Shown here: in pieces, positions 1 to 64,000 of the stretch
Layout: every line of letters begins with the position of its first letter
Position numbering within the stretch: position 1 is the first letter of the stretch
Source of the DNA: Rhodothermales bacterium
GTDB taxonomy: Bacteria > Bacteroidota > Rhodothermia > Rhodothermales > VXPQ01
DNA length: 64,000 nucleotides
Assembly (NCBI GenBank): GCA_951812335.1
Contig: OX638293.1
Location: 2,246,731 to 2,310,730, forward strand
Direction of reading: 5' to 3'
The notes under the pieces: generated by a model
Seen by the model: the letters and a program-made list of their open reading frames with translations, nothing else
What the model was told of the DNA's origin: nothing
Database searches by the model: none
Made by a program: the position numbers and the translations under genes

Positions 1-476
1 ACAAGTCCGGCAAACCGATCGGATTCGCTACCATCGAGGACTTTACCGGACAGGGTGAAGTCATATGCTTTGCCGACGTCTATGACAAAGCGCAGAATTA
101 TCTGAACCCCGATGAAATTGTGATGGTCACCGGCGAACCCGAACTCCGCGGGGGAAAGGTCAAGATCATCGCCCGTGACGTGTTGCCCATGTGGAAAGTG
201 CGCGCCACGATGGTAAAGGCCATCGTGCTACGCATCGACAGCGACCGCGTCCAGCAGGAAACCATCGGCGCTTTGCGAGAACTATGCGAACAGAATCGGG
301 GCAAATGCGGACTGTATTTCGATATACGCACCGACGATCTTCCCGGCAAGACACAGCGTATACACAGCCGCTCCTACGTAGTCGATCCTACCCCCGAACT
401 GATGAATGGCATGGCGCGACTCATCGGCAGTTCTAACGTGGCGGTGGAAGGTCGAAACGGGCATGCAAGAACATGA
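1..476 (+). CDS. dnaE: DNA polymerase III alpha subunit, C-terminal end (partial)
   Basis: The reading frame is open from base 3 to the TGA at 474-476; the N-terminal bulk lies outside the window. About 157 residues are visible. They start in the OB-fold that follows the polymerase core in DnaE1: 'GFATIEDFTGQGEVICFAD' is the usual first OB strands, followed by 'GEPELRGGKVKIIARDVLPM', and then a less conserved tail. The product is the replicative polymerase catalytic subunit; the OB-fold binds single-stranded template. The stop codon overlaps the next start (ATGA at 473-476), so the amidotransferase gene is translationally coupled. Identification rests on the OB-fold pattern only, because the catalytic PHP and palm domains are not in view. 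Confidence 0.85.
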   Translation, partial: KSGKPIGFATIEDFTGQGEVICFADVYDKAQNYLNPDEIVMVTGEPELRGGKVKIIARDVLPMWKVRATMVKAIVLRIDSDRVQQETIGALRELCEQNRGKCGLYFDIRTDDLPGKTQRIHSRSYVVDPTPELMNGMARLIGSSNVAVEGRNGHART

Positions 477-1180
477 TTCGCATTGGGATTACCACATCAT
501 TCGAGCATGGCGAGCAGCAACTGCGACATGACTACGTGCAGGCCGTGGAATGTGCGGGGGGGATGCCCTTGATCGCTCCCATGGCCGGAAAGAAAGCCAT
601 GTACTCCTTCGCAAACCTGCTTGACGGGTTGATCGTCACCGGAGGCCCCGCCATCACAGAGGGATTGATCGGGAACCTTCCGGACGATATGGAAGAACCC
701 GACGCCGTGCGCGCCTGCTCCGATACCGCACTGCTCCACGCTTGCCTGAGCATGCACTGCCCCGTTCTGGGTATCTGTTACGGGATGCAACTGCTCAATG
801 CCTTATACGGGGGCAGCATATACGCTGACGTTCAACGAGACATGATGGGCGCACTTGTACACAGCGACAAGCGAGGCGCAAGCGCTCATGCTATCGAGTT
901 GGAGGAAACCTCGCACCTGCGCAATATCCTGGGCGTGCAACGTCTTGCGGTCAACACCCGCCACATTCAGGCTATCGCCAGCGTGGCGCCCTTTTTCCGC
1001 GTATCGGCCCGCGCGCCCGATGGTGTTGTAGAGGCCATCGAAAACGAGGATGCCACGATCCTCGGCGTACAATTTCACGCGGAAAGAATGGGAGAAATCA
1101 TGCAACCTCTCTTCAAACACTTTGTTGGCCAGGCCGACCTCGCCAAACAAAAACGAAAAAATCCGATTCATGCCGCGTAA
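473..1180 (+). CDS. class I glutamine amidotransferase-like hydrolase (peptidase C26 family)
   Basis: A 235-residue single-domain GATase1 protein. The nucleophile elbow 'GICYGMQ' puts the catalytic Cys at residue 102, and 'GVQFHAER' supplies the His/Glu pair (H202, E204), so the Cys-His-Glu triad is complete. The early segment 'DGLIVTGGP' is the oxyanion-loop strand. The family hydrolyses gamma-glutamyl amides (gamma-glutamyl-GABA hydrolase PuuD and relatives); the substrate here cannot be told from sequence. Start: the ATG overlaps the dnaE stop by 4 bp. The end overlaps the start of the transglycosylase gene (1170) by 11 bp, so dnaE, this gene and the next form a tightly packed operon. It could also act with an unlinked synthetase subunit. 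Confidence 0.85.
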   Translation: MIRIGITTSFEHGEQQLRHDYVQAVECAGGMPLIAPMAGKKAMYSFANLLDGLIVTGGPAITEGLIGNLPDDMEEPDAVRACSDTALLHACLSMHCPVLGICYGMQLLNALYGGSIYADVQRDMMGALVHSDKRGASAHAIELEETSHLRNILGVQRLAVNTRHIQAIASVAPFFRVSARAPDGVVEAIENEDATILGVQFHAERMGEIMQPLFKHFVGQADLAKQKRKNPIHAA

Positions 1181-2915
1181 CCCGCTTCGCTCCAGTATAT
1201 TCCGGGCCTCTACAGGAGCATCCTGCACCATCCTGCTCCTTCTCTTCGTTTCGGGCGAACTGGCCCCGCTCGCGGGGCGCACCCTGCATTTCATGGACAT
1301 ACGTGGGGAAACGGATGAGAACAGCTTTACCCTCGAAAAACTCGACGCCCACCCGGATGCGGTCTTCCATTCCTGGTTCAGTGACCCGCTTGTTGAAGAA
1401 GAAGAAGATGCCGAAGAGCACGAAACAGTAATCCGCAACCGGCTTGTTCGCGCTTTCCGAGACTTTCTTGACCTGTATGTCCAGCGTCAGGGGGAAGACG
1501 ACAACTTCACGTTGCGCGTGGTGGACAACCGAACCGACGAACTCCTCGAAATCCACGAACTGAACCGGGAAGATTGGGAAAATCGTGCGATGGACGCCCC
1601 CTGGGACTGGGATATCGTTGACGAACAGCGACGGCGACAAACGCGCGTGCTCGTGGACAAATACGTGGATCAGGACATACCGCGCAGGGCAATCACCGTA
1701 AAATGGGGGCGCAGGAATCAGGTGGTCGAGGCTCGTATAAGAGAACTGGGGTATATCGAATACGAAGTCCGCCTGGCGAAAATCCTTGGCTTGAGCTTGC
1801 TGGTCACCGAAACGGGCACCGTGGAAACCTTCAACCGGGATGATCTCGTCTCTGCGGCAGGAGCACGGGGACGCTACCAGATCATGCCCTTTCTGCTGCG
1901 CCTGAACGATATCCACCGGTATCGTCTCGGCACAGCGGCAGGAAATACCATCCGGGTTTACGAAGAACGACACCCCCTCCTGACCATGGAGACTGCGTTC
2001 ACGACCATCGCAGGATACCGCAACGCCGTCGGGCACGAAATACCCGGTATCTCGGCCTATCATTCAGGTCCCGGCAACATCTTCATGCTATATCGCACCT
2101 TTCTCGAGGAAGGCAAGGATTTCCACACACGGGAGTCCACCGTCATGGACGCATACATATGGGCTATAACCGATGGATTCGACAAACTGTCCTCCAGCAG
2201 CTTCCGGACGCACTCGCGAGGCTACGTTGCATCGGCCTACGGTTCGCTGCGCGCCACAGAATCTCTTCCTGTAGATAAAACCGCCACCTTGCAGGTGGAA
2301 CGCGTACAGCTTCGCAGCGCAGAACGCATCAACCTGAGCCGCTTGCTGGAACTCCTTCCCGGCGCGGATCTTTCGGAAAAAAACGCCTACGACCGCTTCC
2401 GCGAACATAACCCGCACTTTTTGCTGCCGGAACGCTCCGGAAACCAACCGGGCGTACCGCCCCGGGGCGATGTACAACTCGTTTCCCGCGCCGGGCAAAC
2501 CCCTGTGCGCTTCTTCCTGCCGGCCGGCTCCATCAAAGCCCTTTTTGCTGCGGGTTTCGACGGTATCGACCCCGAAAAAACCTTCCACTTCGGACAAGAT
2601 ACGTATGGCGGAGCACCCTGGTCCTACAGTATACCCGACCTATCCGATGCGTTTCCAGGAACTGTCTGGGATCGGCAGTACGACGAGCTGGTGCAGGAAA
2701 TCGCCCGATTCGGCTTCACGAACGAAAACAGGGAACGCCTGGCAACCCTTACCGAACGCTTCGAAGCACTGGCCAGGGAACAGCCTTCGTTATACAGAGA
2801 CATGCAATTGAACATCATTCGAACGCACCACCGCCTGTGGCATTCGGAAGTGTTCGATCGACTTGCCGCCGTGGTACGTGCGACCGCCCTGTCCGAAGAG
2901 ACGGAATCGGAGTGA
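1170..2915 (+). CDS. exported lytic transglycosylase-like protein
   Basis: 581 residues from the ATG at 1170; the frame extends further upstream, but this start gives a proper signal peptide (basic n-region, then 'TILLLLFVSG'). A Glu-rich stretch (about 75-85) precedes the catalytic domain. The SLT-type signature is at residues about 212-240: the likely catalytic Glu in 'VTETG', then 'GARGRYQIMP' matching the GLMQIMP box, and later 'ISAYHSGPGN' matching AYNAGPGNV. Family members cleave peptidoglycan glycan strands in the periplasm, releasing 1,6-anhydromuropeptides. The C-terminal 200 residues contain an MltD-like 'NPHFLLPERSG' segment but no clear LysM repeat. The length and N-terminal half are unlike the classical families, so the subfamily is unassigned. 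Confidence 0.75.
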   Translation: MPRNPLRSSIFRASTGASCTILLLLFVSGELAPLAGRTLHFMDIRGETDENSFTLEKLDAHPDAVFHSWFSDPLVEEEEDAEEHETVIRNRLVRAFRDFLDLYVQRQGEDDNFTLRVVDNRTDELLEIHELNREDWENRAMDAPWDWDIVDEQRRRQTRVLVDKYVDQDIPRRAITVKWGRRNQVVEARIRELGYIEYEVRLAKILGLSLLVTETGTVETFNRDDLVSAAGARGRYQIMPFLLRLNDIHRYRLGTAAGNTIRVYEERHPLLTMETAFTTIAGYRNAVGHEIPGISAYHSGPGNIFMLYRTFLEEGKDFHTRESTVMDAYIWAITDGFDKLSSSSFRTHSRGYVASAYGSLRATESLPVDKTATLQVERVQLRSAERINLSRLLELLPGADLSEKNAYDRFREHNPHFLLPERSGNQPGVPPRGDVQLVSRAGQTPVRFFLPAGSIKALFAAGFDGIDPEKTFHFGQDTYGGAPWSYSIPDLSDAFPGTVWDRQYDELVQEIARFGFTNENRERLATLTERFEALAREQPSLYRDMQLNIIRTHHRLWHSEVFDRLAAVVRATALSEETESE

Positions 2916-2935
2916 CGGACCCGAAGCGTTTGGCA

Positions 2936-5119
2936 TTAACGGGTCTGTATGGCTCGCTTGGCCTGCCGAATCAACAGTTCCTGCACCCCATCCTCCTCGT
3001 CCCGCGACGTCGGCTGTCGCTGCACATACCGGCCGTCAGGGCCGAGGTCCCAGGCAAGACGCCGGTCCTCGAAATACAATTGCAGAATATCCCTGCACCG
3101 CTGCCGCAATGCAGGATCCTCGACCGGAATGATGACCTCCACACGATCTTCAAGATTCCTTCGCTGCCAATCGGCACTGCCCAGGTACACAAGCGGGTTT
3201 CCTGCGTTATGGAAACAGAAAATGCGACTGTGTTCAAGAAAGCGGCCCACCACGCTGCACACCCGAATGTTTTCGCTATAGCCCGGCAAGCCGGGGCGCA
3301 AACGGTTGTGGCCGCGCACAATGAGATCGATCTTCACGCCTGCCTGGGATGCTCGGTATAGCTTGCGAATGATCCCCGTATCGTCGAGCGCATTCATCTT
3401 GGCAATGATGCGGCCATTGCCGTGCGCCTTGTGGTGCGCCACCTCCTGTTTCACGAGCTCGGCGAACGTATTGCGCATGTGTCGTGGCGCCACCAACAGT
3501 TTCTTGTAATGCTGCTCCGGAGCGTATCCGGTCAGGAAATGGAACAGGTTAATTATATCGTAACCGATATCCGCCCGGCAGGTGAGTAGCCCTGCATCCG
3601 TGTAAAAACGGGCCGTAGCCGGGTTGTAATTACCCGTGCCGATGTGACAGTAAGCACGCAGGCCACCATCTTCCTCCCGAATCACCAGTGTCACCTTGGC
3701 ATGCGTCTTGAGACCCACAAGACCATAGGTCACATGTACCCCCGCATTTTCGAGCCGCCTCCCCCATTCAATATTGTTTTCTTCGTCAAACCTTGCCTTG
3801 ACCTCAACCAACACAGCCACTTGTTTACCCCGCTCGGCAGCGTGAATCAGGGCGTCGATAATCGGAGATTTTTCTGAGGTACGGTACAACGTCTGCTTGA
3901 TGGCCAGCACGCGAGGATCTTCTGCGGCCTCCTCGATGAATCGTTGCACGCTGCTCCGAAACGATTCGTAGGGATGATGCACAAGGATGTCTCCTGTACG
4001 GATGACCGAAAAAATGTCGGGGTTGTTCTCGGACTCGCCCTCGAACCGTAGCCGTGCGGGTATCACGGAACGAAATGGCTTGTACTTGAAGCCGATCCCG
4101 TTCAGATGGTAGAAAAATGCGCAATCCGAATGGTCGATCAGACCGGTACTCACGTACACATCGTCGGCCGAAAGGCTCAATTCGCGCATGAGCAACTCCC
4201 GGAGACGAGGGGGCATGTCTTGCTCGACTTCGAGCCGGACCACGGGAGCGAATCGGCGTTCACGTAATTCATCGGACATCATCTCGATCAGATCGTCCGC
4301 TTCTTCCTCGTCCCGGCCGATGTCGGCATTGCGCGTGATCTGAAAGGCATGCGCATGTTCGACTTTCATACCGCGAAGCAATTCATGCAGGTTGTGCTGG
4401 ATAACCTGTTCCAGCGGCACGTAGTGATTAGGCTCTTCGAGCGGCACCCACCGCCCCTGACTGGTCGGCACTTTCACACGGGCAAAGTGTTCGGTGCCGC
4501 GCGTGGGATGGCGTAACAGAATGGCCAGCGAAAGGCTCAGATTGGAGATGAACGGAAACGGATGTCCGGGATCTACGGCAAGAGGCGTCAGAATAGGAAA
4601 AATATTGGCCTCGAAGTACCGGTACAATCGCTCCTTCTGCTGTTCCGAGAGATCGTCGTAGGACAGAATGCGAATGTTCGCACACTCGGCCAACTGCGGG
4701 CGCAACGACGTCTCCCATAGAGAAGTCATGGTTGCGTACATGGGCAACACCGCTTCCCGGATAAGTTGCAACTGTTCACGGGCCGTCCGCCCGTCCGGAG
4801 ACAAGGCATGCACCCCGGCGGCTTCCTGCCGTTTGAGGCCGCCCACACGCTTGCGAAAGAATTCGTCGAGATTGCTCGAAACAATGGAAAGAAAATGTAC
4901 ACGCTCCATGAGCGGGATACGCTCATCGATGGCCTGATACAACACCCGCCAGTTGAAATCGAGCCAACTCAACTCCCGGTTGAAGAACAGATGCGGGTGT
5001 TTTTCCACCCGGCCCTTCGGCGCCGGGCGAGGAGATGTGGCATGCGGCACAGGAAACACCGGCGCCGCCCCATCGCCGGAAGATATACTATCCGCGATAG
5101 CCGGAGTGTGGCTACTCAT
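2936..5119 (-). CDS. ppk1: polyphosphate kinase 1
   Basis: 727 residues, full length for PPK1. It reversibly transfers the gamma-phosphate of ATP onto polyphosphate. N-terminal domain motif 'FFNRELSWLDFNWRVL' (45-60) is typical. Two HKD-type phospholipase-D-like domains carry the catalytic histidines: 'GLKTHAKVTLV' (H473, the autophosphorylated residue by homology) and 'FLEHSRIFCFHN' (H630). 'GTGNYNP' and 'TDAGLLT' are also canonical. One oddity is 'VRGHNRLRPG' near 602-610, where most PPK1 proteins have RGICCLRPG. The gene lies 6 bp downstream of dnaG on the same strand, so the two are probably co-transcribed. The stop converges on that of the transglycosylase gene (20 bp apart). A polyphosphate-type glucokinase lies 2 kb away on the other strand. 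Confidence 0.96.
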   Translation of the reverse strand: MSSHTPAIADSISSGDGAAPVFPVPHATSPRPAPKGRVEKHPHLFFNRELSWLDFNWRVLYQAIDERIPLMERVHFLSIVSSNLDEFFRKRVGGLKRQEAAGVHALSPDGRTAREQLQLIREAVLPMYATMTSLWETSLRPQLAECANIRILSYDDLSEQQKERLYRYFEANIFPILTPLAVDPGHPFPFISNLSLSLAILLRHPTRGTEHFARVKVPTSQGRWVPLEEPNHYVPLEQVIQHNLHELLRGMKVEHAHAFQITRNADIGRDEEEADDLIEMMSDELRERRFAPVVRLEVEQDMPPRLRELLMRELSLSADDVYVSTGLIDHSDCAFFYHLNGIGFKYKPFRSVIPARLRFEGESENNPDIFSVIRTGDILVHHPYESFRSSVQRFIEEAAEDPRVLAIKQTLYRTSEKSPIIDALIHAAERGKQVAVLVEVKARFDEENNIEWGRRLENAGVHVTYGLVGLKTHAKVTLVIREEDGGLRAYCHIGTGNYNPATARFYTDAGLLTCRADIGYDIINLFHFLTGYAPEQHYKKLLVAPRHMRNTFAELVKQEVAHHKAHGNGRIIAKMNALDDTGIIRKLYRASQAGVKIDLIVRGHNRLRPGLPGYSENIRVCSVVGRFLEHSRIFCFHNAGNPLVYLGSADWQRRNLEDRVEVIIPVEDPALRQRCRDILQLYFEDRRLAWDLGPDGRYVQRQPTSRDEEDGVQELLIRQAKRAIQTR

Positions 5120-5125
5120 GTTGCT

Positions 5126-7081
5126 TCAACGTATGATTTCCCCTTTCTCTAAACGACCCCGCAAAGCTTGTAACTGGATAATATCCTGCTGGTACGTACG
5201 AATGTCATCGCCACTTGCTTCGGCCCGGGATTGTTCCTCGGCCCTGCGTGCTATGGCTTCATCCACGCGGACAATTTTCAGGCGTTTCATTGCCTGAAGG
5301 GCTGTCCCTTCGGGGTTTTCGTCCAGACGAGGTACGACAACGCCCTTTTTTTGCTCCCAGTTCTGCGACGGTTCTTCCTTGCGCACGGCTACCTCCGCAA
5401 CAAGCCGCTGTACCTCCGCACCATAGGCGCCGTCAAGAAATGCCTGCCGGTTCATGGATCCGGCCCGGTGTTGCTCGGCAAAACCTTTCACCGTGCGGCG
5501 CGGCGCCCCCGGAGAAAATTCATTCAGGCTCGTGTTTCCCAGAATGTAGCTAACCATCGGCAGGCCCTGCTCGAACATCAGGCGGATCAGTATCTTTTCC
5601 GTCGCAAGCGCTGAGGAATCGGACGGTCTTGTTCCGAATGTCGGTCCGCGAGACTTTTTGACAGATGGATCGTCGCTCCGACTGACGGATCTGCCCGTCG
5701 GCTGCCTGCCTCCCCCCGACGCCGGACGCCCCGTACGAACAGATCGTCGAAATTCCTCACGTTCGCGGGAGGTCGCCATGCTTTCCAACACATCGTACAA
5801 CCGGCCCTCGGGTACGCTGAATATCTCACTTGCCCGGGGCAGCCAGGCCTCTCGCCTCAGGACATCGGGTATACACGCAATGGCCTGGAGTACGGCGCGC
5901 ATACCGGCAGCCCGTCCCTCAGGGGTATCGAGCCGTCCGGCGCGGTGGTCGACATCATGCAACCAGCGTACGAAATCGACCCGGCGCTTTGCCAGGTAAT
6001 CGTTGAGAGACGCTCCTTCCCGCTGCGCAATGGAATCGGGATCCTCCCCCGCAGGAAGTTCCACCACGTAGACGCTCATGCCTTCTGCAAGCACGATGTC
6101 GATGCCGCGCCGTGCCGCTTTTTCGCCCGCCCCGTCCGCATCGAACACAAGCACGATACGCTGGGCATACCGGTGCAACAACTGTATCTGTTCACGGGTC
6201 AGCGAAGTACCGCAAGACGCAACGGTATTTCGAACGCCGACCTGGTGCAACGAGATAACATCCGTATAGCCCTCGACGAGCACCGCTTCTTCCTGCTCGC
6301 GGATAACTTGTCGGGCCTGGCGGAGTCCGTACAAAACCCGTCGCTTGTCATATACAAGCGTTTCCGGGGAATTGATGTATTTCGGCTGAGTATTTTCCTG
6401 TCCGCCAGTGGAATCGTCAAGCACCCTGCCCCCGAACCCCAGCACTTTTCCCATGTGCGAAAAAATGGGAAACATTATCCGGTCCCGATAGCGATCGTAA
6501 TATCCCTCGCCGCTTTTCCGGGGAATGACGAGTCCGGCCTGCTCCAGCGTTTCGACGGATATATGTTTCGCCTCCGCCTCCTTAAGCAATCGATTCCAGC
6601 CATCCGGAGCGTACCCGACGCCGAAATCCCTGATCATGGCCTTCGAATATCCGCGACCCTGCATATACGCCAGCGCTTTTTGGCCGGAATCGGCCTGGGT
6701 CAATCGGGCATAAAAGAACCGGGCGGCAAAACGCAGGGCGCCGTAGATCGCTTCCACGGTATCGGCTCGCTCGCGGGAAGTTGCCCCCTCCTCCGGCAAC
6801 TCGATACCTTCTTTTTCCGCCAGGGTACGCACCGCCTCAGGAAACGACATCCCTTCCACTTCTCTCACGAACCGGAACACGTCGCCCCCGGCGCCGCAAC
6901 CAAAACATTTAAAAATCCCCAGTTCGGGATTCACACTGAATGACGGCGTTTTTTCCTGGTGAAAAGGACACAGCCCGAAAAAATTGGAACCTTTCTTTTT
7001 CAGGCGCACATAGCCGCTCACGACATCGACGATATCCGACGCCGCACGTATTTCAGCAATTGTGTCGTCCGAAAAATACAT
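5126..7081 (-). CDS. dnaG: DNA primase
   Basis: 651 residues from the ATG at 7081, chosen because DnaG proteins begin right before 'IRAASDIVDVVSGYVRLKKKG'; the frame extends 22 codons further without similarity. CHC2 zinc ribbon: C38, H41, C59, C62 in 'CPFHQEKTPSF' and 'FKCFGCG'. The primase core follows, then the TOPRIM domain with 'VLVEGYTDVISL' and 'IVLVFDADGAG' (metal-binding acidic residues). The C-terminal third is the less conserved helicase-binding region. It synthesises RNA primers at the replication fork. The gene heads a minus-strand unit dnaG-ppk1 and is divergent from ppgK, with a 163-bp promoter region between them. No rpsU or rpoD neighbour is present, unlike the classical macromolecular synthesis operon. 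Confidence 0.96.
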   Translation of the reverse strand: MYFSDDTIAEIRAASDIVDVVSGYVRLKKKGSNFFGLCPFHQEKTPSFSVNPELGIFKCFGCGAGGDVFRFVREVEGMSFPEAVRTLAEKEGIELPEEGATSRERADTVEAIYGALRFAARFFYARLTQADSGQKALAYMQGRGYSKAMIRDFGVGYAPDGWNRLLKEAEAKHISVETLEQAGLVIPRKSGEGYYDRYRDRIMFPIFSHMGKVLGFGGRVLDDSTGGQENTQPKYINSPETLVYDKRRVLYGLRQARQVIREQEEAVLVEGYTDVISLHQVGVRNTVASCGTSLTREQIQLLHRYAQRIVLVFDADGAGEKAARRGIDIVLAEGMSVYVVELPAGEDPDSIAQREGASLNDYLAKRRVDFVRWLHDVDHRAGRLDTPEGRAAGMRAVLQAIACIPDVLRREAWLPRASEIFSVPEGRLYDVLESMATSREREEFRRSVRTGRPASGGGRQPTGRSVSRSDDPSVKKSRGPTFGTRPSDSSALATEKILIRLMFEQGLPMVSYILGNTSLNEFSPGAPRRTVKGFAEQHRAGSMNRQAFLDGAYGAEVQRLVAEVAVRKEEPSQNWEQKKGVVVPRLDENPEGTALQAMKRLKIVRVDEAIARRAEEQSRAEASGDDIRTYQQDIIQLQALRGRLEKGEIIR

Positions 7082-7244
7082 GCCGGGGCACATGTCTTGA
7101 AGAATCGGGAAGTTTGTGCCCGGCAGACTTGCCGGGACCGCTGCCATCCCTTAAAATGGGGTAGGAAGGAATAAGGTACGGCGCTACGGTAGCGCTGCAT
7201 CCTTCCGCCTTCATTCATCCGTAAGGCCAAGATACGATTCCGTT

Positions 7245-7997
7245 GTGGAAATTTTTGGGATTGATGTCGGCGGTTCCGGAATCAAGGGCGCTCCGGTAGA
7301 CGTCCGTACCGGTCGCCTCACTGCCGAGCGCCTGCGCATACCGACTCCGGAGGGGGCCTCGCCAAAAGAGGTCGCCGCCGTAGTGGTGTCCATGCTGGAT
7401 CATTTCCGCTGGAAAGGTCCGGTCGGATGCGGCATTCCCGCCCGTGTCAAGCAGGGCGTGGCGCACACCGCCGCAAATATCAGTGACTCCTGGATCGGTA
7501 CGAATGCCGCCCGACTTTTCTCCAAAGCATCCGGCCGGCCGTTCGCCATCCTCAACGATGCCGATGCAGCCGCCCTGGCGGAAATGCATTTCGGGGCAGG
7601 CCGCGGCCTAAAAGGCGTCGTCCTGATGCTCACCCTCGGCACAGGGATCGGATCGGCGCTTTTCGTGGACAACATGCTGATCCCGAACACGGAATTCGGG
7701 CATTTCTGGCTGCAGGGCCAAGTCGCCGAGCACTACGCTTCCGATCGGGTGCGCAAGAAGGAAAATCTGGATTGGGAAACCTGGGCTGCGCGTATGCAGG
7801 AATACCTGAGCCACCTCGAACGCCTGCTGGATATCGACACGATCATCCTCGGGGGCGGCATCAGCAAACCCAGTCGGAGTGAAAAATTCCTGCACTTGCT
7901 CAATACGAAAGCAGATCTGTTGACCGCAGAACTCAGAAACGAAGCGGGCATTGTGGGGGCTGCATGGACAGCCCGCCGTTTGGCGGCAGGTACGTAA
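7245..7997 (+). CDS. ppgK: polyphosphate glucokinase-type ROK kinase
   Basis: 250 residues, GTG start at 7245. ROK-family fold with an N-terminal phosphate loop '[15 protein letters not shown]', the sugar-binding '[11 protein letters not shown]', the second phosphate loop '[12 protein letters not shown]', 'EFGHFWLQG' and a C-terminal 'IILGGGIS'. The '[10 protein letters not shown]' and 'GTGIGSALF' forms and the short length are typical of strictly or partly polyphosphate-dependent glucokinases (PPGK), which phosphorylate glucose with polyphosphate and/or ATP. The gene is divergent from dnaG-ppk1 and 41 bp upstream of dapD. Proximity to ppk1 supports a polyphosphate role. ATP use cannot be excluded from sequence. 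Confidence 0.85.
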
Positions 7998-8038
7998 TCC
8001 GCCTTGCACAACATTCCTGCGGACATTCCTCTGTGTAT

Positions 8039-8881
8039 ATGACTACTTCCGAACTCGAAATCCGCATCGACGAACTGGCCGGTATGCAAGCGAACGAGGC
8101 GCCTCCGAACATTGCGCGGGAAGCCGTAGGCGAAGCGTTGGCAGCACTTGACCGAGGAGTTGTACGTGCCGCGTCACGAGACGAAGATGGTACATGGAGC
8201 ACGCACACCTGGGTGAAACGCGCTATCCTGCTGGGCTTTCGAATCGGCATACTCGCCGACTATTCGAGCGGCCCCTTTTCATTTCTGGATAAGGATACGT
8301 ATCCGCCAAGAGCCTTCGATACAGGACATCGGGTACGCATCGTACCGGGCGGTTCCACGGTTCGAACCGGGGCCTACCTCGCTCCCGGCGTCGTTTGCAT
8401 GCCGCCCATGTATGTGAATACGGGCGCCTACATAGACGAAAACACTATGATCGATTCCCACGCGCTTGTGGGCAGTTGTGCGCAAATCGGCAAACGTGTC
8501 CACTTGTCGGCGGCAGCGCAAATCGGGGGCGTACTCGAACCGGTCGGAGCTGTACCCGTCATTGTCGAGGACGATGTGTTCGTGGGTGGCGGGTGCGGCA
8601 TATACGAAGGGTGCCTTATCCGGGCAGGGGCCGTGCTCGCGCCGGGCGTTCTGCTTACCGGGTCGACGCGCCTCTACGACCTCGTGCGGGAAAATATCGT
8701 CGGACGCAACAAGCAAGGTATCCTCGAAGTGCCTGAAAATGCAGTCGTTGTGCAGGGTGCAAGAGCCGTTTCAGGAGCCTTCGCCGATCAACATGGGCTA
8801 TCTCTGTACGCCCCTGTCATCGTAAAATACCGGGACCGGAAAACGGATACGGCCACGGCACTGGAAGAGATGCTGCGATGA
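8039..8881 (+). CDS. dapD: 2,3,4,5-tetrahydropyridine-2,6-dicarboxylate N-succinyltransferase
   Basis: 280 residues from the ATG at 8039 (the frame runs 25 codons further up into ppgK). DapD converts tetrahydrodipicolinate and succinyl-CoA to N-succinyl-2-amino-6-ketopimelate in the succinylase branch of lysine/diaminopimelate synthesis. The N-terminal helical domain is followed by a left-handed beta-helix of hexapeptide repeats: 'RIVPGGSTVRTGAYLAPG', 'MPPMYVNTGAYIDENTMI', 'VGSCAQIGKRVHLSAAAQI', 'VIVEDDVFVGGGCGIYEG'. 'MPPMYVNTGAYID' and 'VGSCAQIG' are DapD signatures. Length agrees with the family (about 274). It provides peptidoglycan cross-link precursors, consistent with a Gram-negative wall. 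Confidence 0.95.
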   Translation: MTTSELEIRIDELAGMQANEAPPNIAREAVGEALAALDRGVVRAASRDEDGTWSTHTWVKRAILLGFRIGILADYSSGPFSFLDKDTYPPRAFDTGHRVRIVPGGSTVRTGAYLAPGVVCMPPMYVNTGAYIDENTMIDSHALVGSCAQIGKRVHLSAAAQIGGVLEPVGAVPVIVEDDVFVGGGCGIYEGCLIRAGAVLAPGVLLTGSTRLYDLVRENIVGRNKQGILEVPENAVVVQGARAVSGAFADQHGLSLYAPVIVKYRDRKTDTATALEEMLR

Positions 8882-8909
8882 GAAAAGGGGAAAAGAATAT
8901 CCGGAACAA

Positions 8910-8926
8910 CGAAATCTGCGATTTCG
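8910..8926. terminator. perfect 7-bp hairpin downstream of dapD
   Basis: Arms CGAAATC (8910-8916) and GATTTCG (8920-8926) are separated by TGC. It starts 28 bp after the dapD stop. No clean T-run follows, so this may be a weak terminator or an mRNA-end hairpin rather than an intrinsic terminator. Confidence 0.3.
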
Positions 8927-9033
8927 CATTTCCAACACTGACCCAGCCCGCGTAAGACGCTTAATCGTGTTGGGTATATCCAGCTATTTTTATTGCAAGC
9001 CGCCGGGCCTCTTCAATAGAAAATACGTACTAC

Positions 9034-9361
9034 GGGATACTGTGATCAAAACCACTTCTCCCGGCACTCCACGTTCGTATGTGAAGGACATCATGATTCC
9101 ATCGTCGGAATTAAGGATACTCTGATCAAAACCACTTCGCCCGGCGCTTTACTTTCGCGCGTACAGGACATCATGATTCCATCGTCGGAATCAGCGGGAA
9201 ACCCTGCGGATTCGGGGCATTGCGGACGTGAAGCGCCCTTCGGGAGGCTGCGGGGGTTGCGCTCGCCGCGTCATTCCTCATTATGTGGGGCCTGCCACAC
9301 TACTTCGTCATTCCTTGTCGGCGAACCCCTCTGAGCTTTGCGGATTTAATCAGAGTATTCC
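9034..9361 (+). repeat. dispersed TIR-bounded repeat, copy 1 (left end duplicated)
   Basis: Copy of the dispersed element also seen at 23734 and 63172. The left inverted repeat (GGATACTSTGATCAA form) occurs twice, at 9034 and 9114, because the first 78 bp, including 'ACATCATGATTCCATCGTCG', are tandemly duplicated. The middle segment 'GAAGCGCCCTTCGGGAGGC' and the hairpin ATGTGG-GGCCTG-CCACAC follow, and the right end is 'TTTAATCAGAGTATTCC', the inverted complement of the left end. No coding capacity. It lies just upstream of the IS1595-type element. Bases 8927-9033 before it show nothing recognisable. Confidence 0.85.
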
Positions 9362-9549
9362 ATGCTAAACCAACACGAATAAAATTCGGATAGCAATACC
9401 ACGGCGCAAGAACATTGCAAAAAAGAACTGGAAAAAAAGAAAGGCGGACCGCATCGCTTTGGAACTTATCAAGAATGCTTGACAGAATTGGTTTAAGTTC
9501 TTATTTTATTGGTATTTAGATAAAAGATCATCGAACAGGCTACGAGACT

Positions 9550-10488
9550 ATGTACAAGGCCCCGGGGAGATCGCAAAGAACGGGTATTACGCTGTTTCAG
9601 CTGTTGGGGATGTTCCCCGATGAGGAAGCGGCGGAGCGCTGGTTCGAAGCCCAGCGTTGGCCCACGGGCGAACGCGCTTGTCCGAAGTGCGGATGCATGA
9701 GAACCTCTCGTGTCGAGAGCCGCAAGCCGATGCCCTTCTGGTGCAGGGATTGCCGCTCGTACTTCTCTTTGAAAACTGGCACCGTCATGGCGGATTCGAA
9801 CCTGTCGTTGCGTACCTGGGCGCTCGGTATATACCTTATGGCAACGAACTTGAAGGGCGTATCGAGTATGAAGCTGCATCGGGATTTGGGCGTGTCGCAA
9901 CCGACCGCATGGTTCATGGCGCAACGCCTGCGCGAAGGCTTGCCGTTCGCAACCGAGAAGATGGAAGGGATCGTCGAAGTAGACGAGACCTACGTAGGTG
10001 GCAAGGAATCGAACAAACATTTCCGCAAGAAACTCCATGTCGTGGGCGGAACCCAGGGCAAGGCAACGGTTATGGGGGCGAAAGAGCGCGGCGGCAAGGT
10101 CTTTGCTCGTCCTTTAGGCTGGGAGCCGGGCGAAACGCTTGCCGGATTCGTCCACGAGACCGTGGAGGCAGGCGAAACGGTCTACACGGACGATCATGGG
10201 GCCTACCGTAGCTTGAAAAACACGTACCGTCACGCAAGCGTGAAGCACTCCGTATCGGAGTACGTGAACGGACAGGCTCACACGAATGGTATCGAATCCT
10301 TTTGGGCGCTCCTGAAACGCGGCTACCACGGCACGTTCCACAAGATGAGCCGCAAACATCTGCATCGCTACGTTACCGAGTTTGCCGCGCGCCACAACTT
10401 GCGTAGCCTCGACACGCTGGAACAGATGCAGGTCATGGCCCGGAGTATGGAAGGGCGTCGTATCAAGTACCGCGAGTTGATTGTATGA
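9550..10488 (+). CDS. IS1595-family DDE transposase
   Basis: 312 residues, intact. N-terminal zinc ribbon with two CxxC pairs ('CPKCGC' and 'CRDC') followed by 'RSYFSLKTGTVM', the hallmark of the IS1595/ISXO2 group. The catalytic DDE-type core follows: 'VEVDETYVGGKE' (first Asp), 'VYTDDHGAYRSL' (second Asp) and 'NGIESFWALLKRGYHGTFH' (last acidic residue in the IS1595-specific box). It catalyses cut-and-paste movement of the surrounding element. The ATG at 9550 is preceded by an AT-rich leader inside the left end. No frameshift or stop is seen, so it is likely functional. Confidence 0.93.
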   Translation: MYKAPGRSQRTGITLFQLLGMFPDEEAAERWFEAQRWPTGERACPKCGCMRTSRVESRKPMPFWCRDCRSYFSLKTGTVMADSNLSLRTWALGIYLMATNLKGVSSMKLHRDLGVSQPTAWFMAQRLREGLPFATEKMEGIVEVDETYVGGKESNKHFRKKLHVVGGTQGKATVMGAKERGGKVFARPLGWEPGETLAGFVHETVEAGETVYTDDHGAYRSLKNTYRHASVKHSVSEYVNGQAHTNGIESFWALLKRGYHGTFHKMSRKHLHRYVTEFAARHNLRSLDTLEQMQVMARSMEGRRIKYRELIV

Positions 10489-10516
10489 CAGCAAGGGACA
10501 AAGGCTTGCAAGCCCC

Positions 10517-10687
10517 ATGATTTTCAAGCGCAGCAACCGTAAACCTCGAGAGGATCGCCCGAAGGACGGCGAGGCCGTCGTAACGATGGCCGATATGGAA
10601 AACATTGCCCGTTCAATCTTCGATCAGGCCGATCGCAAGGCGCGCGTCAAGACCGACCGATCCAGGGCGGCTGTCAAGCATTCTTGA
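10517..10687 (+). CDS. small basic ORF inside the IS1595-type element
   Basis: 56 codons from the ATG at 10517; a TTG at 10481 would overlap the transposase stop and add 12 residues. The product is highly charged (many K/R/D/E) with no membrane segment or cysteine: it begins 'MIFKRSNRKPREDRPKDG' and has a central 'MADMENIARSIFDQADRKA' that could form an amphipathic helix. It ends inside the right inverted repeat. I do not recognise it. It may be an accessory protein of the element or a chance frame. The composition, with few rare codons and a coherent charged sequence, argues mildly for a real gene. Confidence 0.4.
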   Translation: MIFKRSNRKPREDRPKDGEAVVTMADMENIARSIFDQADRKARVKTDRSRAAVKHS

Positions 10688-10736
10688 TAAGTCCCATCGC
10701 TTTTCAGTGATGCGGTCCGTCTGAGATTGAGGTATA

Positions 10737-11066
10737 TCATACCGCTCGGTTCTTTTTCACGTAACTCCGTTTCGGGGGCAAGTCCTGGCGAAAAATGAAG
10801 GCCGTCACATCCTCTCCGCTTTTCGGCACGGTTTTGACGGTGAATATGCGTCCATGATGCTTCATCAGATACGCCTTCAGCGGCTGCAACTGCTTTCTGG
10901 GGATCACAACCCGGAGGACGGTATCTTCCGTTAACAGAGCAGCTCTTTCGGATATGCCGGCATACTTGCTCCGGCGGCCAGGACGAGTATCGCCACTGCG
11001 TGAACGCATGGATGCAAGTTGTGACAGTGCATCATCCCTGGAAAGCGTGGAAGTACGAAATGCCAT
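10737..11066 (-). CDS. small basic GRxSKY-family protein, member 1
   Basis: 109 residues from the ATG at 11066; the frame runs further up, but homology to the two other members starts near this Met. The core 'PGRRSKYAGISERA', then 'LTEDTVLRVVIPRKQLQPL' and 'FTVKTVPKSGEDVTAFIF' align with the proteins at 55019-55312 and 55705-56013 (shared pattern GR(S/R)SK(Y/F), T/S-x-D-T/D-VL, hydrophobic helix with L-x-x-(Y/F)-L, then two strands). Predicted order is helix, loop, helix, strand, helix, strand, strand. The tail is very basic ('PPKRSYVKKNRAV'). Function unknown; the basic charge would fit nucleic-acid binding, but this is inference. A nested hairpin lies in its leader. Its stop is 15 bp beyond the IS end. 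Confidence 0.65.
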   Translation of the reverse strand: MAFRTSTLSRDDALSQLASMRSRSGDTRPGRRSKYAGISERAALLTEDTVLRVVIPRKQLQPLKAYLMKHHGRIFTVKTVPKSGEDVTAFIFRQDLPPKRSYVKKNRAV

Positions 11067-11104
11067 GGTCGAGGATAGATGAATGAATATGGAATACATG
11101 ATGC

Positions 11105-11159
11105 GAGGTGTGTTGTCAGGCCATGAAATCCAAAGCAATGGCCCAGACCGGGACACCTC
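11105..11159 (-). promoter_or_regulatory. nested hairpin in the leader of GRxSKY member 1
   Basis: Outer arms GAGGTGT (11105-11111) and ACACCTC (11153-11159) pair over 7 bp. Inner arms GGCCAT (11119-11124) and ATGGCC (11138-11143) pair over 6 bp. On the minus strand it lies about 38 nt before the start codon of the small protein. The arrangement resembles the leader of member 2 (55370-55418), but there is no T-run here. Could be an mRNA structure controlling translation, or an operator. Confidence 0.35.
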
Positions 11160-11268
11160 TATAAGATTTTCACACACTCACTAAACACAAAACACCCTAA
11201 CGGGTTGTTAATATAAAATACGCCAGCGAACGGTGCAAATACTCAGAAGTAGAAGGAACCATACTTTT

Positions 11269-11387
11269 CCTTAAGATACTCTGACTACGTCCGTAAAGCT
11301 CAGAGGCTGAAAGGGGTGCACTGGCAGGGAACGACGAAGCAGTACGGCAGGCCCCATATGATGAGGAATGACGCAGCCAGCGTGCCC
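11269..11387 (-). repeat. dispersed TIR repeat, copy 2 (right half, inverted)
   Basis: Minus-strand reading matches the right 120 bp of the copies at 23734 and 63172: 'GCTGGCTGCGTCATTCCTC', then the hairpin in the form ATATGG-GGCCTG-CCGTAC, then 'CAGCCTCTGAGCTTTACGG' and the right end 'AGTCAGAGTATCTTAAGG'. The G-C pair of the hairpin in other copies has become A-T here, a compensatory change. The left half is missing. The remaining gap up to the next gene (11388-11663) holds nothing I recognise. Confidence 0.75.
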
Positions 11388-11663
11388 GGAAATGGTCCGT
11401 CCTCTATGCGGACTCGCACTGATTTCATCCTGCAAGAGGTCATTGCTGCGGAGGTTATGTTTCAAGGAAACAGGTGTCTGTATAGACCCGTTGTCGTAAC
11501 CTGTATGCACTCGAAATTCACCCGGCATGAAGCGTAATGCATGGCGCATGACGCCACGAAAGCCGGTAAAAAGCAATTTTTGCGATTTTTACCGGACCCC
11601 AATCGAGGCAGAAGACGTAATGCAATTATGTTGCTGCGTCATTATTCTCAAACGCCGGTAACG

Positions 11664-11936
11664 ATGGAGTACAAGGAACTGCTTGAGCATGGCATCGCCA
11701 CGAAGGACTTCGTTCGGACCGAGATTGCAGGAGTTCGGACCGAGATTGCAGAGGTACGGACCGAGATTGCGGAAGTACGGACCGAGGTTGCAGAGGTACG
11801 GACGGGAATTTCGGACCTCCGTGCCGAGGTTAAAGATGGAGAATCCAGGATCATCAAATGGGTTGTCGGAACGACTATCGCCGCTGCCCTTGTTTTCCTC
11901 GGTATCCTGAACCTGATTGGGCTGAATTTTCAATAA
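11664..11936 (+). CDS. heptad-repeat coiled-coil protein with C-terminal membrane anchor
   Basis: 90 residues from the ATG at 11664; in-frame ATGs at 11541 and 11628 are possible but add unlike sequence. After 'MEYKELLEHGIATKDFV' come tandem heptads of the type RTEIAEV (RTEIAGV, RTEIAEV, RTEIAEV, RTEVAEV, RTGISDL), encoded by near-identical 21-bp DNA repeats at about 11727-11831. A single transmembrane helix 'WVVGTTIAAALVFLGILNLIGL' ends the protein. This is the general architecture of DUF1640-type/CCDC90-like short coiled-coil membrane proteins. The likely state is a membrane-anchored homo-oligomer with the coil in the cytoplasm. Function unknown. The gene sits between repeat copy 2 and a truncated transporter, in an accessory region. 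Confidence 0.6.
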   Translation: MEYKELLEHGIATKDFVRTEIAGVRTEIAEVRTEIAEVRTEVAEVRTGISDLRAEVKDGESRIIKWVVGTTIAAALVFLGILNLIGLNFQ

Positions 11937-11937
11937 A

Positions 11938-12102
11938 CTACCGGGAGCCGCGGCATCCCTCCATGACCGGCCCCAGTCCGAACTTGTCCGTTACGAATCC
12001 GATCGTGCCGGAAATAACCGCCGTGTCGTAGCCGAACAGAAACCCGCCGAGCGATGCGATGAGAGCAAGGCGCAGCAAGTAGCCGGAAGAAGAACGGGAC
12101 AT
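11938..12102 (-). pseudogene. truncated MFS sugar transporter, N-terminal stub
   Basis: 54 codons from the ATG at 12102: 'GYLLRLALIASLGGFLFGYD' and 'TAVISGTIGFVTDKFGL' are the first transmembrane helix and following loop of sugar-porter family MFS transporters (XylE/GalP/IolT type). It then diverges ('EGCRGSR') and stops at 11938, against 450-500 residues in the family. All other helices are missing from the neighbouring DNA. It is on the same strand as and 7 bp after the LysR gene, so an ancestral regulator-transporter operon has lost its transporter. The coiled-coil gene ends 1 bp away on the other strand. Confidence 0.75.
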
Positions 12103-12109
12103 ACGGCCT

Positions 12110-13009
12110 TTACAGGGATGGAGACGACGCGGATGGCTGTGCGGAACGAACCGCTTCCACAAAATGACGAAGCACAGGATCCGGATCCTCCTCCGACCAC
12201 ACCATCCTGAGCAGAAGATGGGGTGCAGGACCGGCGAGCGGCACGAACCGCACATCCTGCGTACCCGGTCGATTCCTCAGGGAAGCAGGCACAAAGGCCA
12301 CGCCCAGGCCGGCTCCCACCATACCCAGCGCCACACCCATGCGGTTCGCCCGCTGTGCAATGCGCGGTCCGAATCCCGCCTGCCGGCACAAATCGATGAG
12401 GCCGTCGAACAATTCCGGCTCGGAAGGCCGAGCCACCATCACGAAGGATTCTTCGGCCAGATCGGCCAAAGAAATTTCGGATGCGCCGGCAAGAGGATGG
12501 CGAGCCGGAAAAGCCAGCAGCACCTCCTCGCGGGCCACCACCTCGGAAGCGAAATCCTCGGGGCAGGGTCCGGAAAACCCTACGGAGATCGTTCGGCGGC
12601 GGAGCGCCTCCGGTTGTTCGTGCGTCTGCATTTCGCGCAGGGTGAGCGCAATACGGGGGTGACGTTCCCGGAACCGGCGCAGAAGGCGGGGCAGCACCCC
12701 GTACATGGCATATCCCGTGAATCCGATCACGAGACGGCCCACCTCCCCCTCCGCGGCGCGCAGCGTTTCGCGGCGGGCGATCTCCACCTGATCGAGGGTA
12801 CGCCGGGCTTCCTCTAAAAACGCCGCACCCGCCCCGGTCAACTCTACGGCATGCCCGCTCCGGTCGAACAGCTGCACGCCCAGTTCTTCCTCGAGGCGCT
12901 GGATATGACGACTCAGCGTAGGCTGGGTCAGGGAAACCCGCTCGGCGGCCCGGCTGAAGTTCTTTTCCTCAGCGGCGGCTACGAAAGAAAGGATATGCTG
13001 GGTGTCCAA
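12110..13009 (-). CDS. LysR-family transcriptional regulator
   Basis: 299 residues, TTG start at 13009 (DTQHILSFVAAAEEKNFSRA follows directly, the normal LysR beginning). N-terminal winged helix-turn-helix: 'NFSRAAERVSLTQPTLSRHI' and 'LEEELGVQLFDRSG'. The C-terminal periplasmic-binding-protein-like effector domain starts near residue 90 ('GRLVIGFTGYAMYGVLPRL') and runs to the end. Subtype resembles CynR/BenM-like regulators; the inducer is unknown. A perfect inverted repeat TATGCA-N5-TGCATA lies 23 bp upstream of the start and is the probable operator. The downstream transporter is truncated, so its original target may be gone. The next gene upstream (lipoprotein at 13232) is divergent and may share control. 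Confidence 0.92.
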   Translation of the reverse strand: MDTQHILSFVAAAEEKNFSRAAERVSLTQPTLSRHIQRLEEELGVQLFDRSGHAVELTGAGAAFLEEARRTLDQVEIARRETLRAAEGEVGRLVIGFTGYAMYGVLPRLLRRFRERHPRIALTLREMQTHEQPEALRRRTISVGFSGPCPEDFASEVVAREEVLLAFPARHPLAGASEISLADLAEESFVMVARPSEPELFDGLIDLCRQAGFGPRIAQRANRMGVALGMVGAGLGVAFVPASLRNRPGTQDVRFVPLAGPAPHLLLRMVWSEEDPDPVLRHFVEAVRSAQPSASSPSL

Positions 13010-13031
13010 AACCGGGCTACAAAACGAGATC

Positions 13032-13048
13032 TATGCAAAAACTGCATA
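13032..13048. promoter_or_regulatory. LysR-type operator candidate
   Basis: Perfect palindrome TATGCA (13032-13037), 5-bp spacer AAAAC, TGCATA (13043-13048), containing the T-N11-A pattern of LysR binding sites. A further half-site ATTATGCAAT lies at about 13061-13070. The site sits between the LysR start (13009, minus) and the divergent lipoprotein gene (13232, plus). Confidence 0.6.
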
Positions 13049-13231
13049 AAGATAGGGTCTATTATGCAATTATTCTATAGGTGGAATTTTTTGGATGGCT
13101 GGAAACCTGGGAGGCCATCGTCTATAATTAATATATCTACTTGAATCAGGGCCTGCATCAGGCTGAAGGCGCTCCCATGCGCTCATCCAGACCGGCAAGA
13201 CAGACACCCCTTGAAAAGAGAGGAAAACGCT

Positions 13232-13903
13232 ATGAACAAACTCATGAAAAGATTTTGGCTTAGCCCTTTTGCCCGGGCCGTGTACCTGCCGATCCTTGCG
13301 TTGGCGCTTCTTGCGGGTTGCAGCAATGGCTCCACGGGGTCCTCGGACGCCTCTTCTTCCGATGCCGCCGGGCCGAAAACGGAACAAGGAGACGAAGAAG
13401 CGCGGCGGGAGGAAATGATAGCACGACTTGATCGTCTTCATGAGACCGTGCTCCGTCCGTTGTGGGGACTTGAACGACAATACAAAGAGGGCATGATCTC
13501 TGCTGAGGAGTTGTACAAGGGCTCCCGGGACATCGTCGAAAAAGCTGTCGAAGATGAAGTGTTTGCCGGGGATGAAGCGATTGCATCGGAAACAAAAAAA
13601 GAGTTTGCGCCCAAACTGCTGAATCATTTACTCCGGGACGGCAACGCCCCCCGGGAGGGTATCGGGTATTACACGGATATGCTGATGTCCATGGAATCCC
13701 CCAATGCGGACATGATTCTGGAGGCGCTGCAAGCGCTGGATGGCTATTGGACGGAAGAACATATCCGAACGACCGCCGATAAAGCGATACGGAACGCGGA
13801 GAAGTGGCTCAGCCACACGGACGAGGGGGTGCGCTACAGAGAAAAAGACCGCCCGGCAATCGTCACAAGCGTACGGCATCTCCGGTTCATCGCTTCGCTG
13901 TGA
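13232..13903 (+). CDS. hypothetical lipoprotein
   Basis: 223 residues from the ATG at 13232, preceded by an AGAGGAAA ribosome-binding site; a TTG at 13211 is less likely. Signal peptide 'FARAVYLPILALALLAGC' with lipobox LLAGC, then a Ser/Asp-rich linker. The mature part is mostly helical and charged ('EEARREEMIARLDRLHETVL', 'AEELYKGSRDIVEKAV', 'ADKAIRNAEKWLSHTDEGV') with no recognised domain and no further Cys. It is probably attached to the inner leaflet of the outer membrane. Divergent from the LysR gene across a region holding the palindrome, so it may be under LysR control. Function unknown. Confidence 0.8.
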   Translation: MNKLMKRFWLSPFARAVYLPILALALLAGCSNGSTGSSDASSSDAAGPKTEQGDEEARREEMIARLDRLHETVLRPLWGLERQYKEGMISAEELYKGSRDIVEKAVEDEVFAGDEAIASETKKEFAPKLLNHLLRDGNAPREGIGYYTDMLMSMESPNADMILEALQALDGYWTEEHIRTTADKAIRNAEKWLSHTDEGVRYREKDRPAIVTSVRHLRFIASL

Positions 13904-14035
13904 GCGCCAGCGTCGGAACGGCGCTTCGCGGTGATCGAGGAGGAACACGGTGCGTTTGGGGCATGATGCTTGCTGCCCCAGAAACGATCATCCGACCCTA
14001 TCCGCATATCCCCGCTTAATGCGTGGGGCTGATCC

Positions 14036-14752
14036 TTAAGCAATTTGATCTGCGAGATCCTCAAAATCTCTGGCGATGACATCGACCGAGGGATCCGGGG
14101 TAAGGTCCGTCGTCTGGTTTGGGCCGTATTCCTCGGTTCGATAGACGAAGGCGGTGCGGAATCCCACCGCCTGCGCCGCCAGCAGATCGGTATTGTGGGC
14201 GGCGACCATCATCACTTGCTGCGGACGGAGGCCGAGCAGCCGGGCTGCCGTCAGGTAAACCTCCGGGTCGGGCTTGTAACCATGCGCCAACTCTGAGGAA
14301 AGGATGCAATCCCAGCGCAGGTCGGCTCGCTTCGCCATGTTGGTCAGGAGCGCTATGTTTCCATTGGAGAGGGGGGCTACAAGGAAGCGTCTGCGCAGCC
14401 GCGCCAGCCCTGCGCGGGCATCCGGCCAGGGATCGAGCCGGTGCCATACGCGGTTCAGATGATCTTTCTCTGCCTCGCTAAGTCCCGCACGGAACCGGAC
14501 CAACAATTCGTCCAGGATCATCCGATGGAGCGCGTCGATGTTCAACCAGGGCAGCTCGCCCGTGCGGACGCGGTGCATGAACGGCTCGTATCCGGCCCGC
14601 CATGCATGGGCGAATTCCACCCAATCCACCGCCAGCGCTTTCTGCCTGCCGAGCGCCTGCCCCTCGCGAATGATGGTGCTTCGCCAATCGACGACCGTGC
14701 CGAAGACATCGAAGGTCAGCGCTTTTATAGAGGAAAGATTCACGGGGCGCAT
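14036..14752 (-). CDS. type II haloacid dehalogenase (HAD superfamily)
   Basis: 238 residues from the ATG at 14752, 7 bp after the stop of the upstream partner. HAD motif I 'ALTFDVFGTVVDW' gives the nucleophilic Asp; motif II 'VAPLSNGN' has the Ser/Asn pair; motif III Lys is in 'AHGYKPDPEVY'; motif IV is 'MVAAHNTDLLAAQAVGFRTAFV'. This arrangement (DVFGT, SNGN, YKPxPxxY) is the signature of L-2-haloacid dehalogenases, which release halide from 2-haloalkanoic acids with inversion. A general phosphatase or promiscuous HAD activity cannot be excluded. It is the second gene of a two-gene minus-strand unit with a DehI-like protein. Confidence 0.85.
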   Translation of the reverse strand: MRPVNLSSIKALTFDVFGTVVDWRSTIIREGQALGRQKALAVDWVEFAHAWRAGYEPFMHRVRTGELPWLNIDALHRMILDELLVRFRAGLSEAEKDHLNRVWHRLDPWPDARAGLARLRRRFLVAPLSNGNIALLTNMAKRADLRWDCILSSELAHGYKPDPEVYLTAARLLGLRPQQVMMVAAHNTDLLAAQAVGFRTAFVYRTEEYGPNQTTDLTPDPSVDVIARDFEDLADQIA

Positions 14753-14759
14753 GGGCTGA

Positions 14760-15596
14760 TCAAGTCTGCTTGTCCGCTTGCCGCAGCCAGTGCGCAAGGC
14801 CGTGGCCGATGGCGACCATGCGAACGATCAGCCCCGGATGGCGCACGTACTGCGTGACCATTGCCCGCGCCGCCTCCGGCATGTCGATGCACTCCGGGCG
14901 AAGCCGCGCAAGGGAGGCGCCCTCTGCTTGCGCTCCCGCCAGCAACTGCCGGATCGAGCGCTGGATCGTCCCGTCTTTCTGGAGCGGGGCGAGGCCGGCA
15001 TGGATGTCGGCGAGCAAGCCGGGCCAGTGGGCAAGGTGTCGCCAGAGCGTGGCGAGGCCGGGTTCGTCGGGCGTTGCGCCGAAGCGGTTCAGGTGATGCA
15101 AGAGGATCCATGTATCCGCTGCCATGTCGGCCTGCGCAAGCAGCGGTGGCAAGGTCGGCCACGGTGATGGCGGAGGGGGAACCGGATAGTTCGCGGGCAA
15201 TCCGGCGGGCGTCGCGACAAGGCCGGTGAGCGCCATCAGGTTCAGCCCGTTGGAGCGGTTATAGGCGTCGAGGATCGTCCGGATCACCGGCAGATCCCCC
15301 GCCGGGACGCCCGCGCGGTCCGGTTGACCGGGAACGAGCGGATCGGGTACCGGCAGCACGGCACGCTCAAGCACCCTGCATAGCGCCGCATCAGGCTGGC
15401 CCGACGCATAGAGCGGCTTCGCCGCCGCCCAAACGGCGCGCAAGCCCCCCTCCACGCTGGCGAGCGTGCGCCAGATCGACGTAATCAGCGGAAGCTGCAT
15501 GGTCTGGCGAATGTCTGCGAAAATGGCGGCGGTTTCACCCGTCGCCTCTGCCTCTGCAATCGCCGAAACCGGGTCGTGGCGGTATCCTTCGCTCAT
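14760..15596 (-). CDS. DehI-like (group I haloacid dehalogenase family) protein
   Basis: 278 residues from the ATG at 15596; the frame reaches 15662, but 'MSEGYRHDPVSAIAEAEATG' is the natural beginning. The pattern 'AAIFADIRQTMQLPLITSIW' followed by 'VEGGLRAVWAAAKPLY', then 'ILDAYNRSNGLNLMALTGL' and 'WILLHHLNRFG', follows the repeated helical layout of the DehI family (halocarboxylic acid dehalogenases acting on D- and L-2-haloacids without HAD chemistry). The assignment is by pattern recognition; I cannot verify the catalytic Asp. Only 7 bp separate it from the type II HAD dehalogenase, so two unrelated dehalogenase folds appear co-transcribed. Confidence 0.6.
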   Translation of the reverse strand: MSEGYRHDPVSAIAEAEATGETAAIFADIRQTMQLPLITSIWRTLASVEGGLRAVWAAAKPLYASGQPDAALCRVLERAVLPVPDPLVPGQPDRAGVPAGDLPVIRTILDAYNRSNGLNLMALTGLVATPAGLPANYPVPPPPSPWPTLPPLLAQADMAADTWILLHHLNRFGATPDEPGLATLWRHLAHWPGLLADIHAGLAPLQKDGTIQRSIRQLLAGAQAEGASLARLRPECIDMPEAARAMVTQYVRHPGLIVRMVAIGHGLAHWLRQADKQT

Positions 15597-15783
15597 ATCT
15601 TTCTGATCATTCGGTCCAGCTAACGTGCAGGCGTTCGTCTCGACAGGGGGTCTCCGGATCAAAAAGAAGAGCTTCGCAGCAAACAGACGGCATGAATAGA
15701 CGGTTATATTGCCCTTAATAGAGAGAGTATAATAAAAACCGCCCCACTACAAATCATCCTCCGCCTGACGGGCCGAACCGACA

Positions 15784-15889
15784 CAAACAAAAAACGCCTC
15801 GGAATCGCCGTTGTCGGCTATCCCAAGGCGTTTTGTAGTGGCGTGCCCGGGAGGATTCGAACCCCCGGCCTTCTGATCCGTAGTCAGAC
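15784..15889. repeat. attachment-site-like direct repeat, left (tRNA-Arg 3' half plus terminator)
   Basis: About 106 bp nearly identical to 17571-17677: the post-tRNA terminator hairpin and the tRNA-Arg sequence from the CCA end through the anticodon stem. Identity stops abruptly after GTAGTCAGAC at 15889. The two copies are 1,788 bp apart and enclose the AbiE gene pair, the classical outcome of site-specific integration into the 3' part of a tRNA gene. Bases 15597-15783 before it hold only the dehalogenase promoter region and nothing else I recognise. Confidence 0.85.
15838..15889 (-). pseudogene. tRNA-Arg 3'-half relic
   Basis: Minus-strand reading gives the anticodon loop and stem, variable loop, T-arm and acceptor 3' strand of the tRNA-Arg(ACG) found intact at 17627-17703, including the encoded CCA. 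The 5' half (acceptor 5' strand and D-arm) is replaced by unrelated DNA, so it cannot fold as tRNA. Confidence 0.85.
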
Positions 15890-15976
15890 TATAGCTGCGT
15901 TCGATAGAAACCAATGGGCACTTTGTGTCAAATCCTTGGTATAAATGCATAATTACCGATATTTTCAACTAAAGCC

Positions 15977-16579
15977 ATGTCTGATTCTCCTATCGATCAG
16001 GTGCTCGATGTCGTCCGGCAGCACGGGATACTGCGCCCCCGAGACCTGGATCGCTATAGCCTCCCACGCCAATACCTGCACCGGCTCTATCGGCGCGGTG
16101 AACTCGTCCGGCTCGCTCGCGGCCTCTATGCGCTCCCCAACCACGATCTGACTGAGCATCACGATCTGGCTGAGACAAGCACGCGGATGCCTCATGGAGT
16201 CATCTGTCTCCTTTCCGCCCTCCGCTTCCATAATCTCACCACACAACTCCCCCGCGAGGTCTGGATAGCCATTGAACAAAAAGCCTGGCGTCCTACGGGG
16301 CTGACGATTCCGCTGCGCCTCGTCTACATGTCGGGGCAGGCATTCGAAACCGGTATCGAGACACACGAGGTGGAGGGTGTCGCCGTACGCGTCTACAACG
16401 CAGCCAAGACTGTCGCCGACTGTTTCAAATTCAGGAACAAGGTCGGCCTGGATGTCGCCACCGAGGCACTGCGGGACTATCGTCGCCGGCATCGCCAGCG
16501 TCTGGACGACCTGTGGCGCTACGCGAAAATCGACCGGGTAGATCGTGTGATGCGCCCTTATCTGGACATGCTGTCATAA
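15977..16579 (+). CDS. abiEi: AbiEi-type antitoxin (type IV toxin-antitoxin)
   Basis: 200 residues. N-terminal winged-helix segment 'VVRQHGILRPRDLDRYSLPR' and 'YLHRLYRRGELVRLARGLYA' is the DNA-binding 'AbiEi antitoxin N-terminal' pattern (Y/LxRLxxxGxLxRxxRGxY). The C-terminal domain has 'ICLLSALRFHNLTTQLP', 'VWIAIEQKAW' and 'VYNAAKTVADCFKFRNKVG', all typical. AbiEi antitoxins repress their own promoter and counteract the AbiEii nucleotidyltransferase without binding it. The toxin gene follows after 10 bp. The pair provides phage abortive infection and/or cassette maintenance. It lies just inside the left tRNA-derived repeat. Confidence 0.92.
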   Translation: MSDSPIDQVLDVVRQHGILRPRDLDRYSLPRQYLHRLYRRGELVRLARGLYALPNHDLTEHHDLAETSTRMPHGVICLLSALRFHNLTTQLPREVWIAIEQKAWRPTGLTIPLRLVYMSGQAFETGIETHEVEGVAVRVYNAAKTVADCFKFRNKVGLDVATEALRDYRRRHRQRLDDLWRYAKIDRVDRVMRPYLDMLS

Positions 16580-16589
16580 AGAGATAACC

Positions 16590-17516
16590 ATGAGTCGAGA
16601 TCAGCTTGCCAATGTGTCTGCCTCCGTACGGCAGCGCCTGCTCAACCAGGCACGCGCACAGGGTAAGGATTATCAGGTCTTGCTCACACGCTATGTCCTG
16701 GAGCGCTTTCTGTACCGTCTTAGCCAGTCTCCATACCGAAACCGCTTCGTGGTCAAGGGCGCTATACTGTTTCTGCTTTGGGAAGGCGAATTTCACCGTA
16801 CCACGCGCGACCTGGACCTGCTGGCTTTCGATTCCAGTGAGAGCGCTCGCCTGGAAGCAGCTGTCCGAGAGATATGCGCGATAAAAATCGATGAGGAAGA
16901 TGGTGTCGTGTTTCGCCCGGAGACCGTTCGTGGTCGCGCGATCCGCGAGGATCGTATCCATGATGGCGTACGCCTCACTGTGGAGGCTCACCTTGGCTCA
17001 GCACGCCTTCCACTGCAGATCGACATCGGCTTTGGCGATGCGATCATCCCGACACCGGAGATAGCGGCCTTCCCGGTGTTGCTGGACTTGCCAACGCCTA
17101 TACTGCATGTCTACCCGAAGGAAACCGTGGTGACGGAGAAATTTCAGGCAATGGTCGAGCTTGGTATGATCAACAGCCGCATGAAGGATTTCTACGATCT
17201 CTGGTATCTGTCTCGTCACTTCGCATTCGACGGGGCAACCCTCTTGCAAGCAATCAAGGCAACGTTTGAGCGCCGGGGCACATCGCTGCAATCTGAGCGT
17301 CCGCTTGCCCTGACCGCTGAGTTCATCGGCGATACGGCAAAACAGACGCAGTGGAACGCCTTCCTGCGTCGAGGAGGACTGAAAATTGAATTGGTGACGC
17401 TGCAAGAAGTGATCGATATCCTTAATGATTTCCTCTGGCCCCTCGCTTCGGCAGCAGCTACTGGGAGCTCCTTTGAATCAGAATGGCCGCCCGCCGGTCC
17501 TTGGCGACCCGTATAA
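16590..17516 (+). CDS. abiEii: AbiEii nucleotidyltransferase toxin
   Basis: 308 residues. The nucleotidyltransferase core is at about 45-85: 'RFVVKGAILFLLWEG' (GG/GA-type loop) and 'RTTRDLDLLAF' with the two catalytic Asp of the DxD motif, followed by the conserved 'LQIDIGFGDAI' third acidic strand. 'PKETVVTEKFQAMVELG' and 'RMKDFYDLWYLSRHF' are the conserved C-terminal lysine and DFYDLW box of the AbiEii/DUF1814 family. Toxins of this family (such as MenT) transfer nucleotides to tRNA acceptor ends, blocking translation; whether this one targets tRNA is inference. It is in an operon with abiEi and ends 54 bp before the right direct repeat. Confidence 0.92.
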   Translation: MSRDQLANVSASVRQRLLNQARAQGKDYQVLLTRYVLERFLYRLSQSPYRNRFVVKGAILFLLWEGEFHRTTRDLDLLAFDSSESARLEAAVREICAIKIDEEDGVVFRPETVRGRAIREDRIHDGVRLTVEAHLGSARLPLQIDIGFGDAIIPTPEIAAFPVLLDLPTPILHVYPKETVVTEKFQAMVELGMINSRMKDFYDLWYLSRHFAFDGATLLQAIKATFERRGTSLQSERPLALTAEFIGDTAKQTQWNAFLRRGGLKIELVTLQEVIDILNDFLWPLASAAATGSSFESEWPPAGPWRPV

Positions 17517-17570
17517 CGCCAATCATCCCCCCTCATCCCTACGTCTCGATAGCCAAAAGGGGGAGTTTTC

Positions 17571-17705
<135 letters not shown>

Positions 17706-17852
17706 AACCCCGTACAAACTCTGACCCGCGCTCTTTGTTCGCGCCGGGCAGACCCGTCTCCCGGTGCAACGACGCGCGGAAATGCGAAAAGGAGATTGAG
17801 AAAAGGGGGTTGGGAAAAGAAAATCGAAAAAGGGAAATGCAAGCATGGGATT

Positions 17853-17914
17853 GTAGAATGAGTAGAAATAGGGTAAAAATGGTGTAGAAATGGTATAAAA
17901 AAAGGTATATAAAT
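17853..17914. repeat. helically phased GTA-GAAA/GTATAAA array
   Basis: Six related octamers (GTAGAATG, GTAGAAAT, GTAAAAAT, GTAGAAAT, GTATAAAA, GTATATAA) start at 17853, 17862, 17873, 17884, 17893 and 17905, a spacing of 9-12 bp (about one helical turn). It lies downstream of thiD in the 230-bp spacer next to tRNA-Arg. A similar array is at 50671. Phased A-tracts would bend DNA; no function is known. Confidence 0.5.
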
Positions 17915-17934
17915 GGATCAAAACCTGCTCCCCT

Positions 17935-18750
17935 TCATTCCGCCGACGGGAAGACATCCACCTGTTTCAGAAAGTAAAAATGGTTCACGGGGCCGTTGCC
18001 CTGCCCGATGGCCGGGGCATGCCGGATGGCTTCGGTCACATACCGTTTGGCCCGCGCAACGGATTCCTTCAGCGAAAACGCGCGCGCCAGATTCGCGGCT
18101 ATGGCGGACGCATAGGTGCAGCCCGTTCCGTGGGTGTGCTCCGTTGCGATGCGGCGCGCACGAAACGCACACATCCGCTTTCCGTCGTACAGCACATCCA
18201 CCGCATCGCCGGTCTCATCCACATGCCCACCCTTTACCAGGACCGCCCTCGGCCCCATGGCATGAATGGCCGCGGCGGCTTCCTGCTGGCCCTCCTCCGA
18301 ATCCACCTCGATCCCTGTAAGGCGCCGGGCTTCATGTGCATTGGGCGTGACCAGCGTGGCAAGCGGCAGAAGCCGTTCCCGAAGCGTCTCGACCGCATCG
18401 TCGCGTAACAACGGGAATCCGCTCTTGGAAATCATAACCGGATCGACCACAAGCGGAGATACCTGGCGCCCCTGCAGTTTTTCCGCCACGATTCCGATGA
18501 TCGCTGCGGAAGAAAGCATGCCCGTCTTCGTAGCGTCTACTGTAAAATCGTCGTACACCGCGTCGATCTGCTTTGCGATCAGATCGGGCGGAAGTTCGAA
18601 AGCATCCAGGACGGCCTGCGTGTTCTGCGCAGTGACCGCCGTCACGATGCTGGCTGCAAACACACCCTGGGCCTGCATGGCTTTTATATCGGCCTGGATG
18701 CCGGCCCCGCCGCCGGAGTCGCTGCCTGCAATGGTAAGGGCCACGTTCAT
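17935..18750 (-). CDS. thiD: hydroxymethylpyrimidine/phosphomethylpyrimidine kinase
   Basis: 271 residues of the ribokinase fold. The start 'VALTIAGSDSGGGAGIQAD' is diagnostic of ThiD. 'GMLSSAAIIG', 'LVVDPVMISKSG', 'LVTPNAHEARRLTG' and 'VLVKGGH' follow in the usual order, and the catalytic anion hole is 'EHTHGTGCTYASAIAANLA'. It phosphorylates HMP and HMP-P for thiamin synthesis. Its start overlaps the thiE stop by 4 bp (ATGA), so the two are coupled. It is the last gene of the minus-strand thiO-S-G-E-D cluster. Confidence 0.96.
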   Translation of the reverse strand: MNVALTIAGSDSGGGAGIQADIKAMQAQGVFAASIVTAVTAQNTQAVLDAFELPPDLIAKQIDAVYDDFTVDATKTGMLSSAAIIGIVAEKLQGRQVSPLVVDPVMISKSGFPLLRDDAVETLRERLLPLATLVTPNAHEARRLTGIEVDSEEGQQEAAAAIHAMGPRAVLVKGGHVDETGDAVDVLYDGKRMCAFRARRIATEHTHGTGCTYASAIAANLARAFSLKESVARAKRYVTEAIRHAPAIGQGNGPVNHFYFLKQVDVFPSAE

Positions 18751-19478
18751 GAAGCATCCTCGAAATATGCGCGCAAGGCATTAAGATAGACACTGGCGAC
18801 TTTCCCGGGACGGCCTGCCATCATAATTCCAGACAGGACCGCGACACCGTAGCTCCCTGCGTCCAGACACGGTCCTACCCGTTCGGGAGTCACGCCGCCA
18901 AGAGCATATACGGGGAGGCGTCCCTCGATATATTGCACGAAATCACGCAGCGCATCGATACCTGAACCGACATATCCGGGCTTGCCCTGCGGATTGAAAA
19001 CAGGGCTGAAGAGAAGGTATTGCGCCCCCTTGGCCAGTGCGTTCCGGGCTTCATCCTCATTGTGCGTCGATACACCGAAGGGCTGCCGGGGTCCGCACAA
19101 AAACCCTGGCGGCGCATCCCGTACCCCGGCATGATAGCCGCACTGCAAGGCGTCGGCCACTTCCGGCCGGCCGTTCACGGAAAGCAGAATCGACGGCGAA
19201 GCGTTCCGCAAGCGCCCGGCCAGTCGGGCAGCGCATTCCCGGAAAAGACCGGCGGACGCCGTACGATCCCGCAAATGCACCCACAGGTTGGGTTCACAGG
19301 CTTCCACGGACGCATACCCGCATGATGCTTCAACGGCTTCGACGATCCGGTCGGCGCATTCGGAATCCGTGAATCCATCCCCGATCAGGATGAGCCGGGG
19401 CAACCTCCACCAGGACGCACTTCCGGTGCGGCGTTTTTCCGATACCTCCTGCGGGTTATCCACCGATGCCCCCTCCAT
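18747..19478 (-). CDS. thiE: thiamine phosphate synthase (ThiE/TenI family)
   Basis: 243 residues. TIM-barrel of the ThiE/TenI type: 'LPRLILIGDGF', 'ILLSVNGRPEVADALQCGYH', 'FGVSTHNEDEARNALAKGA', 'YLLFSPVFNPQGKPGY' (phosphate-binding and HMP-PP pocket) and 'PVYALGGVTPERVG'. ThiE joins HMP-PP and thiazole phosphate. The sequence is somewhat divergent (SVNG replaces the usual LIIND strand), so TenI-like activity is an alternative, but the operon context favours ThiE. The first 20 codons are low in similarity and overlap what was the thiG/thiE junction; a diverged copy of that junction lies at 21162-21243 on the other side of the sulfatase gene. An internal start near 'LPRLILIGDG' is possible. 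Confidence 0.85.
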   Translation of the reverse strand: MEGASVDNPQEVSEKRRTGSASWWRLPRLILIGDGFTDSECADRIVEAVEASCGYASVEACEPNLWVHLRDRTASAGLFRECAARLAGRLRNASPSILLSVNGRPEVADALQCGYHAGVRDAPPGFLCGPRQPFGVSTHNEDEARNALAKGAQYLLFSPVFNPQGKPGYVGSGIDALRDFVQYIEGRLPVYALGGVTPERVGPCLDAGSYGVAVLSGIMMAGRPGKVASVYLNALRAYFEDAS

Positions 19479-19496
19479 GGGCGACGAAGCCTGCGA
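19420..19496. repeat. thiG/thiE junction duplicate, copy A
   Basis: About 77 bp matching 21162-21243 at roughly 80% identity: it covers the thiE 5' end here and the thiG 3' end there. Shared blocks include CACTTCC-GGTGCG, CCTCCTG-G-GTTATC and CCTCCATGGGCGACGA. Together with copy B it brackets the sulfatase gene, pointing to insertion with duplication. Confidence 0.75.
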
Positions 19497-19517
19497 ATAG
19501 TGTGGCGCGTCGGACTT

Positions 19518-21122
19518 TCAACGAGCCATCGGCATCGCAGCCGACACGGACTCGCGCCAGGCGTGAAGCCGGGCGCGCAGTTCGGCGGCTTTCGCCGGCT
19601 GCTCGGCGGCCAGGTCACGCTGCTCGCCAGGGTCGTTGTCCAGATCGAAGAGCTGCACCGTGCCGTTCTCGAAGTACTCGAGCAGCTTGTAGGGGCCTGC
19701 TCGAATGGCGCCGCCGGGGCTCTGCATGCCGTGATTGCTGTAATGCGGGAAGTGCCAGTAGATCGCATCGCGTTCGAACGTGCCGCCTTGTAGGGCGGCG
19801 GCAAAGCTCACGCCGTCGACGTGCTGGTCGGACCTGGCGGGCAGTCCGGCCATCTCGAGCAGGGTCGGATAGAAATCCGTGCTGATCACCGGCTCGTCGC
19901 GGACCCCGCCGGTCTGGCCCCCGCCCGGCCAGCGCACGATGAGGGGCACCCGGATACCGCCTTCGTACAGCCAGCCCTTGGCCCCCCGCAGGGGCAGATT
20001 CGAGGTAGAGTAGGCGACGTCCAGCCAGTCCGGGTCCACGACTCGCTCGGGATAACCGAAGTTGGCTGCCGCCATGCCGCCGTTGTCCGAGTAGAAAACG
20101 ATGATCGTGTGCTCGGTCAGCCCCAGTTCCTCAAGGGTGCGGAGCACGCGTCCCATGCTCTCGTCGACGGCGGTGACCATCGCCGCGAACTCGACGTTGT
20201 CCTGGTGTTGCTTGATCGGGATCGTGCGCATCGGCAGCACCCGGTGCTCCCGATGTGAGGGCTCCTGCTGCAAAGAATCCAGTTGGGCGCGAGAGAGCGG
20301 CTCGGGATCATCGGGGTTACCTTCGAGGACAAAGGCCGGCCCCGTGGAAGGCGCTGCTTGCGCCAGCTTGCTCCGGTATCTCGTGACCAGATCCGGGCGT
20401 CCCTCGATCGGGTCGTGCACCGCGAAGTGCGAGAGGTAGAGGAAGAACGGCTCTTCGCCGCTTTGCTCGATGAACTCGACCGCAAAGTCGGCGAGGCGGT
20501 CGGTCAGGTACTCGTCGTCCTCTCCTTCGACCGTCAGGCCCTTCATCAGGTAGGGCGGAAAGTAGCCGCCGCGTGGGGTCGAGCCGGGGAAGTCGGGCGC
20601 TTGCACGTCGAAGCCCTGGTTCAGTGGTCCGGCCTCGCCGCCGCCAAGGTGCCACTTGCCGAAGATGGCCGTGCGGTAGCCGTGCTCCTTGAAGGCCTCC
20701 GCCAGCGTGACCTCTTCAAGCGGGAGGGCGGCCAACTTCTCGGCGCTCAGCATCTGCTCGAAGGCATGTTCTCTGCGGCCCGGCAACCAGTCCGTCAGCC
20801 GCAGCCGTGCCGGGTACTTGCCGGTCATGAGCGCCGCGCGGGTGGGCGAGCAGACGTGCGCCGCCGCGTAGGCGTTCGTGAAGCGCACGCCCTGCTCGGC
20901 GAGTCGGTCGATATTCGGCGTCTCGTAGAACGAACTGCCGAAGACGCCGATATCGCTCCAGCCCAGGTCGTCGACCAGGAAGAAGACGACGTTTGGCGGT
21001 CTTTCCTGCGCAGCGAGTGCGGTCGGAAGGATCAGCGCAAGGAGCCACGCTGCGAACAGGCGGCCCATCGCGGATTGCATTTTTTTGTTAATCGACATGT
21101 CGATAAGGGATTTGGAAGACAT
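19518..21122 (-). CDS. secreted arylsulfatase-family (S1) sulfatase
   Basis: S1 sulfatase of about 520 residues. Start of domain 'PPNVVFFLVDDLGWSDIGVF' binds calcium through the Asp pair; the formylglycine motif is 'CSPTRAALMTGKYPARL' (CxPxR with Cys as the modified residue); 'AIFGKWHLGG', 'VFYSDNGG' and 'GAKGWLYEGGIRVPLIVRWP' are canonical. It hydrolyses sulfate esters, probably of polysaccharides, in the periplasm or outside. Signal peptide 'RLFAAWLLALILPTALAAQ'. The start is uncertain: the ATG at 21122 lies in a copy of the thiS translation start ('MSSKSLIDMSINKKM' against ThiS '[15 protein letters not shown]'); ATGs at 21080 or 21068 give a conventional signal peptide. The gene interrupts the thi operon and needs a formylglycine-generating enzyme, not seen here. 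Confidence 0.92.
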   Translation of the reverse strand: MSSKSLIDMSINKKMQSAMGRLFAAWLLALILPTALAAQERPPNVVFFLVDDLGWSDIGVFGSSFYETPNIDRLAEQGVRFTNAYAAAHVCSPTRAALMTGKYPARLRLTDWLPGRREHAFEQMLSAEKLAALPLEEVTLAEAFKEHGYRTAIFGKWHLGGGEAGPLNQGFDVQAPDFPGSTPRGGYFPPYLMKGLTVEGEDDEYLTDRLADFAVEFIEQSGEEPFFLYLSHFAVHDPIEGRPDLVTRYRSKLAQAAPSTGPAFVLEGNPDDPEPLSRAQLDSLQQEPSHREHRVLPMRTIPIKQHQDNVEFAAMVTAVDESMGRVLRTLEELGLTEHTIIVFYSDNGGMAAANFGYPERVVDPDWLDVAYSTSNLPLRGAKGWLYEGGIRVPLIVRWPGGGQTGGVRDEPVISTDFYPTLLEMAGLPARSDQHVDGVSFAAALQGGTFERDAIYWHFPHYSNHGMQSPGGAIRAGPYKLLEYFENGTVQLFDLDNDPGEQRDLAAEQPAKAAELRARLHAWRESVSAAMPMAR

Positions 21123-21146
21123 GGTCCATCCGCCTGTGTGGGCGGC
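21085..21146. repeat. copy of the thiS start region in front of the sulfatase
   Basis: About 60 bp matching 22188-22248 at about 85%: the ThiS codons 1-11, its ribosome-binding region (GGCGGATGGACC before ATG) and leader are repeated immediately upstream of the sulfatase coding region. Confidence 0.75.
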
Positions 21147-21161
21147 GTATTCGTATGGAAG

Positions 21162-21243
21162 CACTTCCCGGTGCGCCGCTGTTCCGACGCCTCCTGTGCG
21201 TTATCCGCCGATGCGCCCCTCCATGGGCGACGAGGCCTGCGCA
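21162..21243. repeat. thiG/thiE junction duplicate, copy B
   Basis: Partner of 19420-19496. On the minus strand it contains the thiG 3' end ('[12 protein letters not shown]' and stop) overlapping a relic of the thiE start ([17 protein letters not shown] in the alternative frame), which corresponds to 'MEGASVDNPQEVSEKRRTG' of the present thiE. Confidence 0.75.
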
Positions 21244-21989
21244 TACGTGCGGCGTGGCATACGCCCGGACAGGAAGGCCAACCGCCCTGCTTCCACGGCC
21301 CGGCGCATGGCGGCGGCCATCGTCACGGGGTGCTGCGCATCGGAGACCGCGGTGTTCAGAAGCACCCCGTCGTAACCCAGTTCCATCACCCGCGCCGCAT
21401 CGCTTGCCGTGCCGATGCCGGCGTCCACGATCAGCGGCGTATCCCGGATGATATCCCGTATGAGCGCCAGATTGTAGGGATTCACCAGACCCTGCCCGCT
21501 GCCTATCGGGGAGGCGAGCGGCATGATTGCGGCGCATCCGAGGTCGGCCAGCTTGCGGCACGTGATGGGGTCGTCGTTTGCATACACCATCACGGAAAAC
21601 CCGTCGTCCACGAGTTCCTTCGCCGCCCGGAGCAGTTGCTCGACATCCGGAAGCAGCGTTTCGTCGTCCCCGATCACCTCCAGTTTGATCAGATGGGTCT
21701 CCAGCGCTTCGCGGGCCAGTTGCGCCACCAGCACCGCCTCCTTCGCCGTATAGCATCCGGCGGTATTCGGCAGACAGCGATACGGCTTGAGCAATTCCAG
21801 AAAGCGTTCTTCCGACGTGTCCTGCAGGTTCACGCGTCGGATCGCTACGGTGACGAGCTCCGTGCCGGACGCCTCGAGCGCGTCCAGCATGACCCGCGGG
21901 TTCGGATACCGGCTCGTGCCCATGATCAGCCGGGAGGACAATGTAAAGTCGCCGATTTTTAGTACATCCGGGTGTCCGTTCGTCGTCAT
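21201..21989 (-). CDS. thiG: thiazole synthase
   Basis: 262 residues from the ATG at 21989, 1 bp after the thiS stop. TIM barrel with '[17 protein letters not shown]' form ('[16 protein letters not shown]'), '[13 protein letters not shown]', '[19 protein letters not shown]', '[16 protein letters not shown]' (the Lys forms the Schiff base with DXP), '[15 protein letters not shown]' and '[30 protein letters not shown]'-type phosphate loop. It makes the thiazole from DXP, ThiS-thiocarboxylate and dehydroglycine. A ThiO oxidase in the operon supplies dehydroglycine, so this is the aerobic variant. The C-terminus carries the duplicated junction described at 21162. Confidence 0.96.
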
Positions 21990-21990
21990 G

Positions 21991-22218
21991 CTACCCTCCC
22001 TGTTGCGCAGCAATCACTTCAATCCGGTCGCCGGACCGGATGGCATGGTCGTCCCATGTCCCCTTCGGGGCTACCGTGTCGTTCACCGCCACGGCCATGC
22101 CCTTTGCATCGGCCGGATCGAATCCCATTTCCCGCACCAGTACGGACACCGTCGCCTGCGCCGGTACGGAATGCGTTTTCCCGTTGATCGATACGTCGAT
22201 GAGAGATTCGGAAGACAT
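21991..22218 (-). CDS. thiS: sulfur carrier protein ThiS
   Basis: 75 residues, ubiquitin-like. '[20 protein letters not shown]' is the first beta-hairpin, '[18 protein letters not shown]' the central strand, and the protein ends in '[10 protein letters not shown]', the diglycine that is adenylated and thiocarboxylated. It delivers sulfur to ThiG. Followed 1 bp later by thiG. Its first codons and ribosome-binding region recur in front of the sulfatase gene at 21085-21146. Confidence 0.95.
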
Positions 22219-22329
22219 GGTCCATCCGCCTGTTTGTGCGGCGCATGCCGTGCGCTGTATTTTGCGCGGCGGCGCATGCCGGGCGCCGCATCATCATCAT
22301 CATGATCATCCGGCATGGCGCGTCCGTCG

Positions 22330-23481
22330 TCACGCGGATACCGCCTCGAAGCGTCCCGGTAAAAACGGAGCGATCCATGCAGAGGTTTCTCCGGTAAGCA
22401 GGTAATGCGCCACTTCTTCGGAAGCGACCGGGGCAAGCAGCATACCGTGCCGGTAGAAACCCGTGGCCATCACCACACCGGGTGCAGAGGAAGGCCCCAG
22501 AATGGGCAAATGATCGCGGCTCGCCGGACGCAGCCCCGCCCATATATCGCGCACGGGCAGATCGTCGATCCCCGGCACGATCCTTCGCGCCTCCTCCAGG
22601 ATGGTGTACAATCCGCCTGCCGTAACGCGTGCATCGAAGCCCATTTCCTCCATCGTGGTGCCAACAAGCACCCTTCCGCCGGATTTGGGCACCACGCACA
22701 TATGCGCACTCCGTACCACATGCTGCAAGTCGAACGGAGGCTCAACATCCAGTTCCATCATCTGCCCGCGCACCGGGCGCACAGGCGGCCGCTGATCCGC
22801 CGCAAGTCCGTCCATGCCATGCGCCCAGGCGCCCGTGGCAAGCACCACGCACGATCCCTCGATCCGCTCGCCGTTTTCCGTCATGACAGTGGGCGCCTCC
22901 GCATCGGGTTCGACGGCATGCACGGCGATCCCTTCACGCAGTGTGCCCCCGGCCTTCAGAAAAGAAGCCTGCAACGCTTCGACAAGCGCACGGCTATCCA
23001 CCTGGCTATCCGAAGGGCAATACATGACCGCCGCCGGGCGGGACGCGATAAAAGGTTCTATATCCAGCGCCTCCGCCGGCGAAAGCCACCGGATATCCAA
23101 CCCCTGCGCCTTCATGAAATCGTAGCGGCGGCGGAGCGCTTCCGCCTCGTCCCGGTCGGCAGCCACATGTACGGCCCCTCCGGTCCGGAATCCTGTCCCG
23201 ATTCCGCTTTCCGCTTCAAGCGCTGCCGCAAACGCCGGCCATCTCCGCAGGCTTTCCCGGTTGAGCCGGTAGAGTTCCGGGTCCTCGAATCCGATCTCTG
23301 CATCCGGCGCCAGCATGCCCGCCGCCGCCCAGGAGGCCCCGCGCCCGGCGCGATCCCGTTCGAAAAGATGCACGGCCCGCCCGGCATGCAGTAAGCGCCA
23401 GCCCAGCGCAAGCCCCGCCACGCCGCCGCCAACGATGAGCACCGGTTTGTCGGAACGGGATGTTTTCACGGGATCGGGCAT
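22330..23481 (-). CDS. thiO: glycine oxidase ThiO
   Basis: 383 residues from the ATG at 23481, preferred over the upstream frame because 'KPVLIVGGGVAGLALGWRLL' is the natural N-terminal FAD-binding GxGxxG segment. 'FERDRAGRGASWAAAGMLAP' is typical for ThiO/DadA-like amine oxidases, as is the C-terminal 'DIWAGLRPASRDHLPILG' with 'VVMATGFYRHGMLLAPV'. It oxidises glycine to the imine used by ThiG and releases H2O2. First gene of the thi cluster, 111 bp before thiS. I searched its leader for the thi-box elements CTGAGA and ACCTGATC and did not find them, so no TPP riboswitch is annotated. Confidence 0.93.
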   Translation of the reverse strand: MPDPVKTSRSDKPVLIVGGGVAGLALGWRLLHAGRAVHLFERDRAGRGASWAAAGMLAPDAEIGFEDPELYRLNRESLRRWPAFAAALEAESGIGTGFRTGGAVHVAADRDEAEALRRRYDFMKAQGLDIRWLSPAEALDIEPFIASRPAAVMYCPSDSQVDSRALVEALQASFLKAGGTLREGIAVHAVEPDAEAPTVMTENGERIEGSCVVLATGAWAHGMDGLAADQRPPVRPVRGQMMELDVEPPFDLQHVVRSAHMCVVPKSGGRVLVGTTMEEMGFDARVTAGGLYTILEEARRIVPGIDDLPVRDIWAGLRPASRDHLPILGPSSAPGVVMATGFYRHGMLLAPVASEEVAHYLLTGETSAWIAPFLPGRFEAVSA

Positions 23482-23733
23482 GAGAAAACAATGTGCGAAA
23501 AGAGATAATCGCCGCAAAAACACCGGCTGGCGGACTATGGGAAAATTAGGAGGCCGGGGGGCGGTATGCAAACGGGAACGGTACCGAAACCTGAAGCGAA
23601 TCGGGTTCAAGTTGCTGAACCGATCGATTGTGCTTTGATCACATCGAAGAAAACCTCGTTCAGCGGGTTCTAAAGGTCATCGGCTGCGTGATTATTGGTT
23701 CGCTACATACGGGCGAAATCCCTGGATTCATTT
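23482..23733. other. thiO leader region, no gene seen
   Basis: 252 bp of non-coding DNA. Contains a G-run (CCGGGGGGCGG around 23553) and an inverted TTCAAGTTGCTGAA near 23607, but no thi-box, tRNA or convincing promoter. It ends at repeat copy 3. Confidence 0.4.
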
Positions 23734-23993
23734 GAGGATACTCTGATCAAATACCGCTTCGATCAGCGCTTCACCCTCGAACATAAAAGATATTGTAATT
23801 GCATCGTTGAAATTAGCGGGAAACGTGCGAATTCGGGGCGTCGCGAACGTGAAGCGCCCTTCGGGAGGCAGAGAGGGACACGCTGGCCGTGTCATTCCTC
23901 ATTATGTGGGGCCTGCCACATTGCTTCGTCATTCCTTGCCAGCGCCACCCCTTTCAGCCTCTGAATCTTTGCGGATTTAACCAGAGTATCCTT
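23734..23993 (+). repeat. dispersed TIR repeat, copy 3 (full length, 260 bp)
   Basis: Left end GAGGATACTCTGATCAAA, right end TTAACCAGAGTATCCTTG, its inverted complement. Just inside the left end, CTGATC and GATCAG form a second small hairpin. The centre has GAATTCGGGGCGTCGCG and GAAGCGCCCTTCGGGAGGC, then direct repeats of GTCATTCCT on both sides of the hairpin ATGTGG-GGCCTG-CCACAT. About 85% identical to 63172-63434. No transposase ORF inside. Confidence 0.9.
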
Positions 23994-24124
23994 GACAAAC
24001 CATCGCCGGATTCGTACAGTTTGAAAACGATGTTTCCGGTCCGGGTGGGCATGCTATATGGTGGAGACGCTATATCGCGGAAGCGAACCCGGGCGCAGGA
24101 AAAAGGGAAACCCCCCGAAAGCAC

Positions 24125-25417
24125 ATGAAATATCCCCGCTCGTACTTGCGCCGATCAGCTCATGCACTGGCCCTGCTTGTGCTTTGGTGCAGCATGGGAT
24201 CGATCGATGCATTCGGGCTCGATGAACCGGAAAGCCGCCCTGTATCGGTGATCGTCCATGCCGGCGATCCGGTCGACCCGGAAGATGTGCACAGCGCCGA
24301 GGCGCCTCCCGCCACCTGCCGGGGAGCGATGAAACCCGGGCCCGCACGTACGTACGAGACGTTGCAACGCAGCAACGTAGAACACATGAACTCCGGACCT
24401 GCGCGCACGAACGATACAGGCGAGGAACTCTACAAAAAGGCCTGCGCAACCTGTCATGGCGCAAACGGCAGAGGCGCTCCCGCCGCCCTGCTGGGTTTCG
24501 ATATTCCGCTTCCCGATTTCACCGACTGCAACTTCGCCACCCGCGAACCCGACGCCGACTGGCTTGCGGTGGCCCATCAGGGAGGACCCGTGCGCGGGTT
24601 TGCCCGGGAAATGCCGGCCTTTGGCGATGCGCTGGCGCAGGATGAACTGCAAAAGATACTGGATCACATTCGCACCCTGTGCCCGAACGACGCATGGCCC
24701 AGAGGCGAATTGAATGCGCCGCGCCCCCTGGTGACCGAAAAAGCTTTTCCGGAAGACGAAGCGGTATGGACCACCGCGATAGATATCGACGCCGAGAGCG
24801 CCGTTATCCATGAGATGCTCTATGAAAAACGATTCGGGGCGCGGAATCAATTCGAAGTAGTCGTACCGTTCGGCTTCCAGGAGCATAAGCAAGGCGGTCA
24901 ACTCGGGGATGTAGCGCTCGGTTTGAAACGCGTCATGCTTCAGAGCTTGTCGCATGGCAGCATACTTAGCCTTGGCGGCGAGGTGATTCTGCCCACGGGA
25001 CACAAAAACACGGGCATAGGAAAAGGCCTGACGCGCATCGAACCCTTTGCTTCGTTCGGGCAGATCCTGCCTGCGGATGCTTTTGTGCAGTTTCAGGGTG
25101 GTTTCGACATCCCCCTGGATCGGAATGCGGCAATGGACGAGGCCTTTTTTCGCGGCGTGGCTGGCAAAAGCTTCACGCAGGGAGATTGGGGGCGCACCTG
25201 GTCGCCCATGCTGGAAGTACTCGGAACGCGTTCTCTGGGATCGGAGGGCGTTTTACATTGGGATATCGTGCCCCAGGCGCAAATCAGTCTGAACCAGCGG
25301 CAGCATGTGATGCTCAATATCGGACTCCGTATTCCTGTAAATCACTACCCCGCCCCGCAATTTATAGTCTATCTGCTGTGGGAATGGTTCGACGGAGGCT
25401 TCTTCGAGGGCTGGTAA
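24125..25417 (+). CDS. c-type cytochrome fused to a beta-barrel domain, outer membrane
   Basis: 430 residues. Signal peptide (hydrophobic 'ALALLVLWCSMGSIDAF'). A class I monohaem cytochrome c domain spans about 95-190: haem motif CATCH at 107-111 and a likely axial Met in 'REMPAFGD'. The remaining 240 residues are alternating amphipathic strands separated by turns ('NQFEVVVPFGFQEHKQG', 'SILSLGGEVILPTGHKNTG', 'AFVQFQGGFDIPL', 'HVMLNIGLRIPV') and end in aromatic-rich strands, the look of an 8- to 12-strand outer-membrane barrel. A haem domain joined to a porin-like barrel suggests electron passage across the outer membrane. The pentahaem cytochrome follows after 26 bp, probably one operon. Function is inference. 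Confidence 0.75.
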   Translation: MKYPRSYLRRSAHALALLVLWCSMGSIDAFGLDEPESRPVSVIVHAGDPVDPEDVHSAEAPPATCRGAMKPGPARTYETLQRSNVEHMNSGPARTNDTGEELYKKACATCHGANGRGAPAALLGFDIPLPDFTDCNFATREPDADWLAVAHQGGPVRGFAREMPAFGDALAQDELQKILDHIRTLCPNDAWPRGELNAPRPLVTEKAFPEDEAVWTTAIDIDAESAVIHEMLYEKRFGARNQFEVVVPFGFQEHKQGGQLGDVALGLKRVMLQSLSHGSILSLGGEVILPTGHKNTGIGKGLTRIEPFASFGQILPADAFVQFQGGFDIPLDRNAAMDEAFFRGVAGKSFTQGDWGRTWSPMLEVLGTRSLGSEGVLHWDIVPQAQISLNQRQHVMLNIGLRIPVNHYPAPQFIVYLLWEWFDGGFFEGW

Positions 25418-25443
25418 TCCGTACCTGACCGGGAAATGTACCT

Positions 25444-27099
25444 ATGAGCGGAAAGCTGTTTCTGGTAATCCTTGTTGCTTCGGCGGGATTGACACTCGTC
25501 CATCCGCTGTTCTTCTCCGTGCCTCCGCAGGCGCCGGAGACAGCTTCTTCCGAAACGGACCCGCACTTGTTCACGACCGGCGCCGCGTGCATAAGTTGCC
25601 ATAGCAACCTGATCACCCCTTCCGGCGAAGACATCTCAATCGGCACGGACTGGCGCGCTTCCATGATGGCCAATTCGGCCCGCGATCCGTACTGGCAGGC
25701 CGCGGTCCGGCGGGAAGCGATGGATCATCCGGAGGCGCAGGATCTTATCGAAGACGAATGCGCCGCCTGCCATATGCCCATGTCGCGATTCGAAGCGAAG
25801 ACTTCGGGCCAAAAAGGGCAGGTCTTTTCTCATCTGCCGGTCGGCGAAAATACACACCGCACCGACGACCTGGCCGCCGATGGCGTTTCCTGCACCGTAT
25901 GCCACCAGATCGCCGCAGAGAACCTGGGCGCCAGAGAAAGCTTCACGGCCGGATTCGCGATCGATACGGAGACGCCGATGGAACAACGCGCCATTTTCGG
26001 GCCCTATGAGGTGGATGCGGGTCTCAGTACGGTGATGCATTCCGCATCGGGATTCCGGCAGGTGGAGTCGCGCCATATTCAACAGTCCGAACTATGCGCG
26101 ACATGCCATACGCTGTTCACGGAAGCGATCGGACCCACGGGAGAAATTGCGGGCGAACTGCCCGAGCAAGTCCCGTACCTGGAATGGCTCCACAGCGCCT
26201 ACCGCGAAGAAAAAAGTTGTCAGTCCTGCCACATGCCCGTCGTGCAGGATACCACAGCTATCTCCTCCGTATTGGGCGAGGATAAAATCGGCGTTTCCCG
26301 GCACGTATTCCAGGGGGGTAACTTCTTTATGCTCCGCATGCTCAACCGGTACCGGACCGAACTGGGCGTGGAAGCCCTCCCGAACGAACTGGAGGCCACG
26401 GCGCGGCAAACCGAGCAGCACTTACAGACAAACACCGCGCGCATCTCGATAGAAAACGCCGAACGGGTGCAGGATGCATTGCATGTCGAGGTTCGTCTTG
26501 AAAATCTGGCCGGTCATAAACTGCCGACGGGATATCCCTCGCGCAGAAGCTGGATTCATTTTATGGTGCGCGACCGGAACGGGACCCCCGTTTTCGAATC
26601 CGGTAGTATCCGTCCCACGGGCGAAATCCCGGAAAACGACAACGACACGGATCCGGCTCGGTACGAACCCCATTACCGGGAAATCACGCAAAGCGATCAG
26701 GTGCAGATCTACGAGTCCGTGATGATCGATACGCAGGATCAGGTAACGACGGGACTGTTGCAGGCAGTGCGGTACGTCAAGGACAATCGACTGTTGCCGA
26801 GAGGATTCGACAAAGCGTCTGCATCCGAGGATATAGCGGTCCATGGATGGGCGAGGGAGGACGCCGATTTCGTGGGAGGAACCGACGCCGTGCGCTATAT
26901 CGTCGATGTGAGCGGACGGCAGGGCCCCTTTGCCGTCCAGGCCTCGCTTTGGTATCAGCCGATCGGCTACCGGTGGGCCCATAACCTGAAGGACTATGAC
27001 GCTCCTGAAACCAATCGATTCGTCGAATTCTACGACGCCATGTCGGACATATCCGGCATACCGCTTGCAACGACAGAACTCGTTGTGTCCGAGTCTTGA
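25444..27099 (+). CDS. pentahaem c-type cytochrome
   Basis: 551 residues. N-terminal hydrophobic segment 'LFLVILVASAGLTLVHPLFF', either signal anchor or uncleaved signal. Five CxxCH motifs, all in the N-terminal half: CISCH (49-53), CAACH (106-110), CTVCH (150-154), CATCH (218-222) and CQSCH (259-263). The arrangement resembles cytochrome c554/NrfA-like multihaem proteins ('DECAACHMPMSRFEAK', 'DGVSCTVCHQI', 'SCQSCHMPVV'). The C-terminal half (about 310-551) is haem-free and beta-rich ('LHVEVRLENLAGHKLPTGYPSRRSWIHF'), a module often found in such proteins. It likely exchanges electrons in the periplasm or at the surface with the barrel partner upstream. The donor and acceptor are unknown. Confidence 0.85.
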   Translation: MSGKLFLVILVASAGLTLVHPLFFSVPPQAPETASSETDPHLFTTGAACISCHSNLITPSGEDISIGTDWRASMMANSARDPYWQAAVRREAMDHPEAQDLIEDECAACHMPMSRFEAKTSGQKGQVFSHLPVGENTHRTDDLAADGVSCTVCHQIAAENLGARESFTAGFAIDTETPMEQRAIFGPYEVDAGLSTVMHSASGFRQVESRHIQQSELCATCHTLFTEAIGPTGEIAGELPEQVPYLEWLHSAYREEKSCQSCHMPVVQDTTAISSVLGEDKIGVSRHVFQGGNFFMLRMLNRYRTELGVEALPNELEATARQTEQHLQTNTARISIENAERVQDALHVEVRLENLAGHKLPTGYPSRRSWIHFMVRDRNGTPVFESGSIRPTGEIPENDNDTDPARYEPHYREITQSDQVQIYESVMIDTQDQVTTGLLQAVRYVKDNRLLPRGFDKASASEDIAVHGWAREDADFVGGTDAVRYIVDVSGRQGPFAVQASLWYQPIGYRWAHNLKDYDAPETNRFVEFYDAMSDISGIPLATTELVVSES

Positions 27100-27115
27100 A
27101 ACGGCTTCGGCGTCC

Positions 27116-27418
27116 TCAATTCAGCCCCGGCATCAGTCCGCCCTGGTAGACGATAAGCGAACACAGGTAAGCCAGCCCTGTCATGTATATCCACATGACC
27201 ATCGGCCAGCGCCATGTGTTCGTCTCGCGCCGGGCAATGGCAAGCGTACTCATACATTGCAGCGCAAACACGAAGAACACCAACAGACTCAGCGCGACCA
27301 GCGGCGTAAAAACAGGGCGGCCTTCCGGATAACGGTCTGCTTTGAGATGATCGCGCAGAACAGGGCTTGACAGTCGAACGCCAGACGACGTATTCTTCGA
27401 ACGAAAACCGCTCGCCAA
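27116..27418 (-). pseudogene. feoB: feoB 3'-end relic (ferrous iron transporter C-terminus)
   Basis: About 65 recognisable residues of the C-terminal membrane domain of FeoB: 'RPVFTPLVALSLLVFFVFAL', 'CMSTLAIARRETNTWRWPM', 'IYMTGLAYLCSLIVYQGG'. The G-protein domain and most of the Gate regions are absent; upstream codons (ASGFRSKNTSSGVRL) are unlike FeoB. A full FeoB has 600-800 residues, so this is a decayed fragment. It lies beside ferritin, so an iron uptake/storage locus has probably been eroded. A GTATCCTTAA motif at 27441 may be a relic end of the dispersed repeat. Confidence 0.85.
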
Positions 27419-27480
27419 AGCGGCATGACCCGGCGCAACAGTATCCTTAAAGCACTATCCAACTTTTACGGACCATTTCC

Positions 27481-28011
27481 ATGCAAACAATGAAATCGTC
27501 TTCGATCAGCCAAACCATGCAGGACGCCATCAACGATCAGATTCAGGCTGAATTGGAATCTGCCTATCTGTACCTGGCCCTGGCGGCGCGCATGGAGCAA
27601 CTCCACCTCAAGGGCTTTGCGCACTGGCTGCGTTTGCAGTGGCAGGAAGAAACACAGCACGCCCTCAAGTTCTACGATTACCTCCTCCAACGCGACGGGG
27701 TCGTGCAGTTAAAAGAATTGCCGACGCCGACGTACGAAGCCGAGACGCCCCTCGAAATCTTCGAACTCGTTCTGGAGCACGAAAAATACATTACCCGACG
27801 CATCAACGATCTCTACGCGCTCTCCGGCAAAGAACGCGACTATGCCTCGCAGACGCTGCTGCAATGGTTCGTCGACGAACAGATAGAAGAGGAAGAATCC
27901 GCCCGCGATATCATCGACGATCTGCGTCTCGTCGGCGATTCCGGCGCCAGCCTTTTCCTGCTCGACCGCGAACTCGGCCAACGCCAATCCGAAGAAGAGG
28001 GGGAAGAGTAA
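27481..28011 (+). CDS. ftnA: non-haem ferritin
   Basis: 176 residues (a second ATG at 27490 is equally possible). Four-helix bundle with the ferroxidase ligands in the expected places: 'AINDQIQAELESAYLYLALA' (helix A Glu), 'GFAHWLRLQWQEETQHALKF' (helix B E-x-x-H), 'EIFELVLEHEKYITRRIN' (helix C) and 'QWFVDEQIEEEESARDII' (helix D Gln/Glu). It oxidises Fe(II) and stores it in a 24-mer shell. Single gene with its own upstream region, next to the feoB relic. A run of acidic residues at the C-terminus is lineage-specific. Confidence 0.95.
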   Translation: MQTMKSSSISQTMQDAINDQIQAELESAYLYLALAARMEQLHLKGFAHWLRLQWQEETQHALKFYDYLLQRDGVVQLKELPTPTYEAETPLEIFELVLEHEKYITRRINDLYALSGKERDYASQTLLQWFVDEQIEEEESARDIIDDLRLVGDSGASLFLLDRELGQRQSEEEGEE

Positions 28012-28117
28012 CGCACGCCTGATTTCACGGATTGGATTTCAGGGGTGAACATGCCCGGCACGGCGGCCCTTCACGTTCCGGACAGCACCCTATCCACGCA
28101 GCCGCTCATTGAAGAAA

Positions 28118-28225
28118 TCAATGGTCCTTTTCCAGGCCGGTTCGGCGGCTGATCCCGCCATGGGCATAGCGGTCGAAAAGGTCAAAAACTTCCTGACTGA
28201 GCTGCTCGTTTTCGATTTTCTTCAT
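28118..28225 (-). pseudogene. dienelactone-hydrolase N-terminal stub
   Basis: 35 codons from the ATG at 28225, with a GGAGGGG ribosome-binding site still present. 'QEVFDLFDRYAHGGISRRT' is the N-terminus seen in exported dienelactone hydrolase family proteins (YAHGxISRRxFL, a Tat-type lead). It then reads GLEKDH and stops at 28118; the hydrolase domain is absent. Evidence is one short motif, so confidence is moderate. Confidence 0.55.
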
Positions 28226-28240
28226 CGGAATACCCCTCCA

Positions 28241-30871
28241 TTAATTCAGGAAGTTGTAGTTCAGCTTGATCAGGAAGGCGTTCTCAGGGAAGACATCGAA
28301 GGTATTGCCGAATTGATCGTTGATCGAACGGTCGTAGGGCGAACGGACCATAGGTGCGAGAGGATGCAATATGTCTTCTGCTTCTCTACCATGCGTCCAG
28401 ACGACGAACAGCGCGGAGCCGGGACGGTATTCCCAGCGCAATACAAGATTGGAATGCAGGCTGCTGAAGGAAAACTCATCCCGCTTGGGATAGGCGTCGA
28501 AGTCAGCCAAATGGTCCCGATCCTGCTGAACCCGGAAACGGTCGTAGCGTCCCCTTGCTGCGAAAAGCTGACTGTACAACTGCAGGGACAGTTTGGGCGT
28601 CAGGGTAAACGTGCCGCGTAGCGTAATGTCTGCCGAACGCGTATCCCTCGCGCCGAATACGGACACGTAGTACTGGTCGACGCCGGTGGGATCGACGTCG
28701 GCAAGAATGGCGTCCAGCGTTCCATGATCGTCGAACGCTACAAAATCCGAATCGGTCAAATCGTCCGGATGAGACGCTTCCTCCCCGATGCGCCAATCGG
28801 ATCCGGAGCGTAAAAAGGTTTCGTTTGCGGACCAGGCCTGCACATCGCGTTCCCACTCGCCTTCTATTTGGGCAGAGAAAGACAAGCGATTACTGGCATT
28901 CCATTGCCCTTCGAGGCTGACTTCCGATTCCGTGCCTCCATCGCCGTAAAATGTTAAATCCAGCCCCGGCTCAAGTTGCCAGTTGCGCCTTTCGTCGGTT
29001 TCGAACTGCCCCTGGATGGCGACGTTTCCCGGCGGAGACCAAGGCAAAAGACCGCGCGTCTCGTACAAATCGTACCCGCCGAACGGTTTTTCAGATTCAA
29101 GGCCGAAAATGATGGACTGGAAACCGCGGAGTGTCCACCGGGAACCGAAATCCAGGCGCTGTCCAAGGTGCAGCCCTTCCCGGTAGGAGAATTCCTGAAC
29201 GAAGAAGAAACGCGCTCCGGCTCGCGAGAAAGGGCCAAAGGGCCTTCCGCCATTAACCTGATGCTGCATGGAGGATAGCATCGCAATGAAATTGTTCTCG
29301 CGAAGTTGGCCTATATCGTTCGGATTAAAGGCATCGCTGAATACGTCCAATCCTGCAAATCCGTACCAGGCCCCCTGTCGTTTGCGCACCCATAGCTTGC
29401 TGGCGAACCCGGTCTCTCCGTCGATATCCGCCTCGATCCAGTTTCTGTTCGTAAGCGCAAAGAATCCCTCGATGCCATACCGGTTTTCGAGAAACCGGAT
29501 ATCCCAGTCGGCGCCTGCCGCCAGGCTTCGCAAGTGATTCTCGTCCACATTAGATCCTTCGAACAGGGTTACGATGCCTCCCACGCTCGACCAGGCCCCG
29601 ATTTGCTGGCTCATCCGTCCGACGCCGTATCCTCGCGAAGGACTGAAATCGGATCCCGTGGCCGCGCCCAATACGCCAAAGGAAAGGCCTGAGCCGGTGC
29701 GCCCGGAAAGCTTCGTGGCGCCAATAATGGGGGCATCCGCCCCGATCCGGCGCGTATACAGGAGCCGTCCGGGGCCGACTGAAAATTCGTAGATATTGAT
29801 GCCCTCTACAAAGAAGGGGCGCCGTTCCTGAAAAAAGGTTTCGAACGCCGTAAGGTTCAATACCGCCGGATCGGCCTCGACCTGACCGAAATCCGGATTG
29901 ATCGTCGCATCCAGCGTAACGTTCGTACCGAGACCGATCTTCAGATCCCCGCCCACATCGAAGGTGCGGCTGCTTGCCCGCGTACCGGCGACCTCCTCGC
30001 TTTCGAGGGTATTCACTCCGGTGACGGTATAGGGTATGATCTGTACGTTGCGCCGGGGCTTCACGTCCCGAATGCCTTCCAGACGACCAAACCGGGCCAC
30101 CAGGTTGGTCCGCTCCGTACGGGGCACATGGGGCCACTCCGATTGTTCGCCGAGCCGGGGAATCCTGCGCGTGAAGTGAACCCCCCATGTTTGCATGGGC
30201 GCCTCCGAGAAACGCAGCATGCTATACGGAATGCGCATCTCCACAACCCACCCCTCTTGCGTTGTGCGTACATCCGAATACCATACGGCGTCCCAGGAAG
30301 GATCCATGCCGCGGGGCGCATTATTACCGCCGCCGCCACCCGGCCCGCCCCCGCCTCCGCCCGTTGCTCCGCTTCCTGTCTGGAGCGCATCGAATTGCAC
30401 GCCGGCCGCATTCACCCCAAAGACATAGGCGGTGCGCCGGTCGAAATAAGCATCCACCGCCACCAGAAACCAATCGGCCCGGTTGAAGTCGTCACGCCGC
30501 CCCAATGCCCTTTCAATAGCCCCCGGCTCATCGTCATAGAGCAAGGCGCCGACGTAGAAATCATTCGCACCATACAAGACGCGAACCTCTGTGTTTTGAA
30601 ATGCCGGGGCGCCGTCAACAGGTTCGTATTGCCTGAAACCGGACACGGCGATAGCCCTTTGCCAAACCTCTTCGTCCAGTATGCCGTCGAGGCCGATCTC
30701 TTCTTCGAGAAACAGGGCCTGCATGACGCCCTTATTGTTCTGCTCCACAGGAGGTGGCGATAGTGCACTCGTTTGGGCCGAAGCCTCGAGAACGGGCAGC
30801 AGGACGCATACGGCGAACACGGCTGCAACGAATGCCGAAGCATGAGGGCGAATCGGTACATCTCGTTGCAT
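28241..30871 (-). CDS. DUF5916 family outer-membrane protein with CBM9-like N-domain (A)
   Basis: 876 residues from the ATG at 30871, chosen because it starts a signal peptide ('FVAAVFAVCVLLPVLEASAQ'). The N-terminal CBM9-like domain is at about 45-200: 'LDGILDEEVWQRA', 'EVRVLYGANDFYVGALLYDD' and 'ADWFLVAVDAYFDRRTAYVF'. A Gly-rich linker near residue 175 (encoded about 30330-30360) is unusual. DUF5916 follows with 'PDFGQVEADPAVLNLTAFET' and 'FQERRPFFVEGINIY', then a long C-terminal barrel ending in 'LIKLNYNF'. The family is common in Bacteroidota/Rhodothermota; function unknown, probably surface carbohydrate-related. It is divergent from a paralogue at 31103 with a 231-bp shared promoter region. 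Confidence 0.88.
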   Translation of the reverse strand: MQRDVPIRPHASAFVAAVFAVCVLLPVLEASAQTSALSPPPVEQNNKGVMQALFLEEEIGLDGILDEEVWQRAIAVSGFRQYEPVDGAPAFQNTEVRVLYGANDFYVGALLYDDEPGAIERALGRRDDFNRADWFLVAVDAYFDRRTAYVFGVNAAGVQFDALQTGSGATGGGGGGPGGGGGNNAPRGMDPSWDAVWYSDVRTTQEGWVVEMRIPYSMLRFSEAPMQTWGVHFTRRIPRLGEQSEWPHVPRTERTNLVARFGRLEGIRDVKPRRNVQIIPYTVTGVNTLESEEVAGTRASSRTFDVGGDLKIGLGTNVTLDATINPDFGQVEADPAVLNLTAFETFFQERRPFFVEGINIYEFSVGPGRLLYTRRIGADAPIIGATKLSGRTGSGLSFGVLGAATGSDFSPSRGYGVGRMSQQIGAWSSVGGIVTLFEGSNVDENHLRSLAAGADWDIRFLENRYGIEGFFALTNRNWIEADIDGETGFASKLWVRKRQGAWYGFAGLDVFSDAFNPNDIGQLRENNFIAMLSSMQHQVNGGRPFGPFSRAGARFFFVQEFSYREGLHLGQRLDFGSRWTLRGFQSIIFGLESEKPFGGYDLYETRGLLPWSPPGNVAIQGQFETDERRNWQLEPGLDLTFYGDGGTESEVSLEGQWNASNRLSFSAQIEGEWERDVQAWSANETFLRSGSDWRIGEEASHPDDLTDSDFVAFDDHGTLDAILADVDPTGVDQYYVSVFGARDTRSADITLRGTFTLTPKLSLQLYSQLFAARGRYDRFRVQQDRDHLADFDAYPKRDEFSFSSLHSNLVLRWEYRPGSALFVVWTHGREAEDILHPLAPMVRSPYDRSINDQFGNTFDVFPENAFLIKLNYNFLN

Positions 30872-31102
30872 GAAGACCGCTGTTCGAGTGAAGAAATTCG
30901 GCCGATATATCCTTTTGGGTACGCAACCTTCCGGGGGAAAGCCATGGGCGACATATATACCCATAGTTAGACCCCCAATACGTGTTCTACATTCCATGAG
31001 CGGCAAAAAAACATATCCAGCTACGTTTTCTTTATATTCTGTACCTGTATTTTCCGGCTTTTATCTGCATCTTCCTCTCTCCGATTCTTTCCGCCCCCCT
31101 CC

Positions 31103-33463
31103 ATGCACCACAGGATGCACCGCGCAAGCCGTGCAATGCTTGCGTCCCTCTTCTTTTTTCCGACCTTGTCCCTTGCGCTTCCCGCCACGGCGCAGCAAGC
31201 GGGACAGACAGGAGGCTACACCGCCAATAACAGCGCTGCCGATAGCGATCCGATCGCCGTCCCGGCAATACGCGCGGTAAAAAGCAACAGCGACACCCTG
31301 CCCGTCCTCGACGGCGATGTACTGGGCGACCCTTCCTGGTCCGCCATCGAACCCGCCACCGGTTTTATCCAAATCACTCCGAACGAGGGACAACCGGCTT
31401 CCGAGCAGACCGCGGTACGCATCCGGTACACCGAACAGATCCTGTATGTCGGGGTTGTGTGCTACGACCGCGACCCGTCGCAAATCATCGTGTCGGACAG
31501 CCGCCGGGATGCGGACCCCCGGGAGGCCGACAGTTTCAGTCTCATTCTGGACACGTACCGCGATCGCCAGAACGGATTCATCTTCGGCACGAATTCCGCC
31601 GGGGTCGAATACGATGCGCAGGTAACGAACGAAGGCCAGAACAGCGGCCGGTTCTCTCAGGGCCCGCGCAGCCAAAGCGGTTCGGGCGGCGGGTTGAACA
31701 TCAACTGGGATGGTGCGTGGACGGTCCACACGGAAACGGGAGCGTACGGATGGAGCGCCGAATTCGCCATTCCATTGCGTACATTGCGCTTCGCGACCGG
31801 AGAAAATCAGGTGTGGGGCGTCAACTTCGAACGCCGCATCCGGCGTCGGAACGAAACCGCCTACTGGGCCCCGCTCCCCCGGCAATACACGCTCGCGCGG
31901 GTTTCGCTGGCCGGGACGCTGGAAGGATTGGACATCCAGGCGCCGCGCAATCTGCAAATCATCCCGTACGCGCTTGGACAAGGCGACCGGACCACCAACT
32001 CCTCGGAGTTGCCAACCACCTCGGAATACTCAGATCCCGAAGGCGATATCGGCATAGATCTGAAGTATAGCTTGACCCCGAGTATGACACTCGACGTCAC
32101 GTACAACACCGATTTTGCGCAAGTCGAGGTGGACGAACAGCAAATCAATCTGGACCGCTTCAACCTCTTCTTCCCGGAAAAACGACCCTTCTTCCTGGAG
32201 AATGCCGGGGTGTTTGCGGTGGGCGCGCCGGGGCAGGTCGACCTGTTCTTCAGCCGGCGCATCGGTATCGGCGGGGATGGCGTAGCGGTACCCATCCTCG
32301 GCGGCGCCCGCCTCTCCGGTTCCATGGGCGACTACCGGATCGGGGTACTCAATATGCAAACCCGACAACTGGGTGGAGAGGAGATTCCAGGGAATAATTT
32401 CAGCGTGGCGCGTCTCAAGCGCGAGTTTCCGAACCGGACCTTCGCCGGCGTGCTTTTCACCAACCGGCAGGGCGTGGGCGATCTGTCGGACAAAGATGAT
32501 TACAACCGTGTATTCGCTCTGGACGGCCAGCTCGGCATCGGACAGTACGGCCTGATATCGGGCTTCGGGGCGCTGTCGGAAACGCCGGACATGTCAGGAA
32601 AAAAACCGGACATGTCCGAAAAAAATCATGCATACCGGGTGCTTACCACCTACAACTCCCAGGCCTGGCTGCTGAACGCAGGCTATACCGAGGTAGCCGA
32701 AAGCTTCAAACCGGAACTCGGTTTTATGCAGCGGACATCCGCCTACCGGCATTTTAACGGCCTCGTTTTTTACCGGTATCGTCCCGACTTCCTCCGTTTT
32801 CACGAATTGCGCCCGCATGTCAGCTACAATGGATACTGGGGATTCGACAGAGTGTACGAAACGGGTTTTCTGCATATCGACAACCACTGGGAGTGGGAAA
32901 ACGGCTGGGAAATTCACACAGGCATCAACTTTACCACGGAAGGCGTCCGGGAATCCTTTGAAGTCAGTGACGGGGTGTGGGTACCGAAGGGATCGTACCA
33001 TCATCGGGAAGCCATGATCGTCGGCATCACGGACGAGAGCCTTCCGCTCAGCCTGAGCACCCGGGTGATTGCGGGGGGATTCTTCGGGGGCGATCGCGTT
33101 ACGGTCCTGTCCACCATCCGCGCCCGGGTCGGAGATGCATTCAACACGGAAATCGGCCTGAGCCAAAACTGGGTGGACCTGCCGGGCGGCAACTTCACTG
33201 CGAATCTGGTGCGTACGCGGCTTTCGTATTCCTTCACCCCCCGCATCTACGTGCAAACCCTGATTCAGTACAACAGCGCAGCAGAACTCTGGTCCATGAA
33301 TTTGCGGTTCGGGTGGCTTCAATCGGCGGGCACAGGCCTGTTCATCGTCTTCAACCATACGTCCGAATATGACCTAAATAGGGGATTCGGAGCCTTCGAA
33401 CCGGAGTTCACAGACCAGGCGATCATTATCAAGTACTCGCGGCTGCTGAACGTGCTACGGTGA
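31103..33463 (+). CDS. DUF5916 family outer-membrane protein with CBM9-like N-domain (B)
   Basis: 786 residues. Signal peptide 'MLASLFFFPTLSLALPATAQ'. CBM9-like domain: 'LDGDVLGDPSWSAIEPATG', 'AVRIRYTEQILYVGVVCYDR' and 'DSFSLILDTYRDRQNGFIFG'. DUF5916 core: 'NTDFAQVEVDEQQINLDRFN' and 'FPEKRPFFLENAGVF', the same box as in the divergent paralogue. The C-terminal barrel runs to the end. An internal oddity is a small tandem repeat 'PDMSGKK/PDMSEKN' at 32588-32629 in a surface-loop position, containing the DNA palindrome CGGACATGTCCG. Identity with gene A is modest, so the pair is an old duplication. Probable surface-exposed barrel with a sugar-binding N-domain; substrate unknown. Confidence 0.88.
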   Translation: MHHRMHRASRAMLASLFFFPTLSLALPATAQQAGQTGGYTANNSAADSDPIAVPAIRAVKSNSDTLPVLDGDVLGDPSWSAIEPATGFIQITPNEGQPASEQTAVRIRYTEQILYVGVVCYDRDPSQIIVSDSRRDADPREADSFSLILDTYRDRQNGFIFGTNSAGVEYDAQVTNEGQNSGRFSQGPRSQSGSGGGLNINWDGAWTVHTETGAYGWSAEFAIPLRTLRFATGENQVWGVNFERRIRRRNETAYWAPLPRQYTLARVSLAGTLEGLDIQAPRNLQIIPYALGQGDRTTNSSELPTTSEYSDPEGDIGIDLKYSLTPSMTLDVTYNTDFAQVEVDEQQINLDRFNLFFPEKRPFFLENAGVFAVGAPGQVDLFFSRRIGIGGDGVAVPILGGARLSGSMGDYRIGVLNMQTRQLGGEEIPGNNFSVARLKREFPNRTFAGVLFTNRQGVGDLSDKDDYNRVFALDGQLGIGQYGLISGFGALSETPDMSGKKPDMSEKNHAYRVLTTYNSQAWLLNAGYTEVAESFKPELGFMQRTSAYRHFNGLVFYRYRPDFLRFHELRPHVSYNGYWGFDRVYETGFLHIDNHWEWENGWEIHTGINFTTEGVRESFEVSDGVWVPKGSYHHREAMIVGITDESLPLSLSTRVIAGGFFGGDRVTVLSTIRARVGDAFNTEIGLSQNWVDLPGGNFTANLVRTRLSYSFTPRIYVQTLIQYNSAAELWSMNLRFGWLQSAGTGLFIVFNHTSEYDLNRGFGAFEPEFTDQAIIIKYSRLLNVLR

Positions 33464-33624
33464 AAAAGCCGAAAGAAGCCTCTGCTGGTACGAGGACACG
33501 GTAAGGCATGCATCGCGAGCGATAAAAAAGCCGGGAGCGCGCAAGGCGCCCCGCATATTCGTTCAACAGCATCGCCGCCCTTATCTGCTTGTTGAACGGC
33601 AGCAGCCGGATTGCCAGCCCGCAT

Positions 33625-36600
33625 TCAGAGCGCAGTGTCCCCGGCGCCGGACACAAACGCCTTCAGGACCGCATCATTCTGCGCAACCACCATAATCGGG
33701 CCCATTGCAGTAACGATGCGAACCATGCCACGCACTACCCCGGGCGTTAAAAAACCGCTCCGGGAAGCGGAAACGCTTTCCCAGGTCATCCCGCCGCGAT
33801 GCAACAAAAGAAGCCCGCGCCCCCCGTTGTAACGGCCCCACTGCACGCGCGTCTCGAAAGCATTCCCTGCAAGGAGCATATCCGTCTGTCCATCGCCGTC
33901 CACATCCTCGAAAAGGATGGCGTGCACCGGAGCAAACTGTGCTTCTACAGGCAATTCCCGAACCCGGAACCGGCCTTCTCCGGTGTTCTCGAAGACGCTG
34001 CTTGAAAATCGGAAGGCCTCCAGCCTGAGCACGGGCTCCACCTCGGAAAAAACATCGTCCAGCGTGGCGCGAGCGTACGAAGCATAATCCGGGAATTGCC
34101 GGGCAAGCAACGGAATTTCCTCCAGCAATTCGTCTCGCCAGGGCACGGGACGCCTTTGCTCGCCCATGTAATATCCCATGACGAATTCGGAGCGCCCATC
34201 CGCGCCGAAATCTGCGGAATACACCGCGGCGGGTTTGTCCGGACCGGCCTGCATTTGTGCATTTAACCCCCGGTTACCTGCAACCAGATCGATATCGCCG
34301 TCGCCGTCCAGATCCTGCGCGCGCAGAACATTCCACCAGCCCGCCGTACCGGCGAAACCCGATTCGGAAGCGGGTATCTCGGCCCATTCTCCGGTGTACC
34401 GGAACGCCCGAATCGGCATCCACTCTCCCGCCAGAACCAGTTCGGCGCGCCGGTCTCCATCCATATCCATCCATAGGGCGTCGGTCACCATCCCCGGCGC
34501 ACGCAACGCTTCCGGCGTGACATCCGCGAACGTTCCCCCCGTATTCTCCAGCAGATAACTTTGCGGAGCGAGGGGGTAGCGACCCGGAAGCGCCCGACCG
34601 CCCACAAACAGATCGAGGTCGCCATCCATGTCGAAATCGTGCGCCGCTACCGTACCTCCGCTGCTATGCAAGGCGGGCAAGGCTTGTGCGGCATGGACGT
34701 ACACGCCGGCGCCGTGATTGACGTACAGGCGATCCTGATAAACCGACATATCCTCCGCCTCGAACGATCCGCCGCTGACCACATAAAGGTCCTTATCGCC
34801 GTCGCCGTCCGCATCCATAAACAGGGCGTCCGTATCCTCATAGCCGCTATGCGCTTCGAAAGCCGCGGCGGTACCCCGGCGAAACGATCCGTCGGGGTGC
34901 TGCAAAAAAAGCGCCCCGGACTGGCTCCGTGCTCCGCCGACGAATACATCCTCCAGTCCGTCTCCGTCCGCATCGCCGGTCGCCAGCGCCGGCCCCTGGC
35001 GCGACAACATATGCGGGAGAAGACGCTCGCGCTCGAAATCGACGAACGGATTCTCTTCATGAACGAACTGCAGCCCCCTCACATCCGGCGCCTCCACGAA
35101 AAACGGAGGGACTTGCAGGGATTCCCGTTCATCCGGCGCCTCGGAATCGGCGTCCCGGCGATACAGCGTAACCGTTCGATTCGCGGGCACGCCCTGCATC
35201 CGCTGGCGCGCCCCATCCGGCCACATCACTTCAAGATCGACCTGCTCCAATTCCCCCAGGCCGAAAAAAAGCACCGGCTCCACGGACGACAAATACCCCC
35301 GCACCGGGTTCATATCCCGGTAAAACCGCTGCCCTCCCCCCGTCGCCTCGACCACAGCACCGATCCCGAACCGGTTGCCTTCCGGGCCTTCGAAGCGAAC
35401 CTTCAGGTAATGCCCCGTGTCAAGGCGGTCCGCATCGTTGCGATAAACAAAGGCTTCCGCATTGATGTTGTTCACCACAAGATCGATATCTCCATCGTCG
35501 TCCAGATCGGCATACGCTGCGCCGTTCGACAAGGAAGCCTCGCCCATACCCCAGTCCCGCGTCTTGTCTGAAAAGACGATTCCCGATTCGTTTCGATAGA
35601 TATAATTTCTCAACAGCGTGGAAGGCATTTGCCGGACCATTTCCAACGAAGACAAGGCTTCCCCCCGGGCACTCGCCTCCTTGTGCGCATTCACCAGCGT
35701 ATGCCGGAGAAAATCGAGATCCGTGTAATCGCGCATATAGCCATTCGTGACGAAAAGGTCGTTACGGCCATCGAGATCGAAGTCGGCCAGCAGCGCCGAC
35801 CAACTCCAGTCGGTATTCGAAACGCCCGCGATTTGTCCAATTTCCGTAAAAGCCCCATCTCCCCGGTTCAGGTGCAGCATATTGCGCATATACTGCTCGT
35901 GAAACCCCTGATTCCGAAAGTCTTCGTAAAACACATGATCTTCCGGCCCTCGCAGCACTTTCTGCCGGAAATGATCTTCGGCCAGCATATCCAGCGTCAC
36001 GATATCGGGCAATGCATCGTTGTTTACATCGGCGATGTCGGCCCCCATGGACGAGTAGGACGTATGGGTCAGAAAAGAGCGTACGGATTCGGTAAAGGTC
36101 CCGTCCCCGTTGTTCACGTACAGGTAATCGTCCTCGATATAGTCGTTGGAAACGTAGAGGTCGGACCAGCCGTCCCGGTTCACATCGCCAACGATCGCAC
36201 TGAGTCCGAACCCAAGCGGATTGCCGATGACGCCCGCCGCCTCGCTCACGTCCGTAAACGATCCGCCGTCGTTCCGGTACAGTTTGTCGCCGGCAAGGGG
36301 GTCGCGGCCACTCCGCATATAGTCCACATCGAAGCGGCTCAAACGCCGGATCGAATGATTCAGCAGATACAAATCCAGGTCGCCATCCCGGTCGTAATCG
36401 AACAGGGCCGCGTGGTTTGAATAGGCAGGATCGTCGAGACCGTATTCCGCCGCCCGTTCGGTAAACGTCCCATCCCCGTTGTTGACGTACAAGGCGTTCC
36501 GGCGACGATCCGTGCTTACCCGACCCGATTTGCACACATAGATGTCCAGATGTCCATCCCCATTGATATCCGCCATCGTCACGCCGGTTGTCCAACTGAA

Positions 36601-36936
36601 TTCGCTCGCAAGACCCGCCTCCTCCGTAACGTCTTCGAACACCAGCCCGCCTCGGTTGAGATACAGACGATCCTGATCGATGTTGGCCGAGAAATACAGA
36701 TCGGGCAGGCCATCGCCATTCACATCGCCGGCGGCCACACCGCCTCCATTATAGAAGTATTCGTACTCCAGCACATTAAACCCGTCCCGTTCTTCAATCC
36801 TGTTCGTGAAGGCAATGCCCGTCTCGCCGGCGGACAAGCGCGTAAAGAGTGGAGGCGCCGCAGCATCTTCGCCCGCCGGGCCGCCGCACGCAGTACACAG
36901 GCACAAAAGAAATGAAAGCGGAGTAACGCGCTTCAT
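33625..36936 (-). CDS. FG-GAP/VCBS repeat lipoprotein with ASPIC-UnbV domain (CRTAC1-like)
   Basis: 1,103 residues from the ATG at 36936 (signal peptide 'TPLSFLLCLCTACGG' with lipobox Cys). Numerous FG-GAP units with calcium-binding DxNxDGxxD loops, e.g. 'GDVNGDGLPDLYFSANI', 'ADINGDGHLDIYVC', 'DYDRDGDLDLYLLN', 'ADLDDDGDIDLVVNN', 'HDFDMDGDLDLFVGG'. They form one seven-bladed propeller in the first half and another in the second half. Between them is an ASPIC/UnbV domain: 'RDMNPVRGYLSSVEPVLFFG' and 'VDLEVMWPDGARQRM'. Such proteins are calcium-dependent surface proteins often linked to SusCD-type uptake. No SusCD is adjacent here. The 160 bp after its stop show nothing. Confidence 0.9.
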   Translation of the reverse strand: MKRVTPLSFLLCLCTACGGPAGEDAAAPPLFTRLSAGETGIAFTNRIEERDGFNVLEYEYFYNGGGVAAGDVNGDGLPDLYFSANIDQDRLYLNRGGLVFEDVTEEAGLASEFSWTTGVTMADINGDGHLDIYVCKSGRVSTDRRRNALYVNNGDGTFTERAAEYGLDDPAYSNHAALFDYDRDGDLDLYLLNHSIRRLSRFDVDYMRSGRDPLAGDKLYRNDGGSFTDVSEAAGVIGNPLGFGLSAIVGDVNRDGWSDLYVSNDYIEDDYLYVNNGDGTFTESVRSFLTHTSYSSMGADIADVNNDALPDIVTLDMLAEDHFRQKVLRGPEDHVFYEDFRNQGFHEQYMRNMLHLNRGDGAFTEIGQIAGVSNTDWSWSALLADFDLDGRNDLFVTNGYMRDYTDLDFLRHTLVNAHKEASARGEALSSLEMVRQMPSTLLRNYIYRNESGIVFSDKTRDWGMGEASLSNGAAYADLDDDGDIDLVVNNINAEAFVYRNDADRLDTGHYLKVRFEGPEGNRFGIGAVVEATGGGQRFYRDMNPVRGYLSSVEPVLFFGLGELEQVDLEVMWPDGARQRMQGVPANRTVTLYRRDADSEAPDERESLQVPPFFVEAPDVRGLQFVHEENPFVDFERERLLPHMLSRQGPALATGDADGDGLEDVFVGGARSQSGALFLQHPDGSFRRGTAAAFEAHSGYEDTDALFMDADGDGDKDLYVVSGGSFEAEDMSVYQDRLYVNHGAGVYVHAAQALPALHSSGGTVAAHDFDMDGDLDLFVGGRALPGRYPLAPQSYLLENTGGTFADVTPEALRAPGMVTDALWMDMDGDRRAELVLAGEWMPIRAFRYTGEWAEIPASESGFAGTAGWWNVLRAQDLDGDGDIDLVAGNRGLNAQMQAGPDKPAAVYSADFGADGRSEFVMGYYMGEQRRPVPWRDELLEEIPLLARQFPDYASYARATLDDVFSEVEPVLRLEAFRFSSSVFENTGEGRFRVRELPVEAQFAPVHAILFEDVDGDGQTDMLLAGNAFETRVQWGRYNGGRGLLLLHRGGMTWESVSASRSGFLTPGVVRGMVRIVTAMGPIMVVAQNDAVLKAFVSGAGDTAL

Positions 36937-37289
36937 GCGGGACGTGGTCGTGAGGCCGAACAATATCGTTAATGAAGGTCGAGACACAAACGTATTGCAC
37001 CGTATCCGGTTGCAATGCGAGACTATGTGCCGGATAGTTTCTCGCACACGGCCAGCGCAAAATCGGAGCCTGCTTCCGTAAACGCGCAGAGCATAATCAT
37101 TGCGGGCGATCCCGCCTCGTCATTACAGTGCATGCGCCCGCCGCAAGCGCCGGAAGAGACATTTCGTCAACCGGTAACGCCCGCTAATACCCCCACAATT
37201 CACACATGAAACACGCCCTATGGAGTATCTTGTAAAGGGCTGTTTTTTTGCCCGGATATTTCCAAACCTTCATTTTCCCTATTCCCTTC

Positions 37290-38369
37290 ATGAGCGACGT
37301 ACTTACTGCCCGCACCGCCGATGTTCTCGGCGATGAAGCCGCCTACCTGCTCGACCACGAGTGCACCACCATCCCCAAAGAAAATCTGTATCTGCCGGGG
37401 GCCGACTTCGTAGACCGCGTATGGATCGGATCGGATCGTAAGCCGCGCGTGCTGGGCGCCATGCAGCAGCTTTTCAACACGGGGCGGCTCGGCGGCACGG
37501 GATATCTTTCGATTCTTCCGGTGGACCAGGGCATCGAGCACGGCGCCGGCGCATCGTTCGCCAAAAACCCGGCCTACTTCGATCCCGAGAAAATCGTCGA
37601 ACTCGCGATCGAGGGCGGTTGCAATGCGGTTGCTTCAACGTTCGGCGTCCTCGGAGCGGTGGCGCGTAAATACACGCACAAGATTCCGTTTATCCTGAAA
37701 TTCAACCACAACGAACTGCTTACCTACCCGAATACGTACGACCAGATTCTCTTCGCGCAGATCGAGGATGCGTACGAAATGGGCTGTGTGGGCGTGGGCG
37801 CCACCGTGTATTTCGGCTCGGCGGATTCCAACCGGCAGCTCCGGGAAGTCTCGGAAGCCTTCTCTGCAGCCCATGAGCTCGGGATGACAACCATTTTGTG
37901 GTGTTACGTCCGGAATTCCGCCTTCAACCAGAACGGCGTGAATCACGAATCCAGCGCCGACCTGACCGGACAGGCCAACCACCTTGGCGTAACCGTCGAG
38001 GCCGATATCATCAAGCAGAAGCAACCGGAGCAGAACGGAGGGTTGCAGGCGATGAATATGGGTGCCTCGAGTTACGGAAAACTGGACGAGCGCATGTTCA
38101 CCGAGCTATCGAGCGATCACCCCATCGACCTGACGCGCTACCAGGTGGCCAACTGCTACATGGGGCGGTGCGGCCTGATCAACTCCGGCGGCGGTTCAGG
38201 CCAGAATGACTTGCAGCAAGCCGTACGGACCGCGGTCGTCAACAAGCGCGCCGGCGGTATGGGATTAATTTCCGGACGCAAGGCCTTCCAGAAACCATTG
38301 CATGAAGGCGTCGAAATTCTGAATGCCATCCAGGACGTATACCTCGACGACGACGTAACGATCGCATAG
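37290..38369 (+). CDS. fbaB: class I fructose-bisphosphate aldolase
   Basis: 359 residues from the ATG at 37290. DhnA/FbaB-type class I aldolase: '[20 protein letters not shown]' (catalytic Asp), '[19 protein letters not shown]', '[17 protein letters not shown]' (Schiff-base Lys region), '[17 protein letters not shown]' and '[13 protein letters not shown]'. The C-terminal half contains a longer segment ('[20 protein letters not shown]') typical of this bacterial subgroup. It cleaves fructose-1,6-bisphosphate in glycolysis or forms it in gluconeogenesis. A GGGC-T7-GCCC structure at about 37237-37253 lies upstream. It stands between two giant FG-GAP lipoproteins; the second starts 56 bp downstream. 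Confidence 0.93.
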
Positions 38370-38425
38370 GTTGCCGGAAACAACCGCAGCTCACCCGGAA
38401 GCACGTTCCCGATTCTTCCGATCTC

Positions 38426-41400
38426 ATGACAAGGCACCCAGGCGCCTCGCTCGTTTCCCGATTTGCAGCGGGATATGCCGTTTCCCCGGCTATCTTGCTT
38501 GCCGTTCTTATCGGAGCATGCGGCGGCCCGAACCTTCCGGAACCGGATTCCGAAACGTATCGCGAGACCGTCTCCGCCTTCTATAAGGGACTGGCGGCCA
38601 TCGAGTCCGGGACCGACCGACAAGGCGAGGAAAATTTGCTAAGGGTAACGGAGCTGGCGCCGGGAGAACCCGCCGCGTGGATCAATCTCGGACTGCTCGC
38701 CATGCGCCGGAACGAATATGCGCTCGCCTCAGAGTACCTCAAGGAGGCGCAAACCCTCGCGCCGGAGAACAGCGTCATACGTCTTCTGCTCGGCCTGTTC
38801 GAAAAAAGTCAGGGAAACGTCGCAGAAACCACTGTCCACCTGCGGGAGGCCGTGGCCCTGGATTCGACGAATGCCAGGGCGTTGTATGCGCTGGCCGAAC
38901 ATCTGACGGACACCGGAAGCGACGAAGCGACGGCCTTACTGGATGCGCTCCTGAAGGTGTATCCGGATAATCTGGCTGCTCTGCTACGGCGCGCCGGTGC
39001 GGCAGCGGCTTCCGGCGACGCCGATGCAATCCGGAATACGCTGGCGCATATCGAAACCTTGTCCGCATCCTGGCCGGACGAAGCTCTCGAACAACTGGCC
39101 GGCGCCACAGGCGCGGTATCCGATCCGGATTCACCCGACTTCGCCGCGGCAACCACCCATATCGCTTTTGTGCGGAATGTGCTCCTGCGGGTTTCCTCGT
39201 ATCGCCAGGACCTGCGGGCCATCCAGACGCCCGCCGAACAGGTAGGCGATCTGGTGACTGGCTTCCTGCGACTGGAAGCCCCGCCCCCCGCCATCGCACC
39301 GCGCGACGACCGGTTGACATTCACGCAACAAGCGCTGAATATCAAGGAAGGTCCCTGGCGCAGCATGGCCGTGTTCTCGCCGGCAGCAGGCATCGATGAG
39401 AACACGGACGGCAACGAAACGAACGTGCCCGGCATCGCGCTGGCTATTGCCGACGACCACACTGTGCACCTTCCAAACGGCCAGGCTCTCGATTTTCCCG
39501 GAGGAGGCGTAGCGCCCGGACCGCATGGTATCGCCGGCATCGATTACGACTACGACTTCACCATGGACCTCGCGCTGGCCGGAAGCGGCGGTTTGCGCAT
39601 GTTCCGGCAGGACAGCACGGGGACCTTTACGGAAACGACCTCGCAGCTCGGGTTGCCCGAGGCCATCCTGAATGCCTCCCTGGCAGGCGTCTGGGCCGCC
39701 GACCTCGATCTTGAAGGCGATGTCGATCTGTTGCTGGCCCGCCACGAAGGCCCCAGCCTTGCCCTGCGAAACAACGGCGACGGCGCCTTCGCGCCCCTGG
39801 ATCTTTTCGGGGACGTCGAAGCGCTGCGGAGCTTCGCCTGGGGAGATTTCGACGGCGACGGAGATCCGGACGCCGCGCTCGTGGATGCACATGGAAATCT
39901 GCATCTTTTCGCCAACCGGCGGAGCGGGCTTTTCGAGCGGCAATCTTCGGCAACGGCGACCCTCCTCGCCGTTGAAGCAGCGGACCTGAACGGCGACGCC
40001 ATCGTCGATCTCGCGGCGCTGCAAGGGGACGGAACGGTTCTGCAACTTTCGACCACTGGCGAAGATGCGAAAGCAACATGGTCTTCGAAAGAAATCGCCC
40101 GCTGGGAAGACATCCCTGCCGGCATTGCCCCCGGCGCTGCCCGGCTTTTTACGGTGGACCTCGATAACAACGGCGGACTGGACCTTGTCGCGGGCACCCC
40201 CGCAGGCGCCCGCATCTGGCTGCGGGATGCGGACGAAACGAACGGCGGACGCCGGGGCGGAACCCTCCACCCGACGGATCACGCCATCGCTGCACACCTC
40301 TTTGCCGTGGCGGATCTGTCCGCAAACGGGCGGCTCGATCTGCTTGGATTATCCGAAGCGGGACAGCCTGTGCGACTCGAAAACGAGGGAAGCATGCCCT
40401 ACCACTGGAAACAGATGCACTTGCGCGCCGCCGAAGCGGTAGGCGACCAGCGCATCAATTCGTTCGGGATCGGGGGCGAAGTGGAAATCCGAGCGGGTTT
40501 GTCTTTCCAGAAACAGGTCATCCAGGGTCCCGTCGTGCATTTCGGGCTGGGTACGCACGCCGTCGCGGATGTAGCCCGTATCGTATGGCCCAACGGCAGC
40601 GTACAGGCCGAGTTCGATCTGCTCTCCGGGGAAGTCGTGCTGGCGCAGCAGCGGCTCAAGGGGTCGTGCCCATGGCTCTTCGCATGGAACGGGGAGAAGA
40701 TAGACTTCGTCACCGATTTCATCTGGCGCTCGCCGCTGGGGCTCAAGATCAACGCACAGGAAACGGCGGGGGTCATGACCACAGAAGACTGGGTCAAAAT
40801 TCGCGGCGACCGGTTGGCGCCCCGCCCCGGCGAGAACGGCGCGCCCCCCTGGTACGATGTGCGGATTACGGCGGAACTGTGGGAGACGCATTTCTTCGAT
40901 CATGTTTCGCTCCTCGTCGTCGATCATCCCGACGATACCGAGGTCTACGTGGACGAGCGGTTTGCTTTCCCGCCCCCTGAAATGAAGGTGCATGTGACCG
41001 CAAAACCCCATCCGGTCACGCAGGCATGGGACGACCTGGGCAACGACGTGACCGACCTCCTCGACACGGAAGACGGGCGATACCTTGCCACGTTCGGACA
41101 CGGGCAGTACCAGGGCGTCACGCGGGATCACTACGTGGAACTGGCGCTGGAAAACATTCCGGAGGATGCGTCGCAGGGCGGTCCGATCTGGCTCGTGGCC
41201 TCCGGCTGGATTTATCCCACGGACAGCTCGATCAATGTAGCGCTCGGACAAGGATCGCATACCCCGCCGCAGGGCCTGCGGCTTGAAGCCTCCGACGGAC
41301 AGGGCGGCTGGCGAATCATCCACCCCAACCTCGGCTTCCCCGCCGGCAAGACCAAGACGGTCCTCATAGACATCACGGAGGTGTTTGCGGGTGAGCAAGG

Positions 41401-42010
41401 AGCCGGCGCGCCGAATGCGTCCGATCCTGTTCGCCTGCGCCTGCATACGAACCTCGAAATCTACTGGGACGCCTTTGCGTGGGCCGTCGGACAGCCCGAT
41501 ACAGAGACCACGACCCGGCGTCTGGCGCCCGATGCGGCGGATCTGCGCTACCGGGGCTTTTCGGAAACGTACGAAGCGGACGCCTTCTCGCCGGAACTGC
41601 CCGTCTACGACGAGTTGGCCGCAACCGGTCAGATCTGGCGCGACCTCGTCGGGTATCACACACGGTTCGGCGATGTACGAGAATTGCTCGCAGCCGTGGA
41701 TGACCGGTACGTGATCATGAATGCGGCCGACGAAATGGCTTTCCGGTTCGGGGCCCCGCCGCCTCCGCCGGAAGGATGGACCCGCGATTTCGTACTGATC
41801 GGGGACGGGTGGGTGAAGGACGGCGACTACAACACGGGCTTCTCCAAAACGGTGCTACCCCTCCCCTCCCATGACGACGCAGCCTACGCCACGCCTCCGG
41901 GACGGCTCGAAGACGATCCTGTGTACCGCCGCTTCCCGGACGACTGGACGCGGTATCACACCCGCTACGTCACGCCGGAGCGCTTCCAGGGGGCGATGCG
42001 GGTGGAATAA
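38426..42010 (+). CDS. TPR plus FG-GAP/ASPIC-UnbV giant lipoprotein
   Basis: 1,194 residues. Signal peptide with lipobox 'ILLAVLIGACGG'. Residues about 45-215 are tetratricopeptide repeats ('AWINLGLLAMRRNEYALASEYLKEA', 'VIRLLLGLFEKSQGN', 'ARALYALAEHLTDTGSDEAT'). A VCBS/FG-GAP propeller follows ('DYDYDFTMDLALAG', 'ADLDLEGDVDLLLA', 'GDFDGDGDPDAALVD', 'VDLDNNGGLDLVAG'), then an ASPIC/UnbV domain ('GVEVEIRAGLSFQKQVIQG'-like, 'VARIVWPNGSVQAEFDL'). The last 430 residues are a conserved beta-rich region ('GSCPWLFAWNGEKIDFVTDF', 'WYDVRITAELWETHFFDH') seen in similar proteins. Probably an outer-membrane scaffold or receptor. It may share a transcript with fbaB, but the metabolic link is unclear. Confidence 0.88.
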   Translation: MTRHPGASLVSRFAAGYAVSPAILLAVLIGACGGPNLPEPDSETYRETVSAFYKGLAAIESGTDRQGEENLLRVTELAPGEPAAWINLGLLAMRRNEYALASEYLKEAQTLAPENSVIRLLLGLFEKSQGNVAETTVHLREAVALDSTNARALYALAEHLTDTGSDEATALLDALLKVYPDNLAALLRRAGAAAASGDADAIRNTLAHIETLSASWPDEALEQLAGATGAVSDPDSPDFAAATTHIAFVRNVLLRVSSYRQDLRAIQTPAEQVGDLVTGFLRLEAPPPAIAPRDDRLTFTQQALNIKEGPWRSMAVFSPAAGIDENTDGNETNVPGIALAIADDHTVHLPNGQALDFPGGGVAPGPHGIAGIDYDYDFTMDLALAGSGGLRMFRQDSTGTFTETTSQLGLPEAILNASLAGVWAADLDLEGDVDLLLARHEGPSLALRNNGDGAFAPLDLFGDVEALRSFAWGDFDGDGDPDAALVDAHGNLHLFANRRSGLFERQSSATATLLAVEAADLNGDAIVDLAALQGDGTVLQLSTTGEDAKATWSSKEIARWEDIPAGIAPGAARLFTVDLDNNGGLDLVAGTPAGARIWLRDADETNGGRRGGTLHPTDHAIAAHLFAVADLSANGRLDLLGLSEAGQPVRLENEGSMPYHWKQMHLRAAEAVGDQRINSFGIGGEVEIRAGLSFQKQVIQGPVVHFGLGTHAVADVARIVWPNGSVQAEFDLLSGEVVLAQQRLKGSCPWLFAWNGEKIDFVTDFIWRSPLGLKINAQETAGVMTTEDWVKIRGDRLAPRPGENGAPPWYDVRITAELWETHFFDHVSLLVVDHPDDTEVYVDERFAFPPPEMKVHVTAKPHPVTQAWDDLGNDVTDLLDTEDGRYLATFGHGQYQGVTRDHYVELALENIPEDASQGGPIWLVASGWIYPTDSSINVALGQGSHTPPQGLRLEASDGQGGWRIIHPNLGFPAGKTKTVLIDITEVFAGEQGAGAPNASDPVRLRLHTNLEIYWDAFAWAVGQPDTETTTRRLAPDAADLRYRGFSETYEADAFSPELPVYDELAATGQIWRDLVGYHTRFGDVRELLAAVDDRYVIMNAADEMAFRFGAPPPPPEGWTRDFVLIGDGWVKDGDYNTGFSKTVLPLPSHDDAAYATPPGRLEDDPVYRRFPDDWTRYHTRYVTPERFQGAMRVE

Positions 42011-42116
42011 ATCCGTTAGAATCAGGGGCTGGGCTATCCGGGCCATGGCCCTCAAAGAGGAAGGGTGCAGGCAAGATAGAGAACGGAAGACCCGCCACAG
42101 AGATGCTCAACGCTTC

Positions 42117-42251
42117 TCAAAAGGCATAGCGGAGCCCCAAGTCAATTGTCCTTCCGTAACTTTGTCGTAACCCAACGGCTTTCGTCTCGTCGAGAAACCG
42201 GTTGATATCTTCCGATTTCGTTATGTTGCCGACATTCGGATAGATGTCCAA
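42117..42251 (-). pseudogene. C-terminal relic of a TonB-type outer-membrane receptor
   Basis: 44 codons, too short to stand alone: 'DIYPNVGNITKSEDINRFLD', 'ETKAVGLRQSYGRTIDLGLRYAF'-type end with a final Phe, the beta-signal of the last barrel strand. The upstream frame is closed at 42252. Such endings are typical for carboxypeptidase-regulatory-like/TonB-dependent receptors of this group. The rest of the gene is missing. Confidence 0.65.
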
Positions 42252-42330
42252 TCAACCCGAACCAACTCTGGCTTCATGACCGGGGTGTTACACCTCGTCG
42301 TTTTGCGATGGAAGGCATCGAAGGAGCGTA

Positions 42331-42672
42331 TTAGTCGAAGGGCGCCGCATAGTGCGTCTTCGTCACCGACACCGAATTCGCGGGACTGGCCGAATCGCTA
42401 ACGATCAGTCTAACACCGCCACCGTGTCCGCCGCAGAGTCTTGCGCCCCGTCGTTCACCATCAGCGTGAACGTCAGCACCGAGTTCGACAGAAGCTGCGT
42501 CGGCGCCGTGAACGTCGGCGACTGCGCCGTGGTACTCGACAGCATAGTCCCCGCCGGAGCCGTCCAGGCGTAGATCAGCGATGCGCCCTCAGGGTCCGGA
42601 TAGCGTCACCGTCGCTCCCTCCGCAACCGTTTGGTCGGTGTCTGCGTTGGCCGTCGGCGCGTCATTTGCTGA
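42331..42672 (-). pseudogene. frameshifted Ig/PKD-like domain relic downstream of the LRR gene
   Basis: Minus-strand translation in three successive frames gives one coherent surface-protein tail: 'SANDAPTANADTDQTVAEGA', then after a shift near 42600 'EGASLIYAWTAPAGTMLSST', 'TFTAPTQLLSNSVLTFTLMV' and 'NDGAQDSAADTVAV', then after another shift near 42407 'LIVSDSASPANSVSVTKTHY' and a stop at 42331. The region joins the LRR gene (shift at about 42672). Either the LRR protein once continued into this domain, or two genes were fused and decayed. Confidence 0.7.
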
Positions 42673-45236
42673 TTGCAGATGTTGTCGCTGTCGCCTGAGA
42701 ATAGAGTGAGATTGTCAAGCCATTGCTGGAATGCGGTACTCCCCGGGACACACAGCCCGTTGTCGACATAAAAGTGAAGGAGATTGTCCAGGTTGACAAA
42801 CTCCGCCGGGATCGAGCCCGAAAGAGAGTTGTTGTTGAGATCCAGTGTCACGAGGTTGGTCAAGTCGCCCAACGCCGCCGGGATCGAACCCGAAAGGGAG
42901 TCGCTGCGGAGATTCAGGTTTTCGAGGTTCGTCAAGTCGCCCAACTCCGCAGGGATCGAACCCGAAAGGGAGTTGAAACTGAGATCCAGTAACTCGAGGC
43001 TGATCAAGCCGCCCAACGCCGCAGGGATCGAGCCCGAAAGGGAGTTGTTGTTGAGCTCCAGTCTCGTGAGATTGATCAAGTCGCCCAACGCCGCCGGGAT
43101 CGAACCCGAAAGGTCGTTGCCGAAGAGATACAGTCCATCGAGGTTGGTCAAGTCGCCCAGCTCCGCAGGGATCGAACCCGAAAGGGAGTTGAAACCGAGA
43201 TCCAGTCTCGTGAGGTTGGTCAAGTCGCCCAGCTCCGCCGGGATCGAGCCCGAAAGGGAGCTCGCTTGGAGATACAGTCCCTCGAGGTTGGTCAAGTCGC
43301 CCAACGCCGCAGGGATCGAGCCCGAAAGGGAGTTGTAACCGAGATTCAGGTTCACGAGGTTGGTCAAGTCGCCCAACGCCGCCGGGATCGAACCCGAAAG
43401 GGAATTGCGCATGAGATTCAGGTATTCGAGGCTGGTCAAGTCGCCCAACGCCGCAGGGATCGAGCCCGAAAGGGAGTTGCTGCGGAGATTCAGGTATTCG
43501 AGGTTGGTCAAGTCGCCCAACGCCGCCGGAATCGATCCCGAAAGGGAGTTGTATTGGAGATAGAGTATCTCGAGGTTGGTCAAGTCGCCCAGCGCCGCCG
43601 GAATCGATCCCGAAAGGGAGTTCCGGTCGAGATTCAGAAAAACCACCCGTCCGGCGTCATCGGTCGTGACGCCGTACCACGTACCGATGGCGGCGCTACT
43701 TTTCCAGTTGGTATTGGTTTTCCAATTGTCCCCGTCGGTCGAGTCGTAGAGCGCGACCAGCGCCGCTCTGTCGTTATGAGCGTCCGCCGTCACCGTCACC
43801 GTCACCGTCACCGTGTCCGTGACGGTATCACACGAATTTGTCGCCGCGATCGTGTACGTCGTCGTCCTATCCGGAGAAACCGATCGCTCTCCCGATGCCC
43901 CAACCGAACCGATGCCCTGATCGATCGATACGAGCGTAGCGTGCTCGGACGACCAGACAAGCGTCGAACTACCCCCGGGATCGATCATACCCGGAGACGC
44001 GGACAAACTCACCGAAGGAGGCAGATGAACCTGCACGGTTGCACGGTCAAATTTGCTTCCTCCCGGACCTCTCGCCACGATCGTGTATGTCGTCGTCCTA
44101 TCCGGAGAAACCGATCGCTCACCCTTGGTCTCAACCGTACCGATGCCCTGATCGATCGATACGCTCGTAGTGTGCTCGGACGACCAGCTAAGCGTTGACG
44201 ATACCCCTTTGCAAATCGTGTCCGGCGAGGCCGAAAACGTGACCGAAGTAGACTGATTAACCGTGGACGCCGACAAATTCACCGAAGCAGGCGCATGGCC
44301 CGCCGGTTTTGACCGGTTCAATCCGTTGCCGCTGGCGCTCGCGGTCGTACTCGCCGTCGAACTCTTCCCGGATACCGATTCGGATTCGGATATCGACTCC
44401 GAAACGATCGGACGCCAATCGATCATCTGGTACGCATCGTCGTCCGCGAATCCAAGCAATTGCACATCGAAAGCATCCGAAGACGTTCCGCAGCCCGAAA
44501 CGTCTTTCGGGATCTCCCCTTCCGCTTCGCCGGATATGGCGCCATAAAAACGACGGTGCAACACGGTAGACACATCCAGGCTATCTCCCTCGAAAACGAT
44601 TCGTCCGAACCGACCGCCCGCGCAAACAGCTTTTCTCCACCCAATATCGTTATAGATCGATATATCCTCAAGGATATGCGTCCTGGCCCCGATGGCCTGG
44701 GACGTAATAGCGATATCGCCGTTATCCCATGTGAAATACGTATCGGTATCGACATCGACAGCGGAGCGAAAAAGGACCAGCAACGCATCGCCTCTCGCAG
44801 GACTATCGAAAGAGAGGGCGTACAAAGCATCCCGTCCAAGCGCGGGAACGCCTCCCTCTCCATGGATATCTACCCCCTCCGAATGCGCGGCCCCCCAGTG
44901 GTATATCGTACCCTTCGCAGGTATGCCGAGCGTAGCGTAACCGGTCTCGTTATAATCCGTATGCCAGGATTTGACATGTACGCGCACGCTATCCGGATTG
45001 CCGTCGGCGCTCAAGATCCGACCCAAAAGCGCATACCGATCCAGGGAAGACGCGCCCTCTCCTGGAACGCCGCCTGCACGGGCCGTACTGTCCCCGGGGG
45101 CGACACGCGCATTAGCCGCCGCAGACGGATCGACATCGTCCAGGCCCGTCAGCGCCCCGTCGTCGCACGCGCTCAGCGCCAGGAGCGAGACCGTTAAAGC
45201 TGCCATACCCGCGACGATCCAGCATGCAGGTCTCAT
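42606..45236 (-). CDS. surface lipoprotein with 12 leucine-rich repeats
   Basis: 876 residues. Signal peptide with lipobox 'SLLALSACDD'. The N-domain (40-270) is unrecognised, contains three Cys and is followed by a Ser-rich linker ('SESISESESVSGKSSTAST'). Two Ig-like repeats share 'DQGIG.V..(K/S)GERSVSPDRTTTYTI' (about 330-460). An LRR N-cap 'ALVALYDSTDGDNWKTNTNW' precedes 12 repeats of 24 residues, each of the type (N)SLSGSIPAALGDLTNLxxLxL, the plant-specific class, then an LRR C-cap 'CVPGSTAFQQWLDNL'. The last 20 residues (MTRRRPTQTPT...) are out-of-frame translation of an Ig-like module, so the C-terminus is a frameshift product. Probably an adhesin-like surface protein. Confidence 0.88.
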   Translation of the reverse strand: MRPACWIVAGMAALTVSLLALSACDDGALTGLDDVDPSAAANARVAPGDSTARAGGVPGEGASSLDRYALLGRILSADGNPDSVRVHVKSWHTDYNETGYATLGIPAKGTIYHWGAAHSEGVDIHGEGGVPALGRDALYALSFDSPARGDALLVLFRSAVDVDTDTYFTWDNGDIAITSQAIGARTHILEDISIYNDIGWRKAVCAGGRFGRIVFEGDSLDVSTVLHRRFYGAISGEAEGEIPKDVSGCGTSSDAFDVQLLGFADDDAYQMIDWRPIVSESISESESVSGKSSTASTTASASGNGLNRSKPAGHAPASVNLSASTVNQSTSVTFSASPDTICKGVSSTLSWSSEHTTSVSIDQGIGTVETKGERSVSPDRTTTYTIVARGPGGSKFDRATVQVHLPPSVSLSASPGMIDPGGSSTLVWSSEHATLVSIDQGIGSVGASGERSVSPDRTTTYTIAATNSCDTVTDTVTVTVTVTADAHNDRAALVALYDSTDGDNWKTNTNWKSSAAIGTWYGVTTDDAGRVVFLNLDRNSLSGSIPAALGDLTNLEILYLQYNSLSGSIPAALGDLTNLEYLNLRSNSLSGSIPAALGDLTSLEYLNLMRNSLSGSIPAALGDLTNLVNLNLGYNSLSGSIPAALGDLTNLEGLYLQASSLSGSIPAELGDLTNLTRLDLGFNSLSGSIPAELGDLTNLDGLYLFGNDLSGSIPAALGDLINLTRLELNNNSLSGSIPAALGGLISLELLDLSFNSLSGSIPAELGDLTNLENLNLRSDSLSGSIPAALGDLTNLVTLDLNNNSLSGSIPAEFVNLDNLLHFYVDNGLCVPGSTAFQQWLDNLTLFSGDSDNICNQQMTRRRPTQTPTKRLRRERR
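42759..43622 (-). repeat. 72-bp tandem repeats encoding the LRR array (12 units)
   Basis: Twelve contiguous 72-bp units, 864 bp, each coding one 24-residue LRR. The consensus block with CCCGAAAGGGAG recurs in nearly every unit, and differences concentrate at the surface-exposed L-x-L positions. The high DNA identity implies recent expansion or gene conversion, and the array may vary in length between strains. Confidence 0.9.
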
Positions 45237-45396
45237 TCGCTTCTCCAGGAGATATGTATGCTATGATTGTCATGTATGCGCTTGCGGCGCAAGAACAACA
45301 ATTTCATCGAAGAAGCCGGTGGAACACAAGGTCGGAAATATTTTTCACTTATTATTCTCAAAGAGAAGAACTGCTCAGAACCTCCCGGAACCCGCC

Positions 45397-45817
45397 TTAC
45401 GCCTCCACCCTGCGCACATCCTCGATACCGTCCAGCGCCGCAATCTCCCCGACTACGGCTGCCGGAACAACCTCGTCCACAGTAACCGCCGTCAGCACTT
45501 CGGAATAACGGCGCGGGACATCCCCCCGACACCGCACGGTGATTCCCCGAACACGCCCAGTCCCCAATTGGCCGATCAACTGGCCAAGACGATCGGATAG
45601 ACTCAAATAGGGTTGAGCGTCCGGTTGCGCCGTCATCCGGATAGCCAGCGCGTTGACAGGCGTCTGCACCGCCTCGCCGCATAGCGCACGAATGACCTGC
45701 TCGGTAATCCGTACGGTGATTTTTTCCTGCACTTCCTCCGTCGGGGCCGCAGTGTGGGGCGTAGCGACGACTTTCGGATGTCTGAGCAATGCGTGCAGTT
45801 CGACGGCCCGTGCCCGG
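45397..45817 (-). pseudogene. serA: serA relic (D-3-phosphoglycerate dehydrogenase C-terminal part with internal deletion)
   Basis: The frame gives 'ARAVELHALLRHPKVVATPH' (end of the catalytic domain with the TPH motif), 'TAAPTEEVQEKITVRITEQV' and 'TPVNALAI' (start of the ASB domain), then jumps to 'VLTAVTVDEVVPAAVVGEIA' and 'ALDGIEDVRRVEA', the last strand of the ACT domain. The NAD-binding domain is gone and about 150 residues between ASB and ACT are deleted. Not functional as a dehydrogenase. The 160 bp between it and the LRR gene start (45237-45396) show nothing. Confidence 0.8.
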
Positions 45818-45919
45818 TTGCAAGAAAAGAGCCGTCACCCCGTGCGGCCCGGCAGTTTCCCCACCCTGCCCATTTCTTGTCCGCGCACTTTTTTGCCGCC
45901 ATGCGCCGCAACCTGTATT

Positions 45920-45962
45920 TTAAGATACTCTGATTAAGTCCACTTCGATCAGAGTACCTTTA
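45920..45962. repeat. dispersed TIR repeat, mini form a
   Basis: Only the two inverted ends are present: TTAAGATACTCTGAT, an 11-15 bp spacer (TAAGTCCACTTCG), and ATCAGAGTACCTTTAA. It makes a near-perfect hairpin and ends 6 bp before the start codon of the SGNH gene at 45969. Confidence 0.8.
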
Positions 45963-45968
45963 ACCCGA

Positions 45969-47174
45969 ATGAAACCACTGCGTACGTTTGAGGCGGCGCT
46001 TCTTCTCGGAGCGCTGCTTTCCCTGGTGATGCACGGATCCGTCAGGGCGCAGGATCCGCCTCGCTTCGCACTGCAAGACGGCGACCGCGTCGTGCTCGCA
46101 GGCGATGGCCTCATCGAACATGCCCAGCATTTCGGCTATATCGAGGCCGCACTCACGGTGCGGCGGTCCGGCCTGACTTTCCGTAATGTGGGCTGGAGCG
46201 GCGACACCGTTTTCGGCGAGGCGCGGGACCACTACACCCAACCTCCCACAGCGTTCGAGCACCTTGTGGAGCAACTGACCGCCCCGCAGCCCACCGTGGC
46301 TGTGCTGGCGTACGGCGGCACGCTGGCCTTCGAAAACGACGACGCCCTGTCCGAAGCGGTCGACGGATATCATACGCTCCTCGATACGCTGGCTACCCGG
46401 GACATACGCTGTGTGCTCGTCTCCCCTGTCCCGCATGACGAACACGCATCGCCCCACCCAGGTGTGGCAGCGCTGAACGAACGACTTTCCGCCGTGCGGG
46501 ACGCTTTCAGGGAAGTGGCCGCCATACGAGAATGCGGCTGGGTCGATGTATTCGACGCCATGGCGGAGGAATACGAACAGGCGGCGCAGCAAGGGGACGC
46601 CGGTCTTGCCGAAAATGGCATACGGCTGAACGGCGCCGGGTACCGGGCGCTGACCCGCCGCCTCGTCGAGGCGATGGAACCGCTGCCTCCCGACCTTTCC
46701 GCCGATCTTGCGTTGGACATCGACTCCGGAGAAATCGTTGGAGGTACGTCCTACGGAAACAGCGAGAAAGAAACCGGCTCCTATGCGATCGTCCCGAACC
46801 GCCTGCCCTACCCCGGCGAGGCCCGGAACGTGGTCATAACCGGGCTGTCGAGGGGAGCGTACCGCCTGACGGCGGGGGAACAGACCCTAACCGTCGGCAC
46901 GGCCCGCGCATGGCGGGAAGGCATCGCCGTGCACCATCCCGAGGAAACGGAACAACTGGCTGCCCTGCGCCGCGCCATCGTCGACAAGAATCGGCTGTAT
47001 TTCCGCCAGTACCGCCCGCAAAACGAGACCTACCTCGTGGGATTTCGCAAATACGAACAAGGACAGAACGCTCCGGAACTCACCGAACTGGACCCGATCA
47101 TTCACGAAAAGGAAAACGAGATCGGCAGGCTGCGCATGGGGCGTCCGCTCGTTTTCACGCTGACCCGCGAGTAA
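45969..47174 (+). CDS. SGNH-fold protein linked to PVC-type haem dehydrogenase (probable esterase or accessory)
   Basis: 401 residues with signal peptide 'LLLGALLSLVMHGSVRAQ'. SGNH-hydrolase layout: block I region 'GDRVVLAGDGLIEHAQHFGY' where the usual catalytic GDS is GDG, block II-like 'NVGWSGDTVFGEARD', block III-like 'VAVLAYGGTLAFEND' and block V-like 'NGIRLNGAGYRALTRRL' (in place of DxxH). The loss of Ser and of the block V His suggests it is not a classical lipase. Related proteins in Planctomycetes and Rhodothermota precede membrane-bound dehydrogenases of the next gene's type. It is followed after 1 bp by the dehydrogenase gene, hence an operon. The dispersed-repeat mini form abuts its start. 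Confidence 0.75.
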   Translation: MKPLRTFEAALLLGALLSLVMHGSVRAQDPPRFALQDGDRVVLAGDGLIEHAQHFGYIEAALTVRRSGLTFRNVGWSGDTVFGEARDHYTQPPTAFEHLVEQLTAPQPTVAVLAYGGTLAFENDDALSEAVDGYHTLLDTLATRDIRCVLVSPVPHDEHASPHPGVAALNERLSAVRDAFREVAAIRECGWVDVFDAMAEEYEQAAQQGDAGLAENGIRLNGAGYRALTRRLVEAMEPLPPDLSADLALDIDSGEIVGGTSYGNSEKETGSYAIVPNRLPYPGEARNVVITGLSRGAYRLTAGEQTLTVGTARAWREGIAVHHPEETEQLAALRRAIVDKNRLYFRQYRPQNETYLVGFRKYEQGQNAPELTELDPIIHEKENEIGRLRMGRPLVFTLTRE

Positions 47175-47175
47175 C

Positions 47176-50658
<3,483 letters not shown>

Positions 50659-50670
50659 AGTGTAATAAAG

Positions 50671-50713
50671 GTATAAAAAAGGAGTATAAAAGGGGTATAA
50701 AAGTAGTATAAAA
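50671..50713. repeat. helically phased GTATAAAA array
   Basis: Four GTATAAAA units start at 50671, 50684, 50695 and 50706, i.e. 13, 11 and 11 bp apart. They begin 12 bp after the stop of the haem dehydrogenase gene. Resembles the array at 17853. May be a curved-DNA element. The hairpin AAAGCGCTTTT follows at about 50711-50721. Confidence 0.55.
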
Positions 50714-50721
50714 GCGCTTTT

Positions 50722-51080
50722 ATTGCACCGTAATTATCCCTTTAGAGGCCCGGCGCACGGCGTCGAATGCATAAAAGACGCGCCCGGCGCGACAGACCTG
50801 ACGGTGGCGTTGCGCCGTTCCATGCAAGACAGGCCGCCATGCCCCGCAGAGGTTATGTTCGGGCCAAGAGAGTGTCTATAGAACAACGATGGCGGCAAAA
50901 AGGCCGCTGCCGGTCAGGGAGCGAATGGAACGGCTCGCGAAAAGCACGGGCGGCATGCGGCGGCGGTAAGCGGGTCTCATCGCATGACGGGGAAAGCGGA
51001 AAAAACACCTTCTATGCCTTAACAGGAGGAGCTTGTTCTCGTATATTACGCATAGAAAACCGAGCGGGCGGGAGCCGTAA
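50722..51080. other. gene-free stretch, nothing recognised
   Basis: About 360 bp between the phased array and the hemW terminator. Both strands contain only short unconnected frames with no family resemblance. No tRNA, repeat copy or conserved promoter is evident. Confidence 0.4.
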
Positions 51081-51086
51081 ACCATG

Positions 51087-51108
51087 GAAAAACTGTCCAG
51101 TTTTTTCG
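51087..51108 (-). terminator. hairpin downstream of hemW
   Basis: Arms GAAAAACTG and CAGTTTTT(TC) are nearly contiguous. Read on the minus strand, it comes about 22 bp after the hemW stop and the 3' arm ends in a T-run, as expected of an intrinsic terminator, though the loop is very short. Confidence 0.45.
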
Positions 51109-51129
51109 GACCATTTCTAGCCATCCCCC

Positions 51130-52392
51130 TCACCCCACCAACCCCTCCACCACGGCATCACACACCAGTTTGCCTGCATCCGTGAGGCGGAGGCGACCGT
51201 TCCCGGACCATTCGATATAGCCTTCGCCTTCAAGCGCGGTCAGCAGGTCGGGCTTTTCGGATAAAATATCCATGCCGTAGATCCGTTTCAGCCGGTGTAC
51301 GCCCAGCCCGTCCGAGGTACGCAGCCGCAGAAAGATATACTCGTTCGCCAGCATCTCCAGCGACAGGGCATCCTCGCCCACCACAGGAGGTACGCGTTGG
51401 TGCACCAATGCTTCGTACTTGCGCAGGTTGGCCTCGTTATACCAGCGGCGGGCGCCCGTACCGGTTTTGTGGGTCGATCCGTTCTGCGTACCCGCTCCAA
51501 TCGCTCCATTACCCGTCGTCTCTCCATCCGTCCCGGTCTGTTCGACAGACCTGGACCTTCCGCCCGCTTCGCTCCGCCCCTCCCACCAGAACGAATGGGC
51601 GGACGGCCCGAATCCGAGGTAATTGGCATGCCGCCAGTATATCTCGTTGTGACGAGATCGCATACCCGGCAGAGCAAAGCTCGATATTTCGTAGTGCTCG
51701 TAGCCGCGCTCCCGCAGAAAATCCATTGTGAACCGGTACCGCCCCGCAAATTCTTCCTCCGGAGCAGGCGTCACATGCCCCTTAGCCACCATCTTGTAGA
51801 GCGGCGTGCGCTCCTCTATGGCGAGCCCGTACGTCGAGAGATGCGGCACCCCCAGCCGGGCCAGTTTCTGCACATTGGCGCACCAGTATTCCTCCGGTTG
51901 ATCGGGGATACCGAAAATGAGATCGGCGGACAGATTGTCGAAACCCGCCTCCTGCGCCTGTTCTATGGCCTGGACGGCCTGTTCCGGGGTATGACTCCGG
52001 TTCAGAAACGTCAGATCGGTCTCGTAAAAGGATTGTACGCCTATGCTCAGCCGATCGAACCCCAGGGAACGGAGCGCGCGCAGATAGTCGGGCTCCGCAT
52101 CGTCCGGATTCATCTCCAGCGTCGTTTCGCAAACGTCGCTGGTCCGGAAAGATCGGTGGATCGTGTCGAGCAAGCCAGCCAAGTCGCGGGCGGCCAGAAG
52201 CGACGGGGTACCGCCCCCGAAATAGATGGTCTCGATGGGTTCTCGCCAGGCATATTCCGCCGCATAATGCGCCAGCTCGGTATGCATGGCCTTCAGAAAA
52301 GGCGTCCGGGACGATCTCGTCGTCGTAAAATAGAAATCGCAGTAAATGCAGCGTTGCGTGCAGAAAGGGATATGGAGATATAAGGACGCCAC
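51130..52392 (-). CDS. hemW: radical SAM haem chaperone HemW
   Basis: 420 residues. Radical-SAM cluster motif 'CTQRCIYCDFYF' (CxxxCxxC plus the extra Cys-Asp-Phe of HemW/HemN), 'TIYFGGGTPSLL', 'ETTLEMNPDD', 'RLSIGVQSF', 'NLSADLIFGIPDQ' and 'LSTYGLAIEERTPLYKM'. The HemN_C domain is at the end ('SLEMLANEYIFLRLRTSDGL'). HemW transfers haem to membrane proteins; it lacks the N-terminal part that HemN needs for coproporphyrinogen oxidation. An unusual low-complexity insertion of about 45 residues (Gly/Ser/Thr-rich, about residues 278-323) sits before 'RRWYNEANLRKYEALV'. It overlaps or abuts the barrel gene upstream (52393). Confidence 0.93.
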   Translation of the reverse strand: MASLYLHIPFCTQRCIYCDFYFTTTRSSRTPFLKAMHTELAHYAAEYAWREPIETIYFGGGTPSLLAARDLAGLLDTIHRSFRTSDVCETTLEMNPDDAEPDYLRALRSLGFDRLSIGVQSFYETDLTFLNRSHTPEQAVQAIEQAQEAGFDNLSADLIFGIPDQPEEYWCANVQKLARLGVPHLSTYGLAIEERTPLYKMVAKGHVTPAPEEEFAGRYRFTMDFLRERGYEHYEISSFALPGMRSRHNEIYWRHANYLGFGPSAHSFWWEGRSEAGGRSRSVEQTGTDGETTGNGAIGAGTQNGSTHKTGTGARRWYNEANLRKYEALVHQRVPPVVGEDALSLEMLANEYIFLRLRTSDGLGVHRLKRIYGMDILSEKPDLLTALEGEGYIEWSGNGRLRLTDAGKLVCDAVVEGLVG

Positions 52393-52926
52393 TCAGAAAA
52401 TGATGCCTAACCGTACAGGCAACAAGAAACCCAGTTTCTCGCTGCCGATAATAAGCGCCGGATTGATTTCGTAGAACACGGCGGATTCTCCAAACCCATG
52501 CGCGCGTCCGAACCCGATATGAATAGTAGGGCCGCTGGTGTCCTTGTTGCCGGCGAGCGGCAGATATCCGCCCATGCCAAGGAAAATATACCCTGCGCGC
52601 AGCCGGGTCGGCGGCGGAGTGACGATGAGGGATATCTGCGGCTCGAAAAGATAATCGGCGCCGCGCCATCCCTCGAGTACAAACCCCGTGAAGCCGAAAT
52701 CGAGCGCAGTGGAAATGTCCGCATTGATCGGCATGGAGGCACGCCCCCGGATACCCAGGCCCACACCCTGCGAGGTGCTGTACAGGGCATTAAGACTCAT
52801 GCCGTAACGAGGGGACCTTACCGGGGCAGCATCCTGAGGCGCATCCTGGGCACAGGCGCGCGGAGAGGCAATCTGTACGGAAACCGCACAGACGGCAAGG
52901 ACAAGCAGGAAACGAACTGTCTTCAT
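52393..52926 (-). CDS. small outer-membrane beta-barrel protein
   Basis: 177 residues. Signal peptide 'TVRFLLVLAVCAVSVQIASP' followed by 'RACAQ' cleavage. The mature part shows alternating strands with aromatic girdles ('YGMSLNALYSTSQGVGLGIR', 'ISTALDFGFTGFVLEGW', 'LRAGYIFLGMGGYLPLAG', 'TIHIGFGRAHGFG', 'VFYEINPALIIG', 'LLPVRLGIIF'), about eight strands ending in Phe, as in OmpA/OmpW-size barrels. No peptidoglycan-binding domain. It is immediately upstream of hemW on the same strand with no gap. Function unknown. Confidence 0.75.
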   Translation of the reverse strand: MKTVRFLLVLAVCAVSVQIASPRACAQDAPQDAAPVRSPRYGMSLNALYSTSQGVGLGIRGRASMPINADISTALDFGFTGFVLEGWRGADYLFEPQISLIVTPPPTRLRAGYIFLGMGGYLPLAGNKDTSGPTIHIGFGRAHGFGESAVFYEINPALIIGSEKLGFLLPVRLGIIF

Positions 52927-53020
52927 GGTCGGGTTGTGTCAGGGGCTGCATGAACAGGTATTGTACGAACACGAGGCCATTCGTGTCGTTCATGGTTTTA
53001 TTCGTCAAAAGATAGCGGAT

Positions 53021-53818
53021 ATGAAGCTTATCGTTTGCGTCAAACAGGTACCCGATGTGGCGTCCCCCCTTCGTTTGCAGGAAGGCTGCATCGATACGAG
53101 CGCCGGACGCATGGTGTTGAATGCGTACGACGCCTCGGCTACGGAAGGAGCCATCGCCTTTACCGAAAGATACGGAGGCGAGGTACACGCCGTGCTGGTA
53201 GGCCCGCCAGAGGGACGGGAAACGCTGCGCAAGGTGCTTGCGATGGGGGTCGCATCCGCAGTACATATCCAGGTCAAGGATCGTGCTGCGTGCCCCGAGG
53301 CTGTGCCGAATGCCCTACCTGAGGCACAGGCCTGTGCAAAGATTCTTGCGGATCACTTCAATAAGGAGACGTTCGACGTCATCGCGTGCGGCAAGCAGGC
53401 ACAGGATACCGATGCAGGGTTGACACCCGCCATGCTTGCCGAATTACTGGGACTTCCCTTCATCGGAAATGCCATTGCACTGGAAAGGGACGGGAACGGA
53501 CGCAGCGGAAACCATCTCCTTGTGACCAGGCAAGGGGACGCCGATCAGGAAATTACGCGTATAGAGACGCCGTGCGTAGTATCCTGCTCCAACAATATGT
53601 GCGATCCGCGCATTCCGAATATAAAGGGGATCATGGGAGCAAGGAATAAGCCGATCGACGTGAAAATCGTCTCGCGGCCTGCCGGACTCCCTGGAGTGCA
53701 TGTGCAGCGCTACGAGGCTATGCCCGGTCGCCCGCGGGTGCGTATGCTGGAAGAAGGGTGGGATAAAGCAATCGAGGCCCTTGTACCTTTCGTAAAAGGC
53801 GGCCCGCCCGCAATATAA
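53021..53818 (+). CDS. etfB: electron transfer flavoprotein beta subunit
   Basis: 265 residues from the ATG at 53021; the frame continues upstream without homology. 'MKLIVCVKQVPDV' start, 'MVLNAYDASATEGAI' (Asn/Asp of the AMP site), 'VIACGKQAQDTDAGLTPAML', 'AELLGLPFIGNAIALE' and 'ETPCVVSCSNNMCDPRIPN', then 'KGIMGARNKPI'. EtfB binds AMP and, with EtfA, carries electrons from acyl-CoA and other dehydrogenases to ETF:quinone oxidoreductase. It is followed 1 bp later by etfA. It is divergent from the barrel-hemW pair. Confidence 0.94.
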   Translation: MKLIVCVKQVPDVASPLRLQEGCIDTSAGRMVLNAYDASATEGAIAFTERYGGEVHAVLVGPPEGRETLRKVLAMGVASAVHIQVKDRAACPEAVPNALPEAQACAKILADHFNKETFDVIACGKQAQDTDAGLTPAMLAELLGLPFIGNAIALERDGNGRSGNHLLVTRQGDADQEITRIETPCVVSCSNNMCDPRIPNIKGIMGARNKPIDVKIVSRPAGLPGVHVQRYEAMPGRPRVRMLEEGWDKAIEALVPFVKGGPPAI

Positions 53819-53819
53819 G

Positions 53820-54824
53820 ATGGCGCGCTTGCTCACCTTTGCCGAAATCCGAGCCGGACGCATCACGCGCCTGTCGCTGGAAGCGCTCTCGCGCTGCCGG
53901 GAGATCGCCAGACAGCGGCGTGGCAGTACAGTGGCTGTCGCCATCGTGTCCGACAATCCCCTTGCGCATTTCGAGGAATTGGCTCGTTACGGAGCAGAGG
54001 AGGTGTTCGCCGTAACCGATACAGTGTTTGCATCTGCAACCAGGACACCCCGGAGCGCGCCTCTGACCGCAGCGCTCGCCGGCGTTATTAAACAGGCTGT
54101 CCCTGATGTGGTAGTGCTTCCCTCCGAGGAAAGCGTGAAGGAAATCCTGGGGGCGCTGGCTATACGGGTTTTTGCGCCGGCACTTCCCGACGTGTCCGGC
54201 TTCGACGTACTGGACGGGGCAGTTAAGGCGCAACGCCCCGTGTTCACCGCCGGCTTCATGGCTCATGTCCGGGCGGAAGGCGCCCCCGTGCTGGTATCGC
54301 TGCGGGCCGGTTCGTACGCCGCCTGCCAGAACCCGGAGCCGTCCTCTATGCGCATCCGGAATGTCCCGTTCGCATTCGATGAGAAGGTTGCCGGAAAGAC
54401 ATTGCGCAAGGTGGTAAAAGCAGCTTCCGGGAGGATTGACTTGTCGGAAACCTCCGTGGTGGTAGCCGCGGGGCGCGGAGTACGCGACGAAAAAGGCAAA
54501 CGGCTGATCGAAGAACTTGCGGCGCTTCTCGGTGCAGCAGTCGGTGCGTCGCGGGGCGCCATCGAGGCCGGGCTTTTCCCGCCTTCGTCCCTGATCGGAC
54601 AAACCGGAAAAACCGTTTCCCCGGACGTGTACATTGCGGTTGGAATCTCAGGCGCCCTGCAACATGTGGCAGGGATGTCCGGCAGCCGAACCGTGATCGC
54701 CATTAACAAGGACGCCGACGCACCCGTTTTTCGCCACGCGACCTATGGAATTGCAGGCGACCTGTATGAGGTTCTTCCCGCTTTTACAGAGGCATTGAAG
54801 CAAAAAGCCTCAACGGGCGACTGA
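53820..54824 (+). CDS. etfA: electron transfer flavoprotein alpha subunit
   Basis: 334 residues. The N-domain is of the ETF fold ('VAIVSDNPLAHFEELARYGA'). The C-terminal FAD domain carries 'VVVAAGRGVRDEKGKRLIEE', 'LAALLGAAVGASRGAIEAGL', 'IGQTGKTVSPDVYIAVGISG', 'ALQHVAGMSGSRTVIAINKD' and 'APVFRHATYGIAGDLYEVLP', all classic EtfA. FAD is bound here and electron exchange occurs with the partner dehydrogenases in the cytoplasm. Forms a heterodimer with EtfB. No fixABCX or acyl-CoA dehydrogenase is adjacent. Confidence 0.95.
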   Translation: MARLLTFAEIRAGRITRLSLEALSRCREIARQRRGSTVAVAIVSDNPLAHFEELARYGAEEVFAVTDTVFASATRTPRSAPLTAALAGVIKQAVPDVVVLPSEESVKEILGALAIRVFAPALPDVSGFDVLDGAVKAQRPVFTAGFMAHVRAEGAPVLVSLRAGSYAACQNPEPSSMRIRNVPFAFDEKVAGKTLRKVVKAASGRIDLSETSVVVAAGRGVRDEKGKRLIEELAALLGAAVGASRGAIEAGLFPPSSLIGQTGKTVSPDVYIAVGISGALQHVAGMSGSRTVIAINKDADAPVFRHATYGIAGDLYEVLPAFTEALKQKASTGD

Positions 54825-55018
54825 GTGTAACAAACGGGTGAAGAGATATGCAATGACGTGCGTGGCAGAGCGCTCACGATAGAGACTCTTTTTCGCTCTT
54901 TTTCGGCGGTGTCCGCTGAACTGCACGGAATATATCGTTGTTCATACTTGAATCATCGGAAAGCGTCATGATATCGAACGCTCGACGTATGTAAGGATCC
55001 GAAAAGACCAATCCCGCA

Positions 55019-55312
55019 TTATCGGGAAGCAAGAAAAATGAATCCGGTAAAGGCGCCCTCTTTGCCGGTTGACGCCGTCTTGAGCACATACTTGTTTTCA
55101 AATCTTTTCCGAAGGAATGTACGCAACGGCTGTACCTCTTTCTTCTCCAGTCTGACCTTGAGCACCGTGTCACCGGTCAGGCGCTCCGCGGCCCGACCGA
55201 TGGAATCGTACTTGGAAGAGCGGCCCGTTCTCGAGGCGCCGTACATTTCTGCCTGTGCTTGTTCGGAAGACAGAACTTCGACGTAAAATTGACCGGCTTT
55301 TTTCTTTGCCAT
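55019..55312 (-). CDS. small basic GRxSKY-family protein, member 2
   Basis: 97 residues from the ATG at 55312. 'RTGRSSKYDSIGRAAERLTG', 'DTVLKVRLEKKEVQPLRTFL', 'KRFENKYVLKTAS' and 'AFTGFIFLASR' align with the members at 10737 (about 35% by eye over 70 residues) and 55705. Predicted helix-loop-helix-strand-helix-strand-strand. Rich in K/R, no Cys, no signal peptide, so cytoplasmic. Function unknown; nucleic-acid binding is an inference from charge. A promoter-like sequence and a hairpin with a T-run lie in its leader, suggesting control by attenuation. It is divergent from member 3. The 194 bp between etfA and its stop show nothing. Confidence 0.65.
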   Translation of the reverse strand: MAKKKAGQFYVEVLSSEQAQAEMYGASRTGRSSKYDSIGRAAERLTGDTVLKVRLEKKEVQPLRTFLRKRFENKYVLKTASTGKEGAFTGFIFLASR

Positions 55313-55369
55313 TGTGCAGGTTGCAGGTTAGTGGGAATTGGCGATGAATTGCGAGCAGTAGAGACAAAA

Positions 55370-55418
55370 AAGACGGAGCGACCTTATGAATGTCGCTACA
55401 CCCCGAGGGATCCGTCTT
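55370..55418 (-). promoter_or_regulatory. attenuator-like nested hairpin in the leader of GRxSKY member 2
   Basis: Outer arms AAGACGGA (55370-55377) and TCCGTCTT (55411-55418) pair over 8 bp; inner arms GCGAC (55378-55382) and GTCGC (55392-55396) pair over 5 bp. On the minus strand the outer 3' arm runs into TTTTTT, the form of an intrinsic terminator, 57 nt before the start codon. It begins about 20 nt after the predicted transcription start. Confidence 0.45.
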
Positions 55419-55445
55419 GTCGATAGAATCCCTCCGTGGCTTATG

Positions 55446-55474
55446 AGTATAACTAACGAAATGCAAATACACAA
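55446..55474 (-). promoter_or_regulatory. sigma70-like promoter for GRxSKY member 2
   Basis: On the minus strand, TTGTGT (55474-55469), a spacer of exactly 17 bp, and TATACT (55451-55446). The predicted start, about 55439, gives a leader of some 126 nt containing the hairpin at 55370-55418. Rhodothermota promoters are not well characterised, so this is tentative. The rest of the 55313-55704 gap is AT-richer than its surroundings and otherwise empty. Confidence 0.4.
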
Positions 55475-55704
55475 GACAGTAAATCATCGAATACGAGAAA
55501 TAATCTGGATTACTGAAAATAGACGAACTCTCTCCGTCCTTGCACCACATGCCTCACATGCCTATATTATCGAAAAAGAGGCAGTGGCTTGACGCGTTTC
55601 CGAATGCACGATAAGACCAATGGAATTGTGCCATCAAGGCTATTTACGCTCATTAACTGCTTCCTGGATTCGCATTCTCCTTATAACTACACCAACCACT
55701 TCCC

Positions 55705-56013
55705 ATGACATTCTATACAACGACCATATACAAGGACGAGGCCGAGGCGCTTCTGAGCAAGCTCCGTTCCAGAACCGACTCGGGCCCGGGGCGCAGTTCC
55801 AAATTCTATCCGCTCGTAAAGCATATTGAAGCGCTTTCAGGCGGCGATGTGCTGCGCATAGAGGCGCTATCCGTAACGGACGTAACGAACCTGCGGGGCT
55901 ATGTAGCGCGCAATGTCAAGGGGGGCAAGCACTTTGATATCCGGTCCCGGCGGCTGCGCAGTCCGGGCGCGAAAAGATTCCGCGTGTATGTTTCCATTGC
56001 AAAACAGAAATAA
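55705..56013 (+). CDS. small basic GRxSKY-family protein, member 3
   Basis: 102 residues. 'KDEAEALLSKLRSRTDSGPG' then 'RSSKFYPLVKHIEALSGGDV', 'LRIEALSVTDVTNLRGYVAR', 'KGGKHFDIRSRRL' and 'RFRVYVSIAKQK' follow the order of the members at 55019 and 10737; the residues preceding the motif match member 1 ('DDALSQLASMRSRSGDTRPG'). The most diverged of the three. Basic, cytoplasmic, function unknown. Its last 26 bp overlap the start of the DUF192 lipoprotein gene in another frame, so the two may be coupled. It is divergent from member 2. Confidence 0.65.
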   Translation: MTFYTTTIYKDEAEALLSKLRSRTDSGPGRSSKFYPLVKHIEALSGGDVLRIEALSVTDVTNLRGYVARNVKGGKHFDIRSRRLRSPGAKRFRVYVSIAKQK

Positions 56014-56542
56014 CATTCCGCAGACGGTGTTCACGACGCGATATATTTTCCTTCTCCTGTTGGCCGTAACGATCGCGGCCTGCGGCAACGAGTCGTCTTC
56101 CCGCGCCACAGAATACGCAGAAGAAAGCTTCCCTTCCATTCCCTTCCGGGATGACGGCGACCTGACGTTTTTTCGAGGCGGAGAAGAGATTGTCACTATC
56201 GACATAGAAATCGCCGAATCGGACTCCGCACGCATACGGGGGCTTATGCAACGACCTTCCCTGCCCGAAAAAAGCGGCATGTTCTTTCTTTTCGAGCGAG
56301 AAACAATGCAGATATTCCACATGTCGAACACGCCGCTCGCTCTGGACTTGCTGTTCACGGGAAGCGACTCCACGGTAGTCGATATCGACAAATACAACCG
56401 CCCCTTCACATCCACCCTCATTCGCTCGGACGTTCCGGCACAGTATGTCATTGAGGTGCCGGCGGGGTTTGCGGATCTCTACGGCCTCCTGGAAGGTGAG
56501 CGGGTGCACTGGATTCGGCACGATGCGGACGCCGGCTTGTAG
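55988..56542 (+). CDS. DUF192 family lipoprotein
   Basis: 184 residues from the ATG at 55988, the start that gives a proper lipoprotein signal ('TRYIFLLLLAVTIAACGN'). The DUF192 domain is at about 65-180: 'ESDSARIRGLMQRPSLPEKS', 'GMFFLFERETMQIFHMSNTP' and 'LALDLLFTGSDSTVVDIDKY', with 'YVIEVPAGFADLYGLLEGE' at the end. The usual MKNT is MSNT here. Family function is unknown; DUF192 proteins are small exported beta proteins widespread in bacteria and archaea. The start overlaps the preceding small-protein gene by 26 bp. Confidence 0.85.
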   Translation: MFPLQNRNNIPQTVFTTRYIFLLLLAVTIAACGNESSSRATEYAEESFPSIPFRDDGDLTFFRGGEEIVTIDIEIAESDSARIRGLMQRPSLPEKSGMFFLFERETMQIFHMSNTPLALDLLFTGSDSTVVDIDKYNRPFTSTLIRSDVPAQYVIEVPAGFADLYGLLEGERVHWIRHDADAGL

Positions 56543-56570
56543 CGAAAGCATACGCCGGAGCGCTTTCGGA

Positions 56571-56684
56571 CTTGATCAGAGGATGAGAGGGGCGCGTCAC
56601 GTCCGCGACGCCCCGAATTCGCAGTATTTACCGCTGATTCTGACCGTGAAGTGCTGAGCGAAGCGGTTTTGGTCAGACTATCCT
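56571..56684 (-). repeat. dispersed TIR repeat, degenerate inverted copy
   Basis: Minus-strand reading: AGGATAGTCTGACCAAAACC, then 'GCTTCGCTCAGCACTTCACG', 'AATCAGCGGTAAATACTGCG', 'AATTCGGGGCGTCGCGGACG', and a closing ATCCTCTGATCAAG. It keeps the left half of the element; the hairpin half is deleted. The copy ends exactly at the sufA stop codon (56683). Confidence 0.7.
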
Positions 56685-57018
56685 ATAATCCGAAACTCTC
56701 GCCGCAGGCGCAGGTCCGGGCCGCTTGCGGGTTGGAAAAATAAAACCCGTTGCCTTCGAGTCCGTCCGTAAAATCAAGCTCGGTGCCGTCCAGGCAAGCG
56801 GCGCTGCGTCGATCGAGCACGATGGAAAACCCGTCCACCTCGATTACCTGATCGCCTTGCTGCCGGACCGTATCCCAGCCCAGATCGTAGGTAAGGCCCG
56901 AACATCCCCCCGGAACTACGGCCACCCGTAGCATCGTTGCGGACAAATCCACTCCCTCTCCTTCGGCAACGGTGAGGAGCTGCGTCAGGGCGCGCTCGGT
57001 AATGCGTACAGTTTCCAT
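56683..57018 (-). CDS. sufA: A-type iron-sulfur carrier (SufA/IscA/ErpA)
   Basis: 111 residues from the ATG at 57018, the natural start 'METVRITERALTQLLTVAEG'; the frame has 9 more codons upstream. The three cysteine ligands are present: C39 in 'VVPGGCSGLTYDLGW', and C103 and C105 in 'ARTCACGESFG'. It transfers Fe-S clusters from the SUF scaffold to client proteins. It is divergent from the sufBCDSET operon, with 226 bp between the starts containing two mini forms of the dispersed repeat. ErpA is an alternative name; context favours SufA. Confidence 0.9.
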   Translation of the reverse strand: METVRITERALTQLLTVAEGEGVDLSATMLRVAVVPGGCSGLTYDLGWDTVRQQGDQVIEVDGFSIVLDRRSAACLDGTELDFTDGLEGNGFYFSNPQAARTCACGESFGL

Positions 57019-57052
57019 GAGAACAACGAATACGATAAGCGGCAAATCACGT

Positions 57053-57093
57053 CAGGATGCTCTGATCAATTCCGCGAAGTGCAGAGCATCCGT
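57053..57093. repeat. dispersed TIR repeat, mini form b
   Basis: AGGATGCTCTGATCAATTCC, short spacer, then GTGCAGAGCATCC. Near-perfect hairpin in the sufA/sufB intergenic region. Confidence 0.7.
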
Positions 57094-57151
57094 TAACACT
57101 CGGTGAAGACAGGAACGAAACGAACCCTTGTCAGGTTGCAAATGTAGTTAT

Positions 57152-57189
57152 GGATACTCTGATCAAGTCCACTTCGATCAGCGTATCCT
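57152..57189. repeat. dispersed TIR repeat, mini form c
   Basis: GGATACTCTGATCAAGTCC then ACTTCGATCAGCGTATCC, a palindrome of both element ends. Located 56 bp before the sufB start, so it may lie in the sufB leader. Confidence 0.8.
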
Positions 57190-57244
57190 TACGTTTTCCT
57201 GTTCCTGGCGCGGTTCGCGCCCAACGATTTTTCTCTGCTGATCC

Positions 57245-58711
57245 ATGCCCACCACGGAAACAGAGTTTCTGCACGAGGTCGCTGCCGGCGAGTACAAATA
57301 CGGCTGGGAAACGAACGTCGAGGCCGATACGATACCGAAAGGTCTTGACGAAGATGTCGTCCGTCTGATTTCCGCCAAGAAAGACGAGCCGGAGTGGCTG
57401 CTTGCATGGCGCCTGCGGGCATGGCGGCATTGGGAGAAACTGGCCGCCAACCCGGAGGAAAAATATCCGCGCTGGCCGCATCTGAAGTATACGGAGCCGG
57501 ATTTCCGGAATATCACGTATTACTCGTCGCCGAGCAAGAAGCCGCGGTACGAAAGCCTCGACGAGGTCGATGAGGATTTGCTGGAAACGTTCAAGCGGCT
57601 GGGCATCCCACTGGCCGAACAGGAAAAACTGGCGGGCGTAGCCGTGGACGCCGTCCTCGACAGCGTGTCTGTCCACACCACCTTCAAAGAGGAACTGGCT
57701 GAACAGGGCATTATCTTCTGCTCGTTTGGGGAAGCCGTGCAGGAGCATCCCGAACTGGTGCAGAAATACATGGGCTCCGTGGTGCCGTACACGGACAACT
57801 TTTATGCCGCGCTGAACGCTGCGGTGTTCTCCGACGGTTCCTTCTGCTACATCCCGAAGGGCGTCCGCTGCCCCATGGAGCTTTCGACGTATTTCCGGAT
57901 CAATCAGGCAGGTACGGGACAATTCGAGCGTACGCTCATTGTCGCCGAAGAAGGCAGCTACGTAAGTTATCTCGAAGGCTGCACGGCCCCGATGCGCGAT
58001 GAAAACCAGTTGCATGCCGCGGTCGTGGAAATTGTCGCCGAGGCGCACGCAGAGGTAAAATACTCAACCATTCAAAACTGGTACCCCGGCGACAATGAGG
58101 GACGCGGGGGGGTATTCAACTTTGTCACCAAGCGGGGCATTTGCAAGGGAGATCACGCCAAGATCTCCTGGACGCAGCTTGAAACCGGGTCGGCGATCAC
58201 ATGGAAATATCCCAGCGTGATCCTGAAAGGAGACCGGTCGGTGGGCGAATTTTATTCGGTGGCTTTCACCAAAGGACGACAGCAGGCCGATACGGGCACC
58301 AAGATGGTGCATCTGGGGAAAAACACGAAAAGCACCATCATTTCGAAAGGAATCTCCGGGGGGCGCAGCAATAACTCCTACCGGGGGCTGGTGAAAATCA
58401 ACAAGGGCGCCGAAAATGCACGGAATTTCTCCCAATGCGACTCGATGCTGCTTGGGGATCGGTGCGGAGCGCATACCTTCCCCTACATAGAAATAAAAAA
58501 TCCCTCGGCGCAGGTGGAACATGAAGCCACCACCTCGAAAATAGGCGAAGACCAGATGTTCTACTGCTTCCAGCGCGGCATCGGAGAAGAAGCCGCAATC
58601 AAACTGATCGTCAATGGATTTTGCAAGGAAATCCTTGCCAAACTTCCTATGGAGTTTGCCGTAGAGGCACAAAAACTGCTCGATATCGAGCTGGAAGGAT
58701 CGGTAGGATGA
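57245..58711 (+). CDS. sufB: Fe-S cluster scaffold SufB
   Basis: 488 residues, normal SufB length. Conserved blocks: '[20 protein letters not shown]', '[20 protein letters not shown]', '[20 protein letters not shown]', '[20 protein letters not shown]', '[12 protein letters not shown]' (Cys acceptor region), '[13 protein letters not shown]', '[20 protein letters not shown]' and the C-terminal '[14 protein letters not shown]' and '[20 protein letters not shown]'. With SufC and SufD it assembles 4Fe-4S clusters. First gene of sufBCDSET. Confidence 0.97.
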
Positions 58712-58794
58712 GCGATGACGTTACGGCGATTCTCCCCGCCTGACGTCCAACACCCTTTCATGATAGATACGCGATACGCGAAAACCATCGAAAC

Positions 58795-59556
58795 ATGGCC
58801 ATTCTTCAAATCAATAATCTGCATGCCCGGATCGAGGAGCAGAATATCCTCAAGGGAGTCGATTTGACCGTCGCCGCGGGCGAGGTGCATGCGATCATGG
58901 GGCCGAACGGGTCGGGGAAAAGTACGCTCGCATCGGTGCTCGCCGGACGAGAAGAATTCGAGGTGACAGACGGAAACGTCCTGTACGAGGGGCAAGACCT
59001 GCTGGAGATGGAGCCTGACGAACGCGCCCTCGAGGGTGTTTTCCTGGCTTTTCAATATCCGGTTGAACTGCCAGGGGTCAGCATGAATAACTTCCTGCGA
59101 CAGGCCCTCAACCAGCAGCGGGAATACCGCGGAGAAGAACCGCTTTCGGCGGGCGCTTTCCTGAAGCGCATGAAGCAATGCGCCGCCTTCGTAGATCTGG
59201 ATCCGCAACTCATGAGCCGCGCGGTAAACGACGGTTTTTCGGGCGGAGAGAAAAAACGAAACGAGATTTTTCAACTCGCCATGCTCGAACCGCGTCTGGC
59301 TATCCTGGACGAAACGGATTCGGGACTGGATATCGATGCATTACGTACCGTTGCGGACGGCGTCAATGCGCTCCGGCGCAACGACCGATCCTTTGTCGTC
59401 ATTACCCATTACCAGCGGCTTCTCGACTACATTATTCCCGATGCGGTTCATGTGATGGTGGATGGCCGAATCGTCCGGTCCGGAGGCAAAGAGCTTGCCC
59501 TCGATCTGGAGGAAAAAGGGTACGATTGGATTCGGGAAGAAACCGTAGCGGTATAG
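58795..59556 (+). CDS. sufC: SUF ATPase SufC
   Basis: 253 residues. ABC ATPase: Walker A 'IMGPNGSGKSTLASVLAG', signature 'DGFSGGEKKRNEIFQLAML' (the SufC-specific FSGGEKKRNE), Walker B 'PRLAILDETDSGLDIDAL', and the H-loop in 'FVVITHYQRLLDYI'. Powers the conformational change of SufBCD during cluster assembly. 83 bp after sufB. Confidence 0.97.
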   Translation: MAILQINNLHARIEEQNILKGVDLTVAAGEVHAIMGPNGSGKSTLASVLAGREEFEVTDGNVLYEGQDLLEMEPDERALEGVFLAFQYPVELPGVSMNNFLRQALNQQREYRGEEPLSAGAFLKRMKQCAAFVDLDPQLMSRAVNDGFSGGEKKRNEIFQLAMLEPRLAILDETDSGLDIDALRTVADGVNALRRNDRSFVVITHYQRLLDYIIPDAVHVMVDGRIVRSGGKELALDLEEKGYDWIREETVAV

Positions 59557-59595
59557 ATCCGGCAACCGATCCTGCATATTTTAAAGGTTGCTCAT

Positions 59596-60954
59596 ATGTC
59601 GAATTCCGATAAAACCACATCTCTCGAAGCATCGTTTGTGGATGCTTTCGAAGCGTATGCCGGCAAGCCGCCGCCGGCAAATGCGCCAATGCCTGTAAAC
59701 GGCCTGGCGCCCCTTAACGCCATGCAGGGGTTTCGCCGACAGGCTATGGAGCGCTTCCGGGAATTGGGCATCCCATCCCGGAAGAACGAAGCCTGGAAGT
59801 ATACGCACATTCCGGAGGCGCTCGCTCGCGGCTTTGCCGTATTTACCGGAGGCTCGATACCCGACCCCGGGGCTGCTGAAACCGCGCAATGCGCGCTCGC
59901 CGGCCTCGATGCGCACATCGTCGTACTCGTCAACGGACGTTTTGCGAGCGAACATTCCCTTATCGGCAACCTCCCGGAGGGCGTTGCGATCGGCGGGCTG
60001 GGAACGGCTGCATCCACGCATCCGGATATCCTGCGCAATCATTTCGGGCGCTATGCATCCTGGGAAGAGGAAAGTTTTACCGCGCTCAACACCGCGTTCG
60101 CAAGCGACGGGCTTTTCGTATATGTCCCCAAAGGAAAGGTCATCGAAAAACCGATCCATGTAATCAATCTGCAGAAAACGAACGAACGCCTGTTTCTGCA
60201 GCCCCGCCACCTGCTGGTATTCGAGGGAAACACGCAAGCGAAGATTATCGACACTTCCTGCGCCCTCACCGGCGACGCAACGTTCACGAATGCCGTTACC
60301 GAGACATTCGTCGGCGAGCGGGCTATGGTGGAAATGTATCTCGTACAGGACCCGGGCAATGACCACGCGGTCGTTTCGACCACGCATGTCTATCAGGATG
60401 CGGCAAGTACCTTCACTGCCGCGACCGTAACCTTTACCGGCGCCGTCGTCCGAAACAATCTGAATGTGCTCCCCAATGCCCCGCATTGCGAAACGCACCT
60501 GTACGGCCTGTTCCTTCCCAGCGGCGCCACGCAAGTGGACAACCGTACCCTTGTGGATCATGCGCAGCCGGACTGCGTCAGCAACGAATTATATAAGGGC
60601 GTCCTGAACGACCGCGCTTCCGGCGTGTTCAATGGGAAGGTCTTCGTGCGACAGGACGCTCAGCGCATCAATGCCTTCCAGGAAAACAAAACCATCGTGC
60701 TCACAAACGAGGCCACGATGAACGCCAAGCCGGAACTGGAGATTTACGCGGATGACGTAAAATGCAGCCACGGCGCCACCACGGGCCAACTTGATCCCGA
60801 AGCCTTGTTTTACCTGCGGTCCCGGGGAATGACCAAACAACAGGCCCAGGGCATGCTGCTGCATGCGTTTGCCGGAGACATCCTCAACCGTATCTCCATC
60901 GAACCGCTTCGCAGAATGCTCGACGAACGCGTTACCCGCCTCTTTGGCGAATAA
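59596..60954 (+). CDS. sufD: Fe-S assembly protein SufD
   Basis: 452 residues. N-terminal helical segment 'NAMQGFRRQAMERFRELGIP' and 'KNEAWKYTHIP' (E-x-W-K/R-Y-T typical of SufD). The beta-helix core includes 'FVYVPKGKVIEKPIHVINLQ' and 'RNNLNVLPNAPHCETHLYGL', and ends with 'DVKCSHGATTGQLDPEALFY', 'LRSRGMTKQQAQGMLLHAFA' and 'GDI'. The conserved C-terminal His region (KCSHGAT) is present. Paralogue of SufB; forms SufBC2D. 39 bp after sufC. Confidence 0.96.
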   Translation: MSNSDKTTSLEASFVDAFEAYAGKPPPANAPMPVNGLAPLNAMQGFRRQAMERFRELGIPSRKNEAWKYTHIPEALARGFAVFTGGSIPDPGAAETAQCALAGLDAHIVVLVNGRFASEHSLIGNLPEGVAIGGLGTAASTHPDILRNHFGRYASWEEESFTALNTAFASDGLFVYVPKGKVIEKPIHVINLQKTNERLFLQPRHLLVFEGNTQAKIIDTSCALTGDATFTNAVTETFVGERAMVEMYLVQDPGNDHAVVSTTHVYQDAASTFTAATVTFTGAVVRNNLNVLPNAPHCETHLYGLFLPSGATQVDNRTLVDHAQPDCVSNELYKGVLNDRASGVFNGKVFVRQDAQRINAFQENKTIVLTNEATMNAKPELEIYADDVKCSHGATTGQLDPEALFYLRSRGMTKQQAQGMLLHAFAGDILNRISIEPLRRMLDERVTRLFGE

Positions 60955-61050
60955 TGCGGGGAAAACCCGGACGCATACCGGTTTGGCGAACACCGCGTAT
61001 TCGTTGCTGTTTTGTCAGGCGGCCTTGTCCATAGCACAAAAGCGGCGCCC

Positions 61051-62307
61051 ATGAATGCCACCGGCGCAATACAAGACCCTGTCCCGGGAAAATTCGACCC
61101 GGCGGAGGTGCGCAGCCTGTTCCCGGCGCTCGAGCGCGAAGTGTACGGGAAACCCCTTGTATATCTGGATAACGCCGCCAGCTCACAGAAACCTCAGGCT
61201 GTCATCGACCGGCTGGTCCGGTATTACTCCTCGGAGCACAGTAACGTGCATCGCGGGGTGCATTTCCTGAGCCGGGAAGCTACCGATGCATACGAGGCTG
61301 CTCGCAAACGAGCCGCAGCGTTCGTCAACGCCCCTTCCGAACCCGAAGTACTGTACACCCGTGGAACCACGGAGGGCATCAATCTCGTGGCGTCCTCCTT
61401 CGGTCCCCTGCATGTCGGAAAAGACGATGTGGTGCTGGTATCGCACATGGAGCATCATTCCAATATCGTTCCGTGGCAAATGCTCTGCGAGGCGCAGGGC
61501 GCCCGCGTCCAGGCAATTCCCGTATCGGACACCGGCGAGATCGTCTACGAGGAATTCGAGCGGCTTCTTGCAGAACGAGTCCGCCTCTTGGCTATTGGTC
61601 ATGTATCGAACGCCCTCGGAACCGTCAATCCGCTGAAACGCATGATCCGGCATGCACACGACCTTGGCGTGCCCGTAGTCGTCGACGGAGCGCAGGCGGC
61701 GCCGCACATGAAGGTGGACGTGCAGGAACTCGACTGCGATTTCTACGCCTTCTCCTCACACAAGATGTTCGGTCCTACCGGCATCGGCATCCTCTACGGA
61801 AAAGCGGAGCATCTGGAAACCATGCCCCCCTGGCAAGGCGGCGGCGATATGATCGAAACGGTCACGTTCGAGAAAACGACGTACAACGAACCGCCACACA
61901 AATTCGAGGCCGGCACGCCGAATATCGCGGATGTGCTGGGATTCGCCTCGGCCATCGACTTTCTGGAAGGCGTGGGGCAAAACCGCGTAGCGGCATACGA
62001 ACGCGATCTGCTCGCTTACGCGACCGAGCGACTGTCGGAGATCGAAGGCGTCCGCCTGATTGGAACCGCAACGGACAAGGCGAGTGTGCTTTCTTTTCTG
62101 ATCGGCGACATACACCCCTACGATGCAGGAACCATTCTGGACAGGCTCGGCATTGCCGTACGAACAGGGCATCATTGCACACAACCGCTGATGAGGCGGT
62201 TCGGCATACCGGGCACGGTGCGGGCCTCCTTTGCGCTGTACAATACTTTCGACGAAGCGGACGCGCTGGTCGCCGGCGTACGGCGCGTCAAGGAGATGCT
62301 CGGCTGA
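61051..62307 (+). CDS. sufS: cysteine desulfurase SufS
   Basis: 418 residues from the ATG at 61051 (the frame has 13 more codons). Class V PLP enzyme: 'LVYLDNAASSQKPQAVID', 'RGTTEGINLVASSFG', 'EHHSNIVPWQMLC', 'DGAQAAPHM', PLP lysine K238 in 'SSHKMFGPTGIG', and the active-site cysteine C376 in 'VRTGHHCTQPLM', in the short-loop arrangement of SufS (group II). Removes sulfur from cysteine and passes it to SufE. 96 bp after sufD and 10 bp before sufE. Confidence 0.97.
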   Translation: MNATGAIQDPVPGKFDPAEVRSLFPALEREVYGKPLVYLDNAASSQKPQAVIDRLVRYYSSEHSNVHRGVHFLSREATDAYEAARKRAAAFVNAPSEPEVLYTRGTTEGINLVASSFGPLHVGKDDVVLVSHMEHHSNIVPWQMLCEAQGARVQAIPVSDTGEIVYEEFERLLAERVRLLAIGHVSNALGTVNPLKRMIRHAHDLGVPVVVDGAQAAPHMKVDVQELDCDFYAFSSHKMFGPTGIGILYGKAEHLETMPPWQGGGDMIETVTFEKTTYNEPPHKFEAGTPNIADVLGFASAIDFLEGVGQNRVAAYERDLLAYATERLSEIEGVRLIGTATDKASVLSFLIGDIHPYDAGTILDRLGIAVRTGHHCTQPLMRRFGIPGTVRASFALYNTFDEADALVAGVRRVKEMLG

Positions 62308-62317
62308 ACGCCGAAAT

Positions 62318-62761
62318 ATGCTGGCAAACATGACGGCAAACGGAACGATTCAGGAACGCGCCCACGACATCGTGGAAGAATTCGGGCTGTTCGACGACTG
62401 GATGGGGAAATACGAATACCTCATCGAAATAGGGCAGGCCCTGTCTCCTCTCGATAGTCGGTACAAAACGAAAGCCTACCGGATTCACGGCTGCCAGGCC
62501 CAGGTATGGATCCGTCCGGAGATGAAAAACGGACTGGTCTTTTACGAAGGCGACAGCGATGCGCTCATTACGAAGGGTCTCGTGGCGTTGCTTGTCCGTG
62601 TACTGTCGGGTCAACCCCCACAGGAGATCGTCGAAGCCGATCTCGAGTTTCTCGACCGGATTGGCATGAAGGATCATCTGTCGTCCACACGCAGAAACGG
62701 CCTCGCTTCCATGGTCAAGCAACTCAAGCTCTTTGCGCTGGCGCACACGGGAAGCGCATAA
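62318..62761 (+). CDS. sufE: sulfur acceptor SufE
   Basis: 147 residues from the ATG at 62318 (a second ATG at 62330). 'IVEEFGLFDDWMGKYEYLIE', 'GQALSPLD' and 'YRIHGCQAQVWI' with the acceptor Cys at residue 59 are characteristic. 'ISKGLVALLVRVLSGQPP' form appears as 'ITKGLVALLVRVLSGQPPQE'. SufE takes the persulfide from SufS and delivers it to SufB. Ten bp after sufS. Confidence 0.96.
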   Translation: MLANMTANGTIQERAHDIVEEFGLFDDWMGKYEYLIEIGQALSPLDSRYKTKAYRIHGCQAQVWIRPEMKNGLVFYEGDSDALITKGLVALLVRVLSGQPPQEIVEADLEFLDRIGMKDHLSSTRRNGLASMVKQLKLFALAHTGSA

Positions 62762-62843
62762 AAAAACGCAACCGGGCGCGATACCACCGGGTAAACGAAA
62801 AAGGAATACAGGGCCACAACGGTAATTACCCACTGGCGGACCT

Positions 62844-63170
62844 ATGGAAGAAACCACATCCACTACGCAGGAAGAGCTTGAAGCGAAGGTCATCGAGGTG
62901 CTCAAGAGCATCTACGATCCAGAGATTCCAGTGAACATCTACGATCTCGGTCTCATCTACGAGATCCGGGCGAAGGAGCGGTCCGTCTTCGTCAGGATGA
63001 CCCTGACCGCACCGAATTGCCCGGTCGCCGACATTCTCCCGCAACAGGTCGAAGCTGCCATCGGCATGCTCCCGGAAGTGGACGAATCGACGGTGTTTCT
63101 GACCTTCGATCCGCCTTTCTCCCCGGACATGATGTCCGAGGAGGCGCGGCTCGAATTGGGGTTCATGTAA
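62844..63170 (+). CDS. sufT: SUF-associated MIP18/DUF59 protein SufT
   Basis: 108 residues. 'IYDPEIPVNIYDLGLIYEIR' is the DPE(I)PVNIxDLGLIY hallmark of the MIP18/PaaD group, followed by 'VRMTLTAPNCPVADILPQQV' with the conserved Cys, and 'FLTFDPPFSPDMMSEEARLE' near the end. SufT-type proteins assist Fe-S maturation. It is the last gene of the operon, 82 bp after sufE, and the dispersed repeat starts 1 bp after its stop codon. Confidence 0.93.
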   Translation: MEETTSTTQEELEAKVIEVLKSIYDPEIPVNIYDLGLIYEIRAKERSVFVRMTLTAPNCPVADILPQQVEAAIGMLPEVDESTVFLTFDPPFSPDMMSEEARLELGFM

Positions 63171-63171
63171 T

Positions 63172-63434
63172 AAAGGATACTCTGATCAAAACCGCTTCGA
63201 TCAGCGCTTCGCGTTCGTGCATATAAGGATATCATAATTGCATCGTTGAAATTAAGCGAAAAACGCTGCTAATTCGGGGCGGCGCCGGCGTGAAGCGCCC
63301 TTCGGGAGGCTGCGAGAAGCACGCTGGCTGCGTCATTCCTCATTATGTGGGGCCTGCCACATTGCTTCGTCATTCCTTGCCAGCGCACCCCTCACAGCCT
63401 CTGAACTTCGCAGACTTAATCAGAGTATCCTTAA
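63172..63434 (+). repeat. dispersed TIR repeat, copy 4 (full length, 263 bp)
   Basis: Left end AAAGGATACTCTGATCAAAA and right end TTAATCAGAGTATCCTTAAG, its inverted complement over about 17 bp. Same inner order as copy 3: CTGATC/GATCAG hairpin, GAATTCGGGGC-like centre, GAAGCGCCCTTCGGGAGGC, GTCATTCCT direct repeats around ATGTGG-GGCCTG-CCACAT. It fills the whole space from the sufT stop to the modB start. Confidence 0.92.
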
Positions 63435-63461
63435 GTGACCCCACATCTTTTGACAGGCGCC

Positions 63462-64000
63462 ATGCTCACGCTGGCCGAATGGGAAGCGGTCGGACTTTCG
63501 CTGCGCGTTGCTGCGGTGGCCGTCCTGATTACGGCGCCGATCGGGGTGGCGCTGGCGTATCTGCTTGCGCGGAACAGGTTGCCTCTGTCGTTTGTGGTGG
63601 AGAATCTCGTCCAGTTACCACTTGTGCTTCCACCCGTGGTCACGGGATGGATGCTGCTTATTCTGCTGAGCCCGGAATCGGTGTTCGGGGGCTGGCTGGA
63701 AGCAACCTTTGGTCTTCGGATCGCCTTCGGATGGTTCGGCGCCGCGGTGGCGGCAGGTATTGTCGCCTTTCCCCTGATGGTACAAACGATTCGCGTCGGA
63801 TTCGAACAGGTAGATCCTTCCTGGGAAGAGGCCGGATACGTATACGGCGGCACGCGCACGGCGGTCTTTCGTCATGTAACAGCTCCTCTTGCGGGCAGAG
63901 CCATTGCTGCGGGTATCGTGCTCGCTTTTGCCCGCGCACTGGGTGAATTCGGCGCCACGATTGTACTGGCAGGCAACATTCCGTCCGAAACGCGTACGCT
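63462..64000 (+). CDS. modB: molybdate ABC transporter permease ModB (partial, runs off the window)
   Basis: About 180 residues visible from the ATG at 63462; a GTG at 63435, at the edge of the repeat, would add 9 residues. Membrane segments 'LSLRVAAVAVLITAPIGVAL', 'FVVENLVQLPLVLPPVVTGW', 'MLLILLSPESVFGG' and 'FGAAVAAGIVAFPLMVQTIR', then the inner-membrane ABC permease EAA loop 'VDPSWEEAGYVYGGTRTAVF' and 'ALGEFGATIVLAGNIPSETR', which is characteristic of ModB. It forms the membrane channel for molybdate import with ModA and ModC, not in view. The window ends at the codon after ETRT. Confidence 0.92.
   Translation, partial: MLTLAEWEAVGLSLRVAAVAVLITAPIGVALAYLLARNRLPLSFVVENLVQLPLVLPPVVTGWMLLILLSPESVFGGWLEATFGLRIAFGWFGAAVAAGIVAFPLMVQTIRVGFEQVDPSWEEAGYVYGGTRTAVFRHVTAPLAGRAIAAGIVLAFARALGEFGATIVLAGNIPSETRT

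Follow-up and report, generated by a model that had tools for sequence, protein, structure and literature searches.

A fused cytochrome c and predicted outer-membrane barrel with a pentahaem partner in a Rhodothermales bacterium

The DNA analysed here, a stretch of 64,000 nucleotides at positions 2246731-2310730 of its contig and referred to as the window, carries two neighbouring genes that raise the question of how a small barrel with a haem domain of its own, encoded next to a multihaem cytochrome, could serve redox chemistry at the outer membrane. The two genes lie on the same strand with 26 bases between them (Table 1). Comparison of the window with the congener G003 gave dN/dS values of 0.095 for the haem domain of the first protein, 0.23 for its linker and barrel, and 0.13 for the pentahaem protein.

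Table 1. Coordinates of the fusion gene, its parts and the pentahaem gene in the window
Feature	Position	Strand	Description
Fusion gene	24125..25417	+	430 aa; leader, variable segment, monohaem cytochrome c, conserved linker, 12-stranded barrel (predicted)
Leader and poorly conserved segment, residues 1-95	24125..24409	+	dN/dS 0.54 against congener G003; model pLDDT <50
Cytochrome c domain, residues 96-185	24410..24679	+	CATCH 107-111; invariant M163 likely sixth ligand
Conserved linker, residues 186-210	24680..24754	+	entropy 0.70; possible lumen plug, inferred from COG4313
Predicted 12-stranded barrel and conserved C-terminal tail FDGGFFEGW, residues 211-430	24755..25414	+	
Pentahaem cytochrome c	25444..27099	+	551 aa; ExtKL/c552-related; 5 CxxCH and 5 well conserved further His

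The first protein begins with a hydrophobic leader, followed by a variable stretch that extends to about residue 95. Residues 96-182 matched the Pfam family Cytochrome_CBB3 (2.6e-10) and also Cytochrom_C (2.9e-7), which identifies a class I-type cytochrome c domain of the cbb3-subunit-III type with the only CxxCH motif of the chain (C107-H111). M163 was invariant in all 8 sequences of the fusion alignment, A3, and is likely the sixth haem ligand. An AlphaFold2 model of the fusion was built on this eight-sequence alignment, from which L020 (containing an X) was left out. Its cytochrome blocks reached a pLDDT of 51-77 and the overall pTM was 0.61, values at which the model does not fix how the cytochrome domain sits against the barrel.

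In the C-terminal part, the model contained 12 consecutive strands (residues 211-421), with block pLDDT values mostly between 68 and 94. Structure prediction thus did not return a soluble periplasmic C-terminal domain, the result that would have spoken against a barrel, and the predicted fold matched 12-stranded outer-membrane barrels. Foldseek ranked FapF first (E 4e-8) and placed the COG4313 channel 4rl8 at 2.5e-5. In VIA-align 2, run over 992 chains drawn from the Foldseek list, the top match was 4rl8 (4rl8_C, Z 18.9, rmsd 3.1, 212 residues aligned), in a tie with FapF (Z 18.6, rmsd 3.0-3.1, 212-215 residues aligned), followed by the 12-stranded KdgM and NanC porins at Z 16-17. A search of a viral fold library returned generic barrels only, and none of 58 pattern matches in viral contigs was a relative. 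Taken together, the Pfam matches, the 12 strands of the AlphaFold2 model and the structural matches bear out the original prediction of a monohaem cytochrome c and an outer-membrane barrel in one chain.

The fusion shares with the COG4313/Phenol_MetA_deg channels (Pput2725, SphA) and with FapF a 12-stranded fold, and may further resemble them in a segment ahead of strand 1 that could occlude the lumen. It differs from the COG4313 channels in its weak sequence similarity: PF13557 (Phenol_MetA_deg) scored 13.7 bits on the window protein against a cut-off of 22, the homologue L047 reached 22.4 bits, and the family was detected in four of the eight A3 sequences, with E values of up to 0.1 and 3.8e-7 for the best. 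A further difference is that neither a cytochrome domain nor a pentahaem partner is described for COG4313 channels in the available part of PMC4493636. The same source, as far as its available part goes, describes an N-terminal segment ahead of strand 1 that occludes the lumen, and a channel of about 10-12 angstroms for a barrel of this size even without the plug. In the fusion, it is the conserved linker (residues 186-210) that precedes strand 1 of the predicted barrel, and by analogy with the COG4313 barrels it may enter and plug the lumen. A channel of about 10-12 angstroms is too narrow for the cytochrome domain, which makes a haem wire through the lumen unlikely. Porins have both termini on the periplasmic side (PMC8406198, available part). 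An even number of 12 strands likewise puts both barrel termini on one side, by this general rule the periplasm, so that the haem would sit at the inner mouth.

The conservation profile, computed over 16 fusion sequences with the three distant fusions L051-L053 left out, adds to this picture. The more polar strand face was also the more conserved face in 11 of the 12 predicted strands, the last strand being the exception, which suggests that the barrel lumen is probably functional. The linker had a mean entropy below that of every barrel strand (Table 1), and the C-terminal tail was the most conserved stretch of all (0.43), with averages of 1.18 for the predicted periplasmic turns and 1.69 for the extracellular loops. 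These values bear on a reading in which the barrel is a mere anchor that keeps a periplasmic electron relay at the outer membrane and lets no substrate through; the pair would then carry electrons to and fro, with inner-membrane respiration at one end and other redox proteins of the outer membrane or cell surface at the other. The narrow channel agrees with such a role, as do the tail and the turns, which are more conserved than the extracellular loops; furthermore, two COX1 genes and 44 T9SS sorting domains over the cut-off in the window genome make respiratory and surface partners possible. However, the strong conservation of the polar strand face would be needless for a bare anchor, and a lipid anchor would cost less. 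Conserved periplasmic turns are, moreover, usual in outer-membrane barrels of this kind. Overall, we consider a purely anchoring barrel an unlikely explanation that nevertheless deserves some weight.

The second protein has its five CxxCH motifs at C49, C106, C150, C218 and C259, and predicted beta strands at residues 332-386 and 480-548; the motif positions and strands agree with the pentahaem cytochrome with a beta-rich C-terminal module that had been proposed from the sequence. Its structural model was poor (mean pLDDT 46). The NF040886 profile (ExtKL) was matched by all seven members of the pentahaem alignment (best 2.5e-10), and the window protein itself scored 32.4 bits, far under the 250-bit cut-off of this equivalog. 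With a profile of the seven sequences, the solved relative of note was 5ze8 (9.4e-6), which its record title names as the penta-heme cytochrome c552 of Thermochromatium tepidum; this was also the sole match below 0.001 (2.4e-6) in a fold search with the low-confidence model. A pentahaem family that unites ExtKL and the T. tepidum c552 is described in the available part of PMC11976967. Our protein resembles this family in its five CxxCH motifs and C-terminal beta module, and differs from ExtKL in that it lies beside a haem-barrel fusion and outside any extHIJKL-type cluster.

The relationship to ExtKL is the argument for a compact conduit across the outer membrane, in which the fusion would relay electrons between the pentahaem protein and the outside, handing them to extracellular acceptors or taking them up from donors. 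ExtKL itself belongs to a Geobacter cluster that also includes a porin-like protein of the outer membrane (PMC5877670, available part). In the MtrCAB and PCC conduits, as here, an outer-membrane barrel is combined with a multihaem cytochrome. Unlike in those systems, the barrel is far smaller and carries its own haem domain, and no further multihaem gene was found to adjoin the pair in the loci scanned. A large porin of the MtrAB type, enclosing a multihaem cytochrome, has 26 strands (PMC8406198, available part), against the 12 strands and single haem predicted here. Together with the low ExtKL score of the window protein and the lack of T9SS tails on the paired pentahaem proteins described below, this leaves the original idea of a porin-cytochrome conduit unsupported, and we regard it as improbable.

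Alignment of the pentahaem proteins also revealed candidate ligands. All 15 paired proteins had H95, H287, H358 and H410, and 14 of the 15 had H211, whereas H95 was absent from all 11 close unpaired relatives (this count left out the five most distant unpaired proteins, which were kept in the tree). Five conserved further histidines make five bis-His haems plausible, and all five haems of the partner are probably coordinated in this way. The paired and unpaired proteins also differed at the C-terminus: a T9SS sorting domain scored over the cut-off in 7 of 10 unpaired relatives tested, compared with 0 of 7 paired proteins, even though the window genome encodes 44 such domains above the cut-off. 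The lack of this domain suggests that the paired proteins are probably periplasmic. Judging from these sequences, the unpaired relatives probably end up on the cell surface, and the paired form probably remains periplasmic, alongside its barrel. No account of multihaem cytochromes with T9SS sorting was found in the open-access literature. The same distribution of sorting domains could point to a role of the barrel in the export or display of the pentahaem protein, as a substitute for the T9SS route of its relatives, and FapF, a close structural match of the barrel (Z 18.6), is a secretion channel. Multihaem cytochromes, however, fold with haem in the periplasm, and threading such a protein through a 12-stranded pore is hardly possible. 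Since export would also leave the barrel's own cytochrome unexplained, we consider it very unlikely.

The distribution of the pair was determined from 20 distinct fusion loci, which comprise the window, two congeners, seven loci from a genome collection and ten from a search of the phylum. In the scan of the genome collection (12 loci), L024-L027 were discounted as weak matches to the cytochrome domain only, and eleven of the 15 matches of another search were discounted for the same reason. Two pairs of identical records (L016 and G004, L018 and G038) were each counted once. The fusion frame was open in 19 of the 20 loci, with an in-frame TAG in L050 as the exception and with L021 ending at the contig end, and a pentahaem gene lay directly beside the fusion in 15 of them. 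On these counts, the pairing of the two genes is not a matter of chance. The five loci without an adjoining pentahaem gene were two Acidobacteria records (L020 and L021) and the distant relatives L051-L053, showing that the fusion can exist without this gene; in the former two, the gene after the fusion encodes a protein with a weak, below-cut-off match to CarboxypepD_reg. An all-against-all blastp comparison found no third gene common to the loci, and a conserved operon of more than two genes was rejected.

In a sample of 394 genomes from the phylum, 14 matched the barrel profile at E <=0.001. The 11 strong matches (E <=3.7e-86) all carried the pair and belonged to the order or class of the window. 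The pentahaem profile reached E <=1e-10 in 29 of the 394 genomes and fell below 1e-200 in 11, which were the same 11 genomes with a strong barrel match. This co-occurrence, along with the adjacency in most fusion loci, upholds the view that the two genes belong together. Our survey found the pair within the window's class and also beyond the phylum, in MAGs that bear the labels Acidobacteriota (L019), Deltaproteobacteria (L022) and Myxococcota (L023), a wider spread that comes from a single scan of the genome collection. In a tree of 31 pentahaem proteins, inferred with a quick method, the 15 paired proteins formed one side of a branch with an SH-aLRT value of 100. The 14 paired fusions used in the fusion tree also fell on one side, although the branch had a support value of just 77. 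Over these 14 loci, the pairwise distances between fusions correlated with those between pentahaem proteins (r 0.94; 0 of 2000 permutations as high), a correlation that plain vertical descent would also give. L050, with its in-frame stop codon, was left out of both the fusion tree and the distance test.

The genes downstream of the pair had been read as a hint of iron-related redox chemistry. Both are present as claimed: a ferritin gene lies at 27481-28011, and the minus-strand segment 27119-27418 matches the end of the intact FeoB of the congener G004, with 87% identity over 89 residues. FeoB_N matches in the window genome scored at most 49.8 bits against 196.6 for the FeoB of G004, suggesting that FeoB has been lost. 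Only the window genome and G004 have ferritin beside the pair, and it is absent from this position in the third congener, G003, and in all other loci compared; feoB is intact in G004 and a relic in the window. Because neither gene accompanies the pair elsewhere, an iron module was rejected, and we attribute this neighbourhood to local history that gives no clue to function.

A single chain with a haem domain and a barrel had also been put forward as a distinct design, for which a precedent exists in Cyc2. According to the available part of PMC8406198, Cyc2 combines a signal, a monohaem cytochrome and a 16-stranded porin, in which the cytochrome forms a plug at the periplasmic face. The fusion is like Cyc2 in having a signal, an N-terminal cytochrome with a single CxxCH and an outer-membrane barrel in one chain, with the cytochrome expected in the periplasm. 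It is unlike Cyc2 in its 12 predicted strands of the COG4313/FapF type (compared with 16 strands resembling OprO/OprP), in its cbb3-subunit-III-type cytochrome domain and in its conserved pentahaem partner. Cyc2 is further defined by the motif AXPXFAR[Q/K][T/Y] upstream of CxxCH and by PXL four residues after it (PMC8406198, available part). At this place the window reads NDTGEELYKKACATCHGANGRGAPAALLG, and inspection by eye found AXPXFAR in none of the 8 sequences of A3. With the defining motif and the strand number of Cyc2 missing, the fusion is not filed as Cyc2; probably, a Cyc2-like design was here built separately, on a barrel of the COG4313 type. A variant iron oxidase, in which Fe(II) would enter the barrel and be oxidised by the haem, draws on the identical domain order and on the ferritin and former feoB that adjoin the pair in the window. 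The missing motif, the smaller barrel and the lack of conservation of the iron genes count against it, and we hold this reading to be improbable.

What is new is probably the fusion of a cytochrome c domain with a COG4313-type barrel, the fused layout itself being already known from Cyc2. Among the open-access papers listed, none described a cytochrome c fused to a COG4313-type barrel, and the open-access literature yielded no account of a barrel of the MetA pathway of phenol degradation with a cytochrome c, or of a porin-cytochrome system in Rhodothermota. Cytochrome-barrel fusions have been associated mainly with Cyc2 and the oxidation of iron. A second and apparently unrelated one, built on a COG4313-type barrel, accompanied by a fixed pentahaem partner and patchily distributed over several phyla, suggests a more general design in which a small outer-membrane channel is coupled to a haem in the periplasm. 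The ExtKL-type pentahaem family, in turn, gains a testable outer-membrane partner.

We tentatively favour, at somewhat less than even confidence, an outer-membrane redox unit made up of two proteins, in which a tethered periplasmic station and a pentahaem relay serve a small molecule that reaches the barrel. Both proteins would leave the cytoplasm via Sec and acquire their haem once in the periplasm. The narrow COG4313-type barrel, with its 12 predicted strands, would insert in the outer membrane with both termini presumably inside, and the cytochrome domain would hang at its periplasmic mouth on the conserved linker, which may enter the lumen. The pentahaem protein, observed as the neighbour and co-inherited companion of the fusion, would be its usual periplasmic partner, with contact between the two proteins presumed. 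In general, the potential of a bis-His pentahaem cytochrome is low and that of a His/Met monohaem is higher; electrons would most likely run downhill, from the pentahaem chain to the monohaem, or in the opposite direction for a strongly reducing substrate. The monohaem could then exchange electrons with a small, probably hydrophobic or redox-cycling molecule at the barrel or the membrane edge. Overall, such an arrangement would station a haem at the entrance to a channel, with no wire across the membrane.

In a more specific and rather doubtful version, the pair would be an independent invention of the Cyc2 idea, with a COG4313-type uptake channel that delivers a small, non-iron substrate to the haem at its inner mouth and a dedicated pentahaem wire. 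If true, this would represent a second class of fused cytochrome-barrel, in bacteria that are not known for iron oxidation. As for the host, eleven places in the window genome, the fusion included, scored over the Cytochrome_CBB3 cut-off. Along with the two COX1 genes, these point to a probably aerobic bacterium whose other c-type cytochromes could connect the pair with respiration.

T9SS sorting domains were identified in 7 of the 10 tested relatives of P0002, the pentahaem cytochrome of the window; the seven are encoded at loci without an adjoining haem-barrel fusion (L086 and L088–L093). On this sequence evidence, they are probably surface-exported multihaem cytochromes, a combination with a T9SS sorting domain that was not found in an open-access literature search.

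In the Acidobacteria records, where the fusion lacks a pentahaem neighbour, related proteins of 255–269 aa lie on either side of it in L020, and one such protein is located downstream of the fusion in L021. These proteins may represent an alternative redox partner of the fusion. In L050, from genome G261, the in-frame TAG reflects either gene decay or a sequence error.

FeoB appears to be gone altogether from the window genome; in the congener G004 an intact copy adjoins the same fusion–pentahaem pair. Additionally, the window encodes a second haem protein, of the DUF7133/HEAT/cytochrome c type, and two adjoining, divergent DUF5916 proteins.

Locations of the features described
Feature	Location	Strand	Remarks
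Fusion and flanking proteins, Acidobacteria MAG	L020:8539-11318		Flanking proteins: weak CarboxypepD_reg match, C-x-x-H motif
Fusion gene with in-frame TAG	L050, about 7534-8750	-	Stop within barrel part
feoB remnant	window 27119-27418	-	87% identity over 89 residues to C-terminus of intact G004 FeoB
Intact FeoB, G004	L055:12831-15224		
DUF7133/HEAT/cytochrome c protein	window 47176-50658	+	Large, 1160 aa
DUF5916 protein	window 28241-31006	-	
DUF5916 protein	window 31103-33463	+

Follow-up and report, generated by a model that had tools for sequence, protein, structure and literature searches.

Small GRxSKY proteins form an undescribed family in the class Rhodothermia

Three GRxSKY genes and their surroundings

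The window, meaning the whole stretch of 64,000 nucleotides that was analysed from a Rhodothermales genome, contains three genes for small proteins with a GRxSKY motif. An earlier note on this DNA had pointed them out as paralogues, and the coordinates, strands and lengths that it gave are exact. The genes and the features that belong to them are as follows; the E-values were obtained with a homology profile made from other genera, that is, without sequences of the own genus, to avoid circularity.

55019..55312, minus strand: P0002, GRxSKY family protein of 97 amino acids (E 4e-17, the best of the three)
55208..55225, minus strand: GRSSKY motif of P0002 (residues 30-35), where conservation across the family is highest
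55313..55704, no strand: 392-bp spacer between the divergent genes for P0002 and P0003
55705..56013, plus strand: P0003, GRxSKY family protein of 102 amino acids (E 5e-12)
55789..55806, plus strand: GRSSKF motif of P0003
10737..11066, minus strand: P0001, GRxSKY family protein of 109 amino acids with a short basic C-terminal tail (E 2e-9)
10962..10979, minus strand: GRRSKY motif of P0001
9550..10488, plus strand: IS1595-type transposase adjoining P0001, outside the locus of the family (PF12762, 134 bits)

Are the three proteins really related? When the window ORFs of at least 50 residues were searched (729 ORFs), the other-genera profile matched P0001, P0002 and P0003 only, and P0002 is the one nearest to the other members of the family. 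A phmmer search with P0001 as the single query finds both P0002 and P0003. In the alignment of the three proteins, G30, R31, S33, K34, L45, V50, L51 and L63 are invariant, and the common order of elements proposed before is borne out by this shared GR-x-SK, L, VL and L pattern. Each protein has S-K-[YF] followed by a helix, a strand, an Arg-bearing helix and a hairpin (the structure was modelled for P0002); P0001 carries Lys where other members have the helix Arg. By sequence comparison, the three are homologues, paralogues of one family. None contains a cysteine, as had been noticed. The proteins were also described as basic, which is right for the three of the window (pI 11.2, 10.2 and 10.5) but not for the family at large, as the Salinibacter-type members have a pI of 4-5.

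A genome-wide count of the paralogues, proposed in the earlier note, gave three copies (P0001, P0002 and P0003; one contig of 2.69 Mb), and three copies exist in all six genomes of the genus, the present one and five sisters. All three loci are syntenic in the sister genomes. In orthologue pairs with these genomes, P0001 and P0002 have a dN/dS of about 0.1-0.2, and P0003 has one of about 0.2-0.5. Because these values are low, the three are regarded as real, constrained genes. Purifying selection acts on all of them, and P0003 is the fastest evolving, with the loosest constraint.

P0002 and P0003 are flanked by etfA and by DUF192-sufA-sufB-sufC, and likewise in the sister genomes (sufC by inspection). 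The divergent arrangement of the pair was found in the window and in three sisters (G003, G004 and G005), whose spacer measures about 390-406 bp, but in two others (G001 and G002) the genes are in tandem and the spacer is absent. Joint regulation through the intergenic region was considered and rejected, since the arrangement varies within the genus.

The gene beside P0001 is dapD-like, and the IS1595 element stands between the two. The element is missing from the orthologous loci L086 and L089, where the P0001 orthologue is separated from its dapD-like neighbour by about 200 bp, too little to accommodate it. Thus, the third gene does lie beside an insertion sequence, as claimed, but the insertion is private to the present genome. 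The transposase frame (9550-10488) is intact. Further along, the ppk, dnaG, ROK-family sugar kinase and dapD-like genes stand in a row at 2936-8881 of the window (ppk at 2936-5119); the sugar kinase is probably a polyphosphate glucokinase. The ppk-, dnaG- and dapD-like genes are also present at the corresponding place in the sister genome G004 (L086).

Distribution of the family

With an extended profile, the family was found in 155 of the 245 genomes of the class and in 110 of the 163 good genomes, usually with one to three copies per genome. Many of the carriers are salt-loving or marine bacteria. The families f16 to f20 are nearly always positive and have one or two copies; f16 is presumably the Balneolaceae. 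The distribution in the order Rhodothermales is patchy, with f15, f3, f4, f5, f7 and f12 lacking a match. A profile of 15 Rhodothermales members, none of which comes from outside the order, revealed relatives of about 85 residues (E down to 8e-8) in numerous genomes that belong to the class but not to Rhodothermales. The genomes of f14 are placed close to Salinibacter because the plasmid copies (see below) come from Salinibacter ruber. When 394 genomes sampled from the phylum were searched, a single match came from outside the class, in G383 (E 5e-7).

The gene lies near rpsA in Salinibacter and in one set of f16 loci. In another f16 set, which covers many f16 genomes and includes L054, L058 and comparable loci, the gene adjoins egtB- and egtD-like genes of the ergothioneine type (sulfoxide-synthase-like and histidine methyltransferase). 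No single conserved operon was found across the loci of the family, and therefore a general chromosomal protein fits better than a component of a pathway.

Neither the members nor the profiles have a convincing match in Pfam, NCBIfam, PHROGs or the PDB sequences, which agrees with the previous description of the family as uncharacterised. The PHROG matches are all weak (best 0.0034) and scattered; those in Pfam and NCBIfam are weak and spread over unrelated families, except for HTH_17 in a Salinibacter fusion and HC2 in an f9 tail. The RefSeq plasmid copy is annotated as a hypothetical protein only, and no publication on the family was found in the open-licence literature. This is a real, class-wide and undescribed family. 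That it is kept in most genomes of the class yet absent from the curated libraries searched is a gap in annotation.

Conserved residues and predicted structure

The conservation was assessed in 45 members (P0002 numbering). S33 is present in 44 of them, residue 34 is basic in 91% (K34), residue 35 is always Tyr or Phe (Y35), and residue 31 is basic in 82% (R31). L45 is conserved as well, as are R64 (basic in 91%), K78 (basic in 78%) and Ser or Thr at position 79 (44 of 45), while the rest of the pattern forms the hydrophobic core. Most of the conserved positions hold basic or hydrophobic residues, also when the acidic Salinibacter members are counted. The (T/S)xDxVL strand put forward earlier holds within the genus, but the wider family has G-D/E-x-(L/I/V) instead.

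Two AlphaFold2 models of P0002 were made from alignments of 15 and 45 sequences. Both consist of a helix (16-25), a helix (36-43), a strand (51-56), a helix (57-71) and two strands (75-81 and 87-94). The confidence is moderate (mean pLDDT 76.9 and 72.4, pTM 0.57 and 0.48, for 15 and 45 sequences), and the deeper alignment brought no gain. The models suggest one alpha/beta domain composed of an N-terminal strand-like stretch (plus a helix in the present genus), the GR-x-SK-[YF] loop, a short helix, a strand, a longer Arg-bearing helix and a hairpin. The first strand of the hairpin carries V-K-[S/T].

A Foldseek search of the PDB and of viral models gave no match with E below 0.001. With VIA-align, R3H domains came out on top for either model, namely PARN (2a1s, Z 7.5 over 64 residues at 2.4-2.5 A), KhpB (3gku, Z 7.2) and KhpB with RNA (9lri, Z 6.8), followed by TusA-like proteins, Alba, SpoVS, IF3-C and ribosomal S8. 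The scores for R3H (Z 6.5-7.5) and for Alba, IF3-C and SpoVS (Z 4.6-5.8; Alba up to 5.8, SpoVS 5.2, IF3-C 4.9) lie below the level that would exclude a merely common arrangement. The R3H, Alba, IF3-C and S8-type folds have been reported to be mutually alike (PMC3200294, PMC11621453). Going by the models, it is a likely guess that the domain belongs to an R3H/Alba/IF3-C-type fold group. Structure prediction and fold comparison, which had been proposed as a check, thus gave the same topology twice, but not membership in a known fold family by sequence.

The candidates were examined further. The GRxSKY domain resembles R3H (PF01424; KhpB/EloR/Jag and PARN) in its helix-strand-helix-strand-strand order, in the Arg of helix 2 and in the rank of R3H among the neighbours of both models, and the P0002 hairpin can be superposed by eye on that of KhpB. 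On the other hand, no member or profile matches PF01424, and the family lacks a KH domain partner. The R-x3-H motif was not found in helix 2, where the Arg position is basic in 91% but the residue at +4 is mostly Tyr or Arg (R in P0002, M in P0001, A in P0003). R3H membership was rejected, as hhalign against 12 R3H sequences gave a probability below 1%, 33 and 20 of 100 shuffles were as good, and reversed columns did likewise. Alba, SpoVS and IF3-C share with the family a beta-alpha-beta-alpha-beta-beta type of topology and are small nucleic-acid-binding proteins, whereas the GRxSKY family has no Pfam or profile match to them. Membership in these families found no support at the sequence level, since there was no Pfam hit and hhalign against four close IF3-C sequences stayed at background. 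To my knowledge, no GRxSKY motif is known in Alba. TusA and SpoVS were absent from the 21 relatives searched.

Fusions to a histone H1-like tail and to HTH_17

I found that the domain is joined to a Lys/Ala-rich, histone H1-like tail in all three genomes of the Rhodothermales family f9 (G013, G034 and G025). The reading frame of G013 continues past the domain (SGTSKYD...PGEAL) with a Lys- and Ala-rich stretch of about 190 residues, which matches Pfam HC2, a histone H1-like nucleoprotein family (65.6 bits, cut-off 40). This protein was recovered by a profile free of f9 sequences (E 1e-5). The domains of G034 and G025 are 72 and 66% identical to that of G013 and are followed by tails of 152 and 172 residues; their individual scores are weaker (20.7 and 16.7 bits), and they were assigned through G013. 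The f9 fusions lie at L120:4140-5027, L123 and L124; their tails span 152-188 residues, and the repeat make-up differs between the genomes. HupS and the mycobacterial HupB consist of a small DNA-binding domain with a Lys-rich tail (PMC11229371). The f9 proteins are like HupS/HupB and other H1-tailed proteins such as AlgP in joining a small domain to such a tail, but the GRxSKY domain is not HU, and most members, including the three of the window, have no long tail.

A second fusion was found in the Salinibacter genome G028, in which a second copy is placed behind an HTH_17 DNA-binding domain (38.4 bits, cut-off 27). This member resembles the HTH_17/excisionase-like proteins in that respect, while the three proteins of the window have no HTH_17. 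At L078:3966-5240, the fusion gene and an adjoining gene for a YgjP-like metallopeptidase come after genes that, by inspection, resemble those of type I restriction.

Possible functions

The fusions are the strongest lead to the function. Because relatives carry the domain fused to a histone H1-like tail or to a DNA-binding domain, DNA binding is probable, and I lean towards the prediction that the members are small nucleoid or regulatory proteins which bind DNA with little sequence specificity. Nucleic-acid binding had been proposed in the earlier note, and the H1-like tails, the HTH_17 fusion and the structural neighbours, most of which are DNA or RNA binders (R3H, Alba, IF3-C and S8), point the same way. 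DNA binding is further favoured by the distant G383 copy in a prophage replication/recombination module (see below) and by the prevalence of basic and hydrophobic residues at the conserved positions. The GRxSKY loop, the Arg of helix 2 and the strand Lys would be held on one face of the domain, and the conserved basic residues R31, K34, R64 and K78 (P0002) would be the likely contact surface. In some lineages, the affinity or the targeting may be tuned by the basic tail or the HTH domain. Several observations count against DNA binding: each fusion is confined to a single lineage; 8 of the 45 members are acidic overall; the models are of moderate confidence, with no Foldseek match of E below 0.001 and with Z values of at most 7.5 that may reflect only a common arrangement; TusA, which is among the structural neighbours, is not a DNA binder; and H1-like tails also occur on the polyphosphate- and PHA-granule proteins AlgP and PhaF (PMC9239181).

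It is possible, though in my view rather unlikely, that the family members are lineage-specific architectural proteins of the chromosome in Rhodothermia-type bacteria, as the main or an auxiliary nucleoid protein. Their domain would be unrelated to HU, H-NS and histones, and the H1-like tail would have been gained independently of HU in one family. Another small fold with an H1-like tail would then exist in parallel to HU in actinobacteria, and the family would help to study how the chromosome is organised in Salinibacter, which has a very salty cytoplasm and acidic family members.

Next in rank after DNA binding comes RNA binding, which I consider unlikely: an R3H- or IF3-C-like domain would act on mRNA or the ribosome, as in KhpB/EloR, with the helix-2 Arg serving as the R3H Arg. 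R3H domains are the best VIA-align neighbours of both models (2a1s, 3gku and 9lri), and, provided that the numbering has no gaps in this part, R64 and R68 of the model coincide with the Arg and the His in the R-x3-H motif of Thermus KhpB. In addition, rpsA and cmk adjoin some loci, and R3H proteins (PF01424) are absent from 60 relatives, so that a substitute is conceivable. However, the profile comparison with R3H was no better than with shuffled columns, the His position is mostly Tyr or Arg, and the H1-like and HTH_17 fusions indicate DNA. Since AlgP and PhaF also have H1-like tails and P0001 lies near ppk in the present genus, it was also considered that the proteins tether polyphosphate or storage granules to the nucleoid. 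This seems improbable, as P0002 and P0003 lie beside etfA and suf genes, the Salinibacter and Balneolaceae-type loci that were read showed no polyphosphate genes, and the ppk linkage is limited to one genus.

Lower still than the granule tether, I would place adaptors that bring proteins together, for example ribosomal or Fe-S partners, without touching nucleic acid. The suf neighbours of P0002 and P0003 would suit such a role, small alpha/beta domains are often adaptors, and the DNA or RNA binding of the family is a prediction; the fusions to DNA-type modules and the conserved basic residues speak against it. Equally improbable is that these are accessory genes of mobile elements or phages which chromosomes have captured repeatedly. 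The earlier note had suggested a phage or mobile-element connection, which is for the most part not borne out: the window loci are not located in mobile elements but are syntenic in the sisters, with the IS private to one genome; most members are chromosomal genes present in one or two copies, near-universal in f16-f20; 50,697 phage records contained no clear homologue; and the sole IMG/VR match turned out to be flanking host DNA, next to the integrase of a provirus. A minority of the copies is mobile. These are found on pSR118 and pSR47, two plasmids of Salinibacter ruber (the pSR47 copy is apparently degraded), and at one integrase-linked locus of the Salinibacter-like genome G214 (L073:956-5706), where two copies, one with an N-terminal extension, lie no more than about 4 kb from a tyrosine integrase. 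The distant copy of G383 (L119:7642-7872, minus strand), 76 residues long, lies inside a prophage, in a replication/recombination module where it stands between genes for an SbcC-like protein, a helicase and replication initiation.

Follow-up and report, generated by a model that had tools for sequence, protein, structure and literature searches.

A high-copy repeat in a Rhodothermales genome, probably a MITE family with IS5-type ends

What is the short repeat that returns along the chromosome of a Rhodothermales bacterium, what carried it there, and why does its interior pair with itself? The copy that raised the question comes immediately after the stop codon of a gene for iron-sulphur assembly, near the end of a 64-kb stretch of DNA (here called the window, positions 2,246,731-2,310,730) in a genome that consists of a single 2.69-Mb contig (G000). 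An earlier reading of this window, made from the letters only (the sequence-only reading), had listed eight copies and described them as a MITE-like, dispersed element with no ORF and with covarying pairing. All eight copies were present (Table 1), and the description was supported by the many genomic copies and the strong covariation reported below. In our view the repeat is very probably a MITE, that is, a non-coding element carried along by an insertion sequence (IS) of the IS5 family, and this explanation accounts best for the evidence as a whole.

In the window, the end motif occurred 12 times with up to three mismatches, compared with 0.04 expected by chance. Genome-wide, the 15-mer GGATACTCTGATCAA was found 439 times with up to two mismatches, while its reversed control was not found at all. 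From the 40 scored among 287 first-look candidates of G000, 44 matches were listed. A 464-kb sample of the same genome that included the window held 47 copies (43 merged profile hits and 4 minis), which scales to about 270 per genome; the whole genome, for which a search had been proposed earlier, is thus estimated to have roughly 250-280 copies. No ORF spanned the repeat of about 256 bp, as had been claimed, and the 218-aa ORF at 63290-63946, which runs out of the element, gave no Pfam match. Several boundaries had to be corrected. The repeat reported at 63172-63434 was confirmed, but its ends are 15-bp inverted repeats (the terminal helix was 96.8% paired) and not 17-bp ones, the outer AA and TT being part of the 4-bp target duplication. 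The long form placed at 9034 consists of a duplicated 5' unit of 80 nt and, after it, a near-complete copy, and the mini forms given as 40 bp are all three exactly 37 bp long.

Table 1. Copies of the repeat in the window and parts of the copy at 63175 (window coordinates).
Feature	Position	Strand	Basis
Extra 80-nt 5' unit, in tandem ahead of the next copy	9035..9114	+	
Near-full copy	9115..9361 (also given as 9113-9361)	+	
Half copy (3' half); full-length in the G005 locus with matching flank	11275..11385	-	
Full-length copy, target duplication TTGA/TTGA	23736..23991	+	
37-bp mini form	45923..45959	+	
Internally deleted copy; G004 retains only a remnant	56571..56684	-	
37-bp mini, second kind (3'-end loop), common to G004 and G005	57055..57091	-	
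37-bp mini, TTAT/TTAC duplication; site empty in G004, G005, G003 and G001	57152..57188	+	
Left copy of target duplication, TAAA	63171..63174	.	sequence; family-wide 4-bp duplication
Full-length copy (probable MITE), GGATAC...GTATCC, 256 bp	63175..63430	+	sequence, copy comparison
Left terminal inverted repeat GGATACTCTGATCAA	63175..63189	+	matches ends of IS5-type IS in G004
Arm A, palindromic, 5' half, GCGCTTCGCG ... CGTGAAGCGC	63204..63298	+	consensus fold
Arm B, palindromic, 3' half, GAGGCTG... / ...CAGCCTC, then CGCTGGC/GCCAGCG	63306..63401	+	consensus fold; model R1
Direct repeat GTCATTCCT, first copy	63332..63340	+	sequence; highly conserved
Tip hairpin ATGTGG-GGCCTG-CCACAT	63345..63362	+	helix 5 of counted structure
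Direct repeat GTCATTCCT, second copy	63369..63377	+	sequence; highly conserved
Right terminal inverted repeat, GGATACTCTGATTAA on minus strand	63416..63430	-	sequence
Right copy of target duplication, TTAA	63431..63434	.	sequence; family-wide 4-bp duplication

Mapping of the target duplications, which the sequence-only reading had suggested, gave a sharp length of 4 bp: in the flanks of 98 independent full copies an exact match was found 36 times at 4 bp, twice at 3 bp and once at 5 bp. The exact duplication was kept in only 37% of copies. Its consensus is TTAA/TWWA (left consensus T/C-T-A-A), and TATA and TAAA also occur. When 464 kb of G000 were compared with 400 kb of its relative G004, eight G000 copies stood opposite empty G004 sites and two cases were the reverse. 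For example, CATG/CATA, TTAA/TTAA and TTAT/TTAC at filled sites corresponded to CATA, TTAA and TTAT at empty ones. Because the copies carry 4-bp duplications and occupy sites that are filled in one genome and empty in the other, they are judged to be mobile-element insertions. In G002, copies at different sites are nearly identical (up to 98.8%), which indicates that the element moved more recently in that genome. A stop codon faced the element at 59 places, in 21 of them within 15 nt of the element edge, which is expected if TTAA-like targets containing TAA were used. At two loci (L003 and L004, with the element at 1501-1758) the copies sat centrally in perfect palindromes (GCGGCGT..ACGCCGC and GCGCCGG..CCGGCGC), perhaps terminator loops. 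A general preference for terminator or palindromic targets was considered and rejected, as the complementarity of the flanks of the 98 copies beyond the duplication was 0.259 versus 0.255 in shuffled flanks.

The search for an element with the same ends and a transposase, also proposed earlier, did find three IS5-family IS in G004, but all of them were broken. They came from a Pfam DDE_Tnp_1 (PF01609) search of the genus, in which three G004 loci (L087, L091 and L094) carried fragments of an IS5-type DDE transposase, and the 3' end of each was exactly GGATACTCTGATCAA. L094 is an IS that has lost part of its interior but retains its two ends, GGATACTCTGATTTAATCCCCGG and GGATACTCTGATCAATCCGG, and lies between TTAT and TTAA. 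The G004 IS fragment scored 81.8 bits against PF01609 (cut-off 23) and 138.7 bits against NF033581, just below the cut-off of 140. Outside the genus, the end core TCTGATCAA/TCTGATTTA recurs in IS relatives from G029 and G066, two genomes of other families in the order. The transposase of the relative in G029 (L177) is 328 aa long and scores 336 bits with NF033581 (cut-off 140), and one relative in G066 (L184) is bounded by a CTAA/CTAA target duplication. The target duplication of IS5 has been described as YTAR (PMC10359306). Beyond its ends, the interior of the repeat showed no similarity to the IS. Across the six genus genomes, of which four are drafts, a search at E<=1e-20 gave the three broken G004 copies of the partner IS and no intact one. 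The sole DDE_Tnp_1 match in G000 itself (L088) belongs to another IS5 group (NF033580) and was rejected as partner, its ends AGGGCGTGTTAACACTA being unrelated. From these comparisons, the partner IS seems to have disappeared from G000 before the MITE did, and most copies are probably stranded now, since the only partner copies found in the genus are the broken ones of G004, with none in the remaining five genomes. G066 holds several IS5_4 copies (L181, L184, L188, L189 and L190), many with stop codons and with variable ends GGA..TCTGATYAA, which are a possible source of further MITE families.

The repeat is confined to a narrow group. It was found in all six genomes of the genus and was absent from 54 other genomes of the order. 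A covariance model of arm B (R1) matched only the same six genomes among 244 of the class. A scan of named genomes with the exact pattern gave at least 80 matches, of which those listed were only in Rhodothermales MAGs, and no exact match to the end pattern occurred in a viral contig collection. An Rfam search of the window returned a tRNA as its sole match and none to the repeat. The repeat had been called new-looking; this holds for its sequence, with no Rfam match and one genus only, but not for the kind of element. In the draft genome G002, nine contigs (C3, C6, C12, C16, C17, C21, C23, C45 and C47) end inside or beside arm B, so the element appears to break MAG assemblies.

Comparison of orthologous sites revealed how copies differ in length. 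At the site of the copy at 63175, G000 carries 256 bp, G004 67 bp and G003 exactly 37 bp, while in G005 there may be a short remnant and in G001 no trace could be recognised. Likewise, at position 277519 of the 464-kb sample a full copy in G000 corresponds to a 37-bp mini in G004. The 37-bp stub is made of the two ends and a 7-nt loop. One kind of stub has its junction at ATCAG and the other at CTCTGA, both of which are short direct repeats flanking the palindromic arms. Judging from these sites, full, half and mini copies are stages of decay, and the mini and half copies are its products, not separate designed forms. The 37-bp forms presumably arose by slippage across the hairpin, since their junctions coincide with the short direct repeats that flank the arms. 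The mini at 57152 was seen only in G000 among the five genomes readable there, and either it was already a stub when it inserted or a full copy inserted there and soon collapsed.

The internal hairpin noticed earlier is real, but it is merely the tip of an arm of about 96 nt, and a second arm fills the 5' half. Similarly, the copy at 11269 does show the reported changes at its inner pairs (G-C to A-T and T-A to T-G); its outermost pair, however, is no longer A-T but A-C, and so is broken. The consensus of 110 distinct copies consists of the terminal stem and the two arms. Pairing was counted on a hand-named structure, as RNAalifold had given a poor consensus for the first alignment. In 66 copies, 92.9% of the cells were paired, compared with 31-53% in slid controls, and 97 cells were changed on both sides versus 40.6 in shuffles; the absence of such covariation would have refuted the sequence-only reading. 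On a tree built from unpaired columns, compensatory double changes numbered 46 by pair-wise reconstruction (2-7 in slid controls) and 33 by neutral site-wise reconstruction (0-2 in controls). In the tip, pair 190-213 was T-A in 57 of the 66 copies and C-G in nine and was broken in none, whereas pair 189-214, read on the plus strand, fails to pair in 24 of the 66. The pairing pattern in the arms is real and may be due to selection, to template-switch correction or to exchange of arms between subfamilies. The earlier proposal of a structure under selection at DNA or RNA level held in that pairing is kept, but not in the single-strand transposition that it had offered.

That form of movement would make the repeat a single-strand DNA transposon of the IS200/IS605 or REPIN/RAYT type, moved via its hairpins. 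The subterminal and internal hairpins would suit such an element, as would a size and copy number that resemble those of REPINs in the available text of PMC3116915. However, the inverted ends, the clear 4-bp target duplication and the match of these ends to a DDE-type IS5 transposon, on which they are identical, speak against it, and we regard it as scarcely credible. To our knowledge, IS200/605 elements have neither a target duplication nor terminal inverted repeats. The fold could also be that of a structured RNA or regulatory element (terminator, RNase site or small RNA) that works in transcripts, is under host selection and was spread as a repeat. Besides the strong covariation, the minus strand argues for this: the window copy folded with a z of -7.1 as minus-strand RNA (its z as plus-strand DNA was -2.9), and 139 mismatches would be G-U on the minus strand compared with 80 on the plus strand, although a small number of column pairs, including one in the tip, account for much of this asymmetry. 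Between tandem genes, 31 copies lay with and 16 against transcription (p=0.04), but the bias is weak and the genes were crudely called, and only six copies were located between convergent genes, compared with 21 between divergent genes. Furthermore, at many sites the close relatives have either no copy or a collapsed one, so that no given copy looks needed, and Rfam held no match. On balance, a host-selected RNA is quite improbable.

The pairing need not have been selected at all, and this is compatible with a MITE. Template switching between the halves of a palindrome, or exchange of whole arms between subfamilies, may mimic covariation, which we consider a real possibility though with somewhat less than an even chance. 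Palindromes are prone to template-switch correction; in addition, 27 of the 33 compensatory changes of the site-wise reconstruction fell on long terminal branches, and pair types were split by subfamily. Against this, the compensatory changes recurred at several pairs and in all arms, and paired columns varied less than unpaired ones (7.7% versus 12.8%). A difference between internal and terminal branches was tried as a sign of selection; it was seen when ties favoured pairs and vanished with the neutral site-wise reconstruction, and no such sign is therefore put forward. It is unlikely, but conceivable, that the two-arm fold is kept by selection on the mobile element (for example by insulation in transcripts or by end pairing) and that the 37-bp stub is itself mobile; the latter would be suggested by the species-specific stub at 57152, which has a target duplication of its own.

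If the repeat is a MITE of this type, its history could have run as follows. A DDE transposase of the IS5_4 type (NF033581), supplied in trans by an IS like the broken ones of G004, would have recognised the element by its 15-bp ends GGATACTCTGATCAA, bound them and inserted it at short AT-rich sites (TTAA/TWWA), with duplication of 4 bp. As a TAA stop codon is often part of such a site, many copies would have landed directly behind genes with little harm. The body consists of two palindromic arms that pair when single-stranded, and slippage between the short direct repeats beside the arms may have caused repeated shrinkage in place, down to a 37-bp hairpin running from end to end.

Among known elements, the nearest to this repeat are the IS5-matched MITEs of Porphyromonas gingivalis (MITE239, MITE464/PgRS, MITE700 and BrickBuilt), which are non-coding and whose ends match IS5-family IS of the same genome (PMC4596501). 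They resemble the Rhodothermales repeat in their IS5-family ends, in the lack of an internal transposase remnant and in size class. However, their ends differ (GAGACC.. or ACGTCA..), each has about 10-20 copies and the partner IS is full-length (PMC4596501), whereas our repeat has about 270 copies and only broken partner copies, in one relative. With the IS5 subgroup of NF033581 (transpos_IS5_4) it shares ends beginning GG, a 4-bp YTAR-like duplication and the terminal 15 bp of the broken G004 copies, but it has no transposase and only the ends are in common. Correia elements of Neisseria have TA-type ends; the Rhodothermales repeat differs from them in its sequence, its 4-bp TTAA-like duplication and its two separate palindromic arms. 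According to the available portions of a review (PMC10969869), Correia elements are likewise high-copy intergenic MITEs, able to form a stem-loop in transcripts and with internally deleted classes. The same portions describe QMITE1 and QMITE2 of Coxiella burnetii, which also have many shortened forms that keep the ends and a stable predicted fold; QMITE1 ranges from 39 to 400 bp, and QMITE2 makes duplications of 7-9 bp, unlike the 4 bp found here. Since the QMITEs vary in size and ERIC reaches up to 711 copies in that text (PMC10969869), neither size variation nor copy number is unprecedented, while a series of collapse at orthologous sites is not noted there for QMITEs.

The repeat is a new high-copy family of IS5-type MITE, of well-supported origin and of a kind already known; for its kind it is unusually abundant, has kept a paired fold and is often collapsed in place. 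About 270 otherwise unexplained repeats in a small genome are accounted for in this way, and their likely driver is named. The filled, collapsed and empty orthologous sites form a series in which the spread, shrinkage and death of a MITE after loss of its partner IS can be measured, and the family allows us to test why some MITEs keep a paired fold.

Other features were observed in the window. An AbiE-type toxin-antitoxin pair (AbiEi_4 at 15977-16579 and AbiEii at 16590-17516) lies within a 1.8-kb stretch (15789-17703) that has a 101-nt repeat on either side; the two repeats are 98% identical and contain the 3' part of tRNA-Arg(ACG) (17627-17703). Little room is left between them beside the two genes, and no integrase was seen; the stretch resembles a very small island that has inserted at a tRNA. 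An 876-aa protein with leucine-rich repeats is encoded at 42606-45236, and its DNA contains eleven registers of a 72-bp tandem repeat (42708-43727). A 21-bp tandem repeat, GTTCGGACCGAGATTGCAGAG, occupies 11712-11837 in about five registers. Furthermore, an 80-bp direct repeat, unrelated to the MITE, occurs at 21071-21150 and 22167-22246, 1.1 kb apart and 83% identical.
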